Shown here piece after piece: positions 1-51,465 of a stretch of 51,465 bases of DNA. The notes under the pieces are model-generated. The model was not told where the DNA came from, did no database searches, and saw only the letters and a program-made list of their open reading frames with translations. The stretch lies in NCBI GenBank assembly GCA_029263175.1, contig JAJCXZ010000044.1:1-51465 (forward strand). Reading direction: 5' to 3'. Within the stretch, counting starts at the first letter, position 1, and each line of letters starts with the position of its first letter. A program made the position numbers and the translations under genes. The DNA is from Acidimicrobiales bacterium. Its GTDB lineage: Bacteria; Actinomycetota; Acidimicrobiia; Acidimicrobiales; Aldehydirespiratoraceae.

Positions 1-1
1 C

Positions 2-307
2 CGAACCACACCCGCCACCGCCTACACCCGGCTCCCCAAAACTGCACCTAACACCGACCCGACCCGCGAGTACCGCATCCGCCACGACCGCGTCGACAAC
101 TCCGGCAAAACCACCCTCCGCTACAACAGCCACCTCTACAAGATCGGCATCGGACGAGCCCACGCCCAAACCGCCATCACCATGCTCATCATCGACCGCG
201 ACATCCGCATCATCAACACCGCAACCGGCGAACTTCTCCGCCACCTCACACTCGACCCAACCCGCACCTACCAACCCACCGGAAAACCACGAAACCCCCG
301 AACCTGA
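2..307 (+). mobile_element. IS481-family transposase, C-terminal fragment (cut by window edge)
   Basis: Frame 2 is open from the left edge to a TGA at 305-307, giving the last 101 residues of a protein. The text reads like the C-terminal beta-rich domain that follows the DDE integrase core in actinobacterial IS481-type transposases: an RxTP...YxRxPKxxP start, then a RHDR(V/I)D...G block, a YKIGIGR-like stretch and a final GELLRxLTLDPTRxYQ block. The catalytic DDE core lies outside the window, so activity cannot be judged. It ends in a strong hairpin (291-322) and sits only 39 bp from an att-like repeat, which fits its position at the edge of a mobile region. Confidence 0.75.
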
Positions 308-322
308 GGGTTCGAGGGTTTC
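291..322 (+). terminator. Hairpin at the end of the transposase gene
   Basis: Arms 291-304 and 309-322 are 14 nt long with one mismatch (A opposite C) and a 4-nt loop that contains the transposase stop codon. No U-run follows, as is common in GC-rich actinobacteria. It could instead be part of an insertion-sequence end structure. Confidence 0.55.
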
Positions 323-345
323 CGATGTCGCGAGACATCACACGA

Positions 346-516
346 GTGTCGGAGGGGGGACTTGAACAAACCTCCCCTTCACGGCATCTGGCGTCGTCCT
401 GCGGTAACCAGCGCCCCTGAGCGGCAACTGGCGACCACCCAATCCGCTCCCTACCGCTCGTTACCGCTCCAGGACGTTGGATGCCATTAGCAAACCACTA
501 GCAACGCGACACCCCT
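346..516. repeat. att-like direct repeat, copy 1 (tRNA 3'-end-like core plus right arm)
   Basis: This 171-bp block recurs at 6374-6544 with the same length and roughly 90% identity by eye. It begins GTGTCGGAGGGGGGACTT; on the minus strand this reads as the T-loop and acceptor 3' strand of a tRNA (TTCAAGTC, then C-rich, then CTCCGAC). The rest holds short repeated words (GCGGTAACCAGCG, GCGGCAACTGGCG, TACCGCTC twice, TTAGCAAAC/CTAGCAAC) of the kind found in integrase arm sites. I read it as an attachment-site remnant. No complete tRNA is present here. Confidence 0.6.
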
Positions 517-552
517 CGAACGGAAGGCAGCCGAGAGAGTGGCCGCCTCAGG

Positions 553-861
553 TCAGTCCCAGCTGAGGTCGATGTCGATGGAGACGAGTTCGATGGCGCC
601 ATCAGAAGCTAGCTGGCCGACAACGTTGAGCGCCCTGACCAGCACGCCACTGGTGAGCAAGACCCGATAGTCACTTCGACCCGGGATCAGCTCGGGAAGA
701 TCGTCGAATTGCACGGCAAATCGGTCGACGACCCGCAACAACTCGATCGTCTGGAAGTCCGCAGTCGACGGTTCGCCGTTCGGTCCTCGCTCCGAACCCA
801 GCTGACGGTCGAGATCCTCGAAAAACCCGTACGTGGCCCGAACCGGACGCCGATCGGTCAA
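553..861 (-). CDS. Hypothetical 102-aa protein, possible toxin partner
   Basis: This small acidic protein is not assigned to a named family. It opens with a TTG codon that overlaps the TGA stop of the upstream 59-aa gene (TTGA), so the two are translationally coupled. Visible features are an aromatic start (YGFFEDLD), a central L/I-rich segment and a C-terminal beta-like VELVSIDIDLSWD. A small coupled pair with the smaller charged partner first is a common toxin-antitoxin layout, and similar pairs occur in actinobacteria. The toxin role is inferred from layout only; I see no RelE/ParE catalytic residues I can name. Confidence 0.6.
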   Translation of the reverse strand: MTDRRPVRATYGFFEDLDRQLGSERGPNGEPSTADFQTIELLRVVDRFAVQFDDLPELIPGRSDYRVLLTSGVLVRALNVVGQLASDGAIELVSIDIDLSWD

Positions 862-1037
862 GTCCGCTGAGTGGGTTCGGTCTCTTCGATCCGACGCATG
901 ATCCGCTCACGGCTACGAGCCAACAGTTCCTGGGGAGCATCCGCGAGGTCCCAGGTGATGCTGTCCTCGAAGATCGCGTCGACCTCGGAGGGGTCCATCG
1001 CCTCGAGTTCAGCCGCAGTCCACACCTTCCGGGTCAT
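858..1037 (-). CDS. Hypothetical 59-aa charged protein, possible antitoxin
   Basis: An ATG at 1037 opens 59 codons to the TGA at 858-860. The product begins MTRKVWTAAELEAM, is rich in Glu/Asp/Arg and is predicted mostly helical, with LLARSRERIMRRIEE near the end. Its stop overlaps the TTG start of the 102-aa gene downstream, the usual arrangement for an antitoxin made just before its toxin. No clear Shine-Dalgarno is visible. Function is inferred only from size, charge and coupling; it might equally be a small regulatory or structural partner. Confidence 0.55.
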   Translation of the reverse strand: MTRKVWTAAELEAMDPSEVDAIFEDSITWDLADAPQELLARSRERIMRRIEETEPTQRT

Positions 1038-1243
1038 TCCATCAGGCTACCCGACACATGCGACATCGGCGGCCAACCCTCGCCAGCCGAGCCCCGGGAG
1101 CGTGACGCGTGTACTAACGCTTGTGTCAGAGGCGCGACTTTAACCCAAAGTACACGCGCTCCCTGGTGCGTCGAGCTAGCCGCAGGGTAGACGCCCTTTC
1201 CCCGGGCGATCCGATGGTCGAAAAAGATGTCGAGATCGCCTGC

Positions 1244-2836
1244 TCACAGGAGCCAGGGCGCGCCTTCCCGGACCAGGATCAGCGTGGGGCGGTCAGCGTT
1301 CAGGGCTCGGGTAACTGAGGCAGCGAAGCCTTCGACGGACTGGGGCTCGACGGCGTCGCAGAGCATGGCTTGGGCGACCGCGGTGAAGTCGGGGTTCAGT
1401 CCGTCGACACCTACAGGCTCGCTGTCGGCATCGAGCATGTAGTCTCGGATCTCCTGCAGACCGCCGTTGTCCCAGACGATGATCGGCATGGCGAGCCCTA
1501 GTTGGGCGGCGGTCACGAGTTCTTGGATGGTGAACATCACACCGCCGTCTCCGGCTAGGACTGCGACGGGGACGTCGGGGTTCGCTAGCTTGGCTCCGAT
1601 CGCGTTGGGCAGGGCGTAGCCGAGTGGGCAATAGCCGGCGCCGTAGTGCCAGCGGCGCGGCTGGTCGGCAGGGAACCAAAATGCGCCGGTGTAGGCGGGC
1701 TGACAGGCGTCGGCCATCACTAGGCAATCGGGCGGAAGGGTCGCTCGTAACACCTCGAGGAATCGTGTGTGCTGGCGCTCGACATCGTTCAGGCCGGCGG
1801 CGATTTCATCCTGAACACGTTTGACGTCATCGACCCGGTCACGGGCCGCTGTCTCGTGGTCGGAGAGTGCCGCTCGCAGGGCGGCGACCGCTGCAGAGGC
1901 ATCGGCGACGATGGCGACATCGGGTGGGTACATGTCGTTGATCTTGTGAGGGTCGATATCGATTCGGATCAGCTTTCCTCCGAAGTCGAGACGATCAACG
2001 AAGCTGTCGGTCTCGGAGAGCTCGGTGCCGATGGCAAGGACGACGTCCGCCTCGGCGATGATCGCGCGGGCTTCAGGCCGAACTGTCGCCGCACCGAGAC
2101 TCAGCGGGTGGCTGTCGGGCACGATGCCTTTCCCGGCTGTGGAGGTCACGACGACGGCGCCGAGTGCCTCGACGAGCGGGGTGAGTTCGGCGTCGGCCGC
2201 GCCGCCGCCGAGCATGACCAGCGGCCGTTGTGCGTGCTTCAGCAGCTCGGCTGCTCGGGCGACGTCGTGGGCGTTGGGTGATGGTCGGCTGAACGTGTTG
2301 GTGGCTTCCCAGTCGTCGGCGACCGGCGCTGCGAGCACGTCCAACGGCACCGATATGTGGACCGGTCGGGGTCGGTGCGAGCGGAAGATCGAGAACGCCT
2401 GCGCAAAGAATTCGGGGATGTCTTGGGGAGTCCGGGCCGATCGGCTGAGTGCTGTCAGTGGGCGGGTCACGGCGTGAAGATCTGTCACTTCGTGCAGGAC
2501 GCCCCATCCCTTTCCGAGCGAGGCCGACTGTGCATCAGATGACAGCATCAGCATCGGGACCGAGTCCGCGTACGCCTGGCCGAGGGCTGTGGCTGCGTTG
2601 GTCACCCCGGGACCTGAAATGACAAGGGCGACGCCTGGGCGCCCGGAGGTGCGGGCGTATCCCTCTGCCATGAAGCCAGCGCCCATTTCGTTGCGCGCCT
2701 GGACGTGCTGGACAGGGCCGTGGGGCAGCATCCCCTGGTAGAAGTCGAGTGTGTGTACGCCTGGGATGCCGAACACGGTGTCGACGCCGTACTTGCCGAG
2801 AAGCCGAATGGCGGCTTCTCCAGCGGTGATGGACAT
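1244..2836 (-). CDS. ThDP-dependent decarboxylase, acetolactate-synthase-like (possibly 5-guanidino-2-oxopentanoate decarboxylase)
   Basis: This 530-aa protein has the three-domain ThDP fold. The N-terminal Pyr domain has FGIPGVHTLDFY and the catalytic Glu in ARNEMGAGFMAEG, followed by the GPGVTNAATALGQAYADS segment. The central FAD/NAD-like domain comes next, and the PP domain carries the ThDP motif GDGG...DNGG near residue 440. Length and the LHEVTDLHAVT region resemble proteins annotated as 5-guanidino-2-oxopentanoate decarboxylase rather than true acetolactate synthase, but the substrate cannot be fixed from sequence alone. It is the last gene of a three-gene operon and starts 6 bp after the dehydrogenase stop. 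It would act in the cytosol on a 2-oxo acid. Confidence 0.8.
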   Translation of the reverse strand: MSITAGEAAIRLLGKYGVDTVFGIPGVHTLDFYQGMLPHGPVQHVQARNEMGAGFMAEGYARTSGRPGVALVISGPGVTNAATALGQAYADSVPMLMLSSDAQSASLGKGWGVLHEVTDLHAVTRPLTALSRSARTPQDIPEFFAQAFSIFRSHRPRPVHISVPLDVLAAPVADDWEATNTFSRPSPNAHDVARAAELLKHAQRPLVMLGGGAADAELTPLVEALGAVVVTSTAGKGIVPDSHPLSLGAATVRPEARAIIAEADVVLAIGTELSETDSFVDRLDFGGKLIRIDIDPHKINDMYPPDVAIVADASAAVAALRAALSDHETAARDRVDDVKRVQDEIAAGLNDVERQHTRFLEVLRATLPPDCLVMADACQPAYTGAFWFPADQPRRWHYGAGYCPLGYALPNAIGAKLANPDVPVAVLAGDGGVMFTIQELVTAAQLGLAMPIIVWDNGGLQEIRDYMLDADSEPVGVDGLNPDFTAVAQAMLCDAVEPQSVEGFAASVTRALNADRPTLILVREGAPWLL

Positions 2837-2842
2837 GTCGAA

Positions 2843-3970
2843 CTACTTCCTTTCGTTCGCTTGGTTCAGCAGAGCGGTTTTGACTGCGTCGGTGATGGCG
2901 GCCGTCGTTGCTGTGCCGCCGATGTCGGGCGTCCTGATCCCAGAGTCGAGTGTGCGTTCAACGGCTGACTCGATCGCGGTAGCGACGTCAGAGCGAGCGA
3001 ATGCGTATTGGAACATCATCGCGACCGAGAGAATCGAGCCAATCGGGTTCGCGATACCCGTGCCCGCGATGTCAGGTGCGCTGCCGTGGGCCGGTTCGAA
3101 GATCGCCGGCCCGATGGCGACTTCGACTCGCCCGGGACCAGGGAGTGAAGCCGAGGGCAACATGCCGAGTGAACCGGCCAACGCTCCCGTCATGTCCGAC
3201 ACCAGGTCACCGAACAGGTTGTCGGTGACGATGACGTCGAACTCTTTGGGTTTCACGCAGAGTGCGTACAGCGCGTAGTCCATGTAGAGATGCTCGAGCT
3301 CGATGTCGGGGTACTCCTCACGGCCGATTCTTGCCACGGTGTCGCGCCAGAGTCGACCGGTTTCCATCACGTTGGCTTTGTCGAGCGACGCGACGCGCCC
3401 TCGCCGAGAGCCCGCTGCTTCGAACGCGCACCGTGCGATTCGTTCGACCTCGGGTGTCCGGTACTCGCTCATCTCGAAGGCGCGGACTTGTCCGTCCGCG
3501 AGAGTTTCGGTGCCGCGGGGTTCGCCGAAGTAGCTGCCTCCGGCGTTCTCACGCACGACGAGCACGTCGGCGCCGTCGATCACCGATGCGCGAAACGGCG
3601 TCACGGCATGGAGGCTCTTCCACGACCGGGCCGGGCGCAGCGCGTTGTAGACACCAAGCCCCACTCGCAGCTTGATCAGACCGTCCTGCTCGGTCACCGG
3701 CCCGGTGACCACGATCTCGTCCCACTCCGGGCCACCGACCGACCCCACCAGCACCGCGTCCGCGGCCTGGGCCTTCGCCAACACGTCATCGGTGCAGAAC
3801 GAGTGGTGCACATCCCACGAGGCACCCCCCAGAAGATCAGTTTCGATCGCGATGTCCATCCCCGCGATCTCGGCGCAGAGCCGGAGGATCTCGACTCCCG
3901 CGGCGGCGACTTCGGGGCCGATGTGATCGCCGCCGAGGACGAGAATCCGAGCCGTTCGCGTGCCGTCCAC
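2843..3970 (-). CDS. Isopropylmalate/D-malate/tartrate dehydrogenase-family enzyme
   Basis: This 375-aa NAD-dependent beta-decarboxylating dehydrogenase has the family landmarks: GGDHIGPEV at the start, the substrate arginines in LRVGLGVYNALRPAR, LDKANVMETGRLW, and the signature DNLFGDLVSDMTGAL with metal-binding aspartates, then EPAHGSAPDIAGTG for NAD binding. It starts with GTG overlapping the TAG stop of the dioxygenase gene by one base (TAGTG), so translation is coupled. True leuB is usually next to leuC/leuD, which are absent, so a catabolic 2-hydroxy-acid substrate such as D-malate or tartrate is more likely. This is inference from context. Confidence 0.85.
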   Translation of the reverse strand: MDGTRTARILVLGGDHIGPEVAAAGVEILRLCAEIAGMDIAIETDLLGGASWDVHHSFCTDDVLAKAQAADAVLVGSVGGPEWDEIVVTGPVTEQDGLIKLRVGLGVYNALRPARSWKSLHAVTPFRASVIDGADVLVVRENAGGSYFGEPRGTETLADGQVRAFEMSEYRTPEVERIARCAFEAAGSRRGRVASLDKANVMETGRLWRDTVARIGREEYPDIELEHLYMDYALYALCVKPKEFDVIVTDNLFGDLVSDMTGALAGSLGMLPSASLPGPGRVEVAIGPAIFEPAHGSAPDIAGTGIANPIGSILSVAMMFQYAFARSDVATAIESAVERTLDSGIRTPDIGGTATTAAITDAVKTALLNQANERK

Positions 3971-5175
3971 TAGCCCGCCATACCTTGGCCGTAGACGGTC
4001 GCTGGTCCGGTCTCCCCGAGCTGTGATTTTAGGACCCGGATCGTCGAGTAGAAGTCGTCGAGGTCGACCGATCTGGTCAGCACGGAGCGCTTGGGAGACT
4101 GATCGGCCCCAAAACCGGTGCGGCCGTGGAGTACTCGTTGATTGTTGAACAGAAGTCCGTCGCCGGCGCCGAGCTTCAGCGTGATCGTGAGATCAGGGTC
4201 ATAGGCCAACTCGAGAATGCGGCGCAGGGCTCGGTAGTACGGCTCGACGAGGGCTGCGTCGATGTCGAGTGGCGCGATCTGGCGTTCGTTGAGACGCACC
4301 CCAACAACCTCGCCGTCGCTGTCGAGTCGGATCACCGGCAGTCGCGAGGCATACCGGCGCCCGGAACGCCCCACGTTTTGTGTCCCTTCCACCCGATGAC
4401 AGGTGATCGGTGTCTTCGCGAGGAGCTGGAACGCCTCCGGCGCGTCTTCTCGCAGCCGCCGGGCAACCTCGAAACCATCGACGAGGGTCGAGTCACCTCC
4501 GCCCTGAGCAGGCTGGAGGACTTGAAAGACGGTGATCCCGATCGCCGATAGCCGGTAGGGCTCGTCGACATGGGGATCAAGGGCCACGCTCGTGTCCCCA
4601 ACGTTGTCCACTTCGTCCTTGGCCGAAAGCTCGAAGCTGCCATGGTTCGTCTGGCGCTGAGCACCGACGAGCGCCACCAAGCGTCCTCCGTCCTCTGCCG
4701 TGGTTGGAGCGTCGGCAATCCTGCAGATCCCGTAGTCACACACCGCCTCCAGCATCTCCAACCTCATTGCAGGGTTCGTCTCGACCTTGGCGAAGTCAGC
4801 GATCGGGACCGACCCGGTCAGCAACGAATCCCACACGGTGGGTCGATGTCTGCGGGCCTGACGTTCTGTCCCGGAGTAACAGTGGTTTCGCAGCCACTCA
4901 GCCTGGTACCGCGACCGGTGGCCATCGTGAGACCAGACCACCTCGATCTCGTCCGGACCGACCGTCACGTCTTCGGGCTTGACCATCTCCGGGATGTCGC
5001 GGACTCGGATCCCACGGACACCGTTCAGCGAGGAGCCACAGAACGAGCACTCGCACTGATGACGCAACCAGATCGCATGGAACCGACTCTCGTGCCCGTC
5101 GCCCCATCGAATCTCGAGTTCGGTGACACGGATCTGTGCGTCCTCGATCGTGATCGCCGTGCTCCGCTCCGACAT
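3970..5175 (-). CDS. Gamma-butyrobetaine-hydroxylase-like Fe(II)/2-oxoglutarate dioxygenase
   Basis: This 401-aa protein has the two-domain layout of gamma-butyrobetaine/trimethyllysine dioxygenases. An N-terminal DUF971-like zinc domain has Cys41, Cys43 and Cys46 (RHQCECSFC) plus a later NHC (residues 97-99). A TauD/TfdA catalytic domain follows with the Fe ligands His202 and Asp204 (PHVDEP), His350 (VLHGRTGF) and Arg352 for 2-oxoglutarate. I chose the ATG at 5175 because GGGAGGAG lies about 8 nt upstream; an upstream GTG at 5217 would add 14 residues with poorer spacing. It is the first gene of the operon and divergent from a LysR gene. A quaternary-amine or carnitine-like substrate is plausible but unproven. 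Confidence 0.85.
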   Translation of the reverse strand: MSERSTAITIEDAQIRVTELEIRWGDGHESRFHAIWLRHQCECSFCGSSLNGVRGIRVRDIPEMVKPEDVTVGPDEIEVVWSHDGHRSRYQAEWLRNHCYSGTERQARRHRPTVWDSLLTGSVPIADFAKVETNPAMRLEMLEAVCDYGICRIADAPTTAEDGGRLVALVGAQRQTNHGSFELSAKDEVDNVGDTSVALDPHVDEPYRLSAIGITVFQVLQPAQGGGDSTLVDGFEVARRLREDAPEAFQLLAKTPITCHRVEGTQNVGRSGRRYASRLPVIRLDSDGEVVGVRLNERQIAPLDIDAALVEPYYRALRRILELAYDPDLTITLKLGAGDGLLFNNQRVLHGRTGFGADQSPKRSVLTRSVDLDDFYSTIRVLKSQLGETGPATVYGQGMAG

Positions 5176-5263
5176 GTCACGATCTCCTCCCGAAGGCCCG
5201 GCGCTGTGCGTCGACACGAGCCCAGGGGTGAACCTCCTCCGACGATAAAGGCACGACCCATTG

Positions 5264-5285
5264 TTGACAATCTCGAATTCGTCAA
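5264..5285. promoter_or_regulatory. Candidate LysR operator in the divergent promoter
   Basis: The 154-bp gap between the dioxygenase start (5175) and the LysR start (5330) contains a dyad TTGAC-N12-GTCAA. LysR regulators typically bind an interrupted dyad between their gene and the divergent target operon. The site is seen in the sequence; the binding is inferred. Confidence 0.4.
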
Positions 5286-5329
5286 GCCATGGTTGAGCTC
5301 AGCTCATCTATGCCGACAAGGAGCCCGAG

Positions 5330-6184
5330 ATGATTCCCGACGTCAAGGACCCAGCGTTCATGAGCGCACTCAGCTTCTTCGATTGCGCAGCGCGACACCT
5401 GAGCTTCTCACGCGCGGCAGCGGAACTGGGCGTCACTCCCTCAGCGGTGAGTCACCGAATCGCTGCGCTCGAACGTGCGCTCGAGCAACGGCTCTTCATA
5501 CGCGAAACGAGATCCGTTCGACTCACGCCTGAGGGAGCCGAACTCGCTCAGGCCACCCAACCCATGCTCGATGAACTCGACGCCATCGCAAAGCGCATCA
5601 CCGGACGAAACGTGCTCCGCGTGTCAGCCGGCCCATCGCTATCAGCACTCTGGCTCCTGCGACGCCTCAACCACTTCGAGGACTCGATAGGCAACCTTCG
5701 AATCGATCTCGTCCACGCCGTCGGCCCTGTCGATCCTCGCACCGTGGACGTCTCGATCCTATGGGCCAGAGCGACTCCGCCGCCAGCTAACGCAACCCTG
5801 CTTTTCGACACGCACTACGTCCCTGTGACGGCCCCACCGGCCGAAACAACCCCGTTCTGGGAGACCTCGGCACTGCCTCTGCATTTTCGAGATCGCAAAC
5901 CTTGGCGCCATTGGCTCGGCGCCGCAGGCGCTCCTCTCAGCTACGCCGATAAAGGCGAGATATTTGATGACCCCAACCTCGTCATCGAAGCAGCTGCGCA
6001 AGGAAGAGGCATCGCCATCGGCATCCTCCCGCTCGCACAGCCGCTGATCGATAGTGGACGACTGACGATCGCCCACCACACCGTCGTCGACCCGAATATG
6101 CGCTTCTGGATTCTGACCACAGATCAGCGCAACGAACTCTCCTCATCATTCAAGGCATGGCTGATCGACCAAGCGGCCGTCTGA
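5330..6184 (+). CDS. LysR-family transcriptional regulator (GcvA-like)
   Basis: This 284-aa protein has an N-terminal winged HTH (FFDCAARHLSFSRAAAELGVTPSAVSHRIAALE, residues about 16-48) followed by LFIRETRSVRLTPEG, the standard LysR linker start. A shortened periplasmic-binding-like effector domain follows, ending around EAAAQGRGIAIG and the C-terminal lobe. The ATG has AAGGAG about 7 nt upstream. It is transcribed away from the three-gene catabolic operon, so it most likely controls that operon in response to a pathway metabolite. Confidence 0.92.
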   Translation: MIPDVKDPAFMSALSFFDCAARHLSFSRAAAELGVTPSAVSHRIAALERALEQRLFIRETRSVRLTPEGAELAQATQPMLDELDAIAKRITGRNVLRVSAGPSLSALWLLRRLNHFEDSIGNLRIDLVHAVGPVDPRTVDVSILWARATPPPANATLLFDTHYVPVTAPPAETTPFWETSALPLHFRDRKPWRHWLGAAGAPLSYADKGEIFDDPNLVIEAAAQGRGIAIGILPLAQPLIDSGRLTIAHHTVVDPNMRFWILTTDQRNELSSSFKAWLIDQAAV

Positions 6185-6373
6185 GCGACTCCGACAAGAC
6201 ACCGGAGCGTAGGCGCACATGTTCGAAACGTGGTGGAAGAAACGCCTACCAGGGGAGCAGCCGCAGAGCGACCAACTCGAGATCCAAGATATGGGTCGGC
6301 GCTACAAACCCCCACAGACACTTGCCCCTGCTTGACCAGGCGAAACGATGGATCCGTGGGGGGTTAAACTCGG
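6185..6373. other. Intergenic stretch between LysR and att-like repeat
   Basis: I see no convincing gene here. The segment is moderately GC-rich and ends with a short G-run just before the tRNA-like core of repeat copy 2. It probably belongs to the inner side of the att junction. Confidence 0.4.
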
Positions 6374-6544
6374 GTGTCGGAGGGGGGACTTGAACAAACC
6401 TCCCCATCACGGCATCTGGCGTCGTCCTGCGGTAACCAGCGTCCCTGAGCGGCATCCAGCGACCCACAAATCCGCTCCCTACCGCTCGTTACCGCTCCAG
6501 GGTGCTAGATGCCATTAGCAAACCATTAGCAACGCGACACCCCT
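6374..6544. repeat. att-like direct repeat, copy 2
   Basis: Same 171-bp length and orientation as 346-516. The first 65 or so bases and the last 20 are nearly identical, and differences cluster in the middle (around 6444-6465 and 6499-6510). It begins with the same tRNA-acceptor/T-loop-like core. With copy 1 it brackets a segment of about 5.9 kb, the pattern left by a site-specifically integrated island or by tandem islands sharing one attachment site. Confidence 0.6.
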
Positions 6545-6590
6545 GCCAGCGCGGATATCGAACCCCGGTGGCCATGTTTCGAGCAGTGGC

Positions 6591-7034
6591 TTAGCGGAGA
6601 CTCCACTCGAGATCGGGTGGGTCGACTCTGGCACACCGCGGGTGGCCGCTGCCGTCCCTGAGTTGGATCTTGCCGACAAGGGTCTCGCCTGCGGTTGCTT
6701 CTTTGAGCAGGTCGGCGTGGATTCGGTTGAGCATGAGCTTGGCTCGGCGATACATTTCGAACTCGCCGTCGTCGTCGACATTGCCCCACACGAGGTACAG
6801 GAATCGGTCGCCGCGTTTGCCGTGTACGGCGGGTCCGCGGAAGTCGATCTCACCGTCGTCAGTGGTAGCCGCTTCGATATCGACCTCCCACCGGGCCGAG
6901 GCCGAATCGCCGGGAGTGAGGCCGTGCGGATCCTTCCGAATTTGTATGCCTACGTGGACATCGTTGAGTGGCGATCCGTCTGGACGGCAGAACGTTCGAC
7001 CGGGGAGATCTCGGCCCTCGATCACAACATGCAT
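6591..7034 (-). CDS. DUF5990-like protein
   Basis: This protein of about 147 aa starts MHVVIEGRDLPGRTFC and contains HVGIQIRKDPHGLTPGDSASARWEVDI, then FRGPAVHGKRGDRFLYLVWG. That is the pattern I associate with actinobacterial DUF5990 proteins of unknown function. I prefer the ATG at 7034 because an AGGA lies 8-9 nt upstream and homologues begin at this point; the upstream ATG at 7088 would overlap the response-regulator gene. The fold is probably a small beta-sandwich. No catalytic residues are evident. Confidence 0.7.
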   Translation of the reverse strand: MHVVIEGRDLPGRTFCRPDGSPLNDVHVGIQIRKDPHGLTPGDSASARWEVDIEAATTDDGEIDFRGPAVHGKRGDRFLYLVWGNVDDDGEFEMYRRAKLMLNRIHADLLKEATAGETLVGKIQLRDGSGHPRCARVDPPDLEWSLR

Positions 7035-7053
7035 AGCCGCAATCCTCGCACCT

Positions 7054-7710
7054 TCATGGGCGTTCGGCTGCGAGACGTATGAGACCACGCTGAAGAGCGA
7101 CGGTGACGGCGTGGGTTCGGTCGTCGACGCCGAGCTTTCGGTAGATGTGGACGAGGTGACTCTTCACGGTGGCCTTGCCGATGTGCAGTCCTGCGGCGAT
7201 CTCTCGATTGCTGTGTCCCGCTGCCGCGAGTGCGAGAACGTCGAGCTCCCGTGGGGTGAGCGCGTCGGGTTGGGTTTTGCGCAGATCGCTCATCAGTCGG
7301 TTGGCCACTCGCGGCGCGAGAGCTGGCTCTCCCCGCGCTGTCGACCGGATGGCTTCGAATAACTGATCGGCGGGAGTGTCCTTCAGGAGGTAGCCGGCGG
7401 CACCTGCGTCGATGGCGTCAAAGATGTCGGCGTCGGTGTCGTAGGTGGTCAGCACCAGAACTGCGGTGCTGGTGTCGGTGCGGGCGAGCTCGACCAGCGC
7501 GCCCACACCGTCGATGACTGGCATCTGCAGGTCCATGAGCGCCACATCGGGTTCGAGGGCTCGGATGATGTCGATTGCTTCTCGGCCGTTCCCCGCCTCG
7601 CCGACCACCTCGATGTCGACCTGGGTCTCGAGCATGCGCCGGATCCCTTCCCGCACGACCGGGTGATCATCGACAATCACCAATCGCACGCGCTGGTCGC
7701 CGCCACTCAT
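7054..7710 (-). CDS. NarL/LuxR-family response regulator
   Basis: This 218-aa protein starts at the ATG at 7710. The receiver domain has the acidic pair Asp14-Asp15 (VDDHP), phospho-acceptor Asp60 (VALMDLQMP), a conserved Thr in VLTTYD and Lys in LLKD. The C-terminal LuxR HTH (LTPRELDVLALAAAGHSN...ATVKSHLVHIYRKLG) binds DNA. The ATG overlaps the kinase stop by 4 bp (ATGA), so the two are one operon. Likely targets are its own operon and the divergent membrane-protein gene at 9114. Confidence 0.93.
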   Translation of the reverse strand: MSGGDQRVRLVIVDDHPVVREGIRRMLETQVDIEVVGEAGNGREAIDIIRALEPDVALMDLQMPVIDGVGALVELARTDTSTAVLVLTTYDTDADIFDAIDAGAAGYLLKDTPADQLFEAIRSTARGEPALAPRVANRLMSDLRKTQPDALTPRELDVLALAAAGHSNREIAAGLHIGKATVKSHLVHIYRKLGVDDRTHAVTVALQRGLIRLAAERP

Positions 7711-8945
7711 TGGGTTCTCTCCGCCTCGGGTACGCACTCGACGTTGTCGGCTCGTGCAGTCGGGATCGTGACAGTGATGTTCGTGCCGGTCGACGGATCT
7801 GAATCGATGTGGACGGATCCGGCGACGGTGGCAGCACGCTCACGCAATCCGAGCAGACCAAGTCCTCCGTTCGGGCTCGGCGCAGCCGGAGTGGTGTCGA
7901 AGCCGGTCCCGTCGTCGTTCATGTCCAGGATGACTTCTTCGTCGAGGAACGTGAGCGTGCAGACGACACGAGACGCGTCGGCGTGTTTCGTGATGTTGGT
8001 CAAGGCTTCCTGAGCCGAGCGGAACAGCACGACTTCGTGTTCGGGGAGCAGCGGATACGGATCTCCTTCGACTCCGAACTCCGCCTTCACACCGTTGTTC
8101 GGGAAGCTCGACTCGACCAACACCTCCAACGCTCCGGCCAAGGCGCCGCGCTCGAGAGGCCCGGGTCGCAGCGACCACACCACTCGGCGAGCTTCGGCCA
8201 GGTGCTGCCGGGCGGTCTGGCGGGCCTGGTCGATGCTGGCCCTGACGTCGACCGCGTCGGGATCGAGTTGGGCGTCGGCCGCCTCGAGCAGCATGAAGAT
8301 GCTGGTGAAACCCTGCGCGAGCGAATCGTGAATGTCGCGAGCCAAACGCTCTCGTTCGGCCAAGACTCCGGCCTCGCGTTCACGGCTCGCCAGCTCAGCC
8401 CGAGTCGACTGCAATTCGGTGATCAGTTCTCGTTGCTGTTTGTTCTGCGTATGGATGCGACCGACCAGGCCATGCACGACGATGACCGCCAGGCCGGTGA
8501 GTGTCACTCCGGCCACCTCCGCCAAACTCAACCCTCCGTCAGCGGCCGAGATGACCAGCAGAATCGCCGAGAGAGCGACAACCGATGCAGCGGCGCGGGC
8601 CAGGAACGGGCACGCAGCAATCGCGTAGGCCCCGAGCACGGTGATCCCGAAGCCGGAGTGAAGCAGCAGCAGCGGCACCCAGAGCAGGACTGCGACCACC
8701 GTTGACCCGACAAAGCGGCCCCTAGTGAGGTCCCAGTACCGCCACCGATACGCCATCAACGCATGCCAACCCAGCAACCCCGCCGCCAGGGCAACCACCA
8801 CAAATTTGCGGCCGCTGGACAAATCGCCGTCAGCCAAAGCCACGGCAGTGCCGGCAACGATCGAGAGCTGAACAACCAGATGGCCGAGGCGCGCCCAACC
8901 GGACTGTTCGACCTGTCCCGTCTCGACGTCGGCTTCGCTGCTCAT
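7707..8945 (-). CDS. NarX/DesK-type sensor histidine kinase
   Basis: This 412-aa kinase starts at the ATG at 8945, with GTGAGGAAC about 6 nt upstream. It has five or six hydrophobic membrane segments in the first 180 residues, then a coiled coil (RIHTQNKQQRELITELQSTRAELASRER). The HisKA_3 motif follows (ERLARDIHDSLAQGF, phospho-His in DIHD), then an HATPase_c domain with QEALTNITKHA (N box) and DDGTGFD. There is no large extracytoplasmic sensor, so it probably senses something in or at the membrane. It is paired with the overlapping NarL-type regulator downstream. Confidence 0.93.
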   Translation of the reverse strand: MSSEADVETGQVEQSGWARLGHLVVQLSIVAGTAVALADGDLSSGRKFVVVALAAGLLGWHALMAYRWRYWDLTRGRFVGSTVVAVLLWVPLLLLHSGFGITVLGAYAIAACPFLARAAASVVALSAILLVISAADGGLSLAEVAGVTLTGLAVIVVHGLVGRIHTQNKQQRELITELQSTRAELASREREAGVLAERERLARDIHDSLAQGFTSIFMLLEAADAQLDPDAVDVRASIDQARQTARQHLAEARRVVWSLRPGPLERGALAGALEVLVESSFPNNGVKAEFGVEGDPYPLLPEHEVVLFRSAQEALTNITKHADASRVVCTLTFLDEEVILDMNDDGTGFDTTPAAPSPNGGLGLLGLRERAATVAGSVHIDSDPSTGTNITVTIPTARADNVECVPEAERTQ

Positions 8946-9113
8946 GGCCTGTTCCTCACACCAAGCGTAGGTCGCTGGCCGGGCCGGTCGCCTCCACCGA
9001 TCGGTTGATACGGCTGCACACCATCCGGTTGGTCGCACAACCCCCGGCAGGCGGATGTAGAGAACGTCCAGACACCTCAACATGAAGACATGGACACATC
9101 AAAGGAGAACCCT

Positions 9114-9584
9114 GTGACTTACACCGCAACAGCCCGGCCATCAAACATCGCCCCGATGGGCCGTCAGATCCGAATTTGGGGGAGCGCCGCCCGGCTCGCA
9201 GTAGGCGTGGCAATGCTGATCGCGGCCGCGCTGACAGGCGCCGACCAGACCGACGTACTCCTCGGGCTTATAGCGTTCCCCCTCATCGAGGTCGGACTTC
9301 TCACACTCCGCGGGTTCAAGGCGGCGCCCCTCCGCCTCTACGGCAACGCTGGCCATTGCCTCAACTGGGGAGTCGGCATCGCGGCCTTCAGCATCGCGAC
9401 CCAGGCAGCGCTGCTGTTCTACGGAGCGTCGATTCTGCTCGCCTTCGCACGCGGCTACGCCGGATGTGAAATCTTCGCCATCAGCAACTGGCTCCGGCGG
9501 CGAGATGACCAGATCGTCTGCCCCCTCTTCTCCCCCATCGACCACGCAGAAGCACGCCGAGCCGGAGCGGACCCGGCGTGTTGA
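9114..9584 (+). CDS. Small integral membrane protein of unknown function
   Basis: This 157-aa protein starts at GTG 9114 behind a good AAAGGAGAA. It has about four hydrophobic segments (LAVGVAMLIAAALTG, VLLGLIAFPLIEVGLL, LNWGVGIAAFSIATQAALLFYG and a following one). Cysteines occur in GHCLNWG and GYAGCEIF, with another (IVCPLF) near the C-terminus. It is divergent from the histidine kinase gene with 168 bp between the starts and is a likely target of that two-component system. I do not recognise the family; the cysteines hint at a redox or metal role, which is speculative. Confidence 0.65.
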   Translation: MTYTATARPSNIAPMGRQIRIWGSAARLAVGVAMLIAAALTGADQTDVLLGLIAFPLIEVGLLTLRGFKAAPLRLYGNAGHCLNWGVGIAAFSIATQAALLFYGASILLAFARGYAGCEIFAISNWLRRRDDQIVCPLFSPIDHAEARRAGADPAC

Positions 9585-9612
9585 AGGCTCTAGCCGAGGG
9601 TCGGACGGTTAC

Positions 9613-10512
9613 TTATACGGGGAAGACGTCGGCGAAGAGGCTGGAGAACACTCCGAGAGCGATGAACCAGACGCCGACGGTCAGCAAGATCCGTCCGCCC
9701 CAACGTTTGACGGTGGGTGCTCCTGCTTTGAGAGCGTCGACGGTGCGCTGCTGCGCGGCGCCGACGATCAGGGCGAGCCCAAACATCAAGAGGACGATCA
9801 TCAGTGCGGCGACTCCGAACGCTATGAACGCCGCGCTGGCCCCGCCGACGAGGAGGGACTGCCCAGCCAGACCGGCCAGGATCGGACCCGTTCAACCAAA
9901 CCCTGCCGCAAGGTAGGCGAACCCGAATAGGCCGAATCGCAGCAACTCGGGTTTTCCGTGCCCTCGGCTTTCTCGACGCTGACGCACCAAGAAGCCCTTC
10001 AACGCTGGCTCGAATCGCCGCAGAGGGACACTGATGCGGCCGAGCTGGACCAGCCCGACGAGGATCAGGAAAGTACCTACGGTGACGCGCAGAATCCGAC
10101 CGGTGGTGCTGGTGAATGTGACGTCTTTGATGATGGCGTCGCCTCCCACGGCGATCGCTGTTCCGAGCAGCGCCAAGAACGCGACGACACCAAGCGACAA
10201 CGCGGTCGCGAATGCGAGAGAGTTCCGGGTTGGCTGGCGCCGCTCACCGGTCTCTGCTCTCTCCGCCAGGGGGCGGCCGAGCATGCCGACCAGCAGCGGA
10301 AACGAGCACGGCGAGAAGAACGACGCGACACCTGCGGCTGAGGCGAGGACGATCAGACCGGCGCCGACGCCGGCTGATTGATCGAGGCTGGGGTAGATGA
10401 CGAAGCCGAGGTAGCCGACAAGGCCAGAGACGAGAACCACAAAGGCCAGCGTCGCGTATCGGACGAACGATGGGCTGCTGCTTTCAGCACCCGGTGTATT
10501 TTTATTGCTCAT
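9613..10512 (-). CDS. CcdA-like thiol-redox membrane protein with in-frame TGA (putative selenoprotein)
   Basis: The reading frame runs from ATG 10512 to TAA 9613-9615 (299 codons) with one internal TGA at 9892-9894, codon 207. Before it: a DsbD/CcdA-type membrane domain with conserved Cys69 in FFSPCSFPLL. After it: the frame stays open for 92 more codons with two further membrane segments. The TGA follows AYLAAGFG and precedes TGPILAGL, where CcdA proteins have their second redox Cys. From 18 nt past the TGA the transcript can fold as CCTGGCC, loop GGTCT, GGCTGGG; a bulged U at 9878 is possible. That loop resembles the E. coli fdhF SECIS. Selenocysteine insertion is the best reading; a nonsense pseudogene is the alternative. 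It is divergent from a MerR gene. Confidence 0.7.
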
Positions 10513-10555
10513 CGCTATCCGACCCTCCCGGCAGTCGCCTACCCGACTGACGGTA

Positions 10556-10579
10556 GACCCTGAACCTGGCTTCAAGGTC
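10556..10579. promoter_or_regulatory. MerR-type operator/promoter for the CcdA-like gene
   Basis: On the minus strand a -35 TTGACC (10576-10581) is followed by a dyad GACCTTGAA-N6-TTCAGGGTC and an overlong spacer of about 19 bp. This is the hallmark of promoters twisted open by MerR-family activators. It lies between the CcdA-like gene and the divergent MerR gene. On the plus strand a -10-like TATCCT (10585-10590) lies just ahead of the MerR ATG, suggesting a leaderless MerR transcript. Confidence 0.7.
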
Positions 10580-10598
10580 AAGTGATATCCTCAGATTC

Positions 10599-11009
10599 AT
10601 GCGAATCGGAGAAATGGCCGACGAGGTCGGCGTCACCACCGAAGCAATTCGCTACTACGAAAAGGTCGGCCTACTCGCCTCTCCGACTCGAACTACTTCG
10701 GGATACCGCGACTACGACCGCCCCGCACTCGAGCGGCTCAGGTTCATCCGAACCGCCCAAACCGTTGGGTTCACCCTCGGCGAGATCGGTGAGATCCTCG
10801 ACCTACGCGACAACGGCCAGACCCCGTGCGACCACGTGCGCCAGCTCATCGCCAAACACGCCGCCGACCTCCAACAACGCATCAACGACCTCCAAGCGAT
10901 GCAATCTGACTTACGGCACCTCGCCATCGTCGCTGCAGCCGAGCCACAGGCCACCGACGATGCCACGCACTGCCACATCCTCGAAACAGCGCGAACTCCA
11001 ACGAGATAG
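10599..11009 (+). CDS. MerR-family metal/thiol-responsive regulator (module 1)
   Basis: This 136-aa protein begins MRIGEMADEVGVTTEAIRYYEKVGLL, the MerR winged HTH, followed by GYRDYD and a long dimerisation helix (residues about 80-108). Putative metal ligands are Cys77 (TPCDHV) and Cys125 (THCHILE), positions like those of ZntR/CueR-type sensors, although the usual extra CC in the metal loop is missing. It should activate the divergent CcdA-like gene through the operator at 10556-10579. The metal or redox signal cannot be named from sequence. Confidence 0.9.
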   Translation: MRIGEMADEVGVTTEAIRYYEKVGLLASPTRTTSGYRDYDRPALERLRFIRTAQTVGFTLGEIGEILDLRDNGQTPCDHVRQLIAKHAADLQQRINDLQAMQSDLRHLAIVAAAEPQATDDATHCHILETARTPTR

Positions 11010-11062
11010 ATCAAAACCAGCGCCTTGACAGCCCCCATGCCGACCGACCGCGCTGATCTCCA

Positions 11063-11083
11063 CTCCCGACCGTTAGGCGGGAG
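11063..11083. terminator. Weak hairpin between converging genes
   Basis: CTCCCG (11063-11068) and CGGGAG (11078-11083) form a short stem between the MerR gene and the converging reductase gene. The stem is short, so this is tentative. Confidence 0.3.
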
Positions 11084-11099
11084 GCATGATCGCGGTTGG

Positions 11100-12458
11100 C
11101 TAGAGCATCGAGCCGAGGTCGGAGGTGACGGTGGGGTAGGCGGGGGTCATGGATTTGAGTTGTCGGGTGGTGAGGCCGAGTTTGATGGCGAGGGCACAGA
11201 AGTTGATGAGTTCGCCGTACTCGGGGCCGAGCATGTGCGCACCAACGATCGTGGCGGTCGCTCTGTCGACGAGGATCTTGACGGCTGCGGTGGTTTCGCC
11301 GATCCGGTAGTTGGAGTACCAGCCGCTCGTGTCGGTGTATCGGACGTCAAGGTCAATGCCGGCCGCGACAGCTTCAGATTCGAGCATGCCGACACGGGCC
11401 AGTTCAGGGATGGTGAACACCGCAGTTGGAACACCGGCATAGTCCGGAACGGTGGTCGCCGACTTCAACATGTTTGACGCTGCGACCTTGCCTTCGAACA
11501 CCGCGATCGGGGTGAGTGGCATGCCCGGCGTGTCCGCAGAATCTCCCGCCGCGTACACCTTGGGGTTGGTGGTGCTCTGCAGATGCCCGGCAACGTTCAC
11601 ACCTCTCGGGCCGTATTCAACGTTGGCGGCTTCGAGCCCAAGCCGTGAGAGTTCTGAGATTCGTCCAGCGCCGTGCACAACAAGGTCGGTCTCGATGACG
11701 CTGCGGGCACCGTCTCGTTCGACGGTTACCCGGTAGGCGGGACCGTCGGTCTCGACCGAAACGATGCTGGTGTCGGTGTGAGTCTCGATGCCGGCTTGTG
11801 CGCTGCGATCGATGAGGAGCTCGACGAGGTCCGGGTCGAATCCCTTGAGTGGGCGTCCGCGATCGATGATTCTGGGTCGGGTCCCGGCTCGTGCCGCGAT
11901 GTGTGCGAATTCGAAGGAGATGAAACCTCCTCCGACGAAAAGGATCCTTTCGGGAAGCTCGGCGAGATCGAGAAATGCGGTGCTGTCGATGAGATGGTCG
12001 GCGCCGGGGAAGTCGAGTGGTCGGGGGCGGGCTCCGGTCGCGATGAGGAAGTGGTCCGCGGTGTAGCCAACGCCGTCGATGTCGAGGCTGTTCGTCCCGG
12101 TGAAGCGGGCGGTGCCGTGCAGGGTGTCGACCCCGTTGCCAGTGAGGCCGCGTTCCATGTTCGCGGGGACAGGCTCAGTGAATCCGAGTTTGTGTTTCAT
12201 GAGATCGGCCCAGTTGATCTGCAAACCTTCAGCGTCGATCCCCTTGCCGCTCATGAGGCGAGCACTATCGATGATCTCCGCGCCGCGCCGCAGGATCTTC
12301 TTCGGGTCACAACCCCGCAGCGCACATGTGCCGCCATAAGAAAGTTCATCGACGATCGCCACGCGCCAGCCCGACGAGGCGCACTTGTTCGCAGCCGCGT
12401 TGCCGGCCATGCCGGCGCCAACGACAATCAGGTCATAGTCGGCGTTGTCATTACTCAT
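11100..12458 (-). CDS. FAD-dependent disulfide oxidoreductase, glutathione/mercuric-reductase-like
   Basis: This 452-aa flavoprotein has a GAGMAGNAAA FAD-binding motif, the redox-active pair Cys45-Cys50 in GGTCALRGCDPKK, a second dinucleotide fold (GGGFISFEFAHIA), the FAD-binding VYAAGD and a C-terminal dimerisation domain. The C-terminus ends near YPTVTSDLGSML: the usual HP catalytic dyad has Tyr in place of His, and the terminal vicinal cysteines of true MerA are absent. It follows a metallochaperone-like gene in a MerR-controlled operon, so a metal- or thiol-detoxifying reductase is likely. RBS AGAGGAA precedes the ATG at 12458. Confidence 0.88.
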   Translation of the reverse strand: MSNDNADYDLIVVGAGMAGNAAANKCASSGWRVAIVDELSYGGTCALRGCDPKKILRRGAEIIDSARLMSGKGIDAEGLQINWADLMKHKLGFTEPVPANMERGLTGNGVDTLHGTARFTGTNSLDIDGVGYTADHFLIATGARPRPLDFPGADHLIDSTAFLDLAELPERILFVGGGFISFEFAHIAARAGTRPRIIDRGRPLKGFDPDLVELLIDRSAQAGIETHTDTSIVSVETDGPAYRVTVERDGARSVIETDLVVHGAGRISELSRLGLEAANVEYGPRGVNVAGHLQSTTNPKVYAAGDSADTPGMPLTPIAVFEGKVAASNMLKSATTVPDYAGVPTAVFTIPELARVGMLESEAVAAGIDLDVRYTDTSGWYSNYRIGETTAAVKILVDRATATIVGAHMLGPEYGELINFCALAIKLGLTTRQLKSMTPAYPTVTSDLGSML

Positions 12459-12507
12459 TGTGGGTTCCTCTGAATTCGCGGTTCGTTGTGGCAGTTGGGT
12501 GTGGTGG

Positions 12508-12951
12508 TCAGGCTGGGGTCGGCTGGGCGAAGCTCTTGAGTGTCCGATGCACGTCAGCGAGGCAGCACTTGCCGCTCGGATTCAGGTGCTCACACGCACA
12601 CAGACTGTCGGCGACCGCAACCTTGATCTCGGCTTTGATAACGCTGACCCCCTCATGCTCGGCGAGGTCCTCACCGAGTGCGTCGGCGGTGTGCGCGAAA
12701 CAGAAACACACCGGCGTCGGTTTGTCGGTGGCCTTGAAACCGACTTGGGTGATGACCGAGTCGGCGTCGACGGTGTCTGCGCCCAGGTGGTAGATGACCT
12801 GGCACTGCGTGTTGGCGCAATGCTGCCAATCACCATCGACCGCCTCGGCCAGGTGGGGGCGAACCGGTGCGGCGCCCACGATCGGGCCGACGTGACCACA
12901 CTTCGGGCATGGCTGGGCATCGGCGTCGGCTGTGCTGCAACAACTACCCAT
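12508..12951 (-). CDS. CopZ-like iron-sulfur metallochaperone
   Basis: This 147-aa Cys-rich protein resembles the N-terminal part of Archaeoglobus CopZ. It has MGSCCS, a CPKC zinc knuckle (residues 15-18), HCANTQCQVIYH, the BFD-type [2Fe-2S] motif PTPVCFCF and the closing CACEHLNPSGKCC. It would bind a zinc ion and a 2Fe-2S cluster and hand a thiophilic metal (copper or mercury) to partners. The ATG at 12951 has GAAGAGGAA upstream. It lies between the small membrane protein and the reductase in one operon. Its first 370 bp are also overlapped, out of frame, by the open frame of the upstream gene. Confidence 0.78.
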   Translation of the reverse strand: MGSCCSTADADAQPCPKCGHVGPIVGAAPVRPHLAEAVDGDWQHCANTQCQVIYHLGADTVDADSVITQVGFKATDKPTPVCFCFAHTADALGEDLAEHEGVSVIKAEIKVAVADSLCACEHLNPSGKCCLADVHRTLKSFAQPTPA

Positions 12952-13250
12952 CTGGATTCCTCTTCGTTTCGGTTCGGTTGGGCGGGCGACAAGACGGTGT
13001 CGTGCGGGGCCGGGGACGAAGTGTCGTCGAGTCTCGGTGCGGGGCAGGAGTCCCCGGTTCGGCGCCACCGGGCAAGCCCGACCACAGCGACAGCGCCGAC
13101 GAGGGCGACGATGAGCCAGCTGCTGAACCCGACCCCTGCGATCGCGCCCAAGACCCCGGCCGAGGCAAGCAGCGGAAGGCCACAGCAGATGCCCAGAACA
13201 CTCGCACCGGCTGCAAGCGGGGCAATCGTCGACCGTGGTTTCTCACTCAT
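12582..13250 (-). CDS. MerT/MerF-like small metal-transport membrane protein (C-terminus uncertain)
   Basis: The ATG at 13250 starts MSEKPRS, followed by a hydrophobic helix with a vicinal pair Cys22-Cys23 (VLGICCGLPLLASAG) and a second helix ending at RWRR. A CC pair in the first helix is the hallmark of MerT/MerF-type carriers, normally 75-120 aa. The frame then runs on to 12582, about 370 bp into the downstream CopZ-like gene in a different frame, and this tail looks like noise. A one-base shift near codons 80-100 would end the protein at 12944, overlapping the next ATG. The functional part is probably only the first 80-90 residues. Confidence 0.6.
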   Translation of the reverse strand: MSEKPRSTIAPLAAGASVLGICCGLPLLASAGVLGAIAGVGFSSWLIVALVGAVAVVGLARWRRTGDSCPAPRLDDTSSPAPHDTVLSPAQPNRNEEESRWVVVAAQPTPMPSHARSVVTSARSWAPHRFAPTWPRRSMVIGSIAPTRSARSSTTWAQTPSTPTRSSPKSVSRPPTNRRRCVSVSRTPPTHSVRTSPSMRGSALSKPRSRLRSPTVCVRVST

Positions 13251-13265
13251 GAACCCGACCTTAAG

Positions 13266-13285
13266 CCTTCTCCTACGGGAGAAGG
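13266..13285. promoter_or_regulatory. MerR-type operator for the metal operon
   Basis: A perfect dyad CCTTCTCC-N4-GGAGAAGG sits between the membrane-protein gene (start 13250) and the MerR gene (start 13306). On the minus strand it lies between a -35 TTGACC (13284-13289) and a -10-like TAAGGT at an overlong spacing, the MerR activation geometry. On the plus strand TAGAAT (13294-13299) lies 6 nt before the MerR ATG, implying a leaderless transcript. Confidence 0.72.
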
Positions 13286-13305
13286 TCAAGGGGTAGAATC
13301 AAAAG

Positions 13306-13719
13306 ATGTTGATCGGTCAACTCGCTGACGCCCTTGGCATCCCCACCAGAACCGTCAGGTTCTACGAGCGCAAAGGGCTCCTGCCCGAGCCTGAACGCGC
13401 CGAGAACGGCTACCGCGTCTACGACGACGCCACGCTTGGCCGGCTCCGATTCATACGCACCGCACAAGCCGCCGGACTCACCCTGGCCGAGATCGCGAGC
13501 GTCATCGGAGTCCGCGACGACGGCACCGCCCCATGCAGCCATGTCGACTCACTCCTCGAAACCAAACTCGCTGAAGTCCGAGAACGGCGCCGCCAACTCA
13601 CCACCCTCGAAGCCGAACTCTCCGCACTCCTCGAACACAGCCGACAACTCGACCCAGCAGACTGCACCGCCGGCGAGATCTGCCACATCTTCACGCCAAG
13701 CGAGATTGCGCAGTCGTGA
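13306..13719 (+). CDS. MerR-family metal-responsive regulator (module 2)
   Basis: This 137-aa protein starts MLIGQLADALGIPTRTVRFYERKGLL, with GYRVYD and a long dimer helix. Candidate metal ligands are Cys77 (APCSHV), Cys120 and Cys126 (DC...GEICHIF), spaced like the three-cysteine site of MerR/ZntR/PbrR sensors. It should activate the divergent three-gene operon (carrier, CopZ-like chaperone, reductase) through the dyad at 13266-13285. Mercury, copper or another thiophilic metal are all possible. Confidence 0.9.
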   Translation: MLIGQLADALGIPTRTVRFYERKGLLPEPERAENGYRVYDDATLGRLRFIRTAQAAGLTLAEIASVIGVRDDGTAPCSHVDSLLETKLAEVRERRRQLTTLEAELSALLEHSRQLDPADCTAGEICHIFTPSEIAQS

Positions 13720-13733
13720 AACTCCCGGGAACG

Positions 13734-14147
13734 TCAAATCGGGCTCCATCGGGTCAGCGAAGCGACTGGCACTTCGGAGGCTTGGGCCGCGGCCACGAGC
13801 CGTTGGATTGTCGTGCGAGTACCCGGCCGGGCCCGGCGGGGTCCTGAGAGCAAATCAACGACGAGCGCCATATCGACTCGGATGACGCCCTCGCCCGCAG
13901 GCGGGAGCGGTTGTCCGGCGACCTTGGAGTTGACGACGAACTGTTCGGGAGCGACGCCAAGCCAGCCGATCAAGGCCAGGACACCATCAGCTTCTGCGTC
14001 GGACGCGGTTGCGAAACGTCGAATGGTCGATGTCGCCACCCCAACCTGTTCCGAGATCGCTGCCCATGTGAGGTGACGGTCTGCTCGCGTTTCGTCGATG
14101 CAGCGACTGAGCTCGCTCAAATCGAACTGTCCGTTCTCCGCGCTCAC
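13734..14147 (-). CDS. HTH-containing hypothetical regulator
   Basis: This protein of about 137 aa is read from the GTG at 14147; the frame is open upstream to 14228. It contains a Cro/C1-like helix-turn-helix, ITWAAISEQVGVATSTIRRF by type (residues about 25-45), followed by WLGVAPEQFV, a pattern common in small actinobacterial XRE-like proteins. The C-terminal half is unassigned. It converges on the MerR gene with 14 bp between stops. The RBS is weak, so the exact start is uncertain. The target is unknown. Confidence 0.6.
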   Translation of the reverse strand: MSAENGQFDLSELSRCIDETRADRHLTWAAISEQVGVATSTIRRFATASDAEADGVLALIGWLGVAPEQFVVNSKVAGQPLPPAGEGVIRVDMALVVDLLSGPRRARPGTRTTIQRLVAAAQASEVPVASLTRWSPI

Positions 14148-14259
14148 GCTCCGAATCGTAGAACGAGCCAGCCTCGACGAATGCGAAGCAACCGAATCCG
14201 GACGATCGGAACCTTTGGGTCGCGCCAAGGCGGCCCCATTTCACTGCGTAGCCGCCGTT

Positions 14260-14607
14260 TCAGGAATGCGGCGACGGCAGCGCTGCGCAAGTAGCACACG
14301 GGTTCGGTGTCGGCCGGCGAGGTTCACGCACTCCGCCCAAATCCCCGCCGTCTGGTTCAGGCGGAAGCAGGAGCGCAGTCCGACCTCGGGTCATTCGGCC
14401 AATCGCGTTGGTGCCCTGACCGAGCAGCACCTGGCCACCCAAGGCTTCGATTCGGGCTTCGAGACAGCACAACGCAACGTCGTGCTTCAGGTGATGTCGC
14501 CGCGGTCGACGCAGCCCGCCCATGTGCACCACCACTCGATCCCCGAGAAGAACGCGATTGACCGCCCAGTCGAGGTCTCGTTCCGTCCGCACTTCGCACA
14601 GATGCAC
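14260..14607 (-). CDS. Hypothetical protein (low confidence)
   Basis: This 115-codon frame begins MHLCEVRTERDLDWAVNRVLL, has a plausible globular first 70 residues (RVVVHMGG...CCLEARIEALGG) and a proline/arginine-rich tail that may be non-coding. There is no Shine-Dalgarno, although a TAGCGT hexamer just upstream could serve a leaderless start. No family recognised. Confidence 0.35.
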   Translation of the reverse strand: MHLCEVRTERDLDWAVNRVLLGDRVVVHMGGLRRPRRHHLKHDVALCCLEARIEALGGQVLLGQGTNAIGRMTRGRTALLLPPEPDGGDLGGVREPRRPTPNPCATCAALPSPHS

Positions 14608-14816
14608 ATCTTCACGCTAGGCCAGCAGGCACGACCAAGCCGGTCGGGCAGCACGCGAACCCGTGCTCTAGGATTGGGTGAGCGCCGGCAGGGTGCTTCC
14701 GGTCCGCGGAAAGGGCAAAGCCCACCTGCAGAACACCAGATCACGTGCCATGGAACGTTGTTCCTCTTTCGGGCCCGATCATGCGGACACCGGGCAAACA
14801 CGAAAGGGGCCCATCC

Positions 14817-16736
14817 GTGCCAACCACCTCACTGCCCGAAAATCCGTCGCTCGAACACCTCAAAGGCCAAGCCAAACTCGTCCGTGACCTGATCCGGGCG
14901 GCAGACTCCGGCGGACTGTCAATGGTGGACGAGTTCCATCCTCGTCTCGACGCCGCAGATATCGACGATGACCGCCGAGCTGGCTTCAAGACTGCGGACG
15001 CTCAACTGATCGTTGCCCGCATGTACCGGTTCCCGAATTGGAACCGGCTGCGGGAACACGTCGCGGTCGTAACCGAGCACAGTTTCACCCCACACGCCGA
15101 ACGACCTTCCGGCCCGGACCAGCCTGCGTCGTTCGTCAAAGATGCATGCCACGACTACGCAGAAGACGGACCCAGTCCAGCAGACCGGATCGCCGCAGCT
15201 CACCGAATGCTCGACGCCGACCCGGACGTCGCCACCGGTTCGATCGAGGCGCTGGCCACCGTCGGAGACCACCAGGCCCTCGCCACCGAACTCGACATCC
15301 ATTCCGACGTCGTCAACGAGCCATGCGGACCAAACGATTGGCCGCCGCTGCTGTATGCGGTCTACTCCCGAATCTCTACCGACAACGCCGACTGGTCAGC
15401 GATCGAAACCGTCAAGGTGCTGCTAGGTCATGGCGCTGACCCCAACGCCGGGTTCCTCTGGCGTGGCCTCACCCCGCCATTCACCGCCCTCACCGGAGCA
15501 TTCGGAGGGGGCGAAAGCCACCAGGCATGGCACACCGAACGACTCGCGATCGCACGACTGCTCCTCGACGCCGGAGCCGATCCCAACGACGGTCAACTCC
15601 TCTACAACAACGGCATCGGCGGCCAGAACCACGACAACCCCGAATACCTCCAGCTCCTCGTCGAATACGGACTCGGCAAGCAACAGAACGGCCCCTGGTA
15701 CCAGCGCCTCGGCGACCAACTCCGCGACCCCGCCGAACTCCTCTACGACGAACTCGAAGCCGCCGCCAAACGTAACCGCCCAACCATCCTCAGCTACCTC
15801 GCCAACCTCGGCCTCGACCTCAACCGACCCGTCGGACGGTCCCAGTCCACGCCAGCCAGGATCGCCGCCTCCGAAGGTCACGACGACATCCTTGCCATCC
15901 TCGCCGAGCACGGGATCGACACCGACCTCACCCCAACCGAGACAGCGCTCCAACACACACGAACGAATCAAACCAACGAGCTACGGCAGCTTCTCGAGAA
16001 CCAACCCGGCCTACTCCCCCAGCTCCACTACGACCATCCAGGGCTCTGCAAGAACGTCACCGCACAACAGCCGGAGATGCTCGAACTGTTGATCGAACTC
16101 GGCTTCGACATCAACAATCGGACCGCAACCAAGACCGCGCTCCATCACGCCGCCGAAGCCAACGACACCCTACGAGCGCGTCTCCTCATCGAGCACGGAG
16201 CCGACCCCAACCTCGTCGACACCCACATCGGCGCCACACCATGGGGATGGGCCAACCACTTCGGCAACTCCGAAACCGCCACCTACCTCCACCCACTCAC
16301 CCACCACGGCGACCCGCTACCCGAGATCACGATCCGGCTTGCAGAAACGGTCGTCACACTCGCAACCCCAGACCTGATCGAGCACCACCTCGACCGCATC
16401 CACCAAACCGCCATCACACCCGTGCTCGTGCGCCTCGAAGCCAACCGCGCAAGCCTCAGCATCGGGCTCGGTCGTAACGATCTTTCAGTCGCGCTCTATC
16501 TCGACACTGACAACAAACCATGGCACGCCACCGGCGACGCCCGCCTCGATGTCGACGGCACGATCAGCTTCACCAGCCCCGACCGCCAACACGACTACGA
16601 GTTCAACCCTGAAGCCGTCATCAGCCTCGAATCGGCCCGAGCGACAGCACGAGCATTCGTACTCCAGCCCGCAACACAGCCAACAACCGTCACCTGGATG
16701 CCAGAAGACAACCCGGAACGAAACGACCGTGGCTGA
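14817..16736 (+). CDS. Ankyrin-repeat protein with Imm1-like C-terminal domain
   Basis: This 639-aa protein starts at GTG 14817 behind GAAAGGGG. After a helical N-terminus (SLPENPSLEHLKGQAKLVRDL) it has ankyrin-type units: VKVLLGHGADPNAG, ARLLLDAGADPNDG, LLVEYG, ILSYLANLGLDLNRP, ILAILAEHGIDTD, LLIELGFDINNR and ARLLIEHGADPNLV. The last 100 or so residues change character to a beta-rich segment (LSVALYLDTDNKPW ... ESARATARAFVL ... TTVTWMPED), resembling the Imm1 immunity-protein fold. Ankyrin scaffolds mediate protein binding, and Imm1 proteins neutralise contact-dependent or polymorphic toxins. The Imm1 match is from memory of the pattern and needs a profile search. Confidence 0.75.
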   Translation: MPTTSLPENPSLEHLKGQAKLVRDLIRAADSGGLSMVDEFHPRLDAADIDDDRRAGFKTADAQLIVARMYRFPNWNRLREHVAVVTEHSFTPHAERPSGPDQPASFVKDACHDYAEDGPSPADRIAAAHRMLDADPDVATGSIEALATVGDHQALATELDIHSDVVNEPCGPNDWPPLLYAVYSRISTDNADWSAIETVKVLLGHGADPNAGFLWRGLTPPFTALTGAFGGGESHQAWHTERLAIARLLLDAGADPNDGQLLYNNGIGGQNHDNPEYLQLLVEYGLGKQQNGPWYQRLGDQLRDPAELLYDELEAAAKRNRPTILSYLANLGLDLNRPVGRSQSTPARIAASEGHDDILAILAEHGIDTDLTPTETALQHTRTNQTNELRQLLENQPGLLPQLHYDHPGLCKNVTAQQPEMLELLIELGFDINNRTATKTALHHAAEANDTLRARLLIEHGADPNLVDTHIGATPWGWANHFGNSETATYLHPLTHHGDPLPEITIRLAETVVTLATPDLIEHHLDRIHQTAITPVLVRLEANRASLSIGLGRNDLSVALYLDTDNKPWHATGDARLDVDGTISFTSPDRQHDYEFNPEAVISLESARATARAFVLQPATQPTTVTWMPEDNPERNDRG

Positions 16737-16760
16737 GTTCGAACGAATCAAGCACGTGTT

Positions 16761-16817
16761 CGAGTGTTGAGAGGAGGCACCTGAACTCACCTTCCCCAAC
16801 GCGCATCTGGCGTCGTC
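16761..16817. repeat. Degraded att-like core plus right arm, copy 3
   Basis: The block starting CGAGTGTTGAGAGGAGGC aligns to the start of the 346-516 and 6374-6544 repeats and ends with the same GCATCTGGCGTCGTC word. The tRNA-like core is eroded. It directly precedes a short gene fragment. Confidence 0.4.
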
Positions 16818-16964
16818 TACCTCGACGCCCACAAGTGGGCCGAACAACGAGACGTACCCACTCTCCTCATCCGAACCAGCTCGTCGGTCGGACTCACCAA
16901 AGAGCACGTCGCCCAGCTGCAAACCTTCGCCGAGCATTGCCGCTCAGCCCACCGAAACCCTTGA
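16812..16964 (+). pseudogene. Gene fragment, about 50 codons
   Basis: An open stretch reads VVYLDAHKWAEQRD...LIRTSSSVGLTKEHVAQLQTFAEHC and stops at TGA 16962-16964. Codon use is clean, but there is no start or upstream part: it begins inside the att-like repeat. It looks like the 3' end of a gene left at an integration or deletion junction. Family not recognised. Confidence 0.4.
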
Positions 16965-16980
16965 TTTTAGAGGGTTCTCG

Positions 16981-17031
16981 GCCCCTGCTGGCCAGTCGCC
17001 ATTTGCAGAAGCATTAGCAAACGACACCCCT
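16981..17031. repeat. Fragment of the right end of the att-like repeat
   Basis: The words GCATTAGCAAAC and CGACACCCCT match the last 25 bases of the 171-bp repeats. Together with 16761-16817 this looks like copy 3 split by the gene fragment between them. Confidence 0.35.
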
Positions 17032-17130
17032 ACCCCCCGAGAACCCACTGTTTCCGGGGAATTCGGGTCCCGGAGAAAAGGAGGGTGAAATGCAGTCACC
17101 CGTCCGACACCCCGAAATTCTTCACGGCTT

Positions 17131-17214
17131 CTAGAGCCCTGGAGCGGTAAACAGCGCCCTCTGGCGGTATCTAGCGTCGTCCAGCGACCCAAACGTGTCG
17201 GAGGGGCGACACAT
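17131..17214. repeat. att-like left arm plus tRNA-like core
   Basis: Here the arm-type words (GAGCGGTAAACAGCG, CTGGCGGTATCTAGCGTCGTCCAGCG) come before, not after, the core GTGTCGGAGGGGCGAC at 17195-17210. That is the opposite arrangement to 346-516 and 6374-6544, as expected for the other type of att junction. Confidence 0.4.
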
Positions 17215-17357
17215 ACCCCAAGTACATACATCCCCTGGACCGGCTCGTACGCCGCCGCATGACGCGAAATACCTGGTCAGAGGCCCACGACCGAGTCTCC
17301 GGTACCCACAGGCACGACACAGTTTCCGAGCCCGACAAGGCTGGGAGTCGCCGAGAA
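17215..17357. other. Intergenic, no gene seen
   Basis: No supported gene. The first bases (ACATACCCCAAGTACATAC) weakly resemble 1131-1160 near the left island, possibly another junction remnant. Confidence 0.3.
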
Positions 17358-18161
17358 TTAACCGGGCACGTGACCCCGAACCGCCCAGGCGCTCGCCGTG
17401 AACGATCGCGGACCATCGGCCATTCCGCTCAGAAACGCCCGCCGAACGGCCTCGCTGAGCGTGGCGCGAACCGCATCGTCGAGCGTGGAAACGAACGCGG
17501 CGTACGGCCCGTCACCGCCGACATATGGCGCCCAGTAGTCATCGAAGGACTCAAAGTCCATCCGAATGGTCACCGTTGACTCGCCCACACCAACAAACCC
17601 TGCTTCTCGCCAGACGCGTGCCAGCTGTCCGGGTTGCGTCAGCGGCCGAGCAAAGATGCGGTGGCGGAACACCTCTCCCCCTGGCGCGACCGCGGCCGCC
17701 GTGTCGCAGAACAGGCGGTTCACCATGACACCGCCGCCGGCATCCCAGACCGTCGCCGCCACAACTCCTCCCGGGCGGGTCACCCGTCGCAACTCACTGA
17801 TCGCCACGGCGGGCTCGGGAACGAAGTGCAGAACCAACTGCGAAAGGCTCCGATCAAAGACGCCATCAGGGAACGGCAACGCAGCGCCGTCCCCAACAAG
17901 GAACCGGTGATGGCCAACGTTGTTTCTGGCAGCGAATTCAACGTAGGCCTGAGAGAAGTCGAGGCCGAACACTGATCCGTCTCGGTCCCGCCGGGCAATC
18001 TCGGCCGTCAAGCTTCCGGTTCCGCAACCCATGTCCAGAACACGTTCGCCGCTGCCAACGCCGGCAAAATCGATGAACGGCGACGCTAGCCGCTGACTCC
18101 AACGGCCCATCTGGAGTTCGTAGCCCGCGCCGTCGCGAGCGACGAAGTTGGATCCGTTCAC
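17358..18161 (-). CDS. Class I SAM-dependent methyltransferase
   Basis: This 267-aa protein has motif I in VLDMGCGTGSLTAEIA, motif II FGLDFSQAYVEFA, an acidic VGDGAALPFPDGVFDRSLSQLVLHF motif (post-II/III) and RRVTRPGGVVAATVWD. It belongs to the Methyltransf_11/UbiE-like group. The start is GTG 18161 with no evident Shine-Dalgarno. Substrate unknown. It is followed upstream by a cupin gene on the same strand with 46 bp between, so they may share a transcript. Confidence 0.9.
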   Translation of the reverse strand: MNGSNFVARDGAGYELQMGRWSQRLASPFIDFAGVGSGERVLDMGCGTGSLTAEIARRDRDGSVFGLDFSQAYVEFAARNNVGHHRFLVGDGAALPFPDGVFDRSLSQLVLHFVPEPAVAISELRRVTRPGGVVAATVWDAGGGVMVNRLFCDTAAAVAPGGEVFRHRIFARPLTQPGQLARVWREAGFVGVGESTVTIRMDFESFDDYWAPYVGGDGPYAAFVSTLDDAVRATLSEAVRRAFLSGMADGPRSFTASAWAVRGHVPG

Positions 18162-18207
18162 GAGTAATTGTCACGCTCGGCGAACACCAGGTGCGTCAGC
18201 GACGGAT

Positions 18208-18585
18208 TCACCGGTCGCGATCCCAATCGATGTTCTTCTTCGACGTATCGAAATGAGGGGCAAACACCGACAGAGCCGCGAAACTCTGACCCTCCTCGAG
18301 CTCGGGACCATGGATCGTCGCCCGCGGAATGAACACCAGATCACCCGGTTTCACCTGCTCGACCTCATTACCAACCCGGAACGCGACATCGCCCTCCACG
18401 ATCACCAACAGCTCGTCATGCTCGGCCTGCGTGTGCAACGAATTCTCGCTGCCAGAAACCACCGCTACATTCGCCGTCAAATGCGTGCCATCGACAACAA
18501 AGGTCCGCTTGATCGGATCATCACGCGTCGACGGATCCGCCTCCAACGACTCAACAATCTTCGCCAAGTTCTGAAACGCTGACAT
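18208..18585 (-). CDS. Cupin-domain protein
   Basis: This 125-aa single-domain beta-barrel carries the first cupin motif (LHTQAEHDELLVIVEGDVAFRVG) and the second (PGDLVFIPRATIHGPE), with candidate metal-binding His/Glu in each. The ATG at 18585 is preferred over the GTG two codons upstream because GGAGGTG sits about 7 nt ahead. Small cupins act as sugar or small-molecule isomerases, dioxygenases or binding proteins; the role here is open. Confidence 0.85.
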   Translation of the reverse strand: MSAFQNLAKIVESLEADPSTRDDPIKRTFVVDGTHLTANVAVVSGSENSLHTQAEHDELLVIVEGDVAFRVGNEVEQVKPGDLVFIPRATIHGPELEEGQSFAALSVFAPHFDTSKKNIDWDRDR

Positions 18586-18696
18586 GATCACACCTCCGGG
18601 CCACTCCTAGCATCCACCAATCCTGTCCCACTCAGCCCAGACTGTCGACCACAACCCCATCAACCGATCCCCTCGCAGCGAACAGGGCCGGGACAA

Positions 18697-20121
18697 ATGA
18701 AGTTGGTCTCAATGCTCGATCTGGACGGTGCCGACAAGTGCAGGGACGGGAAAGGCCACAGAACCGTCGGGCGCGATGAACGACGCTTCTCCACGCTGCT
18801 GATCTCAGCGGTACCGGCCGTCCGCGACTTCGGAGTCCTGCTCGCCATCGGGGTCGTTGTGCTATCCCTGGCGGGGCTGTTCATCCTCAACGCAACCCTG
18901 TACCGGTTCGCTCGACACCAACCCAAGGAACTGGCGGAACCCAACCCCGGACCGGCGCTGGGCCAACGACGGCTTCGATTCGACCACATCATGCCAACTA
19001 TCGTCCGCAGCGCTCGCCGCCACCCGATATGGATCGTTGTTCCCGCAGTCCTGCTCGCCGCCGGCGGATTCGTTGCCGATACAAGCCTCAATGTACAGAC
19101 CGACATCGAAGAGCTGATCCCGGCCGACACGCCCGGCGTTATCCCCCTCCAAGATGCCCGCCGCGTAGTCGGCGCCACAGTCGAGCTGCCTTTCCTTGTC
19201 GCCGCCGCCGACGTCACCCAACCCGAAATCACCCAGTGGATAGCAGAATTTCAGCATGAGGCCCTTGCTGGTCACCCCGAGCTTCTGGGGGTCGACAGCG
19301 TCGCGACCGTCCTCGAGCTGGAGCCCGGCGACCCCGCGCCTACGTCCCAGACCGTCGCCAACACGTTGCGACAGATGCCAGCCGACATCCGCAGCGGTCT
19401 CATCACCAACGACCAGCAATCCGCGGCGATCGTCTTCGCGGTCGACGACATAACCGTCGCCGAACTCAACGATCTCATCGACGACCTCGTAGCCGAAGCC
19501 GAACCACCCGCACAGGTAACTGTCACCCCAGGAGGAACCTGGACACTCACAGCCCGGTCAGTCAGCGCCACAACCGAACACCGAGGACTGATCCTGGCAG
19601 CCGGCATCGGCGCCGTCTTCATCGGGCTCCTCGCCATCTACCGCAACTGGCGGCGTACCCTCACCGCTGTAGCACCGATCGTCCTCGTCATCGGATGGTC
19701 CTCGGCACTCATGTGGCTCCTTGACTTCGAACTCAACCCACTCACCGCTGTGCTCGGTGTTCTCATCATCGGAATCGGTACCGAGTACACCGTGCTTCTT
19801 CTCGAGCGTTACTGGGAAGAACGCGGCCGCGGCGCCGACCCCGACGCAGCCATCGTCGAAGCCGCAGCAAGAATCGGACGCGCCATCACCGTCTCAGGAG
19901 CGACCACAGCCGCCGGATTCGGAGCACTAATCGCTTCCTCATTCCCAGCACTCCGCGACTTCGGAATCCTCACAGTCGCCAACGTCATCGCCGCCCTCAT
20001 CGCCACACTCATCATCGTCCCCGCCCTCCTCCACTGGCTAGATCCGCCCACCCGGTCCAAACCCGACCCCCGCCGAACCATGGCGCCGGCAGAGCCCGAG
20101 ACCGCGACCTTCGGGTTATGA
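18697..20121 (+). pseudogene. 5'-truncated MMPL/RND-family transporter
   Basis: MMPL proteins are normally 700-950 aa with two matching halves. This frame of 474 codons starts abruptly in the end of the first half (LLISAVPAVRDFGVLLAIGV...) and keeps the whole second half: a large periplasmic domain, then helices with LNPLTAVLGVLIIGIGTEYTVLLLERYWEE and ATTAAGFGALIASSFPALRDFGILTV. The first 25-30 codons before that match nothing in the family, so the true 5' end is lost. Its last codons and stop lie inside the tRNA-like att site 20104-20125, so the 3' end may also be altered by integration. Confidence 0.8.
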
Positions 20122-20125
20122 GCCC
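20104..20125 (-). repeat. Initiator-tRNA anticodon-arm sequence (att core copy)
   Basis: The minus strand reads GGGCTCATAACCC followed by GAAGGTCGC: the anticodon stem-loop (CAU) and variable loop of an initiator tRNA. All 22 bases recur exactly at 36185-36206. No other tRNA part is present here, so this is an attachment-site core, not a tRNA gene. Confidence 0.65.
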
Positions 20126-20265
20126 TTTGAGACTATTCTCGGCCCACCCCGGTCGACCTGCGAGTTCAGCCGTTTCCCCAGCGTAGAGGCACTTTCTCGT
20201 ACCGTCAGTCCTCGCAGCTGTTGTGCCCAACTAGGCACCCACGGATCACCCAACTACGCCATACG

Positions 20266-21330
20266 TCATCGGAAGCCCTGCTCGACAACTTCACCGCACC
20301 GAACACAGTGCTCAGAGCCGTCGTGGAACAGGACGCGGTCACGTAGCAGATGGGGGCACCAGATACGAGATCGGCGACGGTTGGTGTGGGTAGGTGACGG
20401 AGCGATTCCAGTGGGTGGAGGAGCTGCGGCGTCGGTGTCCTGCCTGTCTTCCAGCGTCCTGTGGCCGAGATCAAGATCGGCGTCTGAGTCGGAGTCGGAG
20501 CGAGAGTGCGTGAGCGGGGCGAGCGGTTCGGCCAAGGTTTCCTCCTGTCCGCGTTCGTCCGGCGACTGGAGGCCTCCGGTTGGATGACGGCCGAGCCAAC
20601 TCCTTGACTCGCCGGCCCACGCTCGCTGGGCTGAAGGGGGGCTGCGCTGCGCTGCCCAGCGTTTCACGGCCCGTCTTGTCACCCGCCTGATTGTTCGCAT
20701 GGTCCGTCGGCTCGATGGGCCCTCGAGGTGCACCCATAGTTCCACGGATTCATCGCGACATCTGTGGGTGAGCGGACGTAGCAACACCTGGGCCCGGATG
20801 ACTGCGCCGTCGATGTCAGCGGTTACCGTCTCACAGCCGGCGCTGGGCCATGTCCGGGACAGGATCGTCAGATTCAATGCCCGAGCGCGACCCAGCGCGG
20901 CGATCTGAACGTCCCCCGTCGTTGTGCTGGAAAGCGTTGGGCACCAGGTCGCCAAACCATCGGCGGTGCGGAACTCAGCTGACACCACGCGCCAGTCTCC
21001 AATGCGGACGGCACTTTCATCCCAGCTGCGGATATGGCCACGCGGCGGGCGGCGCGAGCGTTGGGATGAATCGAGCAACCACTTTGCGTTGGCCTCGGCG
21101 CGCTCCGCGTCGCCACAGCTCACTGCCTGTGCAAACGCGCGCACGGTACGGCGGCGAAACCGCCAGCGCAATTGGCCGTGCAACCGCGGCCAGCCGCCTG
21201 CCGTCACGTGACGGATCGCGACCGCAATCAACACGACGGCCGTGAGCGCCCCTAGCAAGAGAGCACCCACGAATATGGCTTCTTCGAGCGCGGGTCCGAA
21301 ACGGAGTCGCGGCCACGGCTGGGAGGACAT
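20266..21330 (-). CDS. Membrane-anchored hypothetical protein with C-terminal Cys motif
   Basis: This 354-aa protein has one N-terminal transmembrane helix (AIFVGALLLGALTAVVLIAVAI, residues about 19-40), a basic juxtamembrane region, a central folded domain (residues 95-225), a long low-complexity Ser/Asp/Pro linker and a C-terminal tail with CPHLL...HCVRCGE that could form a zinc ribbon. The family is not recognised. It lies just inside the att core at 20104-20125 and may be the first gene of the 20.1-36.2 kb island. Confidence 0.6.
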   Translation of the reverse strand: MSSQPWPRLRFGPALEEAIFVGALLLGALTAVVLIAVAIRHVTAGGWPRLHGQLRWRFRRRTVRAFAQAVSCGDAERAEANAKWLLDSSQRSRRPPRGHIRSWDESAVRIGDWRVVSAEFRTADGLATWCPTLSSTTTGDVQIAALGRARALNLTILSRTWPSAGCETVTADIDGAVIRAQVLLRPLTHRCRDESVELWVHLEGPSSRRTMRTIRRVTRRAVKRWAAQRSPPSAQRAWAGESRSWLGRHPTGGLQSPDERGQEETLAEPLAPLTHSRSDSDSDADLDLGHRTLEDRQDTDAAAPPPTGIAPSPTHTNRRRSRIWCPHLLRDRVLFHDGSEHCVRCGEVVEQGFR

Positions 21331-21434
21331 GTCAGCTCACAGATCTCCGCTCTTTTGGTCGGACGGTGCGGCGGGCGCTCGGCGACTGAGCCGTAGCCGG
21401 GGAGGTGGCCGGTTCGGCGCTCTCGCCATCGGTG

Positions 21435-22013
21435 TCATTTCGTGTTGGCATTGAGGAACCCGTCGACGATGCTGGTGACGAACTCGCTGTCGGGGGTAGT
21501 TGTTGCGAACAGGAAGCGGTGAACGATAGGTCCAACAAGCATGTCGATCGCGTCATCGATATCGAGTTGACGAGAGATGGAGGCGTCGGTCCGGGCTCTG
21601 GCCAGGATCGCTCGCAGAACGCTGGTTCCTTCGATGTGAACGGTTTCGTTGAGCTGCGCCCACTCGGGATCGGTTCTTGCCATGTGGATCATGGCGGCCA
21701 CCATGTGCCCTAGCCCGGTCGTGGTGATTGCCTTGACGAACGCGCCTAGCTCCGAGAGGAGGTCGTCTCGCATGATTCCCGATGGCGTAATGTGGGTGAG
21801 GCGGGTCTGTTCGGAGATGGCCTCTCGGAGGAGATCGAGTCGGTTGGGCCATTGGCGATACAGCGTCGAGCGGGCATAGCCACTGTGTTCGGCAACGGTC
21901 CCAACTGTGACATGCTCCCAGCCACGGGCGACTAAGAGTTCTCGGGCCGAGGCCAGTACTGCCTCGCGGGTGCGTACTACACGGGGGTCTTGCGCACAGT
22001 CGATCTGTTCCAT
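21435..22013 (-). CDS. TetR-family transcriptional regulator
   Basis: This 192-aa protein starts at ATG 22013. It has the TetR HTH (RTREAVLASARELLVARGWEHVTVGTVAEHSGYARSTLYRQWPNRLDLL, residues about 13-60) and a C-terminal ligand domain with a TetR_C pattern (DDAIDMLVGPIVHRFLF). The frame is open further upstream but homology starts here. It is divergent from the universal stress/MFS pair with 144 bp between starts. That gap holds two direct GACAACT words (22038-22067) and a GTATAC palindrome that could be its operator. It probably represses the MFS exporter operon. Confidence 0.92.
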   Translation of the reverse strand: MEQIDCAQDPRVVRTREAVLASARELLVARGWEHVTVGTVAEHSGYARSTLYRQWPNRLDLLREAISEQTRLTHITPSGIMRDDLLSELGAFVKAITTTGLGHMVAAMIHMARTDPEWAQLNETVHIEGTSVLRAILARARTDASISRQLDIDDAIDMLVGPIVHRFLFATTTPDSEFVTSIVDGFLNANTK

Positions 22014-22157
22014 GTGAGCCACGCTAGCCAGAGCCGCTGACAACTTGAAGTCTAGACAACTGGGTGTGGTATACACAACACTTTGTCGTATAGTCCTATC
22101 TCGCACGTCGTCTTGGCTCACACGTTGCCGGGCGGGATTGAACCAGAGGAGAAACCA

Positions 22158-22640
22158 TTGCCGAATCGAACCGAAGGGGCTGCCATCCACGGAACACCTC
22201 GGCTCACGACGTTCGTGGTGGGTGTTGACGCCTCACCGGAGTCGCTGTACTCGCTCGATCTCGCAGCCGCGCTGGGAGGTCCCCAGGACACCAGGCTCGT
22301 GGTCGTCCATGTGAGAACCCATCCCAGCTCGCTGGGGTTCACACCGATGGCAGCGGCTGAGTATGACCAGTCGGTCCGCGAGGTCGATGACTTTGTGAAG
22401 GCAGAGGTATCCAAACGGCTCGGTGAGTATTCGGGTGAGTCGAGTGTGGTGACACGCGACGGCCATGTCGGTCACGAGCTGCTTGGAGTGGCCGATGATG
22501 TTGACGCTGATCTGGTGATCCTCGGTCACCGCAGCCATGGCCCGATCCGCGACGCGATCTTGGGATCGGTGGCGGCCAACACGGTGCATCACAGTCGCCG
22601 ATCTGTTCTGGTCGCCATCCCACCCCGCGTCGAAGCCTGA
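22158..22640 (+). CDS. Universal stress protein (UspA family)
   Basis: This 160-aa protein is read from TTG 22158, chosen because AGAGGAG lies about 7 nt upstream; the longer frame from 22083 has no RBS. It has the Usp fold: FVVGVDASPESLYSLDLAAALG at the start and the ATP-binding GHRSHGPIRDAILGSVAANTVHHSRRSVLV pattern (G-2x-G-9x-G-(S/T)) at the end. It is co-directional with the MFS gene 31 bp downstream and divergent from TetR. Confidence 0.9.
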   Translation: MPNRTEGAAIHGTPRLTTFVVGVDASPESLYSLDLAAALGGPQDTRLVVVHVRTHPSSLGFTPMAAAEYDQSVREVDDFVKAEVSKRLGEYSGESSVVTRDGHVGHELLGVADDVDADLVILGHRSHGPIRDAILGSVAANTVHHSRRSVLVAIPPRVEA

Positions 22641-22671
22641 ACCCCGCACCCCACGAACAATAAGGATCGTT

Positions 22672-24249
22672 GTGACAGACCCCCGCGCCCCTGAACCTGA
22701 GGCCCCTCCGGCGGGCGAAGACGACCTGCAGCTCCCGACCGGTGTGGTTGATGATCCCCGCCGACGTATGTTGATCCTGGCCGCGATGTGCTCGGCTTTG
22801 GTCGCCGTTATCGCGTCGGTCTCGGGGCTGAACGTCGCGTTGCAAGCTCTCGCCGCGGACCTCGAGGCCACACAGAATCAACTGCTGTGGATCGTCAACG
22901 GCTACACACTCACTCTTGCCGCGCTGTTGATGCCTATCGGCGCGATAGGTGATCGGTGGGGCCGCAAGATCGTGCTCGTCGCCGGACTCACCGTGTTCAT
23001 GGCCGCGAACGCCGCGTCGGCATTCGTCAACAGCCCAGAGGCTCTGATCGCGTTGCGGGTGCTGGCCGGAGCCGGCGCGGCGATGATCATGCCGGTCACA
23101 TTGTCGGTCATCACAACCAGCTTTCCGGCGTCTGAGCGAGCGCGCGCCATCGGCATCTGGGCCGGGTTCGCCGGCACTGGCGGCATCCTCGGCCTTTTCG
23201 CATCAGCCGCGATCATCGACAACACCACCTGGCCCTGGATCTTCACCGTTCCCCTCGCGCTGGCCGGCGCATCGTTCGCGCTCACGTTGGCGTATGTACC
23301 CCGCTCACGTGAAGCCGCGGCCGGACGTTTCGACATACTCGGATCAGTGACCTCCGCCCTCGCGATCGGCGGGCTCGTGCTCGGTATCCAGGAAGGACCC
23401 GAGCGAGGCTGGACCGACCCGCTCACCATGAGCGGTCTCATCGTCGGCGTCGTCGCGCTGGTCCTTTTCGTGGTGATCGAACTCAAACAGGATCACCCCC
23501 TGCTCGACGTCCGGGTGTTTCGCGTCAGGGCCCTTACCACCGGCTCGGTCAACCTCTTCGTCGTATTCGCGCTCATGTTCACGCTCTTCTTGGTGCTGAT
23601 CCAGTTCTTCCAAGCCGCGCTCGGCTACTCAGCTCTTCGCTCCGCCGCTGCGCTGTTGCCGATGGCAGCGATCATGATGCCACTGTCGGCCACCGCGCCA
23701 ACGATCGCTGATCGGCTCGGGTACAACCGGGTCCTCATCCTCGGCATGACTCTGCTCAGCGCCGGGATCGCACTCATCGCCATTCTTGCCGACCTCGACA
23801 CCGGTTACCTGTCGGTCCTGCCAGGGATCATGGTTCTCGGTAGCGGTGTCGGCCTCTCGATGAGCCCGTCCACTACCGCGATCACCAGCGCTCTTCCCGA
23901 CGAAAAGCAGGGCGTCGCGTCCGCGCTCAACGACACCGTACGAGAACTCGGCGGCGCGGTCGGAATCGCGTTGCTCGGCTCAATCCTCAACGCCCAGTAC
24001 CGAACCAGCGTTTCCGACACCACCACCTCGCTACCCCCCGAAGTCGCTGAACGCGTCGAACAAGGCATCGGTGGAGCGCTCGCCACCGCCGCCCAACTCG
24101 GCCCCGACGGTCAAGCCCTACTTGACAGCGCCCGCCTGGCGTTCCTCGATGGCCTCGAATCGGCCCTGCTTGTCGGCGCGGTGGTAGCAGCCAGCGCCGC
24201 CGTTTTCACCGCGTTCCAAGCCCGGTCAGCCCGAACAACCCAACAGTGA
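22672..24249 (+). CDS. MFS drug/proton antiporter, DHA2 (14-helix) family
   Basis: This 525-aa transporter starts at GTG 22672 with AAGGAT upstream. It has 14 predicted membrane helices, motif A in PIGAIGDRWGRKIVLV, motif C-like GFAGTGGILGLFAS, and a DHA2-type tail with DEKQGVASALNDTVRELGGAVGIALLGS. It would export a hydrophobic compound with proton exchange. It lies in an operon with the Usp gene, probably under the divergent TetR. Confidence 0.92.
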   Translation: MTDPRAPEPEAPPAGEDDLQLPTGVVDDPRRRMLILAAMCSALVAVIASVSGLNVALQALAADLEATQNQLLWIVNGYTLTLAALLMPIGAIGDRWGRKIVLVAGLTVFMAANAASAFVNSPEALIALRVLAGAGAAMIMPVTLSVITTSFPASERARAIGIWAGFAGTGGILGLFASAAIIDNTTWPWIFTVPLALAGASFALTLAYVPRSREAAAGRFDILGSVTSALAIGGLVLGIQEGPERGWTDPLTMSGLIVGVVALVLFVVIELKQDHPLLDVRVFRVRALTTGSVNLFVVFALMFTLFLVLIQFFQAALGYSALRSAAALLPMAAIMMPLSATAPTIADRLGYNRVLILGMTLLSAGIALIAILADLDTGYLSVLPGIMVLGSGVGLSMSPSTTAITSALPDEKQGVASALNDTVRELGGAVGIALLGSILNAQYRTSVSDTTTSLPPEVAERVEQGIGGALATAAQLGPDGQALLDSARLAFLDGLESALLVGAVVAASAAVFTAFQARSARTTQQ

Positions 24250-24333
24250 GGCAGCTCCGCTTCGAAACCCAAAGGCACCGGACTCAGCGCCAACAATCGA
24301 AGTTCGATCGAGTCCGTCGCGCGCTAGGGATTC

Positions 24334-24969
24334 CTAGTCGAAATCTGTGAGCCAGCGGGCCATGTCGTCAAGCATCGCGGGGCTGAGACCGTGGCCGCCG
24401 TCGTGTTCGCTCAACGTCACGTCGGCTCCGGCGGCTTGGAGGCGCTGGGCCTGGGTTCGGTTGCGTTCGAGAGGCACGTTGGGGTCGTCGCGGCCAGCAA
24501 GAACGAGTGCGCGGTTGTCGCGGGCAGCCGACAGGTCGAGTGGGGTGTCGTCGACGTCCACGATCGTGCCGCAGCACCAGAACCCGGCCGGTCGCGATGC
24601 TTCAGGTGTTGAGTAGGCCAACCACGCAGCAATCCCTGCGCCTTGGGAGAAGCCGCCCACCACGACGCTGTCGCGTTCAAGGCCGAGACGAGCGCAGGCC
24701 GCGTTGACCAACCCGTCGAGAGCGTCGAGGGTCTCCCCGAACCCTTTGGGATCGGCCCGCCACGCGCCGTCGAAGTCATACCAGCTGGCACCGCCGCCGG
24801 GCACCTCGATCGGTCCGCGAGGGCACAGCACGAAGTACCGGCCGTCAGGATCGACCTGCGAACCGATCGCGGCGATGTCATGTTGGGTTGCGCCGTATCC
24901 GTGCAACAACACCAGCAGGCGTTCGCAGCTACCCCGTCCGTCGAGACGAAACGCCAGGTCCGCCGTCAC
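24334..24969 (-). CDS. Alpha/beta hydrolase, phospholipase/carboxylesterase family (MhqD-like)
   Basis: This 211-aa esterase has the oxyanion motif LLHGYGA, nucleophile Ser108 in GGFSQGAG, acid Asp in GRDDPNVPL and His in HDGGHGLS. Size and motifs fit the carboxylesterase/MhqD-type family. Its ATG overlaps the stop of the LigB-type dioxygenase by 4 bp, and it is the last gene of a six-gene operon. In Bacillus, MhqD homologues accompany quinone-detoxifying dioxygenases, which fits its neighbours. Confidence 0.9.
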   Translation of the reverse strand: MTADLAFRLDGRGSCERLLVLLHGYGATQHDIAAIGSQVDPDGRYFVLCPRGPIEVPGGGASWYDFDGAWRADPKGFGETLDALDGLVNAACARLGLERDSVVVGGFSQGAGIAAWLAYSTPEASRPAGFWCCGTIVDVDDTPLDLSAARDNRALVLAGRDDPNVPLERNRTQAQRLQAAGADVTLSEHDGGHGLSPAMLDDMARWLTDFD

Positions 24970-25808
24970 GCCTCGCTACTCGCCGAGGCGCGCTCGCCGA
25001 ACGCGTAAGCCGATATTTGGGCGCCCATGACTTCGTCGGTGAAAACTCTGGCGCCGACGTCGTTGCTTGCGGCGCCGGCAACGACCATCAACGGCAACAA
25101 ATGTTCTTCGCGGGGGTGCGAAGCGCGAGCCGCGGGTCCGTCGCCCCACTGGTTGAGCCCCTGGCGTCGTCGCCGCGGGTCGCCGGTGCAGATGCCGGTG
25201 AGCCATTCGTCAAACACCTCAGAATCGCGTCTGGATTGTTCGGTTCCGAAACCGGCCATGTTGTGATAGCTCATCCCGCTGCCAACGATGAGCACTCCCT
25301 GGTCGCGTAGCGGTGCGATTGCTTCACCCAGCTGGAGGTGGAACTCCGGGTCGAGATCGGAGCGCAGCGACATTTGCACGATCGGAATGTCGGCTCGTGG
25401 GTACATCAACAGGAACGGGACGAACACGCCGTGATCGAACCCTCGTTTGGGGTCGAAACGGTGTGCTATCCCCGAGTCGCTGAGTAGCCCGGCGACCTGG
25501 TCGGCTAGTTCGGGCGACCCGGGGGCCGGGTAGGTGAGCTCGTAAGTGTGGGGCGGGAACCCGCCGTAGTCGAACAGCATCGGTGGGGCCGGCGACGACA
25601 TGATCTCGACCATGTCGCCTTCGTGGTGCCCAGAGATCGCCAGTATCGCATCGGGGCGGCTACCGACGATGGTGTCGAACGATCGTAGAAAGTCCGCCAT
25701 CTTGTCCCACGTGTCGGCGGGTCCCATGGTCCAGTCCATGAAGAAGCACGGCCCGCCGCCGTGGGGTATGAACACCGTGGGCAGACGACCGCCAGCAGAA
25801 GATCTCAT
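24966..25808 (-). CDS. Class III (LigB/DODA-type) extradiol dioxygenase
   Basis: This 280-aa protein has the features of 4,5-DOPA-extradiol-dioxygenase-like enzymes: His16 in FIPHGGGPCFFMD, His61-His62 in AISGHHEGD, FDHGVFVPF in the middle and GSGMSYHNM, giving the likely metal ligands. It would cleave a catechol or hydroquinone ring using non-haem iron (or zinc in some members). It overlaps the downstream hydrolase and begins 9 bp after the MDMPI gene. Confidence 0.9.
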   Translation of the reverse strand: MRSSAGGRLPTVFIPHGGGPCFFMDWTMGPADTWDKMADFLRSFDTIVGSRPDAILAISGHHEGDMVEIMSSPAPPMLFDYGGFPPHTYELTYPAPGSPELADQVAGLLSDSGIAHRFDPKRGFDHGVFVPFLLMYPRADIPIVQMSLRSDLDPEFHLQLGEAIAPLRDQGVLIVGSGMSYHNMAGFGTEQSRRDSEVFDEWLTGICTGDPRRRRQGLNQWGDGPAARASHPREEHLLPLMVVAGAASNDVGARVFTDEVMGAQISAYAFGERASASSEA

Positions 25809-25817
25809 TTGTTTACC

Positions 25818-26615
25818 TCAGAATCCGGGGAACACATTACGGAGGTGTTCCAGCGTTATCGGCCCGGCCAGCTCGATCGATGTTGGGGTGCGGTCAGCGC
25901 TGAGCCGACCATAGATCAGCCGCACGAACGCGGGCGTCGTGGTCGTCAGCGTCGCGTCGGTGGTATCGCCGTCTGGCCGGTTGGCCATGCTGACCGGGTC
26001 GCCGAGACTCAGGGTAAGTTCTTGTCCGGTGTCGTCGAGACGAACTGCGAGCGTCGATACGGCCGACTCGATGGGTGCTGCCAGTCTGGCGACGAGTGCC
26101 ATTACGACCGTTTCGAGGATTGTCACCGCCGCCGGAAGTGCCAGTTCGGCGTTGGGGCGGCGGGCGGTTTCGATGTCCCAGGTGTGCACGGCGTGTTCCG
26201 ACAGCCGAAACGCGGCGAAGGTCGTGACCGGAACCGGTCCGGTGAAGAACGGGACCCGCATATCGGCCAGCTGGGACTGCGACAGTTGGTTGAAGGCATC
26301 GAGCAGCGACCGATCCGCGGCCAGTGCCCGCCGCACCGCATCCTGGCCGTTCAGCGTGTCATAGGTCGCCCAGACCGCTTGCATGGCATCGCCTGTGACC
26401 GGCTCGACGGCCTCCCCGAGGCCGAGCTCCAGTGCCGCTTGGGCGATCTCGGCTCCGGCACCGATATGGGCTGCTACTTGTGCGATCGTCCAATCTGCGC
26501 ATGCGGAACGAGCTCTCAGGGTCGCGTCGTCAGCGACATCGAGAAGCGTGCTGAGGTTCACGTGGGACTCGGCCAGTTGGGCGATGACCTCGGTGACCGA
26601 AACGTGGAGCGACAT
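25818..26615 (-). CDS. Maleylpyruvate-isomerase-family (mycothiol-dependent, DinB-like) protein
   Basis: This 265-aa protein has the MDMPI N-terminal four-helix domain with metal-type histidines in ADWTIAQVAAHIGAG and LSEHAVHTWDIE, followed by a C-terminal SCP2-like domain (LTLSLGDPVSMANRP). Mycothiol-dependent isomerases and transferases of this group are largely actinobacterial. Next to a ring-cleaving dioxygenase it may isomerise the cleavage product or conjugate a quinone with mycothiol; both are inference. Confidence 0.85.
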   Translation of the reverse strand: MSLHVSVTEVIAQLAESHVNLSTLLDVADDATLRARSACADWTIAQVAAHIGAGAEIAQAALELGLGEAVEPVTGDAMQAVWATYDTLNGQDAVRRALAADRSLLDAFNQLSQSQLADMRVPFFTGPVPVTTFAAFRLSEHAVHTWDIETARRPNAELALPAAVTILETVVMALVARLAAPIESAVSTLAVRLDDTGQELTLSLGDPVSMANRPDGDTTDATLTTTTPAFVRLIYGRLSADRTPTSIELAGPITLEHLRNVFPGF

Positions 26616-26660
26616 TACCGATCTCCGAGCTGGGTAGGCGTTCGGGCCGGCTGAGCGACG

Positions 26661-27050
26661 CTAGTCAAGGGTCACCAACACCGCGGTGTCGCTTACACGG
26701 CCCGGCCTGCCAAATGCCTTGGAGACCTTGGCGATGATGCCGATCATTGTCCGTTGCCACCCATACTCTGCTTTGATGGCCTGGTTCACCCGGCCGTAAT
26801 CGCCGGCCGAGACGACCGCAGTGCCCGTGACCGGTTCTGAGCCGGCTCTGAGCTTGCCGCGGCCGTCACAGGCCTGCAACGTCACCTTGGCGGTGTTGGC
26901 GAGGCGTTTCGCCTTCCATGATGTCGACGGGGTCACGAACCCGACACTGCCATCACAGAGGTCGGCGATCCACACCGGCGTGGCCTTGGCCACACCTGCC
27001 CCGGTGTAGGTCGTGAACGCCACATACTTCTCATCAGCGATACTCAACAA
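26661..27050 (-). CDS. PPOX-class, F420-type oxidoreductase
   Basis: This 129-aa split-barrel protein starts MLSIADEKYVAFTTYTGAGVAKATPVWIA and has the short PPOX/F420H2-dependent pattern (AKRLANTAKVTLQACDGRGK and VTGTAVV). Members reduce quinones, biliverdin or other substrates with F420H2 or flavin. It lies mid-operon, 45 bp upstream of MDMPI. Confidence 0.88.
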   Translation of the reverse strand: MLSIADEKYVAFTTYTGAGVAKATPVWIADLCDGSVGFVTPSTSWKAKRLANTAKVTLQACDGRGKLRAGSEPVTGTAVVSAGDYGRVNQAIKAEYGWQRTMIGIIAKVSKAFGRPGRVSDTAVLVTLD

Positions 27051-27080
27051 ACAATCCCTTCTTGTCGTGCGCGACGGCTC

Positions 27081-27428
27081 TCAGATACTGGCGATACGCA
27101 GCACCAGAGCAGCGACAGCCATGGCGGCGAGGACGATCGGCGCCGCGATCTGGTTGTCGTTGGCGCGGACGTGGGCGATGACGGCTCCCACGAAGTAACA
27201 GGCCAGCCCGACCGCGGCCGCGATGCCGATGGGCGCGACTGCCAGGCCGATCAGCAGACCGAGCCCGCCTGCGAGTTCGGCCCCGGCGAGGCGCGGAATC
27301 CACGACTCGGGCACCCCCAAACCCATGAGCATCTCGATCACCTTCGGCTGTCTGGACAACTTCCCGCCAGCCGAACCAATCACGGCAAGCGCGAGCAGAA
27401 CCGAAACAACAACAGTCGCTATGAACAC
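27081..27428 (-). CDS. DoxX-family membrane protein
   Basis: This 115-aa protein starts at GTG 27428, chosen for the strong AGGAGG just upstream. Four helices carry the DoxX pattern (GGKLSRQPKVIEMLMGLGVPESWIPRLAGAELAGGLGLLIGLA). DoxX/CatD-like proteins accompany catechol dioxygenases and help protect membranes against thiol and quinone stress. It lies between YceI and PPOX genes with gaps of about 30 bp. Confidence 0.88.
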   Translation of the reverse strand: MFIATVVVSVLLALAVIGSAGGKLSRQPKVIEMLMGLGVPESWIPRLAGAELAGGLGLLIGLAVAPIGIAAAVGLACYFVGAVIAHVRANDNQIAAPIVLAAMAVAALVLRIASI

Positions 27429-27462
27429 AATCCCTCCTTCTCCTCTTCGGTCGAGTGGCGGC

Positions 27463-28017
27463 TCAGGCGTCCAGGACTGCTTCGACCTCGATGACGAGTT
27501 GCACCCGTTCACCGACCATCACCCCGCCGCCCTCCAGCGGCATGTTGAACGCGATGCCGAAATCGTTGCGGTTGATCTCGCCTCTCGCCGAGAGACCGAT
27601 CCGGGTGCCGCCCCACGGATCCCCACCGACGCCGTTGTACTCGACATTCAGCGTTACCGGCCGGGTCACGTCCTTGATCGTCAAGTCGCCCTCAACAATC
27701 AGATCATCACCGTCGCGGCGCAGCGACGTCGTCCGGTAGGTCATGGTCGGGTTCGCCTCGGCGTCAAAGAAATCGCTAGACCGAAGATGAGTGTCACGAT
27801 CTTCGTTGCGGGTATCGATCGAAGCCAGATCAACGGTCAGCTCAGCCGACGAATCCATCGGATCCCCAGCCGTGGTGATCTTGCCCGAGAAGGTGGTGTA
27901 ACTGCCGCGAACCTTGGAGATCATCAGATGCCGCACACTGAAACCGACCTCGGTGTGGGTCTCATCAATCGTCCACGTGCCAGCCTTGTAGCCGGGCAGC
28001 GTTTCGGTCACCGTCAT
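27463..28017 (-). CDS. YceI-family polyisoprenoid-binding-like protein
   Basis: This 184-aa lipocalin-like protein has TWTIDETHTEVGFSVRHLMISKVRG at the start and the typical DLASIDTRNEDRDTHLRSSDFFDAEANPTM and LTIKDVTRPVTLNVEYNG blocks. YceI proteins bind isoprenoid chains such as quinones. There is no signal peptide, as in many actinobacterial members. It is the first gene of the six-gene operon, divergent from HxlR. Confidence 0.93.
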   Translation of the reverse strand: MTVTETLPGYKAGTWTIDETHTEVGFSVRHLMISKVRGSYTTFSGKITTAGDPMDSSAELTVDLASIDTRNEDRDTHLRSSDFFDAEANPTMTYRTTSLRRDGDDLIVEGDLTIKDVTRPVTLNVEYNGVGGDPWGGTRIGLSARGEINRNDFGIAFNMPLEGGGVMVGERVQLVIEVEAVLDA

Positions 28018-28057
28018 GGTTCCTCCTCAATAGGGTCCACACGATCCGTGCGGTCAG

Positions 28058-28070
28058 TTACTTCTTGTAA
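28058..28070. promoter_or_regulatory. Candidate HxlR operator
   Basis: TTAC-N5-GTAA forms a short palindrome in the 129-bp gap between the divergent yceI-like and hxlR-like genes. HxlR/DUF24 regulators such as YodB bind short AT-rich dyads of this type. Tentative. Confidence 0.35.
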
Positions 28071-28146
28071 TTGATCGCATCATCAGTCATCATGAGAGAA
28101 GGTGCAAGAGGGCACTTCAACATGGCTTAGGCACACAGGAGGAACC

Positions 28147-28536
28147 ATGGCCCAACAGACTCTCCCCGACACCAAACTCGCCCCCGACGATTGCCCCGTG
28201 CGCGACGTGTTGAACCGCATCGGCGACAAATGGTCGGTCCTCGTGCTGCACCTGCTCAGCGTGCAGACCAGACGATTCACCGAACTCAAGAACGAGATCG
28301 ACGGCATCAGCCAACGAATGCTCACCGTCACCCTGCGAGGCCTCGAACGCGACGGCCTCGTCTCACGCACCGTCTACCCCGTCGTGCCGCCTCGCGTGGA
28401 CTACGCCCTCACCGACCTCGGACAAAGCCTCTCAGCAACAATCAACAACCTCGTCGGGTGGGCCGAACGCAGCCGCCCCCTGATCGATAACGCCCGCAAC
28501 GACTACGACCAACGCGAAGACACACCAACCCGATAG
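28147..28536 (+). CDS. HxlR (DUF24)-family regulator
   Basis: This 129-aa winged-helix protein starts at ATG 28147 with CAGGAGGA upstream. It has the family pattern CPVRDVLNRIGDKWSVLVLHLL with a conserved N-terminal Cys15. In YodB/CatR/HypR relatives the equivalent cysteine is modified by quinones or oxidants. RRFTELKNEIDGISQRMLTVTLRGLERDGLV forms the DNA-recognition part. It should control the divergent six-gene operon. Confidence 0.93.
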   Translation: MAQQTLPDTKLAPDDCPVRDVLNRIGDKWSVLVLHLLSVQTRRFTELKNEIDGISQRMLTVTLRGLERDGLVSRTVYPVVPPRVDYALTDLGQSLSATINNLVGWAERSRPLIDNARNDYDQREDTPTR

Positions 28537-28565
28537 GGCGACCACGAACGACCATCGCGGCGGAT

Positions 28566-28765
28566 CTACTCCGCGGCCGCGGCCACGAATCGAGAGTCTG
28601 TTCCGTGGCACGCGGGACAGTCGTCATATCGGGCGAGGAGCCAGATTTCGTCGAATTCGCTATGAGCGACCGGCGCTTGTTGTTGAAGTGGCCTACAGCG
28701 GGTACGGGTTCCGGCCCCCTTCTGGAGTGGCCATGATCTCCTCGATCGGTTCGCCGGGCGTGGTC
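28566..28765 (-). pseudogene. Cytochrome P450 N-terminal remnant
   Basis: A GTG overlapping the thioesterase stop (GTGA) opens MTTPGEPIEEIMATPEG...NPYPL and then stops at a TAG. In another frame the text continues as RPLQQQAPVAHSEFDEI, then WLLARYDDC, a DSRF-like end and a second stop at 28566-28568. This is the start of a P450 (NPYPL...LR, then the first sheet) with at least one frameshift and everything after the B helix missing. It was once the last gene of the operon that reads from 34717. Confidence 0.7.
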
Positions 28766-29483
28766 ACTTCCCGGTTTCCCTTTCGGTGGAGGTGTTCGCG
28801 ACGAGGCCGGCGAGGTGGTCGAGTTCTACCGTGATGAACAGAGCCGTCGCTTCCACAAACCGGCCTTCGGGGCTGGTGCCGGTGCATTCGATGTGGAGCT
28901 TTCGGCCGTCGCGCCGCGCCAGGTTGGCTCGGAACTCGAGGGGCGTGGCGAGTGGGCAGGGTGCTTTGTATCGCAGGTCTAGTTTGGCAGTGAAGGCCAT
29001 CGTTCCGATGATCGGGAGGAGTCCGCCGATGGTTTCGTCGACGCACGCGGCGACTATTCCGCCATGGGCGCGGCCGGGGGCACCTTCCCAGCCGGCGGCG
29101 AGTTCGATGGTCCCGACTGCTTCGTCGTCTTCGCGTCGAATTCTCAGGCCTATGCCGAGCGGGTTCGCCGATCCCGATACGGGTGAGTCGTGGAAAAGGT
29201 CGACGAAGGCGCCGTCCTCGATGACCCGCGCCAGTGATCCGCCATCGAGAGCGGCTGCAAATCGGGGGTTTGCCAGCATTTCTTCGAGCCGGCCTCGAGA
29301 TGGCTGCGCCTCGATCTGGGTGGCGAGCTGGTCCGCGGCGTCGGCGATGCGGTGCAGGGTTGAGATGTCGGCTCGGTGCGAGACGATGGTGTGGGAGAGC
29401 CGTCGCATCGCTGTCGCCGCGTCGATGCGTGCTGGCAGGTCGGGGTGGTCGTCGGCGGCGCCGCCCATGACGTTGCCGGTCAT
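28764..29483 (-). CDS. PaaI-like hotdog thioesterase
   Basis: This 239-aa protein starts at ATG 29483, overlapping the hydrolase stop by 4 bp. A helical N-terminal part of about 95 residues precedes a 4HBT hotdog domain with the active-site loop GRAHGGIVAACVDETIGGLL. It would hydrolyse an acyl-CoA. The frame is open far upstream, but that part is a shadow of the hydrolase gene. Confidence 0.85.
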   Translation of the reverse strand: MTGNVMGGAADDHPDLPARIDAATAMRRLSHTIVSHRADISTLHRIADAADQLATQIEAQPSRGRLEEMLANPRFAAALDGGSLARVIEDGAFVDLFHDSPVSGSANPLGIGLRIRREDDEAVGTIELAAGWEGAPGRAHGGIVAACVDETIGGLLPIIGTMAFTAKLDLRYKAPCPLATPLEFRANLARRDGRKLHIECTGTSPEGRFVEATALFITVELDHLAGLVANTSTERETGK

Positions 29484-30364
29484 CGGTTGTCCTTGGGGTG
29501 GTTGAGGTCGGCGAGGAAGTCGAGGACCGCAGCGGCGAATCGGTCGTTTTGGTCGCCGGCGACCATGTGGCCGGCATCGGCGACATCGACGTAGCGGGCG
29601 CCGGGAACAGCCGCCACGAACTCCTGGGCTGCTTCGGGAGATACGAGGTCGCTTTGGGCGCCGCGGATCACCAGGGTCGGTACACGGATGCGGGCTGCGC
29701 CTGTGAGCAGTAGGTCCCGGATTGCTTCGGTGCGTCCGGTTGAGGCCTCGGCGTCGAGGATCTCGTCGGCGCGCCCTTCGAGGAACCGGGTGTCCCAGTG
29801 CCAGCGCCAGCGGCCATCGTTGTGAGCTTGCAGCACCTGGCGAAGCCCCTGGACCGAGTCCGGTTTGGGCCGTCCGGTGAATGCCGCGATCACGTCCGAT
29901 GCGTGGTCGAGGCTGTCGAATCCTTCGGGGTGGGCTGCCATGAAGCCGACGATCCGCTTCACGCCGCTGAGTTCCATGCGGGGGGTGACGTCGACGAGAA
30001 TCAGTGCTCGGTAGAGTTGGTTGTCGGTGCGGGCTTGGGCGAGGAGTGCCGACATGCCCCCGAGCGATGCGCCGACCACAACTGGTGGCGTGTCGAAGTG
30101 GGCGACGATGGCCTCGACGTCGTCGGCGAAGTGGTCCCAGTGGTAGTCGGCGTTGGTTGGCCATTCGCTTTCGCCGTGGCCGCGGTGATCGACCGTTATT
30201 GCGTGCCACCCGCTTTCAACTACGGCTCGAGCGGTTTCGTCCCAGGCGCGGCGGCTCTGGCCGGCACCGTGCAGGAACACAACCGGGGACGATTGGTCCT
30301 CTCCCCAGCGGTCAGCGGCGAGTCGTAATGCGCCGCCGTCCAGGTCTACGCGTCTCGGAGTCAC
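29480..30364 (-). CDS. Alpha/beta-fold hydrolase
   Basis: This 294-aa protein is read from GTG 30364, which overlaps the MMPL stop (GTGA). It has the oxyanion HGAGQSRRAWD, VDHRGHGES, nucleophile elbow GASLGG, acid in RGAQSDLV and catalytic His in DAGHMV. It belongs to the haloperoxidase/esterase-like group. It is coupled by overlap on both sides. Confidence 0.92.
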   Translation of the reverse strand: MTPRRVDLDGGALRLAADRWGEDQSSPVVFLHGAGQSRRAWDETARAVVESGWHAITVDHRGHGESEWPTNADYHWDHFADDVEAIVAHFDTPPVVVGASLGGMSALLAQARTDNQLYRALILVDVTPRMELSGVKRIVGFMAAHPEGFDSLDHASDVIAAFTGRPKPDSVQGLRQVLQAHNDGRWRWHWDTRFLEGRADEILDAEASTGRTEAIRDLLLTGAARIRVPTLVIRGAQSDLVSPEAAQEFVAAVPGARYVDVADAGHMVAGDQNDRFAAAVLDFLADLNHPKDNR

Positions 30365-32537
30365 GCTACGGGCTCCGGTGCCGGCTGTGGGACAGGGTGC
30401 CCGTCTTCGGCGTCGGGTTCGCCTTCGATGGCGATGTGGGGCGTGATCCGGTCGAGCCACTGCGGGTACCACCAGTTTGATTTGCCCAACAGTTCCATGG
30501 TGGCCGGCACCAGGACCGATCTGACCAGGGTCGCGTCGAAGAATATGGCGGCCGCGAGCCCAATCCCGAAGAGTTTCGTGGTGCGATCATCCGCGAGAGC
30601 CGCCGATCCGAACACTGCGACCATTATCGCGGCGGCGGCGGTGATCACCCGAGCGGTGGCGGCGAGCCCGTCGGCGACCGCGGTGGCGTTGTCGCCGCTG
30701 GCGAGGTACTCCTCGCGGATCCGTGACAAGAGGAACACCTCGTAGTCCATCGACAGGCCGAACAGGACCGCGAACAGCAGCATCGGGATGAACGACTGAA
30801 TCGGGCCGGTGGCATCGAGACCGATCAGGTCCTTGCCCCAACCCCACTGGAAGATCGCCACCATGATGCCGTAGGCGGCGCCGATAGAGAGCAGGTTCAT
30901 GATCGCGGCCTTGATGGGGATCACTATCGAGCGGAAGACCACCATCAACAACAGGAACGACAGACCAATTACCGCGGCGATGAACAGCGGGAGCCGGCTG
31001 GCGAGTTTTGTGCCGAGGTCTTGGAATACCGCGGTGACGCCGCCCACGTGGATCGCGAGGTCATTGGGGTTGGTGTTGGGGATCACCTCCGAACGAAGGC
31101 GCGTGAGAAGATCACTGGTGGCCCTGTCTTGGGGTGACGTTTGGGGGACAACGCTGGCGATGGCGGTGTCGCCCGCGGGATTCAAGGTGATGGGGGTGAC
31201 CGCGACGATGCCGGGTTCGCCGGCGATGGCGTCCAGCGTGGTCTGTAGCGAGGCGAGGTCGCCGCCGGCGGGGATCTCGGCGGCGACCAGGAACGGCCCG
31301 TTGAACCCGGGCCCGAACCCCTCCGCGAGCAGGTCATAGGCCCGCCTGGAGGTCTGTGATCTAGGGCTGCTTCCGGCATCGGCTGAGCCGAGCCGCATCG
31401 AAAACACCGGGATGGTCAGTGCGACGAGGACGAGAGTGGCGATGATGGCGAAAGGCCACGGCCGTCGCTGCACGATCCGGCTCCATCGGAACCAACCCGA
31501 TTCTCGATGGGCTGACTCGTCACGGTGAAGGCCTGGTACGCGCCAGGTGTCGATGCGATGGCCGATGACTGCGAGGGCGGCGGGGACGAGCGTGAGGGTC
31601 GCGGCCAGAACCACGATGACCATCACCGCGACACCGATGGCGAGGGCCCCCACAATGGGGACGCCCATCAACAACATGCCTGACAGCGAGATGACCACGG
31701 TGATTCCGGCAAAGAGCACGGCACGACCCGAGGTGTCCATCGAGCGAGCCACAGAGTCAGGCACCGAAAGGCCCTGATGTAGCCCGGCCCGAAAACGGGT
31801 GACGATGAACAGGGCGTAGTCGATGCCGACGCCGAGCCCGACAAGGGTCGCCACTCGGGGACCGAAGTCGGACAGCTCCATCACGTTGGCCAGCACCGAC
31901 AGGGCCGACAGACCGATCCCCAACGAAAACAGGGCCGTCAGAAGCGGCAGTCCCATCGCCACGATCGACCCGAACGACACCAACAACACGATCACCGCGA
32001 CGGTCAGCCCTATGCGTTCAGAGCGCCCTCCGGGCCCCTCGATCTCGCTGAACTGGATGGCCCGCCCCCCAGCATCGACCTGCAGCACAGGTGTGTTCGC
32101 GTCGGCGACCAGCCCTTTGAGATCGATCAGGACTGCGTCGGGCAACGATGTTCCTCGTTGATCGAACTGCACGGTCGCGTACCCGATGGATCCATCGGCT
32201 GACAAGGTCCGCGAATCGGCGGCGAAAGGGTCGCTGACACCAACCACATGGTCCAGACCCGCAACCTCGACCCTCAAAGCGTTGATCGCCGCGGTCATCT
32301 CGGGGTCCGCGACATCGGCGGCCGCGAACACGATGTCGGCCGTGTCGCCGCTGCGTTCGGGGAACCGATCCTCCAACAAGTCAAATGCCCGCTGGGACTC
32401 CGCGCCGGGGACTTCGAACACGAGACTCGTGTCGCCACCGACAGTGCGGCCCAACCCGACCACAACCACCAGCGCCACCGTCCAAACGGCAATCACGAAC
32501 CAACGATGGCGGACACACCAACGACCGAGACCGCCCA

Positions 32538-32538
<1 letters not shown>
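30361..32538 (-). CDS. MMPL/RND-family transporter
   Basis: This full-length 725-aa protein has twelve helices in two halves, each with a large extracytoplasmic loop. The halves carry GLGVGIDYALFIVTRFR and AVLFGLSMDYEVFLLSRIREEY, the proton-relay Asp-Tyr motifs of MMPL proteins. It probably exports a lipid or hydrophobic product. The ATG overlaps the TetR stop (TGATG). Unlike the truncated relative at 18697-20121 it looks intact. Confidence 0.93.
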
Positions 32539-34744
<2,206 letters not shown>

Positions 34745-34815
34745 TCATCAGCCCCGCGTGGGACCACCTCGTTGGATGCGATGTAGCTCATCGGCGCTAC
34801 CTGATTCATCTTGCT

Positions 34816-34828
34816 AAAGTCATACTTT
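34816..34828. promoter_or_regulatory. Candidate TetR operator
   Basis: AAAGT-CAT-ACTTT is a 13-bp palindrome in the 164-bp gap between the divergent MFS and P450 genes. It is a plausible binding site for the TetR protein encoded second in the MFS operon. Confidence 0.4.
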
Positions 34829-34881
34829 GGAATGAGATTACAACATAGCCTCACGAGTCCCTCAACCACCTGAGAGAACCC

Positions 34882-36105
34882 ATGACAAGCGAGCCGACCT
34901 CTACGAGAACCAACGAACCAACCAGCGATTGGGGCCGAGACCTCGACATCTTCGACAACCGCTACATCTACGACCCCGCCTCGGTCTGGAGCGAGCTCCG
35001 AGCCGAATGCCCCATCGCGTTCTCAGGACGACGCGGCCGCTCATGGATGCCCGTCAACTACGACGACATCGCATCGATCGCACACGACACGGCCGTATTC
35101 TCCTCCCGCAGAATCGGCGTCGTGAATCCCCCACAAGAAGAAGGCGAACCGCTGCTTCAGGCACCACCGATCACATCAGACCCACCCGTTCACACATGGG
35201 CCCGCCGGATCCTCCTCCCTGCCTTCTCCCCGCGCCGCGTCGACGAGATGACACCGATCACTCGAGCACTCGCCCGCGAACTCGTTGACGCCGCGCTCGA
35301 GACAGGTGAAACCGACGCCGGCAGCGACTACGCCCAACACATCCCCGTACGAGTCATCGCACACATGCTCGGCATCCCCGCATCCGACGAAGAGCTGTTC
35401 ACCAGCTGGGCGGTGCGAATCCTCCAAGAAGGATTCAACGATCTCGACAAGGCCCTCGACGCCATCTCCGAAGTCCTCACCTACTTCGCCGAACGAACCG
35501 ACGAACACCAGGCAATGCCAGCCGACGAACGCCCCGACGACCTACTCACACTGCTCGTCGAGACCCGAGTTGAAGGCGAAGCACTCGATCGCAACCACCT
35601 TGTCGGCACCTGCTTCCTGCTCCTCATCGCCGGCATCGACACGACGTGGAGCGCGATCGGCTCCTCCATCTGGCATCTCGCCACCCACCCCGAAGACCAG
35701 GCCCGCCTACGGGCCGAACCCGAACTCATCGATTCCGCCGTCGAAGAATTCCTGCGCATGTACAGCCCAGTCACAATGGCACGCGAAGTACTCGACGACA
35801 TCGAACTAGACGGCTGCCCAATGAAAGCAGGCGACAAAGTACTGATGTCCTACCCGGCCGGCAACCGAGACCCCAACCACTTCGAGCACCCCGACGAATT
35901 CGTCATCGACCGCCAACGCAACCGCCACTTCGCCTTCGGCTCCGGCATCCACCGATGCCTCGGATCCAACCTCGCCCGCATGGAACTCAAAGTCGCCATC
36001 GAAGAATTCCTGAGAGTCCCGACATTCGAGCTCTCCGACCCCGACGCCGTCACCTGGACAGGCGGCCAAGTCCGCGGACCACGCACAATCCCAATCCGCT
36101 GGTAG
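34882..36105 (+). CDS. Cytochrome P450
   Basis: This 407-aa soluble class I P450 has I-helix AGIDTTW, the ExxR-type EEFLR region, the PERF-equivalent region around RNRHFAFG and the haem-binding FGSGIHRCLG with Cys359. It needs ferredoxin partners, which are not nearby. The substrate may be linked to the divergent exporter/thioesterase operon. It is intact, unlike the P450 remnant at 28566-28765, to which it is not closely similar. Confidence 0.95.
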   Translation: MTSEPTSTRTNEPTSDWGRDLDIFDNRYIYDPASVWSELRAECPIAFSGRRGRSWMPVNYDDIASIAHDTAVFSSRRIGVVNPPQEEGEPLLQAPPITSDPPVHTWARRILLPAFSPRRVDEMTPITRALARELVDAALETGETDAGSDYAQHIPVRVIAHMLGIPASDEELFTSWAVRILQEGFNDLDKALDAISEVLTYFAERTDEHQAMPADERPDDLLTLLVETRVEGEALDRNHLVGTCFLLLIAGIDTTWSAIGSSIWHLATHPEDQARLRAEPELIDSAVEEFLRMYSPVTMAREVLDDIELDGCPMKAGDKVLMSYPAGNRDPNHFEHPDEFVIDRQRNRHFAFGSGIHRCLGSNLARMELKVAIEEFLRVPTFELSDPDAVTWTGGQVRGPRTIPIRW

Positions 36106-36167
36106 CGGACCCGACCGTGCCCAGTCGCGAGCAACGAAGCCGCTAGTTTCGAGGCCTTCTCACTGCT

Positions 36168-36215
36168 GGCGGGGGACTGAACCTGCGACCTTCGGGTTAT
36201 GAGCCCGACGAGCCA
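36168..36215 (-). tRNA. Partial initiator tRNA (fMet, CAU): displaced 3' part at an att site
   Basis: The minus strand reads GCTCGTCGGG, anticodon loop CTCATAA, CCCGAAGGTCGC, then AGGTTCAGTCCCCCGCC. The three G-C pairs in the anticodon stem and the flanks match initiator tRNA. The D arm and 5' acceptor are missing and the T arm has lost bases, so it is not functional. This is the pattern of a tRNA 3' part displaced by integration, with the element to the right (36216 onward). Confidence 0.65.
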
Positions 36216-36408
36216 GACTTCCAGGTTCGTTGAGCGACCAGGGCTTTTGGCCATATCCCCTGCTCTCGAGCCATTTTGTCGTGACCGGCAGCTCCCCGGT
36301 GCTCCCCGCTGCTCCCTCTTGTTTACGGTTGCATTGTTGCCTGTGTGTTGCCTACAGCCTGACGGCTGATCCCACCTACCCCATTGCCTTCGGTCCCACG
36401 TAAGTAGC
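36216..36408. other. Att-flanking region of the defence island
   Basis: There is no gene here. It contains short direct repeats (GCTCCCC/GCTCCC words at 36291-36319; TGTTGCCT twice at 36334-36352) typical of integrase arm sites next to an att core. The next gene is qatD. Confidence 0.4.
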
Positions 36409-37182
36409 TCACGCTGCGAGCAAGGCTCGATGCAGTGCTGTGGGCACTTCGACGTCTCCGCCCATGTGTTGGTACAGCTCCCGGAGGTTCGAATACCACA
36501 TCTGACGCAACTCGTCGCGTGACAGCCCGAGCAGGACGGAGCATCTCCGCTCCAGGGTCTCGATGTCTCCGGGCTGCCTACTACCGGATCGCTTCGTAAA
36601 GGGAAAGTCCGTTTCGGGCAGCAACCTTGACGGTGGAAGGGCGGAGATCCGATTGTCACTCATCGCTGCATTGATCGAGAAGTAGGCACCCGCCGACGCC
36701 GCCCTGTCGATCAGTCGTTGCGAGCCCGTAAACCAGTGAAGCACTACGCCCTTAGACGCCGATCCGATCACCTCGACAACAGCTGCATGACAGCCAGTGG
36801 AGTGAACCGAACTGGGTTTCCCTGCATCAGCAGCAGCAGCTATGGAATCTGCGAGGACCTCGAGTGCCCGGTCGTGCTCCAACTTGCGATCCATGCCGAC
36901 TTCCCCGACAAAGTCGACGTGCTCCAGCACGTTGCGGAACCGGCCCGATGAGTAGGCATCGAGAGCCTTGGCGAGTCCAGGGTGCGATCCAGCGCCCCAG
37001 AGAATTCGATCGTCGTCGCGGGAGCCCACGGCATCGGCCTCATCGATAGTCCGTGTCACCGCGAACACGATGGCGTTGCCCAGTGTTTGGAGCTGTTCCG
37101 TAGTCACGCCCGGATCGACGTGGGCGTGCAGGTCAAGAGGCGGGAGCACGGCATCAAGGGAGGGAGAGAGCGCTGAGCTCAC
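36409..37182 (-). CDS. qatD: QatD, TatD-like nuclease of the Qat anti-phage system
   Basis: This 257-aa protein is read from GTG 37182, overlapping the end of qatC by 29 bp. It has TatD-family metal-site residues: His19-x-His21 (LDLHAHVD), Glu in GEVGMD, His in VHSTGC, His in LHWFTG and the ETDFPF acid. TatD proteins are metal-dependent DNases. It is the last gene of a complete qatABCD operon, whose first gene is at 40937. Confidence 0.88.
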   Translation of the reverse strand: MSSALSPSLDAVLPPLDLHAHVDPGVTTEQLQTLGNAIVFAVTRTIDEADAVGSRDDDRILWGAGSHPGLAKALDAYSSGRFRNVLEHVDFVGEVGMDRKLEHDRALEVLADSIAAAADAGKPSSVHSTGCHAAVVEVIGSASKGVVLHWFTGSQRLIDRAASAGAYFSINAAMSDNRISALPPSRLLPETDFPFTKRSGSRQPGDIETLERRCSVLLGLSRDELRQMWYSNLRELYQHMGGDVEVPTALHRALLAA

Positions 37183-38401
37183 TGTGGCCTCGCTTCCAGA
37201 GTTCGAGTCCTCGTTCGTAGTCGTAGTTCGGCGGGAACGGACCGCATCCGGACAGGAGTGCTGACATCGTTGGCGGCGTGCGCAGCGCTGTCTTGATCGC
37301 TGCAATGTCGGCGGTGCGAGCAGCTTCTACGGCGCTCTCCATCCCTGGGGTATGACACTCATACGCAGATGTGTCATGGAGCCCTGCTGCGAGCACACCT
37401 GCTCTTCGGACCATGCAGGCGTAGTCGAGCCCACAATTTCGGCCGAAGGTCTTTCCCTTCAACATCAGATTCGACTTGGCGCAGGACAGAGTATGAGAGA
37501 GTCCGGCCTGAACGACCTCGGGTCCTGCCGAGTCCGCGGCCATACTTATCAGCTCGCCCTTGGTCAGCCACTCGTACGGGTTTCGCAGCGACAACTTGAG
37601 CCCGAGGTCAGCGAGCACTTGCTCCGCAAGGTGGAAGGTCATCGGATGCGTAGACCGAGTCGTCAAAACGCCTCCCCTGTTCGCGGCCAGCGGAGGATTC
37701 AAGCTGGTGAAACCATTCTCGGGCACCTCGATCGTCGTCACCCCGCTGGCGTCGGCCAGGGCCACTCCCAATCCAATGAACAGGATCGACCGACTACGTC
37801 GTGATGGCTCGCGGTTGAAGGGATGCCTGGCTGCGAGACGGACCGATACATGCTGCGCCTCCTCGTAGCCCGGGATGTGTGGTGTCGACTGATTCTGCGA
37901 GTGCTTGATGACGCTGGCGTCGGAGTGGGAAAGAAATAGTCGCCCGTCGGTGCCGGCTATGACGGCGCCACAGAACGAGTCCAGTCCTCCACTAAGCAGC
38001 GAGACCTCTTGGGCCTGGCGGCCGCCGTGGGCGGTTGGATGCATTGATGTGTCTGCTTCGAACTCGAGTCGCCAGCGGTCTCCTGTGACGAATCCCAGTA
38101 GGTCCTGTGCGCTTTGAGCGCACTGTTGAGCGAGCGCTGGATCTGGCACACGGGTGATGAGGTGAATCTCGCGGCGTTGGCGCAGTGCGTTCCTTCGTAC
38201 GGCTCGATCCGCGAGGAATGCGGCGCAGCCTACGCGGGCCAGAGTTAGGGCGGCGTCGCTGACGGTGCCGAACCCTGTCATCCACCAGTCAAGATCGGTC
38301 GTGAGTCCTGCTGACTGTTCGGAGCCCCAGACGATCGTCTTTCGCTGTGGCGTCGGTGTCTCGTTCTCAGCGACTAATTCGATTGGAACAACGATGCCCA
38401 C
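37154..38401 (-). CDS. qatC: QatC, QueC-like protein of the Qat system
   Basis: This 415-aa protein contains the PP-loop SGGLDS (residues 137-142) typical of QueC (7-cyano-7-deazaguanine synthase), with an extra N-terminal region and cysteines near the end (LSCAKSN...GRNCGLDYACMVRR) in place of the QueC zinc site. A nucleobase- or protein-modifying activity is assumed for the family. GTG start overlaps the qatB stop (TAGTG). Confidence 0.9.
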   Translation of the reverse strand: MGIVVPIELVAENETPTPQRKTIVWGSEQSAGLTTDLDWWMTGFGTVSDAALTLARVGCAAFLADRAVRRNALRQRREIHLITRVPDPALAQQCAQSAQDLLGFVTGDRWRLEFEADTSMHPTAHGGRQAQEVSLLSGGLDSFCGAVIAGTDGRLFLSHSDASVIKHSQNQSTPHIPGYEEAQHVSVRLAARHPFNREPSRRSRSILFIGLGVALADASGVTTIEVPENGFTSLNPPLAANRGGVLTTRSTHPMTFHLAEQVLADLGLKLSLRNPYEWLTKGELISMAADSAGPEVVQAGLSHTLSCAKSNLMLKGKTFGRNCGLDYACMVRRAGVLAAGLHDTSAYECHTPGMESAVEAARTADIAAIKTALRTPPTMSALLSGCGPFPPNYDYERGLELWKRGHSELSALSLP

Positions 38402-39240
38402 TATTCGCCTCCGCCTCTTGCGACGATGACGAGGGTGCCTCGCATCAGTTGCTGCGCCGCGTGTTCGAATTGAAGCGGCGCCGTGATCTGTGCACCGCTG
38501 ACATCGAGTTGCGCCGAGTCGATTCGAATGACCTCGCTGAGTTGATCGAGGTATCGGTCGCGATGGATCAGTTCAAGCTTCCCTGCCTGGATGAGTGCAT
38601 CGATCTCGATCGCAAAAAGCTGCACTGCGTACCCCGCCACCAGATCTCGCAGGGTCGCCTCTGGGACAGCGGCGTCGTCACTTCCATCGAGAATCGAGTC
38701 CAGGGCCTGCACTAGCGTGGCGCGAAGAGCGATGTCATCGGGGCCGGCGTTCCCAACGCCGACTGCGTCCATGATGGCGAAGATCTGGTCGAACTTGCTC
38801 GAACCTTGCAGCGTTCCCAGATCTAGCCCGTAGCTGGCGAGGCCAGTGGCGTTGCCACCCGCAAGTGCGTACCCGGCCCCGATTGCGCGACCTGCTCTGC
38901 CCGTCGATGCGACGATCTCGCGCCTGCTAGACGCCGTCCGACCTTTGGTTGTGCCAGTGAGACGAGGATTTCCAAGCAACTTCCCGAGGGAGAGACCACT
39001 GTCACCGTTCGCTGCTGTTGGTGCGAACCTGGGTTTGAGACTCGGGTCGTCCTTTTGAAGTGCTTGGGCGATCAGAGCGGCGAGTTCTGATCCGGTGACG
39101 GGACTCTGTTCTGCCGGCGGAGAGCCATCGTCCTCCGTTCCGTCTGTCGGTTCATCGCCCTGTTGATCTTGGCTGATGGACTCGGCGACCGCACGCCAAC
39201 CCTGCGTCGTCGAGCCACCAAAAGCTCCCGAGGTCCCCAT
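38401..39240 (-). CDS. qatB: QatB, component of the Qat system
   Basis: This 279-aa protein sits between the KAP ATPase and the QueC-like gene, with stop-start overlaps on both sides. The first 75 residues are disordered-looking and acidic; the rest is alpha-helical (GAGYALAGGN, LDLGTLQGSSKFDQIFAIMDAVGVG, ATLRDLVAGYAVQLF). The name rests on gene order and general similarity to QatB proteins, whose biochemical role is unknown. Confidence 0.82.
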   Translation of the reverse strand: MGTSGAFGGSTTQGWRAVAESISQDQQGDEPTDGTEDDGSPPAEQSPVTGSELAALIAQALQKDDPSLKPRFAPTAANGDSGLSLGKLLGNPRLTGTTKGRTASSRREIVASTGRAGRAIGAGYALAGGNATGLASYGLDLGTLQGSSKFDQIFAIMDAVGVGNAGPDDIALRATLVQALDSILDGSDDAAVPEATLRDLVAGYAVQLFAIEIDALIQAGKLELIHRDRYLDQLSEVIRIDSAQLDVSGAQITAPLQFEHAAQQLMRGTLVIVARGGGE

Positions 39241-40937
39241 TAGCTGGATGTCCGTCCAAGGGTGTTGCGTGTCATCTCGGACACGGCCGGGTCGGCTTTC
39301 AGCTCTGAGAGAAGTCCGACAAGAGATGGCTGTTTGAGTTGGCCCATGACGGCGGCTGTACCTGGGTCGATGTCGGATTTTCGGGACTTGATCGCACCGA
39401 CGACGGCCGAGACAGAGATCTCGTGCTCAGCGGCTCGCAGGAGCCCCCTCATTAGATTCGCTGGCTGTGGTGCGGTTGATAGTTGGCCAACCATCTCAGC
39501 GACGACGGCCTCTGCCTGGTCCTTCGGAAGTGCTGCAAGGCGGACGGCTGCGGATTCACTCAGTTGCATATCGCCAGATAGGAGCTCCTGCAGACACTGC
39601 TGGGCGTCCTCGCCCAGGACCCCAGCGAATCGAGTGTTGGTGAGCTTTCTTGCCAGGACGAAGTACCTGTCAGTGTCGCGACCTGCAAGAAATGGTTCGG
39701 TCCCGAAGAACGTGTTGAGCGGCCCCTCGGGTTCTCCTGGAGAGACGCCGACATCATCGTCGCCTTGCGCCCATGCCTCCCACGATCCAAGAAGCTCCTC
39801 CCGTTGTTGCTGCGCCAGGCCCGCTAGTTCTGTCATCTGGTCTGCGAATCGGTGTTCGAGCATGAACAGTTTGGCGACGATGTCGGCTTCCAGATCGACG
39901 CCGCTGGCACGGGCTGTGTGTTGTCGCACGGCGAGTGCGTTCACGAACCGCTTCATTCGACGGGGATTGACGACGTCGTCGGTGCCAAGGCCAGCGACGA
40001 TGAGTTTTGCCTCGTGGAGGTCCTCCGGGGAGAAGTTATCACCAGGGGCTCCTGCCAGATATGGGGTCTCTCCTTGTGATCTTCGGTTGTCTGCGTGGGT
40101 AGACAAAGCGCCAAGGTCGAGTGCGTTGCTGTTCGAACGCTGTGCGAGCAAAAGAGCGACGTAACACTCAGCGTCATGGTCAGTCGGTTGCGGCACGCCG
40201 ATCGGCACCTGAACGATCTTGTCCAGATAGTCGCGGGCGAAGAGCGCGCTACGTCGTGTTTCTCCGAGGCCCGACGCGATCGCTTCGCGGACCATTGCCT
40301 GGTCGGCGGCTACCACGAAGGCCATCTTGGGCACTGCCAAGAAGAGCTTGACTGCCTCGAGCGTGGACAGCACCGCCCTCGGCAGACATCTGTCGAGATC
40401 GTCGACGAGCACTACGACACGATCGACCGGGAGTTCTTTCAGCACTGCCTCGAATTCGTCACGGAATCCGGCGAGCGACCGAGGCGGCCCATCTTCGGGC
40501 TGGGGCGTGAACGCATCGACCAGCTGATCGATATCCCACGCCATGGTGAGCGCACCGCGTGCAAGTGCCGTGGCAGCTCGACTCCAGCTGATCCGCTTGA
40601 TGAGGCCGAACAACTTGGTCTTGAGTCCGTCGTCCGCTCCCTCAGCCAACGTGCTTAGAACGGAGGCAATGATTGTTCCTTTGACGTCATCCTGATCGTC
40701 GAACTCCCAGGGGTTCAGCTCGATCACGACAGTCCTCTCGCGTGCCTCGAGGTCAGCGAGTACTTGCCGGAGGAGTGATGACTTACCGCTGCCCCAAGGC
40801 CCGTGCAGCCCAACTGTTACGGGCTCGGAGTTGTCCGAGGAGACAACGTCGCCAACAGCGGCCGCTATCGGTGAGAGCCCCAGGAGGTCGATGGTTGATG
40901 GGTTGTCGGCGATAACTCGAAGTGCCTCAACGACCAT
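39240..40937 (-). CDS. qatA: QatA, KAP-family P-loop ATPase of the Qat system
   Basis: This 565-aa ATPase has Walker A GPWGSGKSS (residues 46-54), IELNPWEFDD (a KAP signature), Walker B VVVLVDDLDRCLP and VVAADQAMV as sensor region. KAP ATPases are membrane-linked or defence-associated NTPases. It is the first gene of qatABCD. The start ATG is at 40937, back to back with the AbiE-CHAT operon with 205 bp between. Confidence 0.92.
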   Translation of the reverse strand: MVVEALRVIADNPSTIDLLGLSPIAAAVGDVVSSDNSEPVTVGLHGPWGSGKSSLLRQVLADLEARERTVVIELNPWEFDDQDDVKGTIIASVLSTLAEGADDGLKTKLFGLIKRISWSRAATALARGALTMAWDIDQLVDAFTPQPEDGPPRSLAGFRDEFEAVLKELPVDRVVVLVDDLDRCLPRAVLSTLEAVKLFLAVPKMAFVVAADQAMVREAIASGLGETRRSALFARDYLDKIVQVPIGVPQPTDHDAECYVALLLAQRSNSNALDLGALSTHADNRRSQGETPYLAGAPGDNFSPEDLHEAKLIVAGLGTDDVVNPRRMKRFVNALAVRQHTARASGVDLEADIVAKLFMLEHRFADQMTELAGLAQQQREELLGSWEAWAQGDDDVGVSPGEPEGPLNTFFGTEPFLAGRDTDRYFVLARKLTNTRFAGVLGEDAQQCLQELLSGDMQLSESAAVRLAALPKDQAEAVVAEMVGQLSTAPQPANLMRGLLRAAEHEISVSAVVGAIKSRKSDIDPGTAAVMGQLKQPSLVGLLSELKADPAVSEMTRNTLGRTSS

Positions 40938-41104
40938 GCGAACTCAATCTCCCCCGGTCCAGCGGTGCGTGATCCCACCGATTGTTGATCGGCATCGAGT
41001 GGCATGGATCCGCTCGAAATCCCAGTGGTGAAACTACAGCCATGCTAGCCCGACGTGAACAGCCGCGGATGCAGCAAGAGAATCCAGCTTGCGAGGGCCA
41101 GCCT

Positions 41105-41133
41105 ATCGACAAACTGAGAGGTTTTCGCTACAC
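41105..41133 (+). promoter_or_regulatory. Promoter of the AbiE-CHAT operon
   Basis: -35 TCGACA (41105-41110), 17-bp spacer and -10 TACACT (41128-41133) lie just 9 nt before the ATG at 41143, so transcription is probably leaderless. GAGAG (41115-41119) and CTCTC (41138-41142) flank the -10 as an inverted repeat, a possible AbiEi autoregulatory site. Confidence 0.6.
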
Positions 41134-41142
41134 TTAGCTCTC

Positions 41143-41739
41143 ATGAGCACAGCACAGCTTGTAAGAGACCAGCTCGACCACGCAGCAGTTCGCTCCTTCC
41201 TCGCACCCGCCGAGATGAAGGGATCGCGCCGCGCGATCGAGTGCGAGTTTTCTCGACTCGCCGCGGCAGGTGACATTGTTCGTGTCCGCAAAGGCCTCTA
41301 CTGGAAGGGGCCGATGACGCCAGTCGGTATGCCGCTGCCACGACCGATTGAAGTCGGACTCGCCGTGGCAGGCCCTGGATCGGGGCCTGCCGCACTCTCA
41401 GCCGCCGCCCATCTTGGGCTGACCAGCCAGGTCCCCTCAGTTGAGACCGTCGCAGTTCCAGGCCGCACGCCTACCGAACCGAAGGGGGTCCACTTTGTTG
41501 CGCGTTCCATTGAACGGCGATTCCGGGGCCTTACACCCGACGAGGTCGCGATCCTCGAGGTACTTCGAGACGGCCCCGACTTGATCGAAAGCTCATGGGA
41601 AACGTTCGTCGCCACAGTTACCCGCCTCGTCGATGAGGAAACGGTCCGTTTCGAGATCATCTCCGACCAAGTCGCCAGTGAACGCCACCTCGCGACCCGT
41701 CAACGCTGGAGCGACGTCGCACCAAGGGTCCACCAGTGA
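41143..41739 (+). CDS. abiEi: AbiEi-like antitoxin/regulator
   Basis: This 198-aa protein starts at ATG 41143 (TAGCTCTC ahead, no Shine-Dalgarno, probably leaderless). The N-terminal winged HTH (ECEFSRLAAAGDIVRVRKGLYWKG) is followed by the AbiEi-type domain with GPAALSAAAHLGLTSQVP. AbiEi represses its own operon and counters AbiEii. Its stop overlaps the GTG of the toxin gene (GTGA). Confidence 0.88.
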   Translation: MSTAQLVRDQLDHAAVRSFLAPAEMKGSRRAIECEFSRLAAAGDIVRVRKGLYWKGPMTPVGMPLPRPIEVGLAVAGPGSGPAALSAAAHLGLTSQVPSVETVAVPGRTPTEPKGVHFVARSIERRFRGLTPDEVAILEVLRDGPDLIESSWETFVATVTRLVDEETVRFEIISDQVASERHLATRQRWSDVAPRVHQ

Positions 41740-42680
41740 CTCGCAAACTCAGAGAGGGCCTCGATGAACTCGAGGCCTACGTCACCCGCATCGGGGAAAG
41801 CACGGGTATTCCCGCTTCGCATATTGAGAAGGACTTCTGGGTAACTGAAGTGCTCCGTGGTGCTACCGAGGCGGCAGTAACGACGGGCTGCTCGGTAGTC
41901 TTCAAAGGGGGTACCAGCCTCTCCAAAGCACACCGGCTCATCCGCAGGTTCTCCGAAGATGTCGATCTAATCGTCATACTTCCCGAAGGTGGAAAAGGTG
42001 CAGGCGACACGACCCTCAAGTCATTTGTCGCCGCCGCAGAAGCCGCGACCGGCATCTCAGCCACTACCGACCCGAACACGGTAACTAAAGGGATCAAACG
42101 CACGGCGACGTTCGCCTATCCAGCGAATCACACTGCCGGCGGACTCAAGGCCGGCGTCCTGATGGAGATCGGCACCCGCGGTGGAGCGATCCCACACCGC
42201 CGCCTTCCCATCCAGTCGCTCATCGCCGAGCACGCCGAAACGATCGACCTGCCGATCGACTTCGAAGAGGCGTCTCCAACGAGTCTTCTCGTTCTCGATC
42301 CCGTCAGAACCCTCGTCGAGAAACTCGTTCTCCTGCACCACGCCGCGACCGACGGGGATCAGCGCCGAAGGGCGATCACAGCCCGTCACTACTACGACGT
42401 CGACCGCCTCCTACGCAACGACGATGTGCTCACGGCGCTCGAAACACATTCGATCGACATCCTCGCACGGGAGGTCACGCAGCATTCACGAGCAGCGGGC
42501 CTCCCGACTGCTGAACGCCCCGTCAACGGATTCGCATCGAGCCCAGCCTGGACCACCCACACGGGGGCTACGGCCAACGCCTATTCGAGCGCCGTTGAAC
42601 AACTGATCTGGCCAGATGCGCCCAGATCGACGTTCGCCGAATGCTGCGCCCAAGTCGCCGCTCTCAGCTCTCGACTATGA
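41736..42680 (+). CDS. abiEii: AbiEii-like nucleotidyltransferase toxin
   Basis: This 314-aa protein carries the nucleotidyltransferase motifs FKGGTSLSKAH (residues 56-66) and RFSEDVDLIV with Asp75/Asp77, then RTLVEKLVLLHHA and RHYYDVDRLL. AbiEii enzymes transfer nucleotides (to tRNA in related MenT toxins) and arrest growth during infection. The end overlaps the next gene's start by 4 bp (ATGA), which joins the pair to a CHAT-domain gene: an unusual third member. Confidence 0.9.
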   Translation: MTRKLREGLDELEAYVTRIGESTGIPASHIEKDFWVTEVLRGATEAAVTTGCSVVFKGGTSLSKAHRLIRRFSEDVDLIVILPEGGKGAGDTTLKSFVAAAEAATGISATTDPNTVTKGIKRTATFAYPANHTAGGLKAGVLMEIGTRGGAIPHRRLPIQSLIAEHAETIDLPIDFEEASPTSLLVLDPVRTLVEKLVLLHHAATDGDQRRRAITARHYYDVDRLLRNDDVLTALETHSIDILAREVTQHSRAAGLPTAERPVNGFASSPAWTTHTGATANAYSSAVEQLIWPDAPRSTFAECCAQVAALSSRL

Positions 42681-45577
42681 CCGAATCGGCGGATCAGCAG
42701 CGTGTACTCGAAGACGCAGTTCAGGCCATCGTCGACCGACTCAACGTCGCACACGAGACCCAAGCGCCCCAGACCGCGGTTCAAGACGCGTACAACCAGC
42801 TCCAGACGATCATTGCCAGCGCCGAGTCGACGGCTGCGGAAGTCTTCGAAGCACACATGGCAGCAGGACAGCTCCTGATCAGCCATTCCCACGAGTCGAA
42901 CGTCGATCAGCTCAACGGTGCCGCTTACCACCTCCGCACCGCCCAAACGTTGCTTCCGGACTACCGAACCAAGGACTCGACCGCACAAATCGGCCCCGTT
43001 CTGTTCAGCATCCTCGGATGCGTGCTCACCAAGACATCCGAGCAGGCTTCCCATGCCAGCCGCCCCGCTCTCGCACGCGAAGCGGAAGAAGCTCTCCGCA
43101 AGGCGGTCAATCAGAGCTCTGCTGACGACCCCGCCCTCGTGGGGCGACTCTCAAATCTCGCCACCCACCTCCTCCGGCACAGCACTGGCGCCAGAACCGA
43201 AGCTGCTGCCCAGGAGGCGATCGATCTCATTCAGCGAGCGATCAGCAAAGCCAGCGACCACCGCGACGCGCCCGCTCGAGCGACGCTGTGGACGAACCTC
43301 GGCCATGCCCGGGGTTACCTCGCCGACGCCCTGCACGAATCGCACCACGACAACGCACCGGCGTTTGTTGCGCTAGCCGAACACGCTTATCACGAGGCAC
43401 AACAGATAGCGATCGTCGCCGGACTCGATGATCCCATCACACTCAGCGACCAGGCATTTCATCAGGCACGGACGTACAAGATTCTGGGCGACGAAGCACA
43501 ACTCGACGATGCAATCGAACTCGGGCACCGGTCATTGATCGCTATGCGCTCCGATGATCTCCATCGGCCAGAAGCGGAGATGCAACTAGCCGAGCACACC
43601 CACATCCGGTTCAAGCTCGCCGGCTATGAACAAGACTTGCGAGACGCAGCGGATCTGAGCGAAGCGGCCGTCGAATCGCCATACCTCGAACGCGACGGAG
43701 CGAGACGTCACGAACTCAAGTGGAGACGCATCGAGATCCTTCGCACTGCCGAGGGCGCGTCCGGTGACTGGGGCTCCGAACGTCATGATCTACGGCGCCT
43801 TCTGGACGAAGCAGTCGTAACCGAAGGCATGGCCATCAACACCGAACTCCGTTTCATCCGAGCCGCCGACGACCTCGAACAGGCACGCAAGAAACTGCCG
43901 GATGCGAGCGCACAAGCAGACGCAGTTGAAAGCGCCGACGAACTGCGGGCTCTCGCCACGACGGAACACTTCACATCAAATCGACTGTTGTGGTGCACAC
44001 GGTGGGCGCAAGCCGAACTCCGGCTCGCCGAATCGATTGCCTTCAACGCCGGCCAACACAAAGAATTGGACACCTCACGGGTCACCGAGGCAGCCAAGGA
44101 TCTCCACGCACTCCTTACCGAAGACAGCACCCCAGATCTGGTCACCCGCTTCTATGCCATGGTCACAACTGCCAGCCTCCTCGCTCACGCCGGCGCCCGA
44201 AACGGAGACCGTGACCTCATGAACCGGGCCGCTGGTACGGCCACCGCAGCGACAAGGCTCGAGGCAATCGGCGACATCGGGATTCCAGCTTCGAACCTGA
44301 TCGAGTCCGCCCGTCTCGCCCAGCGCCTGCATCACTACGCGGGCAACGTTGACGGCAGTCAAGAAGCGAGTCGGCATCTAGCCGAGCGAGCGAACGTCAT
44401 CCCTCCTGCACTGACCAAACAAGATCTACTCCTGGCATCCTCCCGTCTCCGACGGTCGATCGCCGGAGACGCGGCAGCCGGAATCGACGACCCCAAGACT
44501 GCGGTGTGGACACAGATAGCGCTCGCCGCCGGCCAAGACATCCAGGATCACGAGACTCGCAATCGCGTGCTCGCAGAGATCACTCGCCGTTCGGCCAGCT
44601 CGACCCAGATATTCCTCGCAATCGGATACCTCGACGCTCACGCGGTCGTTGTGACTGACGGAAGCTGGCAAACCATCGAGCTTCCCGACCTCGCCGCCGA
44701 CCTCGTCGGCGCCGACATCACGAGCGCCTACCGAGCACACCAGGCAGCCGAGAACGGCGGCCGGCAAGAGAAGGACTATTGGACCAAGACCCGCGAATCA
44801 CTTGTGGCCGACCTCACGCGACTAGTCGAACCGCTCACGGCTGACATCACAAAAGCAATCCGTGTAGAAATCCACCTCACCGGCTTCGCTCATGCGCTGC
44901 CCCTGATTCCAGTCCTAGCCGCCGCAACCAACTACACCACGCCGATCGTCGCCGTATTGACGACGGTCGAACGAGAGGGTTCGACGAGCGACCCCAAACC
45001 ACCCGGTTCGATCGACGTCGGCATCATCGCCGCGCCCGGGGTACAGGGCAACTATCTCGCAACAGCACTTGACGACGCCGAGTACGTCGCCGATCTCTTC
45101 CCCGACCTCACGACCCAGATGCCGATCGAACCGTCCAACTCGGAAGCAACCAACCTGCTCACCCAGTCACGAATCTCCATCCTCATCGGGCACGCGACCG
45201 GAAGTCACAGCAACCCTGCCGACTCCTCTTTCCTCCTGACGCAAGGCTGCATCACGGTACGAGACATCGTCGGCCTCGACCTCACATGTTCAGAGCTGGC
45301 CATCTTCGCTGCATGCGAATCCCTCTCCCCTGATGCCCAGCTCCATGAGAACCCTCTCTCACTCGCCACCGCAGCCCTCTTCGCTGGAGCCAGAGCCGCG
45401 ATCGGAGCTCACTGGCGGGTGACCGATGCGCCGGCAAGTACCTTCACCCGACTCCTCTTTGATCGGATAGCGGCGGGAGACCTGACCGAAGTCGCATACC
45501 TCCATGCTCTCAGAGCCACCGATGGCACAAGCGCTCTTTTCAGCCTGTACGTCACACGTCCTTTCCAGCGCCCGTGA
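42677..45577 (+). CDS. Helical-repeat protein with C-terminal CHAT caspase-like protease domain
   Basis: This 966-aa protein is read from ATG 42677. About 750 residues are helical, TPR-like repeats (many A-x-E-A-x-x-L units). The last 200 residues form a CHAT domain: a DDAEYVADLFPD loop, catalytic His839 in ILIGHATGSH, Cys880 in FAACES, then PLSLATAALFAGARAAIGAHW. CHAT peptidases act as effectors in several defence systems, such as Craspase and gasdermin loci. The 4-bp overlap with abiEii implies co-production. The TPR part may sense a signal or hold the protease inactive. Its substrate is unknown; no gasdermin is visible beside it. Confidence 0.88.
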   Translation: MTESADQQRVLEDAVQAIVDRLNVAHETQAPQTAVQDAYNQLQTIIASAESTAAEVFEAHMAAGQLLISHSHESNVDQLNGAAYHLRTAQTLLPDYRTKDSTAQIGPVLFSILGCVLTKTSEQASHASRPALAREAEEALRKAVNQSSADDPALVGRLSNLATHLLRHSTGARTEAAAQEAIDLIQRAISKASDHRDAPARATLWTNLGHARGYLADALHESHHDNAPAFVALAEHAYHEAQQIAIVAGLDDPITLSDQAFHQARTYKILGDEAQLDDAIELGHRSLIAMRSDDLHRPEAEMQLAEHTHIRFKLAGYEQDLRDAADLSEAAVESPYLERDGARRHELKWRRIEILRTAEGASGDWGSERHDLRRLLDEAVVTEGMAINTELRFIRAADDLEQARKKLPDASAQADAVESADELRALATTEHFTSNRLLWCTRWAQAELRLAESIAFNAGQHKELDTSRVTEAAKDLHALLTEDSTPDLVTRFYAMVTTASLLAHAGARNGDRDLMNRAAGTATAATRLEAIGDIGIPASNLIESARLAQRLHHYAGNVDGSQEASRHLAERANVIPPALTKQDLLLASSRLRRSIAGDAAAGIDDPKTAVWTQIALAAGQDIQDHETRNRVLAEITRRSASSTQIFLAIGYLDAHAVVVTDGSWQTIELPDLAADLVGADITSAYRAHQAAENGGRQEKDYWTKTRESLVADLTRLVEPLTADITKAIRVEIHLTGFAHALPLIPVLAAATNYTTPIVAVLTTVEREGSTSDPKPPGSIDVGIIAAPGVQGNYLATALDDAEYVADLFPDLTTQMPIEPSNSEATNLLTQSRISILIGHATGSHSNPADSSFLLTQGCITVRDIVGLDLTCSELAIFAACESLSPDAQLHENPLSLATAALFAGARAAIGAHWRVTDAPASTFTRLLFDRIAAGDLTEVAYLHALRATDGTSALFSLYVTRPFQRP

Positions 45578-45613
45578 GACCGCTGACTTCTAGAGTCCTC
45601 CGCTCCGGTTGAC

Positions 45614-45643
45614 GAGTCGCGCTCCACTGTTGCTGCGCGACTC
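45614..45643 (+). terminator. Hairpin after the AbiE-CHAT operon
   Basis: GAGTCGCGC (45614-45622) and GCGCGACTC (45635-45643) are perfect 9-bp arms with a 12-nt loop, 36 bp after the CHAT stop. Confidence 0.55.
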
Positions 45644-45951
45644 ACGCGGACCATCTCGAGGCAGAACGCTGACTGGCACCTCACACCCTCGCGAACCTTC
45701 GCCACCGCCGTTGGTCTCAACTAGGGCACCGGCAAACACTCTCTACCCATCCGGTCACTGGACCGGCTCACCCGCTTCGGATTCGGGAACTTCGACATCG
45801 AGCCCAGCGACCAATCCGATCCCTGCATCACCCTCTATCGGACCATCGGACCATCGGGCTCCCAGCAACCCGCCTCACCCGGAGCTGGCCCGATGACCTG
45901 CAGCAAGCACACGCCCTCGAGCTAGCCGAGATGTACCACCAGGCCAGCTGA
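45644..45951 (+). pseudogene. Degraded gene remnant
   Basis: One frame reads TVAARLTRTISRQNADWHLTPSRTFA, then a TAG, then LPIRSLDRLTRFGFGNFDIEP; after a short duplication (ATCGGACC twice) a second frame gives LTRSWPDDLQQAHALELAEMYHQAS and a TGA at 45949. It looks like a broken element gene. The family is not recognised; a plasmid maintenance or regulator gene is possible. Confidence 0.35.
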
Positions 45952-45957
45952 GTCCAC

Positions 45958-45985
45958 AGGGGCGGCACCTCAAGGTGCCGCCCCT
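45958..45985. terminator. Strong perfect hairpin
   Basis: AGGGGCGGCACCT and AGGTGCCGCCCCT are 13-bp perfect arms separated by only two bases. It separates the remnant from the ArdC module and probably works in both directions. Confidence 0.65.
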
Positions 45986-46286
45986 CCTTCGCGTTCAGAC
46001 ACCGGCTTCCCGCTGACACGCTGGCTGGGACTTGTCTCCTTCACGCCGAAGTGCCACGCAATCAGGTCGAACTGAAGCATGTACAGGTCGGGCCAGTTGC
46101 CGTGCCGTGACGGCCCGCTCTCGGCGTCAAGCCCATTCGCCACCTTGCGGCAGAGCCGAGTCCACGTTTCCCGACCCGTTGGGTCGAAGGCCAGGGCTGG
46201 ACACCGCGTGCCGACCCGGCTGAGTCGCTTCCAGCGAACGCAGCGCAGCGCTGCGTCCGCACATGCGAACCAACGGAGACGATCCA
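45986..46286. other. Leader region of the ArdC operon
   Basis: No convincing gene. It ends with GCGCAGCGCTGCGTCC, a self-complementary stretch, just before the ArdC RBS. A minus-strand open frame here lacks a credible start. Confidence 0.35.
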
Positions 46287-47171
46287 ATGAACTACCAAGA
46301 CCACGCCACCAACATCACCCGCCGACTCGTCGACATGATCCAAACCGGGACCCACGGCCAATGGGCCATGCCCTGGCACACCCACGACCTCGGCGACCTA
46401 CTCAACGCCCGCAACGCCACCACCGACAGCCGCTACAACGGCGCCAACGTCCTCACCCTCGCAATCGAAGCGCTCGAGGCCGGCTACCCCACCGGCGAAT
46501 GGGCCACCTACAAACAATGGACCGACCACGGCGCCCAAGTCCGCAAAGGCGAACGCTCCGCCCACGTCATCAAATGGGTCACCCGCAAGACCCAAGCCGA
46601 CGACCAACCCACCAACGGCGGCGAGCCCCGCGAGACCCGGCAACTCCTTCCACGCGTCTACTCGGTGTTCAACGCCCACCAGGTCGACGGCCACGACACC
46701 CAACCCGACACCGCACCGGCGACCCCAGCCGATGAATGGTTCGCAGCGATCGGCGCAGACGTTCACTACGGCTCAGACCGCGCCTACTACAACCCGCGCA
46801 CGGACCGGATCTATGTCCCCGCTGTCGGCCAATTCAACGACCTCGAAGCGTTCCACGCCACCAACCTCCACGAACACATCCACTGGACCGGGCACAGCTC
46901 CCGACTCGATCGGCTCGACATCGGCAAACCCATGGACTCACCCGAGTACGCGGCCGAGGAACTCGTCGCCGAGCTCGGCGCCGCCATTGGTTGCGCTCGC
47001 CTCGGGATCAGTCCGACACCGCGACCAGATCACGCCGCCTACTTGGCGCACTGGCTCACCGCCCTCGATGCGGACCCCAAGCAACTGTTTCGCTCAGCGG
47101 CCGCTGCACAACGAGCCGTCGACCATCTCGACCAACTCGTCAACCCGACCAGCGACCAGGTCGCAGCATGA
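46287..47171 (+). CDS. ArdC-like antirestriction protein with zincin domain
   Basis: This 294-aa protein starts at ATG 46287 with ACGGAGA upstream. The N-terminal ssDNA-binding (DUF1738) domain has ITRRLVDMIQ...WAMPWH and NGANVLTLAIEA...W-TYKQW. The C-terminal metallopeptidase domain has HEHIHWTGH (residues 195-203) with a following EELVAELGAA glutamate. ArdC proteins protect incoming plasmid DNA from restriction. The stop overlaps the next start (ATGA). Confidence 0.9.
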   Translation: MNYQDHATNITRRLVDMIQTGTHGQWAMPWHTHDLGDLLNARNATTDSRYNGANVLTLAIEALEAGYPTGEWATYKQWTDHGAQVRKGERSAHVIKWVTRKTQADDQPTNGGEPRETRQLLPRVYSVFNAHQVDGHDTQPDTAPATPADEWFAAIGADVHYGSDRAYYNPRTDRIYVPAVGQFNDLEAFHATNLHEHIHWTGHSSRLDRLDIGKPMDSPEYAAEELVAELGAAIGCARLGISPTPRPDHAAYLAHWLTALDADPKQLFRSAAAAQRAVDHLDQLVNPTSDQVAA

Positions 47172-47389
47172 GCCGGCCGCCGAGCCCCCGATACCCGTTC
47201 GAACCGCTCGCCAGCGAGGCCCGAACCTCCACCGTTGGAACGCTCGCTCAACGGATCGGAGTCAGCCGCCGAACCCTGCACCGCTGGGCAAACGATGGCG
47301 TCCCCGTCGAACAAGCCGACCGCGCCGCCATCGCCCTCGGCTCACACCCCGCCTACCTCTGGCCCGACTACTGGAACCGAACCAGCTAG
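47168..47389 (+). CDS. Small helix-turn-helix protein
   Basis: This 73-aa protein overlaps ardC by 4 bp. It contains TLAQRIGVSRRTLHRWANDG, a DNA-binding HTH, then VEQADRAAIALGSHPAYLWPDYW. It is probably a regulator or excisionase-like factor of the element. A frameshifted partial copy lies at 49981-50108. Confidence 0.8.
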   Translation: MSRPPSPRYPFEPLASEARTSTVGTLAQRIGVSRRTLHRWANDGVPVEQADRAAIALGSHPAYLWPDYWNRTS

Positions 47390-47977
47390 CACCGCCCGGC
47401 GCAACACCACAGACGCCCTGTCGCCACCGCAGTCCAGGACTGCTCGCCTGCTTCGAAATCGGGTCGAGTCAACGCCACGCTGCCAATGACCCCAGGTTCG
47501 CGCCGGGCCGGTAGCTGTTCGGCCCTTCTCGGCCGCCTGCCAGTCAGAGATCGAGACCTGCCACCGAGGCGCCAGCGATGACACCTGACGCTCCGACCCA
47601 CTTGCCCGACGTCGGCGCCAAGTCCACTTGCTCGAACGAATCGCCGACACCCGCGCCCGATGCCGATGGAGACCTTGCGAGGCCCTGCTGCTATCCACCC
47701 GTGCCACACGCCGTTCAACATGCCCCTGCCTTGAGCTGGTTTCGGCGGACCGGGGTACGTACAGGCGTCATGCTCCACCGGAGCCGCTTCGACGCAACCA
47801 CTTTGCACGAAACCACTCGGCCCCAACTCCGTTGGCGTCCCTTGCGCTGCGCTCCAGCCTCGCTAGGCCCCGCACAAAGAAGTCAAGGCCCTACGGGCTG
47901 CGACGGCGCTCCACCCCGGAGGTTGTGACCCCCGAACACCCCGACCACCGGGAACCAACCAAACAAGGAGACACCAA
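47390..47977. other. 590-bp stretch without a confident gene
   Basis: Open frames exist but none has a good start or recognisable product. A frame around 47610-47800 reads LLERIADTRARCRWRPCEALLL and might be a small element protein. The last 20 bp hold AAGGAG, the RBS of ssb. Confidence 0.35.
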
Positions 47978-48325
47978 ATGAACAACGTGACACTCGTCGG
48001 CCGACTCGCCACAGACCCCCGACTCGAAGCCACCAACGGCAACCCGATCTGCACCTTCCGGCTCGCAGTCGATCGAGGCAAACAAGACGGCGCCGACTTC
48101 ATCCCAGTCAAGTGCTTCGGAGCCGCAGCCGAGAACCACGCCAAGTACCTCACCAAGGGCCGACTGATCTCGCTCACCGGGCGCATCAGCCACTCACAAT
48201 GGGCCGACAAAGAAACCGGCGACCCGAGGGAACGATACGAAATCATCGGCAGCTTCATCGGCTACCTCGACAGCGCAAAGACAGGCAGCAACGTCGAAGC
48301 CCAGCCCGGCGAGGAAGCCTTCTAG
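47978..48325 (+). CDS. ssb: Single-stranded DNA-binding protein
   Basis: This 115-aa OB-fold protein has MNNVTLVGRLATDPRLE, FRLAVDR, FIPVKCFGAAAENHAKYLTKGRLISLTGRI and YEIIGSFIGYL. It is shorter than chromosomal SSB and lacks the acidic DDDIPF tail, as is usual for element-borne SSBs. RBS AAGGAG is 9 nt upstream. It would coat transferred single strands. Confidence 0.93.
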   Translation: MNNVTLVGRLATDPRLEATNGNPICTFRLAVDRGKQDGADFIPVKCFGAAAENHAKYLTKGRLISLTGRISHSQWADKETGDPRERYEIIGSFIGYLDSAKTGSNVEAQPGEEAF

Positions 48326-48337
48326 GCAACAGCCAAC

Positions 48338-48367
48338 GGCGGGTCCGACAGCAAAGCCGGGCCCGCC
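48338..48367 (+). terminator. Terminator hairpin after ssb
   Basis: GGCGGGTCCG and CGGGCCCGCC pair with one G-U wobble over 10 bp around a 10-nt loop, 12 bp past the ssb stop. Confidence 0.6.
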
Positions 48368-48517
48368 CTCAGGTGTGCCGTCTCCGAGTTTCCTTCACTC
48401 CACCCCGCCGAAGCACCTCGGCCTCCATGCCGACCTCGCGCCGGCGCATCGATATGCGGATGGTTTCGCGGTCGCAGCGCTGCGACTTCACGGCAGGCCG
48501 CAACCTAGTCCGCCTTC

Positions 48518-49264
48518 CTAGTTCTCCTGCTCGGCGACGAGGTTGCCTTCGTTGTCGAATGCTCTGATCGCCGTGGGTTTTGGGTCGTAGTTGCCGTGGC
48601 CGCCGTCGATTTCGCCGGTACCTGGGCGAGTAAACTCTCCGACGAAGTATCCGCTGGCTTCCACGGCAACGGTGATGGTCTCGCCTTGATCGAAGTCGAT
48701 CTCGACCCTTGTGGCCGGTGCTGGTGCTTTGCCGTAGGGCCAGAAGACCTCGGTCTCGGCTCCCACATTTCCGTCATGGGACAGCCAAAACTCGTCGTCG
48801 TTGTGTCGTACCGCGCCGGGCGGGTTGCAGCCACTCGTCCCGCTGACCGTCTGTCCGTCGGGTGTCGTCTCGACGAGTGCGTCACCGTTGATCGGCGCGT
48901 CACTCGACGCTCTGGTCGTGTACAAGGTGATGGTGTTGCCGTTCGGGCGCACCATGCTGGCAACTGCCTCAGTGATGCTCGATTCGGTCCGGCAGGTCTC
49001 AACGGGGAGGAGCTTGTTGTCGTCGGGGAACAGGTTGCCGGTAGCGGCCGCTGCCACTCCACCGAGGGCCAGTGTCGCGATGGTGGCAGCGATCAGGATT
49101 CTGGTGCGTCGCGGCCTGGCGCTTCTGGCCAGATCGGCTGCAGGCGCAGTGTCGGGTTCGTTGGTGAGGATGGTTGCCATGAGTTGCTCCTTGAGGTGGG
49201 CATGGCGATCCGGCGTGAGTCCGTCGTCGGGTTCGATGAGACGGCGAAGGTCTTGCTCGTTCAT
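48518..49264 (-). CDS. Membrane-anchored anti-sigma-like protein
   Basis: This 248-aa protein has a cytoplasmic N-terminus (MNEQDLRRLIEPDDGLTPDRH...), one helix (ILIAATIATLALGGVAAAA, residues about 56-74) and an extracytoplasmic domain with two cysteines (VETCRTE, TSGCNPP) that could form a disulfide. Its ATG overlaps the sigma-factor stop. It lacks the zinc-binding HxxxCxxC anti-sigma motif, so the role rests on gene pairing. Confidence 0.75.
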   Translation of the reverse strand: MNEQDLRRLIEPDDGLTPDRHAHLKEQLMATILTNEPDTAPAADLARSARPRRTRILIAATIATLALGGVAAAATGNLFPDDNKLLPVETCRTESSITEAVASMVRPNGNTITLYTTRASSDAPINGDALVETTPDGQTVSGTSGCNPPGAVRHNDDEFWLSHDGNVGAETEVFWPYGKAPAPATRVEIDFDQGETITVAVEASGYFVGEFTRPGTGEIDGGHGNYDPKPTAIRAFDNEGNLVAEQEN

Positions 49265-49902
49265 CTCGTGTTCCTTTCGTCGGGGTGTTCAACCGGATCG
49301 GTGTGCGAGCGGTCGCTGGCACTAACGGTTGATGCCCGTTGGGGCGAAGCGGTTCCATGGTCGGCAGCGAGCTTCTGTCGAGCTCGCCCGAGACGGGACT
49401 TGACGGTGCCGACAGCAACGTCGAGGACCTGGGCGATCTCGTCGTAGCTGAGTTCTTCCCAAGCCCACAAGAGGATCACTTCTCGATGCGCAGCAGAGAG
49501 CCGATCGAGGCGGTCTTGGATTTGTGCGAGTTCGGCTTTGTGATCGAGACGCTCGATGGCCTGCTCGATGGGATCAGCCGAGTCTCTGTGCATGCTCAGA
49601 CGTCGGGTGGCGCGTGTGCCGCGTTCGGACGATCGCCAATGTCGTCGTTCGAGGTTTCGAGCAACTCCGATCAGCCAGGCGCGCAGCGAGCCATCGAGGA
49701 GCGTGATCTCGCTTCGCCGGCGCCAGGCTTCGAGAAACACCTGCGAGGTGATGTCCTCGGCCACGACGTCGCTGCCAACCCGTCGACGAACAAACCTGTA
49801 GACCAGGTCGCCATGTCGATCAAACACGCGACCGAACGCGGTCGCGTCACCACCGACCGCCAAGGGCCAATCTTCGAGGTCGGTGCTCACGTTGGCCGAC
49901 AT
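49261..49902 (-). CDS. ECF-type RNA polymerase sigma factor
   Basis: This protein of about 213 aa starts at the ATG at 49902; an upstream start at 49923 is possible. Sigma region 2 shows FGRVFDRHGDLVYRFVRRRVG...EDITSQVFLEAWRRR, and region 4 shows LDRLSAAHREVILLWAWEELSYDEIAQVLDVAVGTVKSRLGRARQKL. It is paired by overlap with the anti-sigma-like membrane protein, giving a signal-responsive module inside the mobile element. Confidence 0.93.
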   Translation of the reverse strand: MSANVSTDLEDWPLAVGGDATAFGRVFDRHGDLVYRFVRRRVGSDVVAEDITSQVFLEAWRRRSEITLLDGSLRAWLIGVARNLERRHWRSSERGTRATRRLSMHRDSADPIEQAIERLDHKAELAQIQDRLDRLSAAHREVILLWAWEELSYDEIAQVLDVAVGTVKSRLGRARQKLAADHGTASPQRASTVSASDRSHTDPVEHPDERNTR

Positions 49903-49980
49903 CGACCGTGGTCCTCGTCGCATACAACCTCATGCCCGATCCACGTCGCTAGTTCCATCAGATCTCAAGTTTCACGGCCG

Positions 49981-50108
49981 AAGCGCGAAGACCCACCATT
50001 GGCACACTCGCGCAACGGATCGGAGTCAGCCGCCGAACCCTGCACCGCTGGGCAAACGACGCCGTTCCGTCGAACAAACCGACCGCGCCGCCATCGCCGT
50101 AGAACCGC
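49981..50108 (+). pseudogene. Frameshifted partial copy of the small HTH gene
   Basis: About 110 bp match 47219-47335 closely (TLAQRIGVSRRTLHRWAND), but one C is missing in the following run, shifting the frame, and no start or tail remains. It is directly followed by a minisatellite. Confidence 0.7.
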
Positions 50109-50141
50109 GCAAGAAGCCACCCCGACGAACGTCGAACCCGA

Positions 50142-50305
50142 CAGCACCACACCGACAGCACCACACCGACAGCACCACACCGACAGCACAACACCGAACC
50201 ACACCGACAGCACCAAGCGACAGCACCACACCGACAGCACCACACCGACAGCACCACACAGACAGCACCAAGCGACAGCACCAAGCGACAGCACCACACC
50301 AAGCG
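50142..50305. repeat. Short tandem repeat (14/13-bp units)
   Basis: About a dozen units of CAGCACCACACCGA and the shorter CAGCACCAAGCGA, in mixed order. There are no spacers of unique sequence, so it is not CRISPR. It could be a replication slippage array or iteron-like protein-binding sites of the element. Confidence 0.75.
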
Positions 50306-50364
50306 CGCAAAGATCACCCGCACAGAGCGATCAATCTCATCCAGGAAAAATGTCAGACACAACC

Positions 50365-50480
50365 GCAGGTCCTGTCGGACCTGCTCTGGGAGATAACTGC
50401 ACGAATCTCCCAACGCCAGAAACCCTTGGGAGATTCGGAAATCGGCGGTTAGTTCGCCCGAAGTGTCCCAATCGGGAGAT
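50365..50480. other. oriT-like region with inverted and direct repeats
   Basis: It contains a perfect hairpin GCAGGTCC-TGTC-GGACCTGC (50365-50384) and a second hairpin GGGAGAT-N10-ATCTCCC (50388-50411), then two more direct GGGAGAT words (50428-50434, 50474-50480). It ends about 40 bp before a MobF relaxase gene, the usual place for an origin of transfer. Function is inferred. Confidence 0.45.
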
Positions 50481-50521
50481 CCGGCGAACCACAGGTAGTG
50501 GATGGGAACGGGATCCGCACT

Positions 50522-51465
50522 GTGCACGTGAGCGTGACCGTCCTCGGTGCTCAGGCTGGGGCGGCGGGACGGGCCGCGGACAACATCGTCGGCTACCTCG
50601 AAGGCAGCGAGCTTTCCGAAAACGGATCTATCGAGACCCGGAGATCACAGGCCGGTTCACAGGTTCGCGAGGAAGCCGCTTCAACTGGTGGACCCCACGC
50701 TGCTGCACAGGCAGGGAGTTACTACGCCGACTCGGCTGAGGCGGCTGGCAGGTGGCGAGGCCGAGGTGCGCAGCCGGAGCATTTTGACATTGGAGAGGAA
50801 GTCGACCCGGAGGCTTTTCGTCGGGTCCTCCTCGGCCAGGATCCTCGGACCGGTGATCAGCTGTTGCTGGCGAACGGGTCGAGTGGACGCGCACGAGGTC
50901 ATGCTCATGGCCTCCCGTCAATCCCGGGTGACCCGAACGAACTGATCACTGCTTCACAGGTTGCGGAGATGGCAGGGGTCGATGCCTCCTACGTTCGACG
51001 ACTGGCGAACAAGACCGCGCAGCTGAGAGTGGACCAGGCCGCGGCGACGGCCAACAGAAAGGTGGCTCCCGAGACGCCCCATTCCTACCTCGACGCATCC
51101 AAGAACGGTAAGGGGCGCTGGAGCGTCACGAGGGGTGAGGCTGAACGGTTTGCCGGTGAGCGTTCCGAGCCGCAGATGATGTTGGGTTTCGACATCACCT
51201 GGTCGGCGCCCAAGTCGGTTTCAGCCTTGTACGCACAGGGGACCGCTGCAGATCAGGCGGCGGTCGACGAATCGATCGAGGCCGCGGTCGCCGCTGGCAT
51301 GGACTACATCGAACGCGAAGGCTTCCGGGTGCGGCGCAACGGCAAACCCGAACAGGCGTCAAGAATGCTGGCAGCGTCCTACCGTCACAACACCAACCGG
51401 GCCCTGGAACCCCAGCTCCACGAGCATGTCGTGGTGGCGAACATGGCCACCAACAGTCTCGGTGA
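50522..51465 (+). CDS. MobF-family conjugative relaxase (TrwC/TraA-like), N-terminal part
   Basis: The frame runs from GTG 50522 (another GTG at 50528) off the right edge. After an unusual leader of about 65 residues it shows the tyrosine pair Tyr67-Tyr68 (GSYYADS), GRWRGRGA, a DPEAFRRVLLGQDP block, an inserted HTH-like segment (ITASQVAEMAGVDASYVRRL), then the core LGFDITWSAPKSVSALYA and the histidine motif LEPQLHEHVVVANM. The relaxase nicks oriT and pilots the strand into recipients. No strong RBS is visible. Confidence 0.88.
   Translation, partial: MHVSVTVLGAQAGAAGRAADNIVGYLEGSELSENGSIETRRSQAGSQVREEAASTGGPHAAAQAGSYYADSAEAAGRWRGRGAQPEHFDIGEEVDPEAFRRVLLGQDPRTGDQLLLANGSSGRARGHAHGLPSIPGDPNELITASQVAEMAGVDASYVRRLANKTAQLRVDQAAATANRKVAPETPHSYLDASKNGKGRWSVTRGEAERFAGERSEPQMMLGFDITWSAPKSVSALYAQGTAADQAAVDESIEAAVAAGMDYIEREGFRVRRNGKPEQASRMLAASYRHNTNRALEPQLHEHVVVANMATNSLG

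Follow-up and report, generated by a model that had tools for sequence, protein, structure and literature searches.

The window, by which we mean the whole 51,465-nucleotide stretch analysed here, comes from a draft genome of 4.4 Mb in 111 contigs that is 97% complete, and carries on its minus strand (9613..10512) a gene for a CcdA-like membrane protein of 299 residues that we propose contains selenocysteine (Sec). The frame runs from an ATG at 10512 to a TAA stop at 9613-9615 and holds a single in-frame stop, a TGA; translated with TGA as Sec (U), it matches the family profile, so that the claim of a preliminary description of this DNA, a whole CcdA-like frame broken by TGA alone, holds over the full 299 residues. 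The TGA is codon 207 (9892..9894, minus strand), lies in the context GFG-stop-TGPIL and, as that description had supposed, occupies the place of the second redox cysteine of the family, aligning with the Cys of relatives and of the CcdA structure 5vkv; it is this codon that would specify Sec. The first redox cysteine was likewise rightly read as intact: Cys69 (10306..10308, minus strand) stands in the translation within the motif FFSPCSFP, and columns 69 and 207 are both invariant across the 54 rows of alignment A2, with UGA counted as Cys. The window protein thus has one Cys and one UGA where CcdA and DsbD_TM have two redox cysteines, and would represent a Cys/Sec variant.

Membership in the CcdA family emerges from the comparison of profiles. 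A profile built from the subfamily alone (A1) aligns with canonical CcdA (A4) at 99.1% in hhalign (E 4.1e-19), and a search of the PDB with the profile of A2, whose 54 chosen rows include 6 class-level CcdA-like rows from outside the subfamily, returned as its sole match 5vkv, the NMR structure of CcdA (E 4.9e-23), with the UGA column falling on the second redox Cys. Taken singly, the window protein (P0001) matches no Pfam family at E 0.001, PF02683 (DsbD_TM) included, and no credible family in NCBIfam; among its relatives, L214 scores 27.9, just above the PF02683 gathering score of 27.1, and L021 scores 26.8, below it. A first structure model was weak (pLDDT 68.7) and a second, from AlphaFold, better (pLDDT 82.2). 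Foldseek ranks 5vkv first for the AlphaFold model (E 0.018, probability 1.00, TM 0.37/0.46), and the VIA Z for 5vkv is 7.2, below that of unrelated transporters (up to 8.4), so that structural neighbours do not discriminate. Set against CcdA and DsbD (PF02683; 5VKV), the family shares the SPC..P motif in the first core helix, an aligned second redox position and a matching core profile, but it has UGA at the second redox residue, and the window protein, which is predicted by its model to have an additional N-terminal helix, falls in a remote subfamily without a Pfam match.

The unusual codon is shared by relatives. The close subfamily comprises 10 loci including the window (E below 1e-30 in a sample of 296 class genomes), the nine others being 36-48% identical to the window protein; exactly one TGA stands in the same alignment column in 9/10, and TGC in the tenth, from genome G001. 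The preliminary description had proposed aligning homologues at this codon, Cys versus TGA, and asking whether close relatives ever carry TGA. They do at 28 of the 80 loci found in a scan of genome contigs, the remainder having Cys (TGC or TGT) at 51 and one locus, L147, being left out of the codon count as a match without coverage of the codon; no residue besides Cys replaces TGA at codon 207 among these 80. A search of 396 genomes of the phylum gave 11 matches at E<=1e-50, 10 with exactly one TGA and one (G001) without it, four of which (G000, G001, G429 and G584) also belong to the preceding sets, the last two judged to equal L127 and L126; contig C27 of G531 also holds a second copy, split across two frames. 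Overlap between the other locus sets was likewise judged (L125 equals L021, L134 equals L022, L140 equals L026, L141 equals L028, L143 equals L023, L144 equals L025 and L148 equals L027), and TGA is read at codon 207 in 34 distinct loci, namely the 28, the window, G121 and four phylum loci.

For the majority of TGA members, identity to the window protein is 34-58%. A single TGA lies in the aligned span in 26/28 TGA loci and two in L130 and L138, the latter having no Cys aligned at 69; none of the 28 has a TAA or TAG within its aligned span, and 27 are aligned beyond residue 285, the alignment of L135 ending at residue 219, 12 residues past the codon. As labelled, the TGA loci come from Acidimicrobiia, other Actinomycetota, Chloroflexota (Thermomicrobiaceae, Sphaerobacteraceae, Anaerolineae) and one Armatimonadota bin; five TGA records are labelled Acidobacteria, three of which we judge to be genomes of the window's class. 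The Cys loci are archaeal, again as labelled, in 50/51 cases. In a tree of 56 rows (quick method, SH-aLRT support only, omitting L147 and 30 of the 44 loci L154-L197), a bacterial clade of 31 rows consists of 30 TGA rows and a single Cys row, that of G001, nested inside it, and two changes of state suffice.

Downstream of the UGA lies a SECIS-like hairpin (9862..9881, minus strand), in which nucleotides 15-18 after the UGA pair with nucleotides 24-27 and the lower stem is either unbroken or carries a bulged U at 9878. Its 5' arm, CCUGGCC, covers nucleotides 12-18 and its apical loop, GGUCU (9869..9873, minus strand), nucleotides 19-23; the hairpin foreseen in the preliminary description is therefore present, but the offset of 18 nt that had been given for the start of the stem belongs to the loop. 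Both of the stem forms then envisaged, seven unbroken pairs or a bulged U, are possible, and relatives favour the bulged form only slightly, 87.7% of cells being paired in it versus 85.2% in the unbroken seven-pair form; the idea of a clear preference among relatives for the bulged-U hairpin was dropped on these figures. The asserted likeness to the E. coli fdhF SECIS extends to position and loop alike, GGTCT following the TGA of fdhF by the same 18 nt, and also to the U at nucleotide 14, which we take to be the position of the fdhF bulge. By our own reading, the part above that U consists in the Sec-CcdA family of four pairs with a loop of 5 nt, whereas in fdhF it has three pairs and 6 nt; the lower stem of the Sec-CcdA hairpin, in a further difference, varies.

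GGTCT stands exactly at +18 in 27/28 TGA loci and in 0/51 Cys loci; over the distinct TGA loci the count is 33/34, the exception, L131, having AGTCT. Positions 15 and 27, each the third base of a codon and free to change synonymously, form a pair in 29/30 sequences (18 GC, 5 TA, 3 GT, 2 CG and 1 TG, with one unpaired CA), and shuffles give a mean of 16.8 paired and reach 29 in 0/20,000 trials. Kinship alone can lift sequences above shuffles without any structure, and a control with slid partners was used for this reason: across 29 sequences, the share of paired cells is 87.7% in register and 20-43% with the partners slid, and the corresponding covariation scores are 0.285 and 0.017-0.080. Of the five pair measures, two fail to rise above column shuffles: pairs with changes on both sides (2 versus 2.0) and further pair types (9 versus 7.8). 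Alignment A3 was made without L142, whose 48 nt are identical to those of L140. The codons of the loop are close to fixed, with GCC in 28/28, GGT in 27/28 and CTG in 28/28 TGA loci, whereas in the rest of those genes they supply 0.40, 0.17 and 0.39 of the codons for their amino acids; the U at nucleotide 14 is invariant too, but as the second base of a Leu codon it carries no weight by itself. These comparisons support a SECIS-like element that appears to be conserved beyond what the protein needs. It is the comparison with relatives, not the folding energy, that sets the hairpin above chance: the 41 nt fold at -15.1 kcal/mol, no better than chance against shuffles (z -0.07), and Rfam gives no SECIS match at its gathering threshold, nor for the local 201 bases when E values as high as 10 are admitted. 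The genome G001, whose member has Cys, keeps SelB and tRNA-Sec, and its CcdA locus keeps GGTCT at +18 but has C opposite C at 15/27, a combination of retained loop and broken pair as would be expected of a relic SECIS.

A search of the same genome for selA, selB, selC and selD, which the preliminary description had put forward, finds all four. SelB scores 278 bits against a cut-off of 242 and is encoded directly behind a selA-like gene, SelA being identified from its sequence together with this place before selB; tRNA-Sec has the anticodon UCA (64 versus 47 bits), an anticodon confined to tRNA-Sec among the seven loci that the tRNA-Sec model draws from this genome; and selD (L016, contig C3; 355 bits, above cut-off) has itself one in-frame TGA, in GAGUGCK. 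Because the genome holds selA-selB, a tRNA-Sec with UCA and a TGA-bearing selD, decoding of UGA as Sec is very likely in the organism of the window, as far as gene content can tell. In the 57 nt that follow the TGA of selD there is no GGTCT, and this gene would therefore use a SECIS different from the one of the CcdA gene. Among relatives, SelB lies above the cut-off in 10/11 TGA genomes versus 0/9 Cys genomes, in a sample made up of the genomes behind 11/28 TGA loci and 9/51 Cys loci in which all nine Cys genomes are archaea; in the eleventh TGA genome, G654, the SelB match sits in an open frame of only 206 residues. Within the class, SelB exceeds the cut-off in 10/10 subfamily genomes and in 9/10 comparison genomes, and being so widespread its presence is a requirement but does not discriminate. 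A tRNA-Sec is called by ARAGORN in 8/10 subfamily genomes, all but G210 and G276, both of which are fragmented drafts.

Other readings of the codon have to be weighed against this evidence. Were the TGA a true stop, the gene would be a decaying or truncated CcdA, of which the standard code yields only the N-terminal 206 residues, and L135 and L138 do look partly disrupted; yet the frame is open past the TGA, free of TAA and TAG in all 28 TGA loci, and the TGA persists across members as far apart as noted above, where only Cys replaces it. The comparative data refute a true stop unless the downstream part is separately translated, and we consider it highly improbable. The codon might alternatively specify a different amino acid, Cys or Trp for instance, through a suppressor tRNA or an altered code, and some bacteria do have natural UGA-reading tRNAs besides tRNA-Sec; the fdhF-like loop, its identical spacing and the covarying wobble sites argue against such decoding, as do the presence of SelB and tRNA-Sec and the confinement of UCA to tRNA-Sec among the seven loci drawn by its model, making it very unlikely. 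That the base is a sequencing or assembly error for TGC or TGT, a danger the preliminary description had itself raised, could seem plausible for a window from a draft in 111 contigs, but the same codon recurs in many independent assemblies from several phyla; this recurrence refutes an error, whose probability we regard as negligible. On strong comparative evidence, we infer that UGA 207 is decoded as Sec and that the protein belongs to the CcdA family.

Upstream of the CcdA-like gene, with 86 nt between the two start codons, lies a divergent gene for a MerR-family regulator (10599..11009, plus strand), which gives Pfam MerR matches and scores below the cut-off of every listed NCBIfam MerR model. 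The minus strand at 10550..10581 carries a MerR-type promoter, composed of TTGACC (10581-10576), a 20-nt spacer with an imperfect dyad, and TACCGT (10555-10550). Over 31 loci, comprising the 28 TGA loci, the window, G121 and the Cys locus of G001, a MerR gene occurs within 6.5 kb in 19; the 12 without one in that range include several cut by contig ends, and L119 (73% identical) has none in the 6 kb on either side. All 19 aligned MerR proteins, which come from 17 of the 19 loci (L121 and L135 are absent), have two cysteines in common, the first in the middle of the protein and the second close to its C-terminus. Promoters taken from 9 of the 19 MerR-bearing loci invariably combine TTGAC(C/T) with a -10-like hexamer 18-20 nt on, an arrangement seen in 0.4-3.7% of dinucleotide shuffles, and in all but that of L120 (8/9) a dyad forms 7 or more of its 9 pairs, which happens in no more than 0.6% of shuffles. 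The divergent regulator, the long-spacer dyad promoter and their recurrence in relatives thus bear out the earlier suggestion that the gene stands under a MerR promoter. The window holds a second MerR gene at 13306-13719 (plus strand) and, at 11100-12458 (minus strand), a gene for an FAD disulfide oxidoreductase that resembles MerA and glutathione reductase and scores below the listed cut-offs; genes similar to both lie near the CcdA gene of L120. Between MerR and CcdA in L029/G001 (L058), the sequence reads as an apparent C-terminal fragment of a MerA-like protein.

Several relatives join the Sec-CcdA gene to genes or domains of metal handling. An HMA heavy-metal domain, over the Pfam cut-off, is fused in frame at the N-terminus in three members (L214:3388-4485, L216:3925-5022 and L128:3772-4854), and in L127/L217 and L219 an HMA-looking gene, recognised by reading of the sequence only, lies just upstream of Sec-CcdA. 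In L146, Sec-CcdA is followed by the mercuric reductase MerA (563 bits against a cut-off of 454) and by a MerR. The window protein is itself without an HMA domain, and no MerA over the cut-off adjoins its gene. A different association appears in L140, L142 and L148, where the gene order is CcdA, MerR, a DF-like protein and rhodanese-CBS. The rhodanese-CBS protein, encoded at L055:839-1585 and L056:1496-2248 (both minus strand; these contigs are also those of L140 and L148) in the neighbourhood of Sec-CcdA, MerR and a thioredoxin-like gene of the DF family, has two in-frame TGA codons that would be read as UHDGLU. A rhodanese-CBS gene with two TGA is found in 6/10 genomes, the window's genome offering nothing of comparable strength (best E 3.7e-8), and its product looks like a double selenoprotein akin to the rhodanese part of TsoB.

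We propose, with a probability of about 0.88, that the locus encodes a Cys/Sec selenoprotein of the CcdA/DsbD family that is SECIS-directed, switched by MerR and most likely active in the defence against soft, mercury-like metals. UGA 207 would be read as selenocysteine by SelB and tRNA-Sec, with insertion directed by the fdhF-like hairpin whose GGUCU loop starts 18 nt downstream; in place of the two Cys of ordinary CcdA, the product would have an intramembrane Cys at 69 and a Sec at 207. The divergent MerR-family sensor would turn the gene on from the promoter with its long, dyad-bearing spacer, and the Cys/Sec pair would then pass either a metal ion or reducing electrons through the membrane. 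Soft-metal defence is probably the role of the protein, in view of its neighbours and of the domain fusions, and it is from gene context that we infer metal induction and the cargo. As for that cargo, a metal seems to us about an even bet, electrons fall clearly below even odds while being far from negligible, and anything else is unlikely; the HMA fusions, the adjoining MerA and the annotation of actinomycete CcdA proteins as mercury transporters slightly favour a metal relay over electron transfer. Tentatively, and at not quite even odds, one may picture a selenolate membrane conduit for toxic soft metals, in which an HMA domain would hand Hg(II) or a similar ion to a Cys/Sec pair held inside the membrane by a CcdA scaffold, the whole being controlled by MerR and, in some species, forming part of a multi-selenoprotein operon that also supplies a thioredoxin-like protein and a double-Sec rhodanese. 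If so, a CcdA-family protein would have gained a metal-relay function built on selenium.

In CcdA, two intramembrane residues pass electrons from cytoplasmic thioredoxin to the outside. Sec-CcdA might be purely an electron carrier of this kind, binding no metal and leading electrons from cytoplasmic thioredoxin-like proteins to the repair of extracytoplasmic thiols under metal or oxidative stress, a reading that shares its Sec decoding with the explanation preferred here and differs from it in the cargo. Its attraction lies in the CcdA family itself, with two conserved redox positions, in the thioredoxin-like DF proteins and double-TGA rhodanese-CBS genes that adjoin Sec-CcdA in some relatives, and in the published TsoB, which unites rhodanese and DsbD domains (PMC13188914 Table 1). 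The HMA domain of five members (three fused and over the Pfam cut-off, two apparently just upstream by reading) and the MerA beside one member point instead to metal, and a casual inspection noticed no extracytoplasmic thioredoxin partner beside the window gene. We therefore see pure electron transfer as a real but minority possibility, and a metal-relaying Cys/Sec pair as the preferred reading.

The proposed protein borders on several described systems. TsoB (NF045694) links a DsbD-type membrane part with a UxxxxU rhodanese, and some relatives here have a separate UxxxxU rhodanese-CBS gene near Sec-CcdA; judging from profile positions, however, the two Sec of TsoB would fit its rhodanese part and not the membrane cysteine, and its cut-off of 805 bits is reached in 0/20 genomes. 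MerR control, an HMA domain and an adjoining MerA are features that some Sec-CcdA members have in common with MerT/MerP mercury import, MerT being of a different family from CcdA. Mercury transporters assigned to the CcdA region have been named in Gordonia and Mycobacteroides (PMC12195606 Table 4), but no Sec is claimed for them in the available part of that source. The window protein differs from mercury transporters also in giving only 7 weak matches in a collection of 72,556 plasmids, 5 of them annotated CcdA; L029 gives none. Selenoproteins related to metals include a mercuric transport protein (PF02411), a cation-transporting ATPase and the SO_0444 Cu/Zn efflux transporter (PMC13188914), which likewise place Sec within a metal system but carry other domain identifiers, none of them CcdA in the portion of that source available. 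Table 1 of the same 2026 review has 119 prokaryotic selenoprotein families, none CcdA, its nearest entry being TsoB, a rhodanese/DsbD fusion with UxxxxU, and the terms 'CcdA' and 'PF02683' occur 0 times in the accessible text (PMC13188914). No CcdA selenoprotein appeared in titles or abstract openings among the matches listed from the freely available literature; a related claim may be present in the source of TsoB (Haft and Tolstoy 2025). What we describe would be a known decoding system acting in a known membrane fold where Sec has not been listed.

The locus would add to the selenoproteins a candidate family whose Sec belongs to an intramembrane catalytic thiol pair and which is distributed, as its records are labelled, over Actinomycetota, Chloroflexota and one Armatimonadota bin, and would link the use of selenium to MerR-controlled metal defence. 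Its Cys/Sec pair may offer a direct route to asking why a membrane thiol carrier needs selenium. Gene callers that apply the standard code are expected to end such proteins at residue 206, so that members of the family may be widely mis-annotated.

Elsewhere in the window, a pair of genes for a response regulator and a histidine kinase lies downstream of the CcdA gene (7054-9083, minus strand), and a gene at 14745-16736 (plus strand) encodes an ankyrin-repeat protein that carries an Imm1 immunity domain towards its end.
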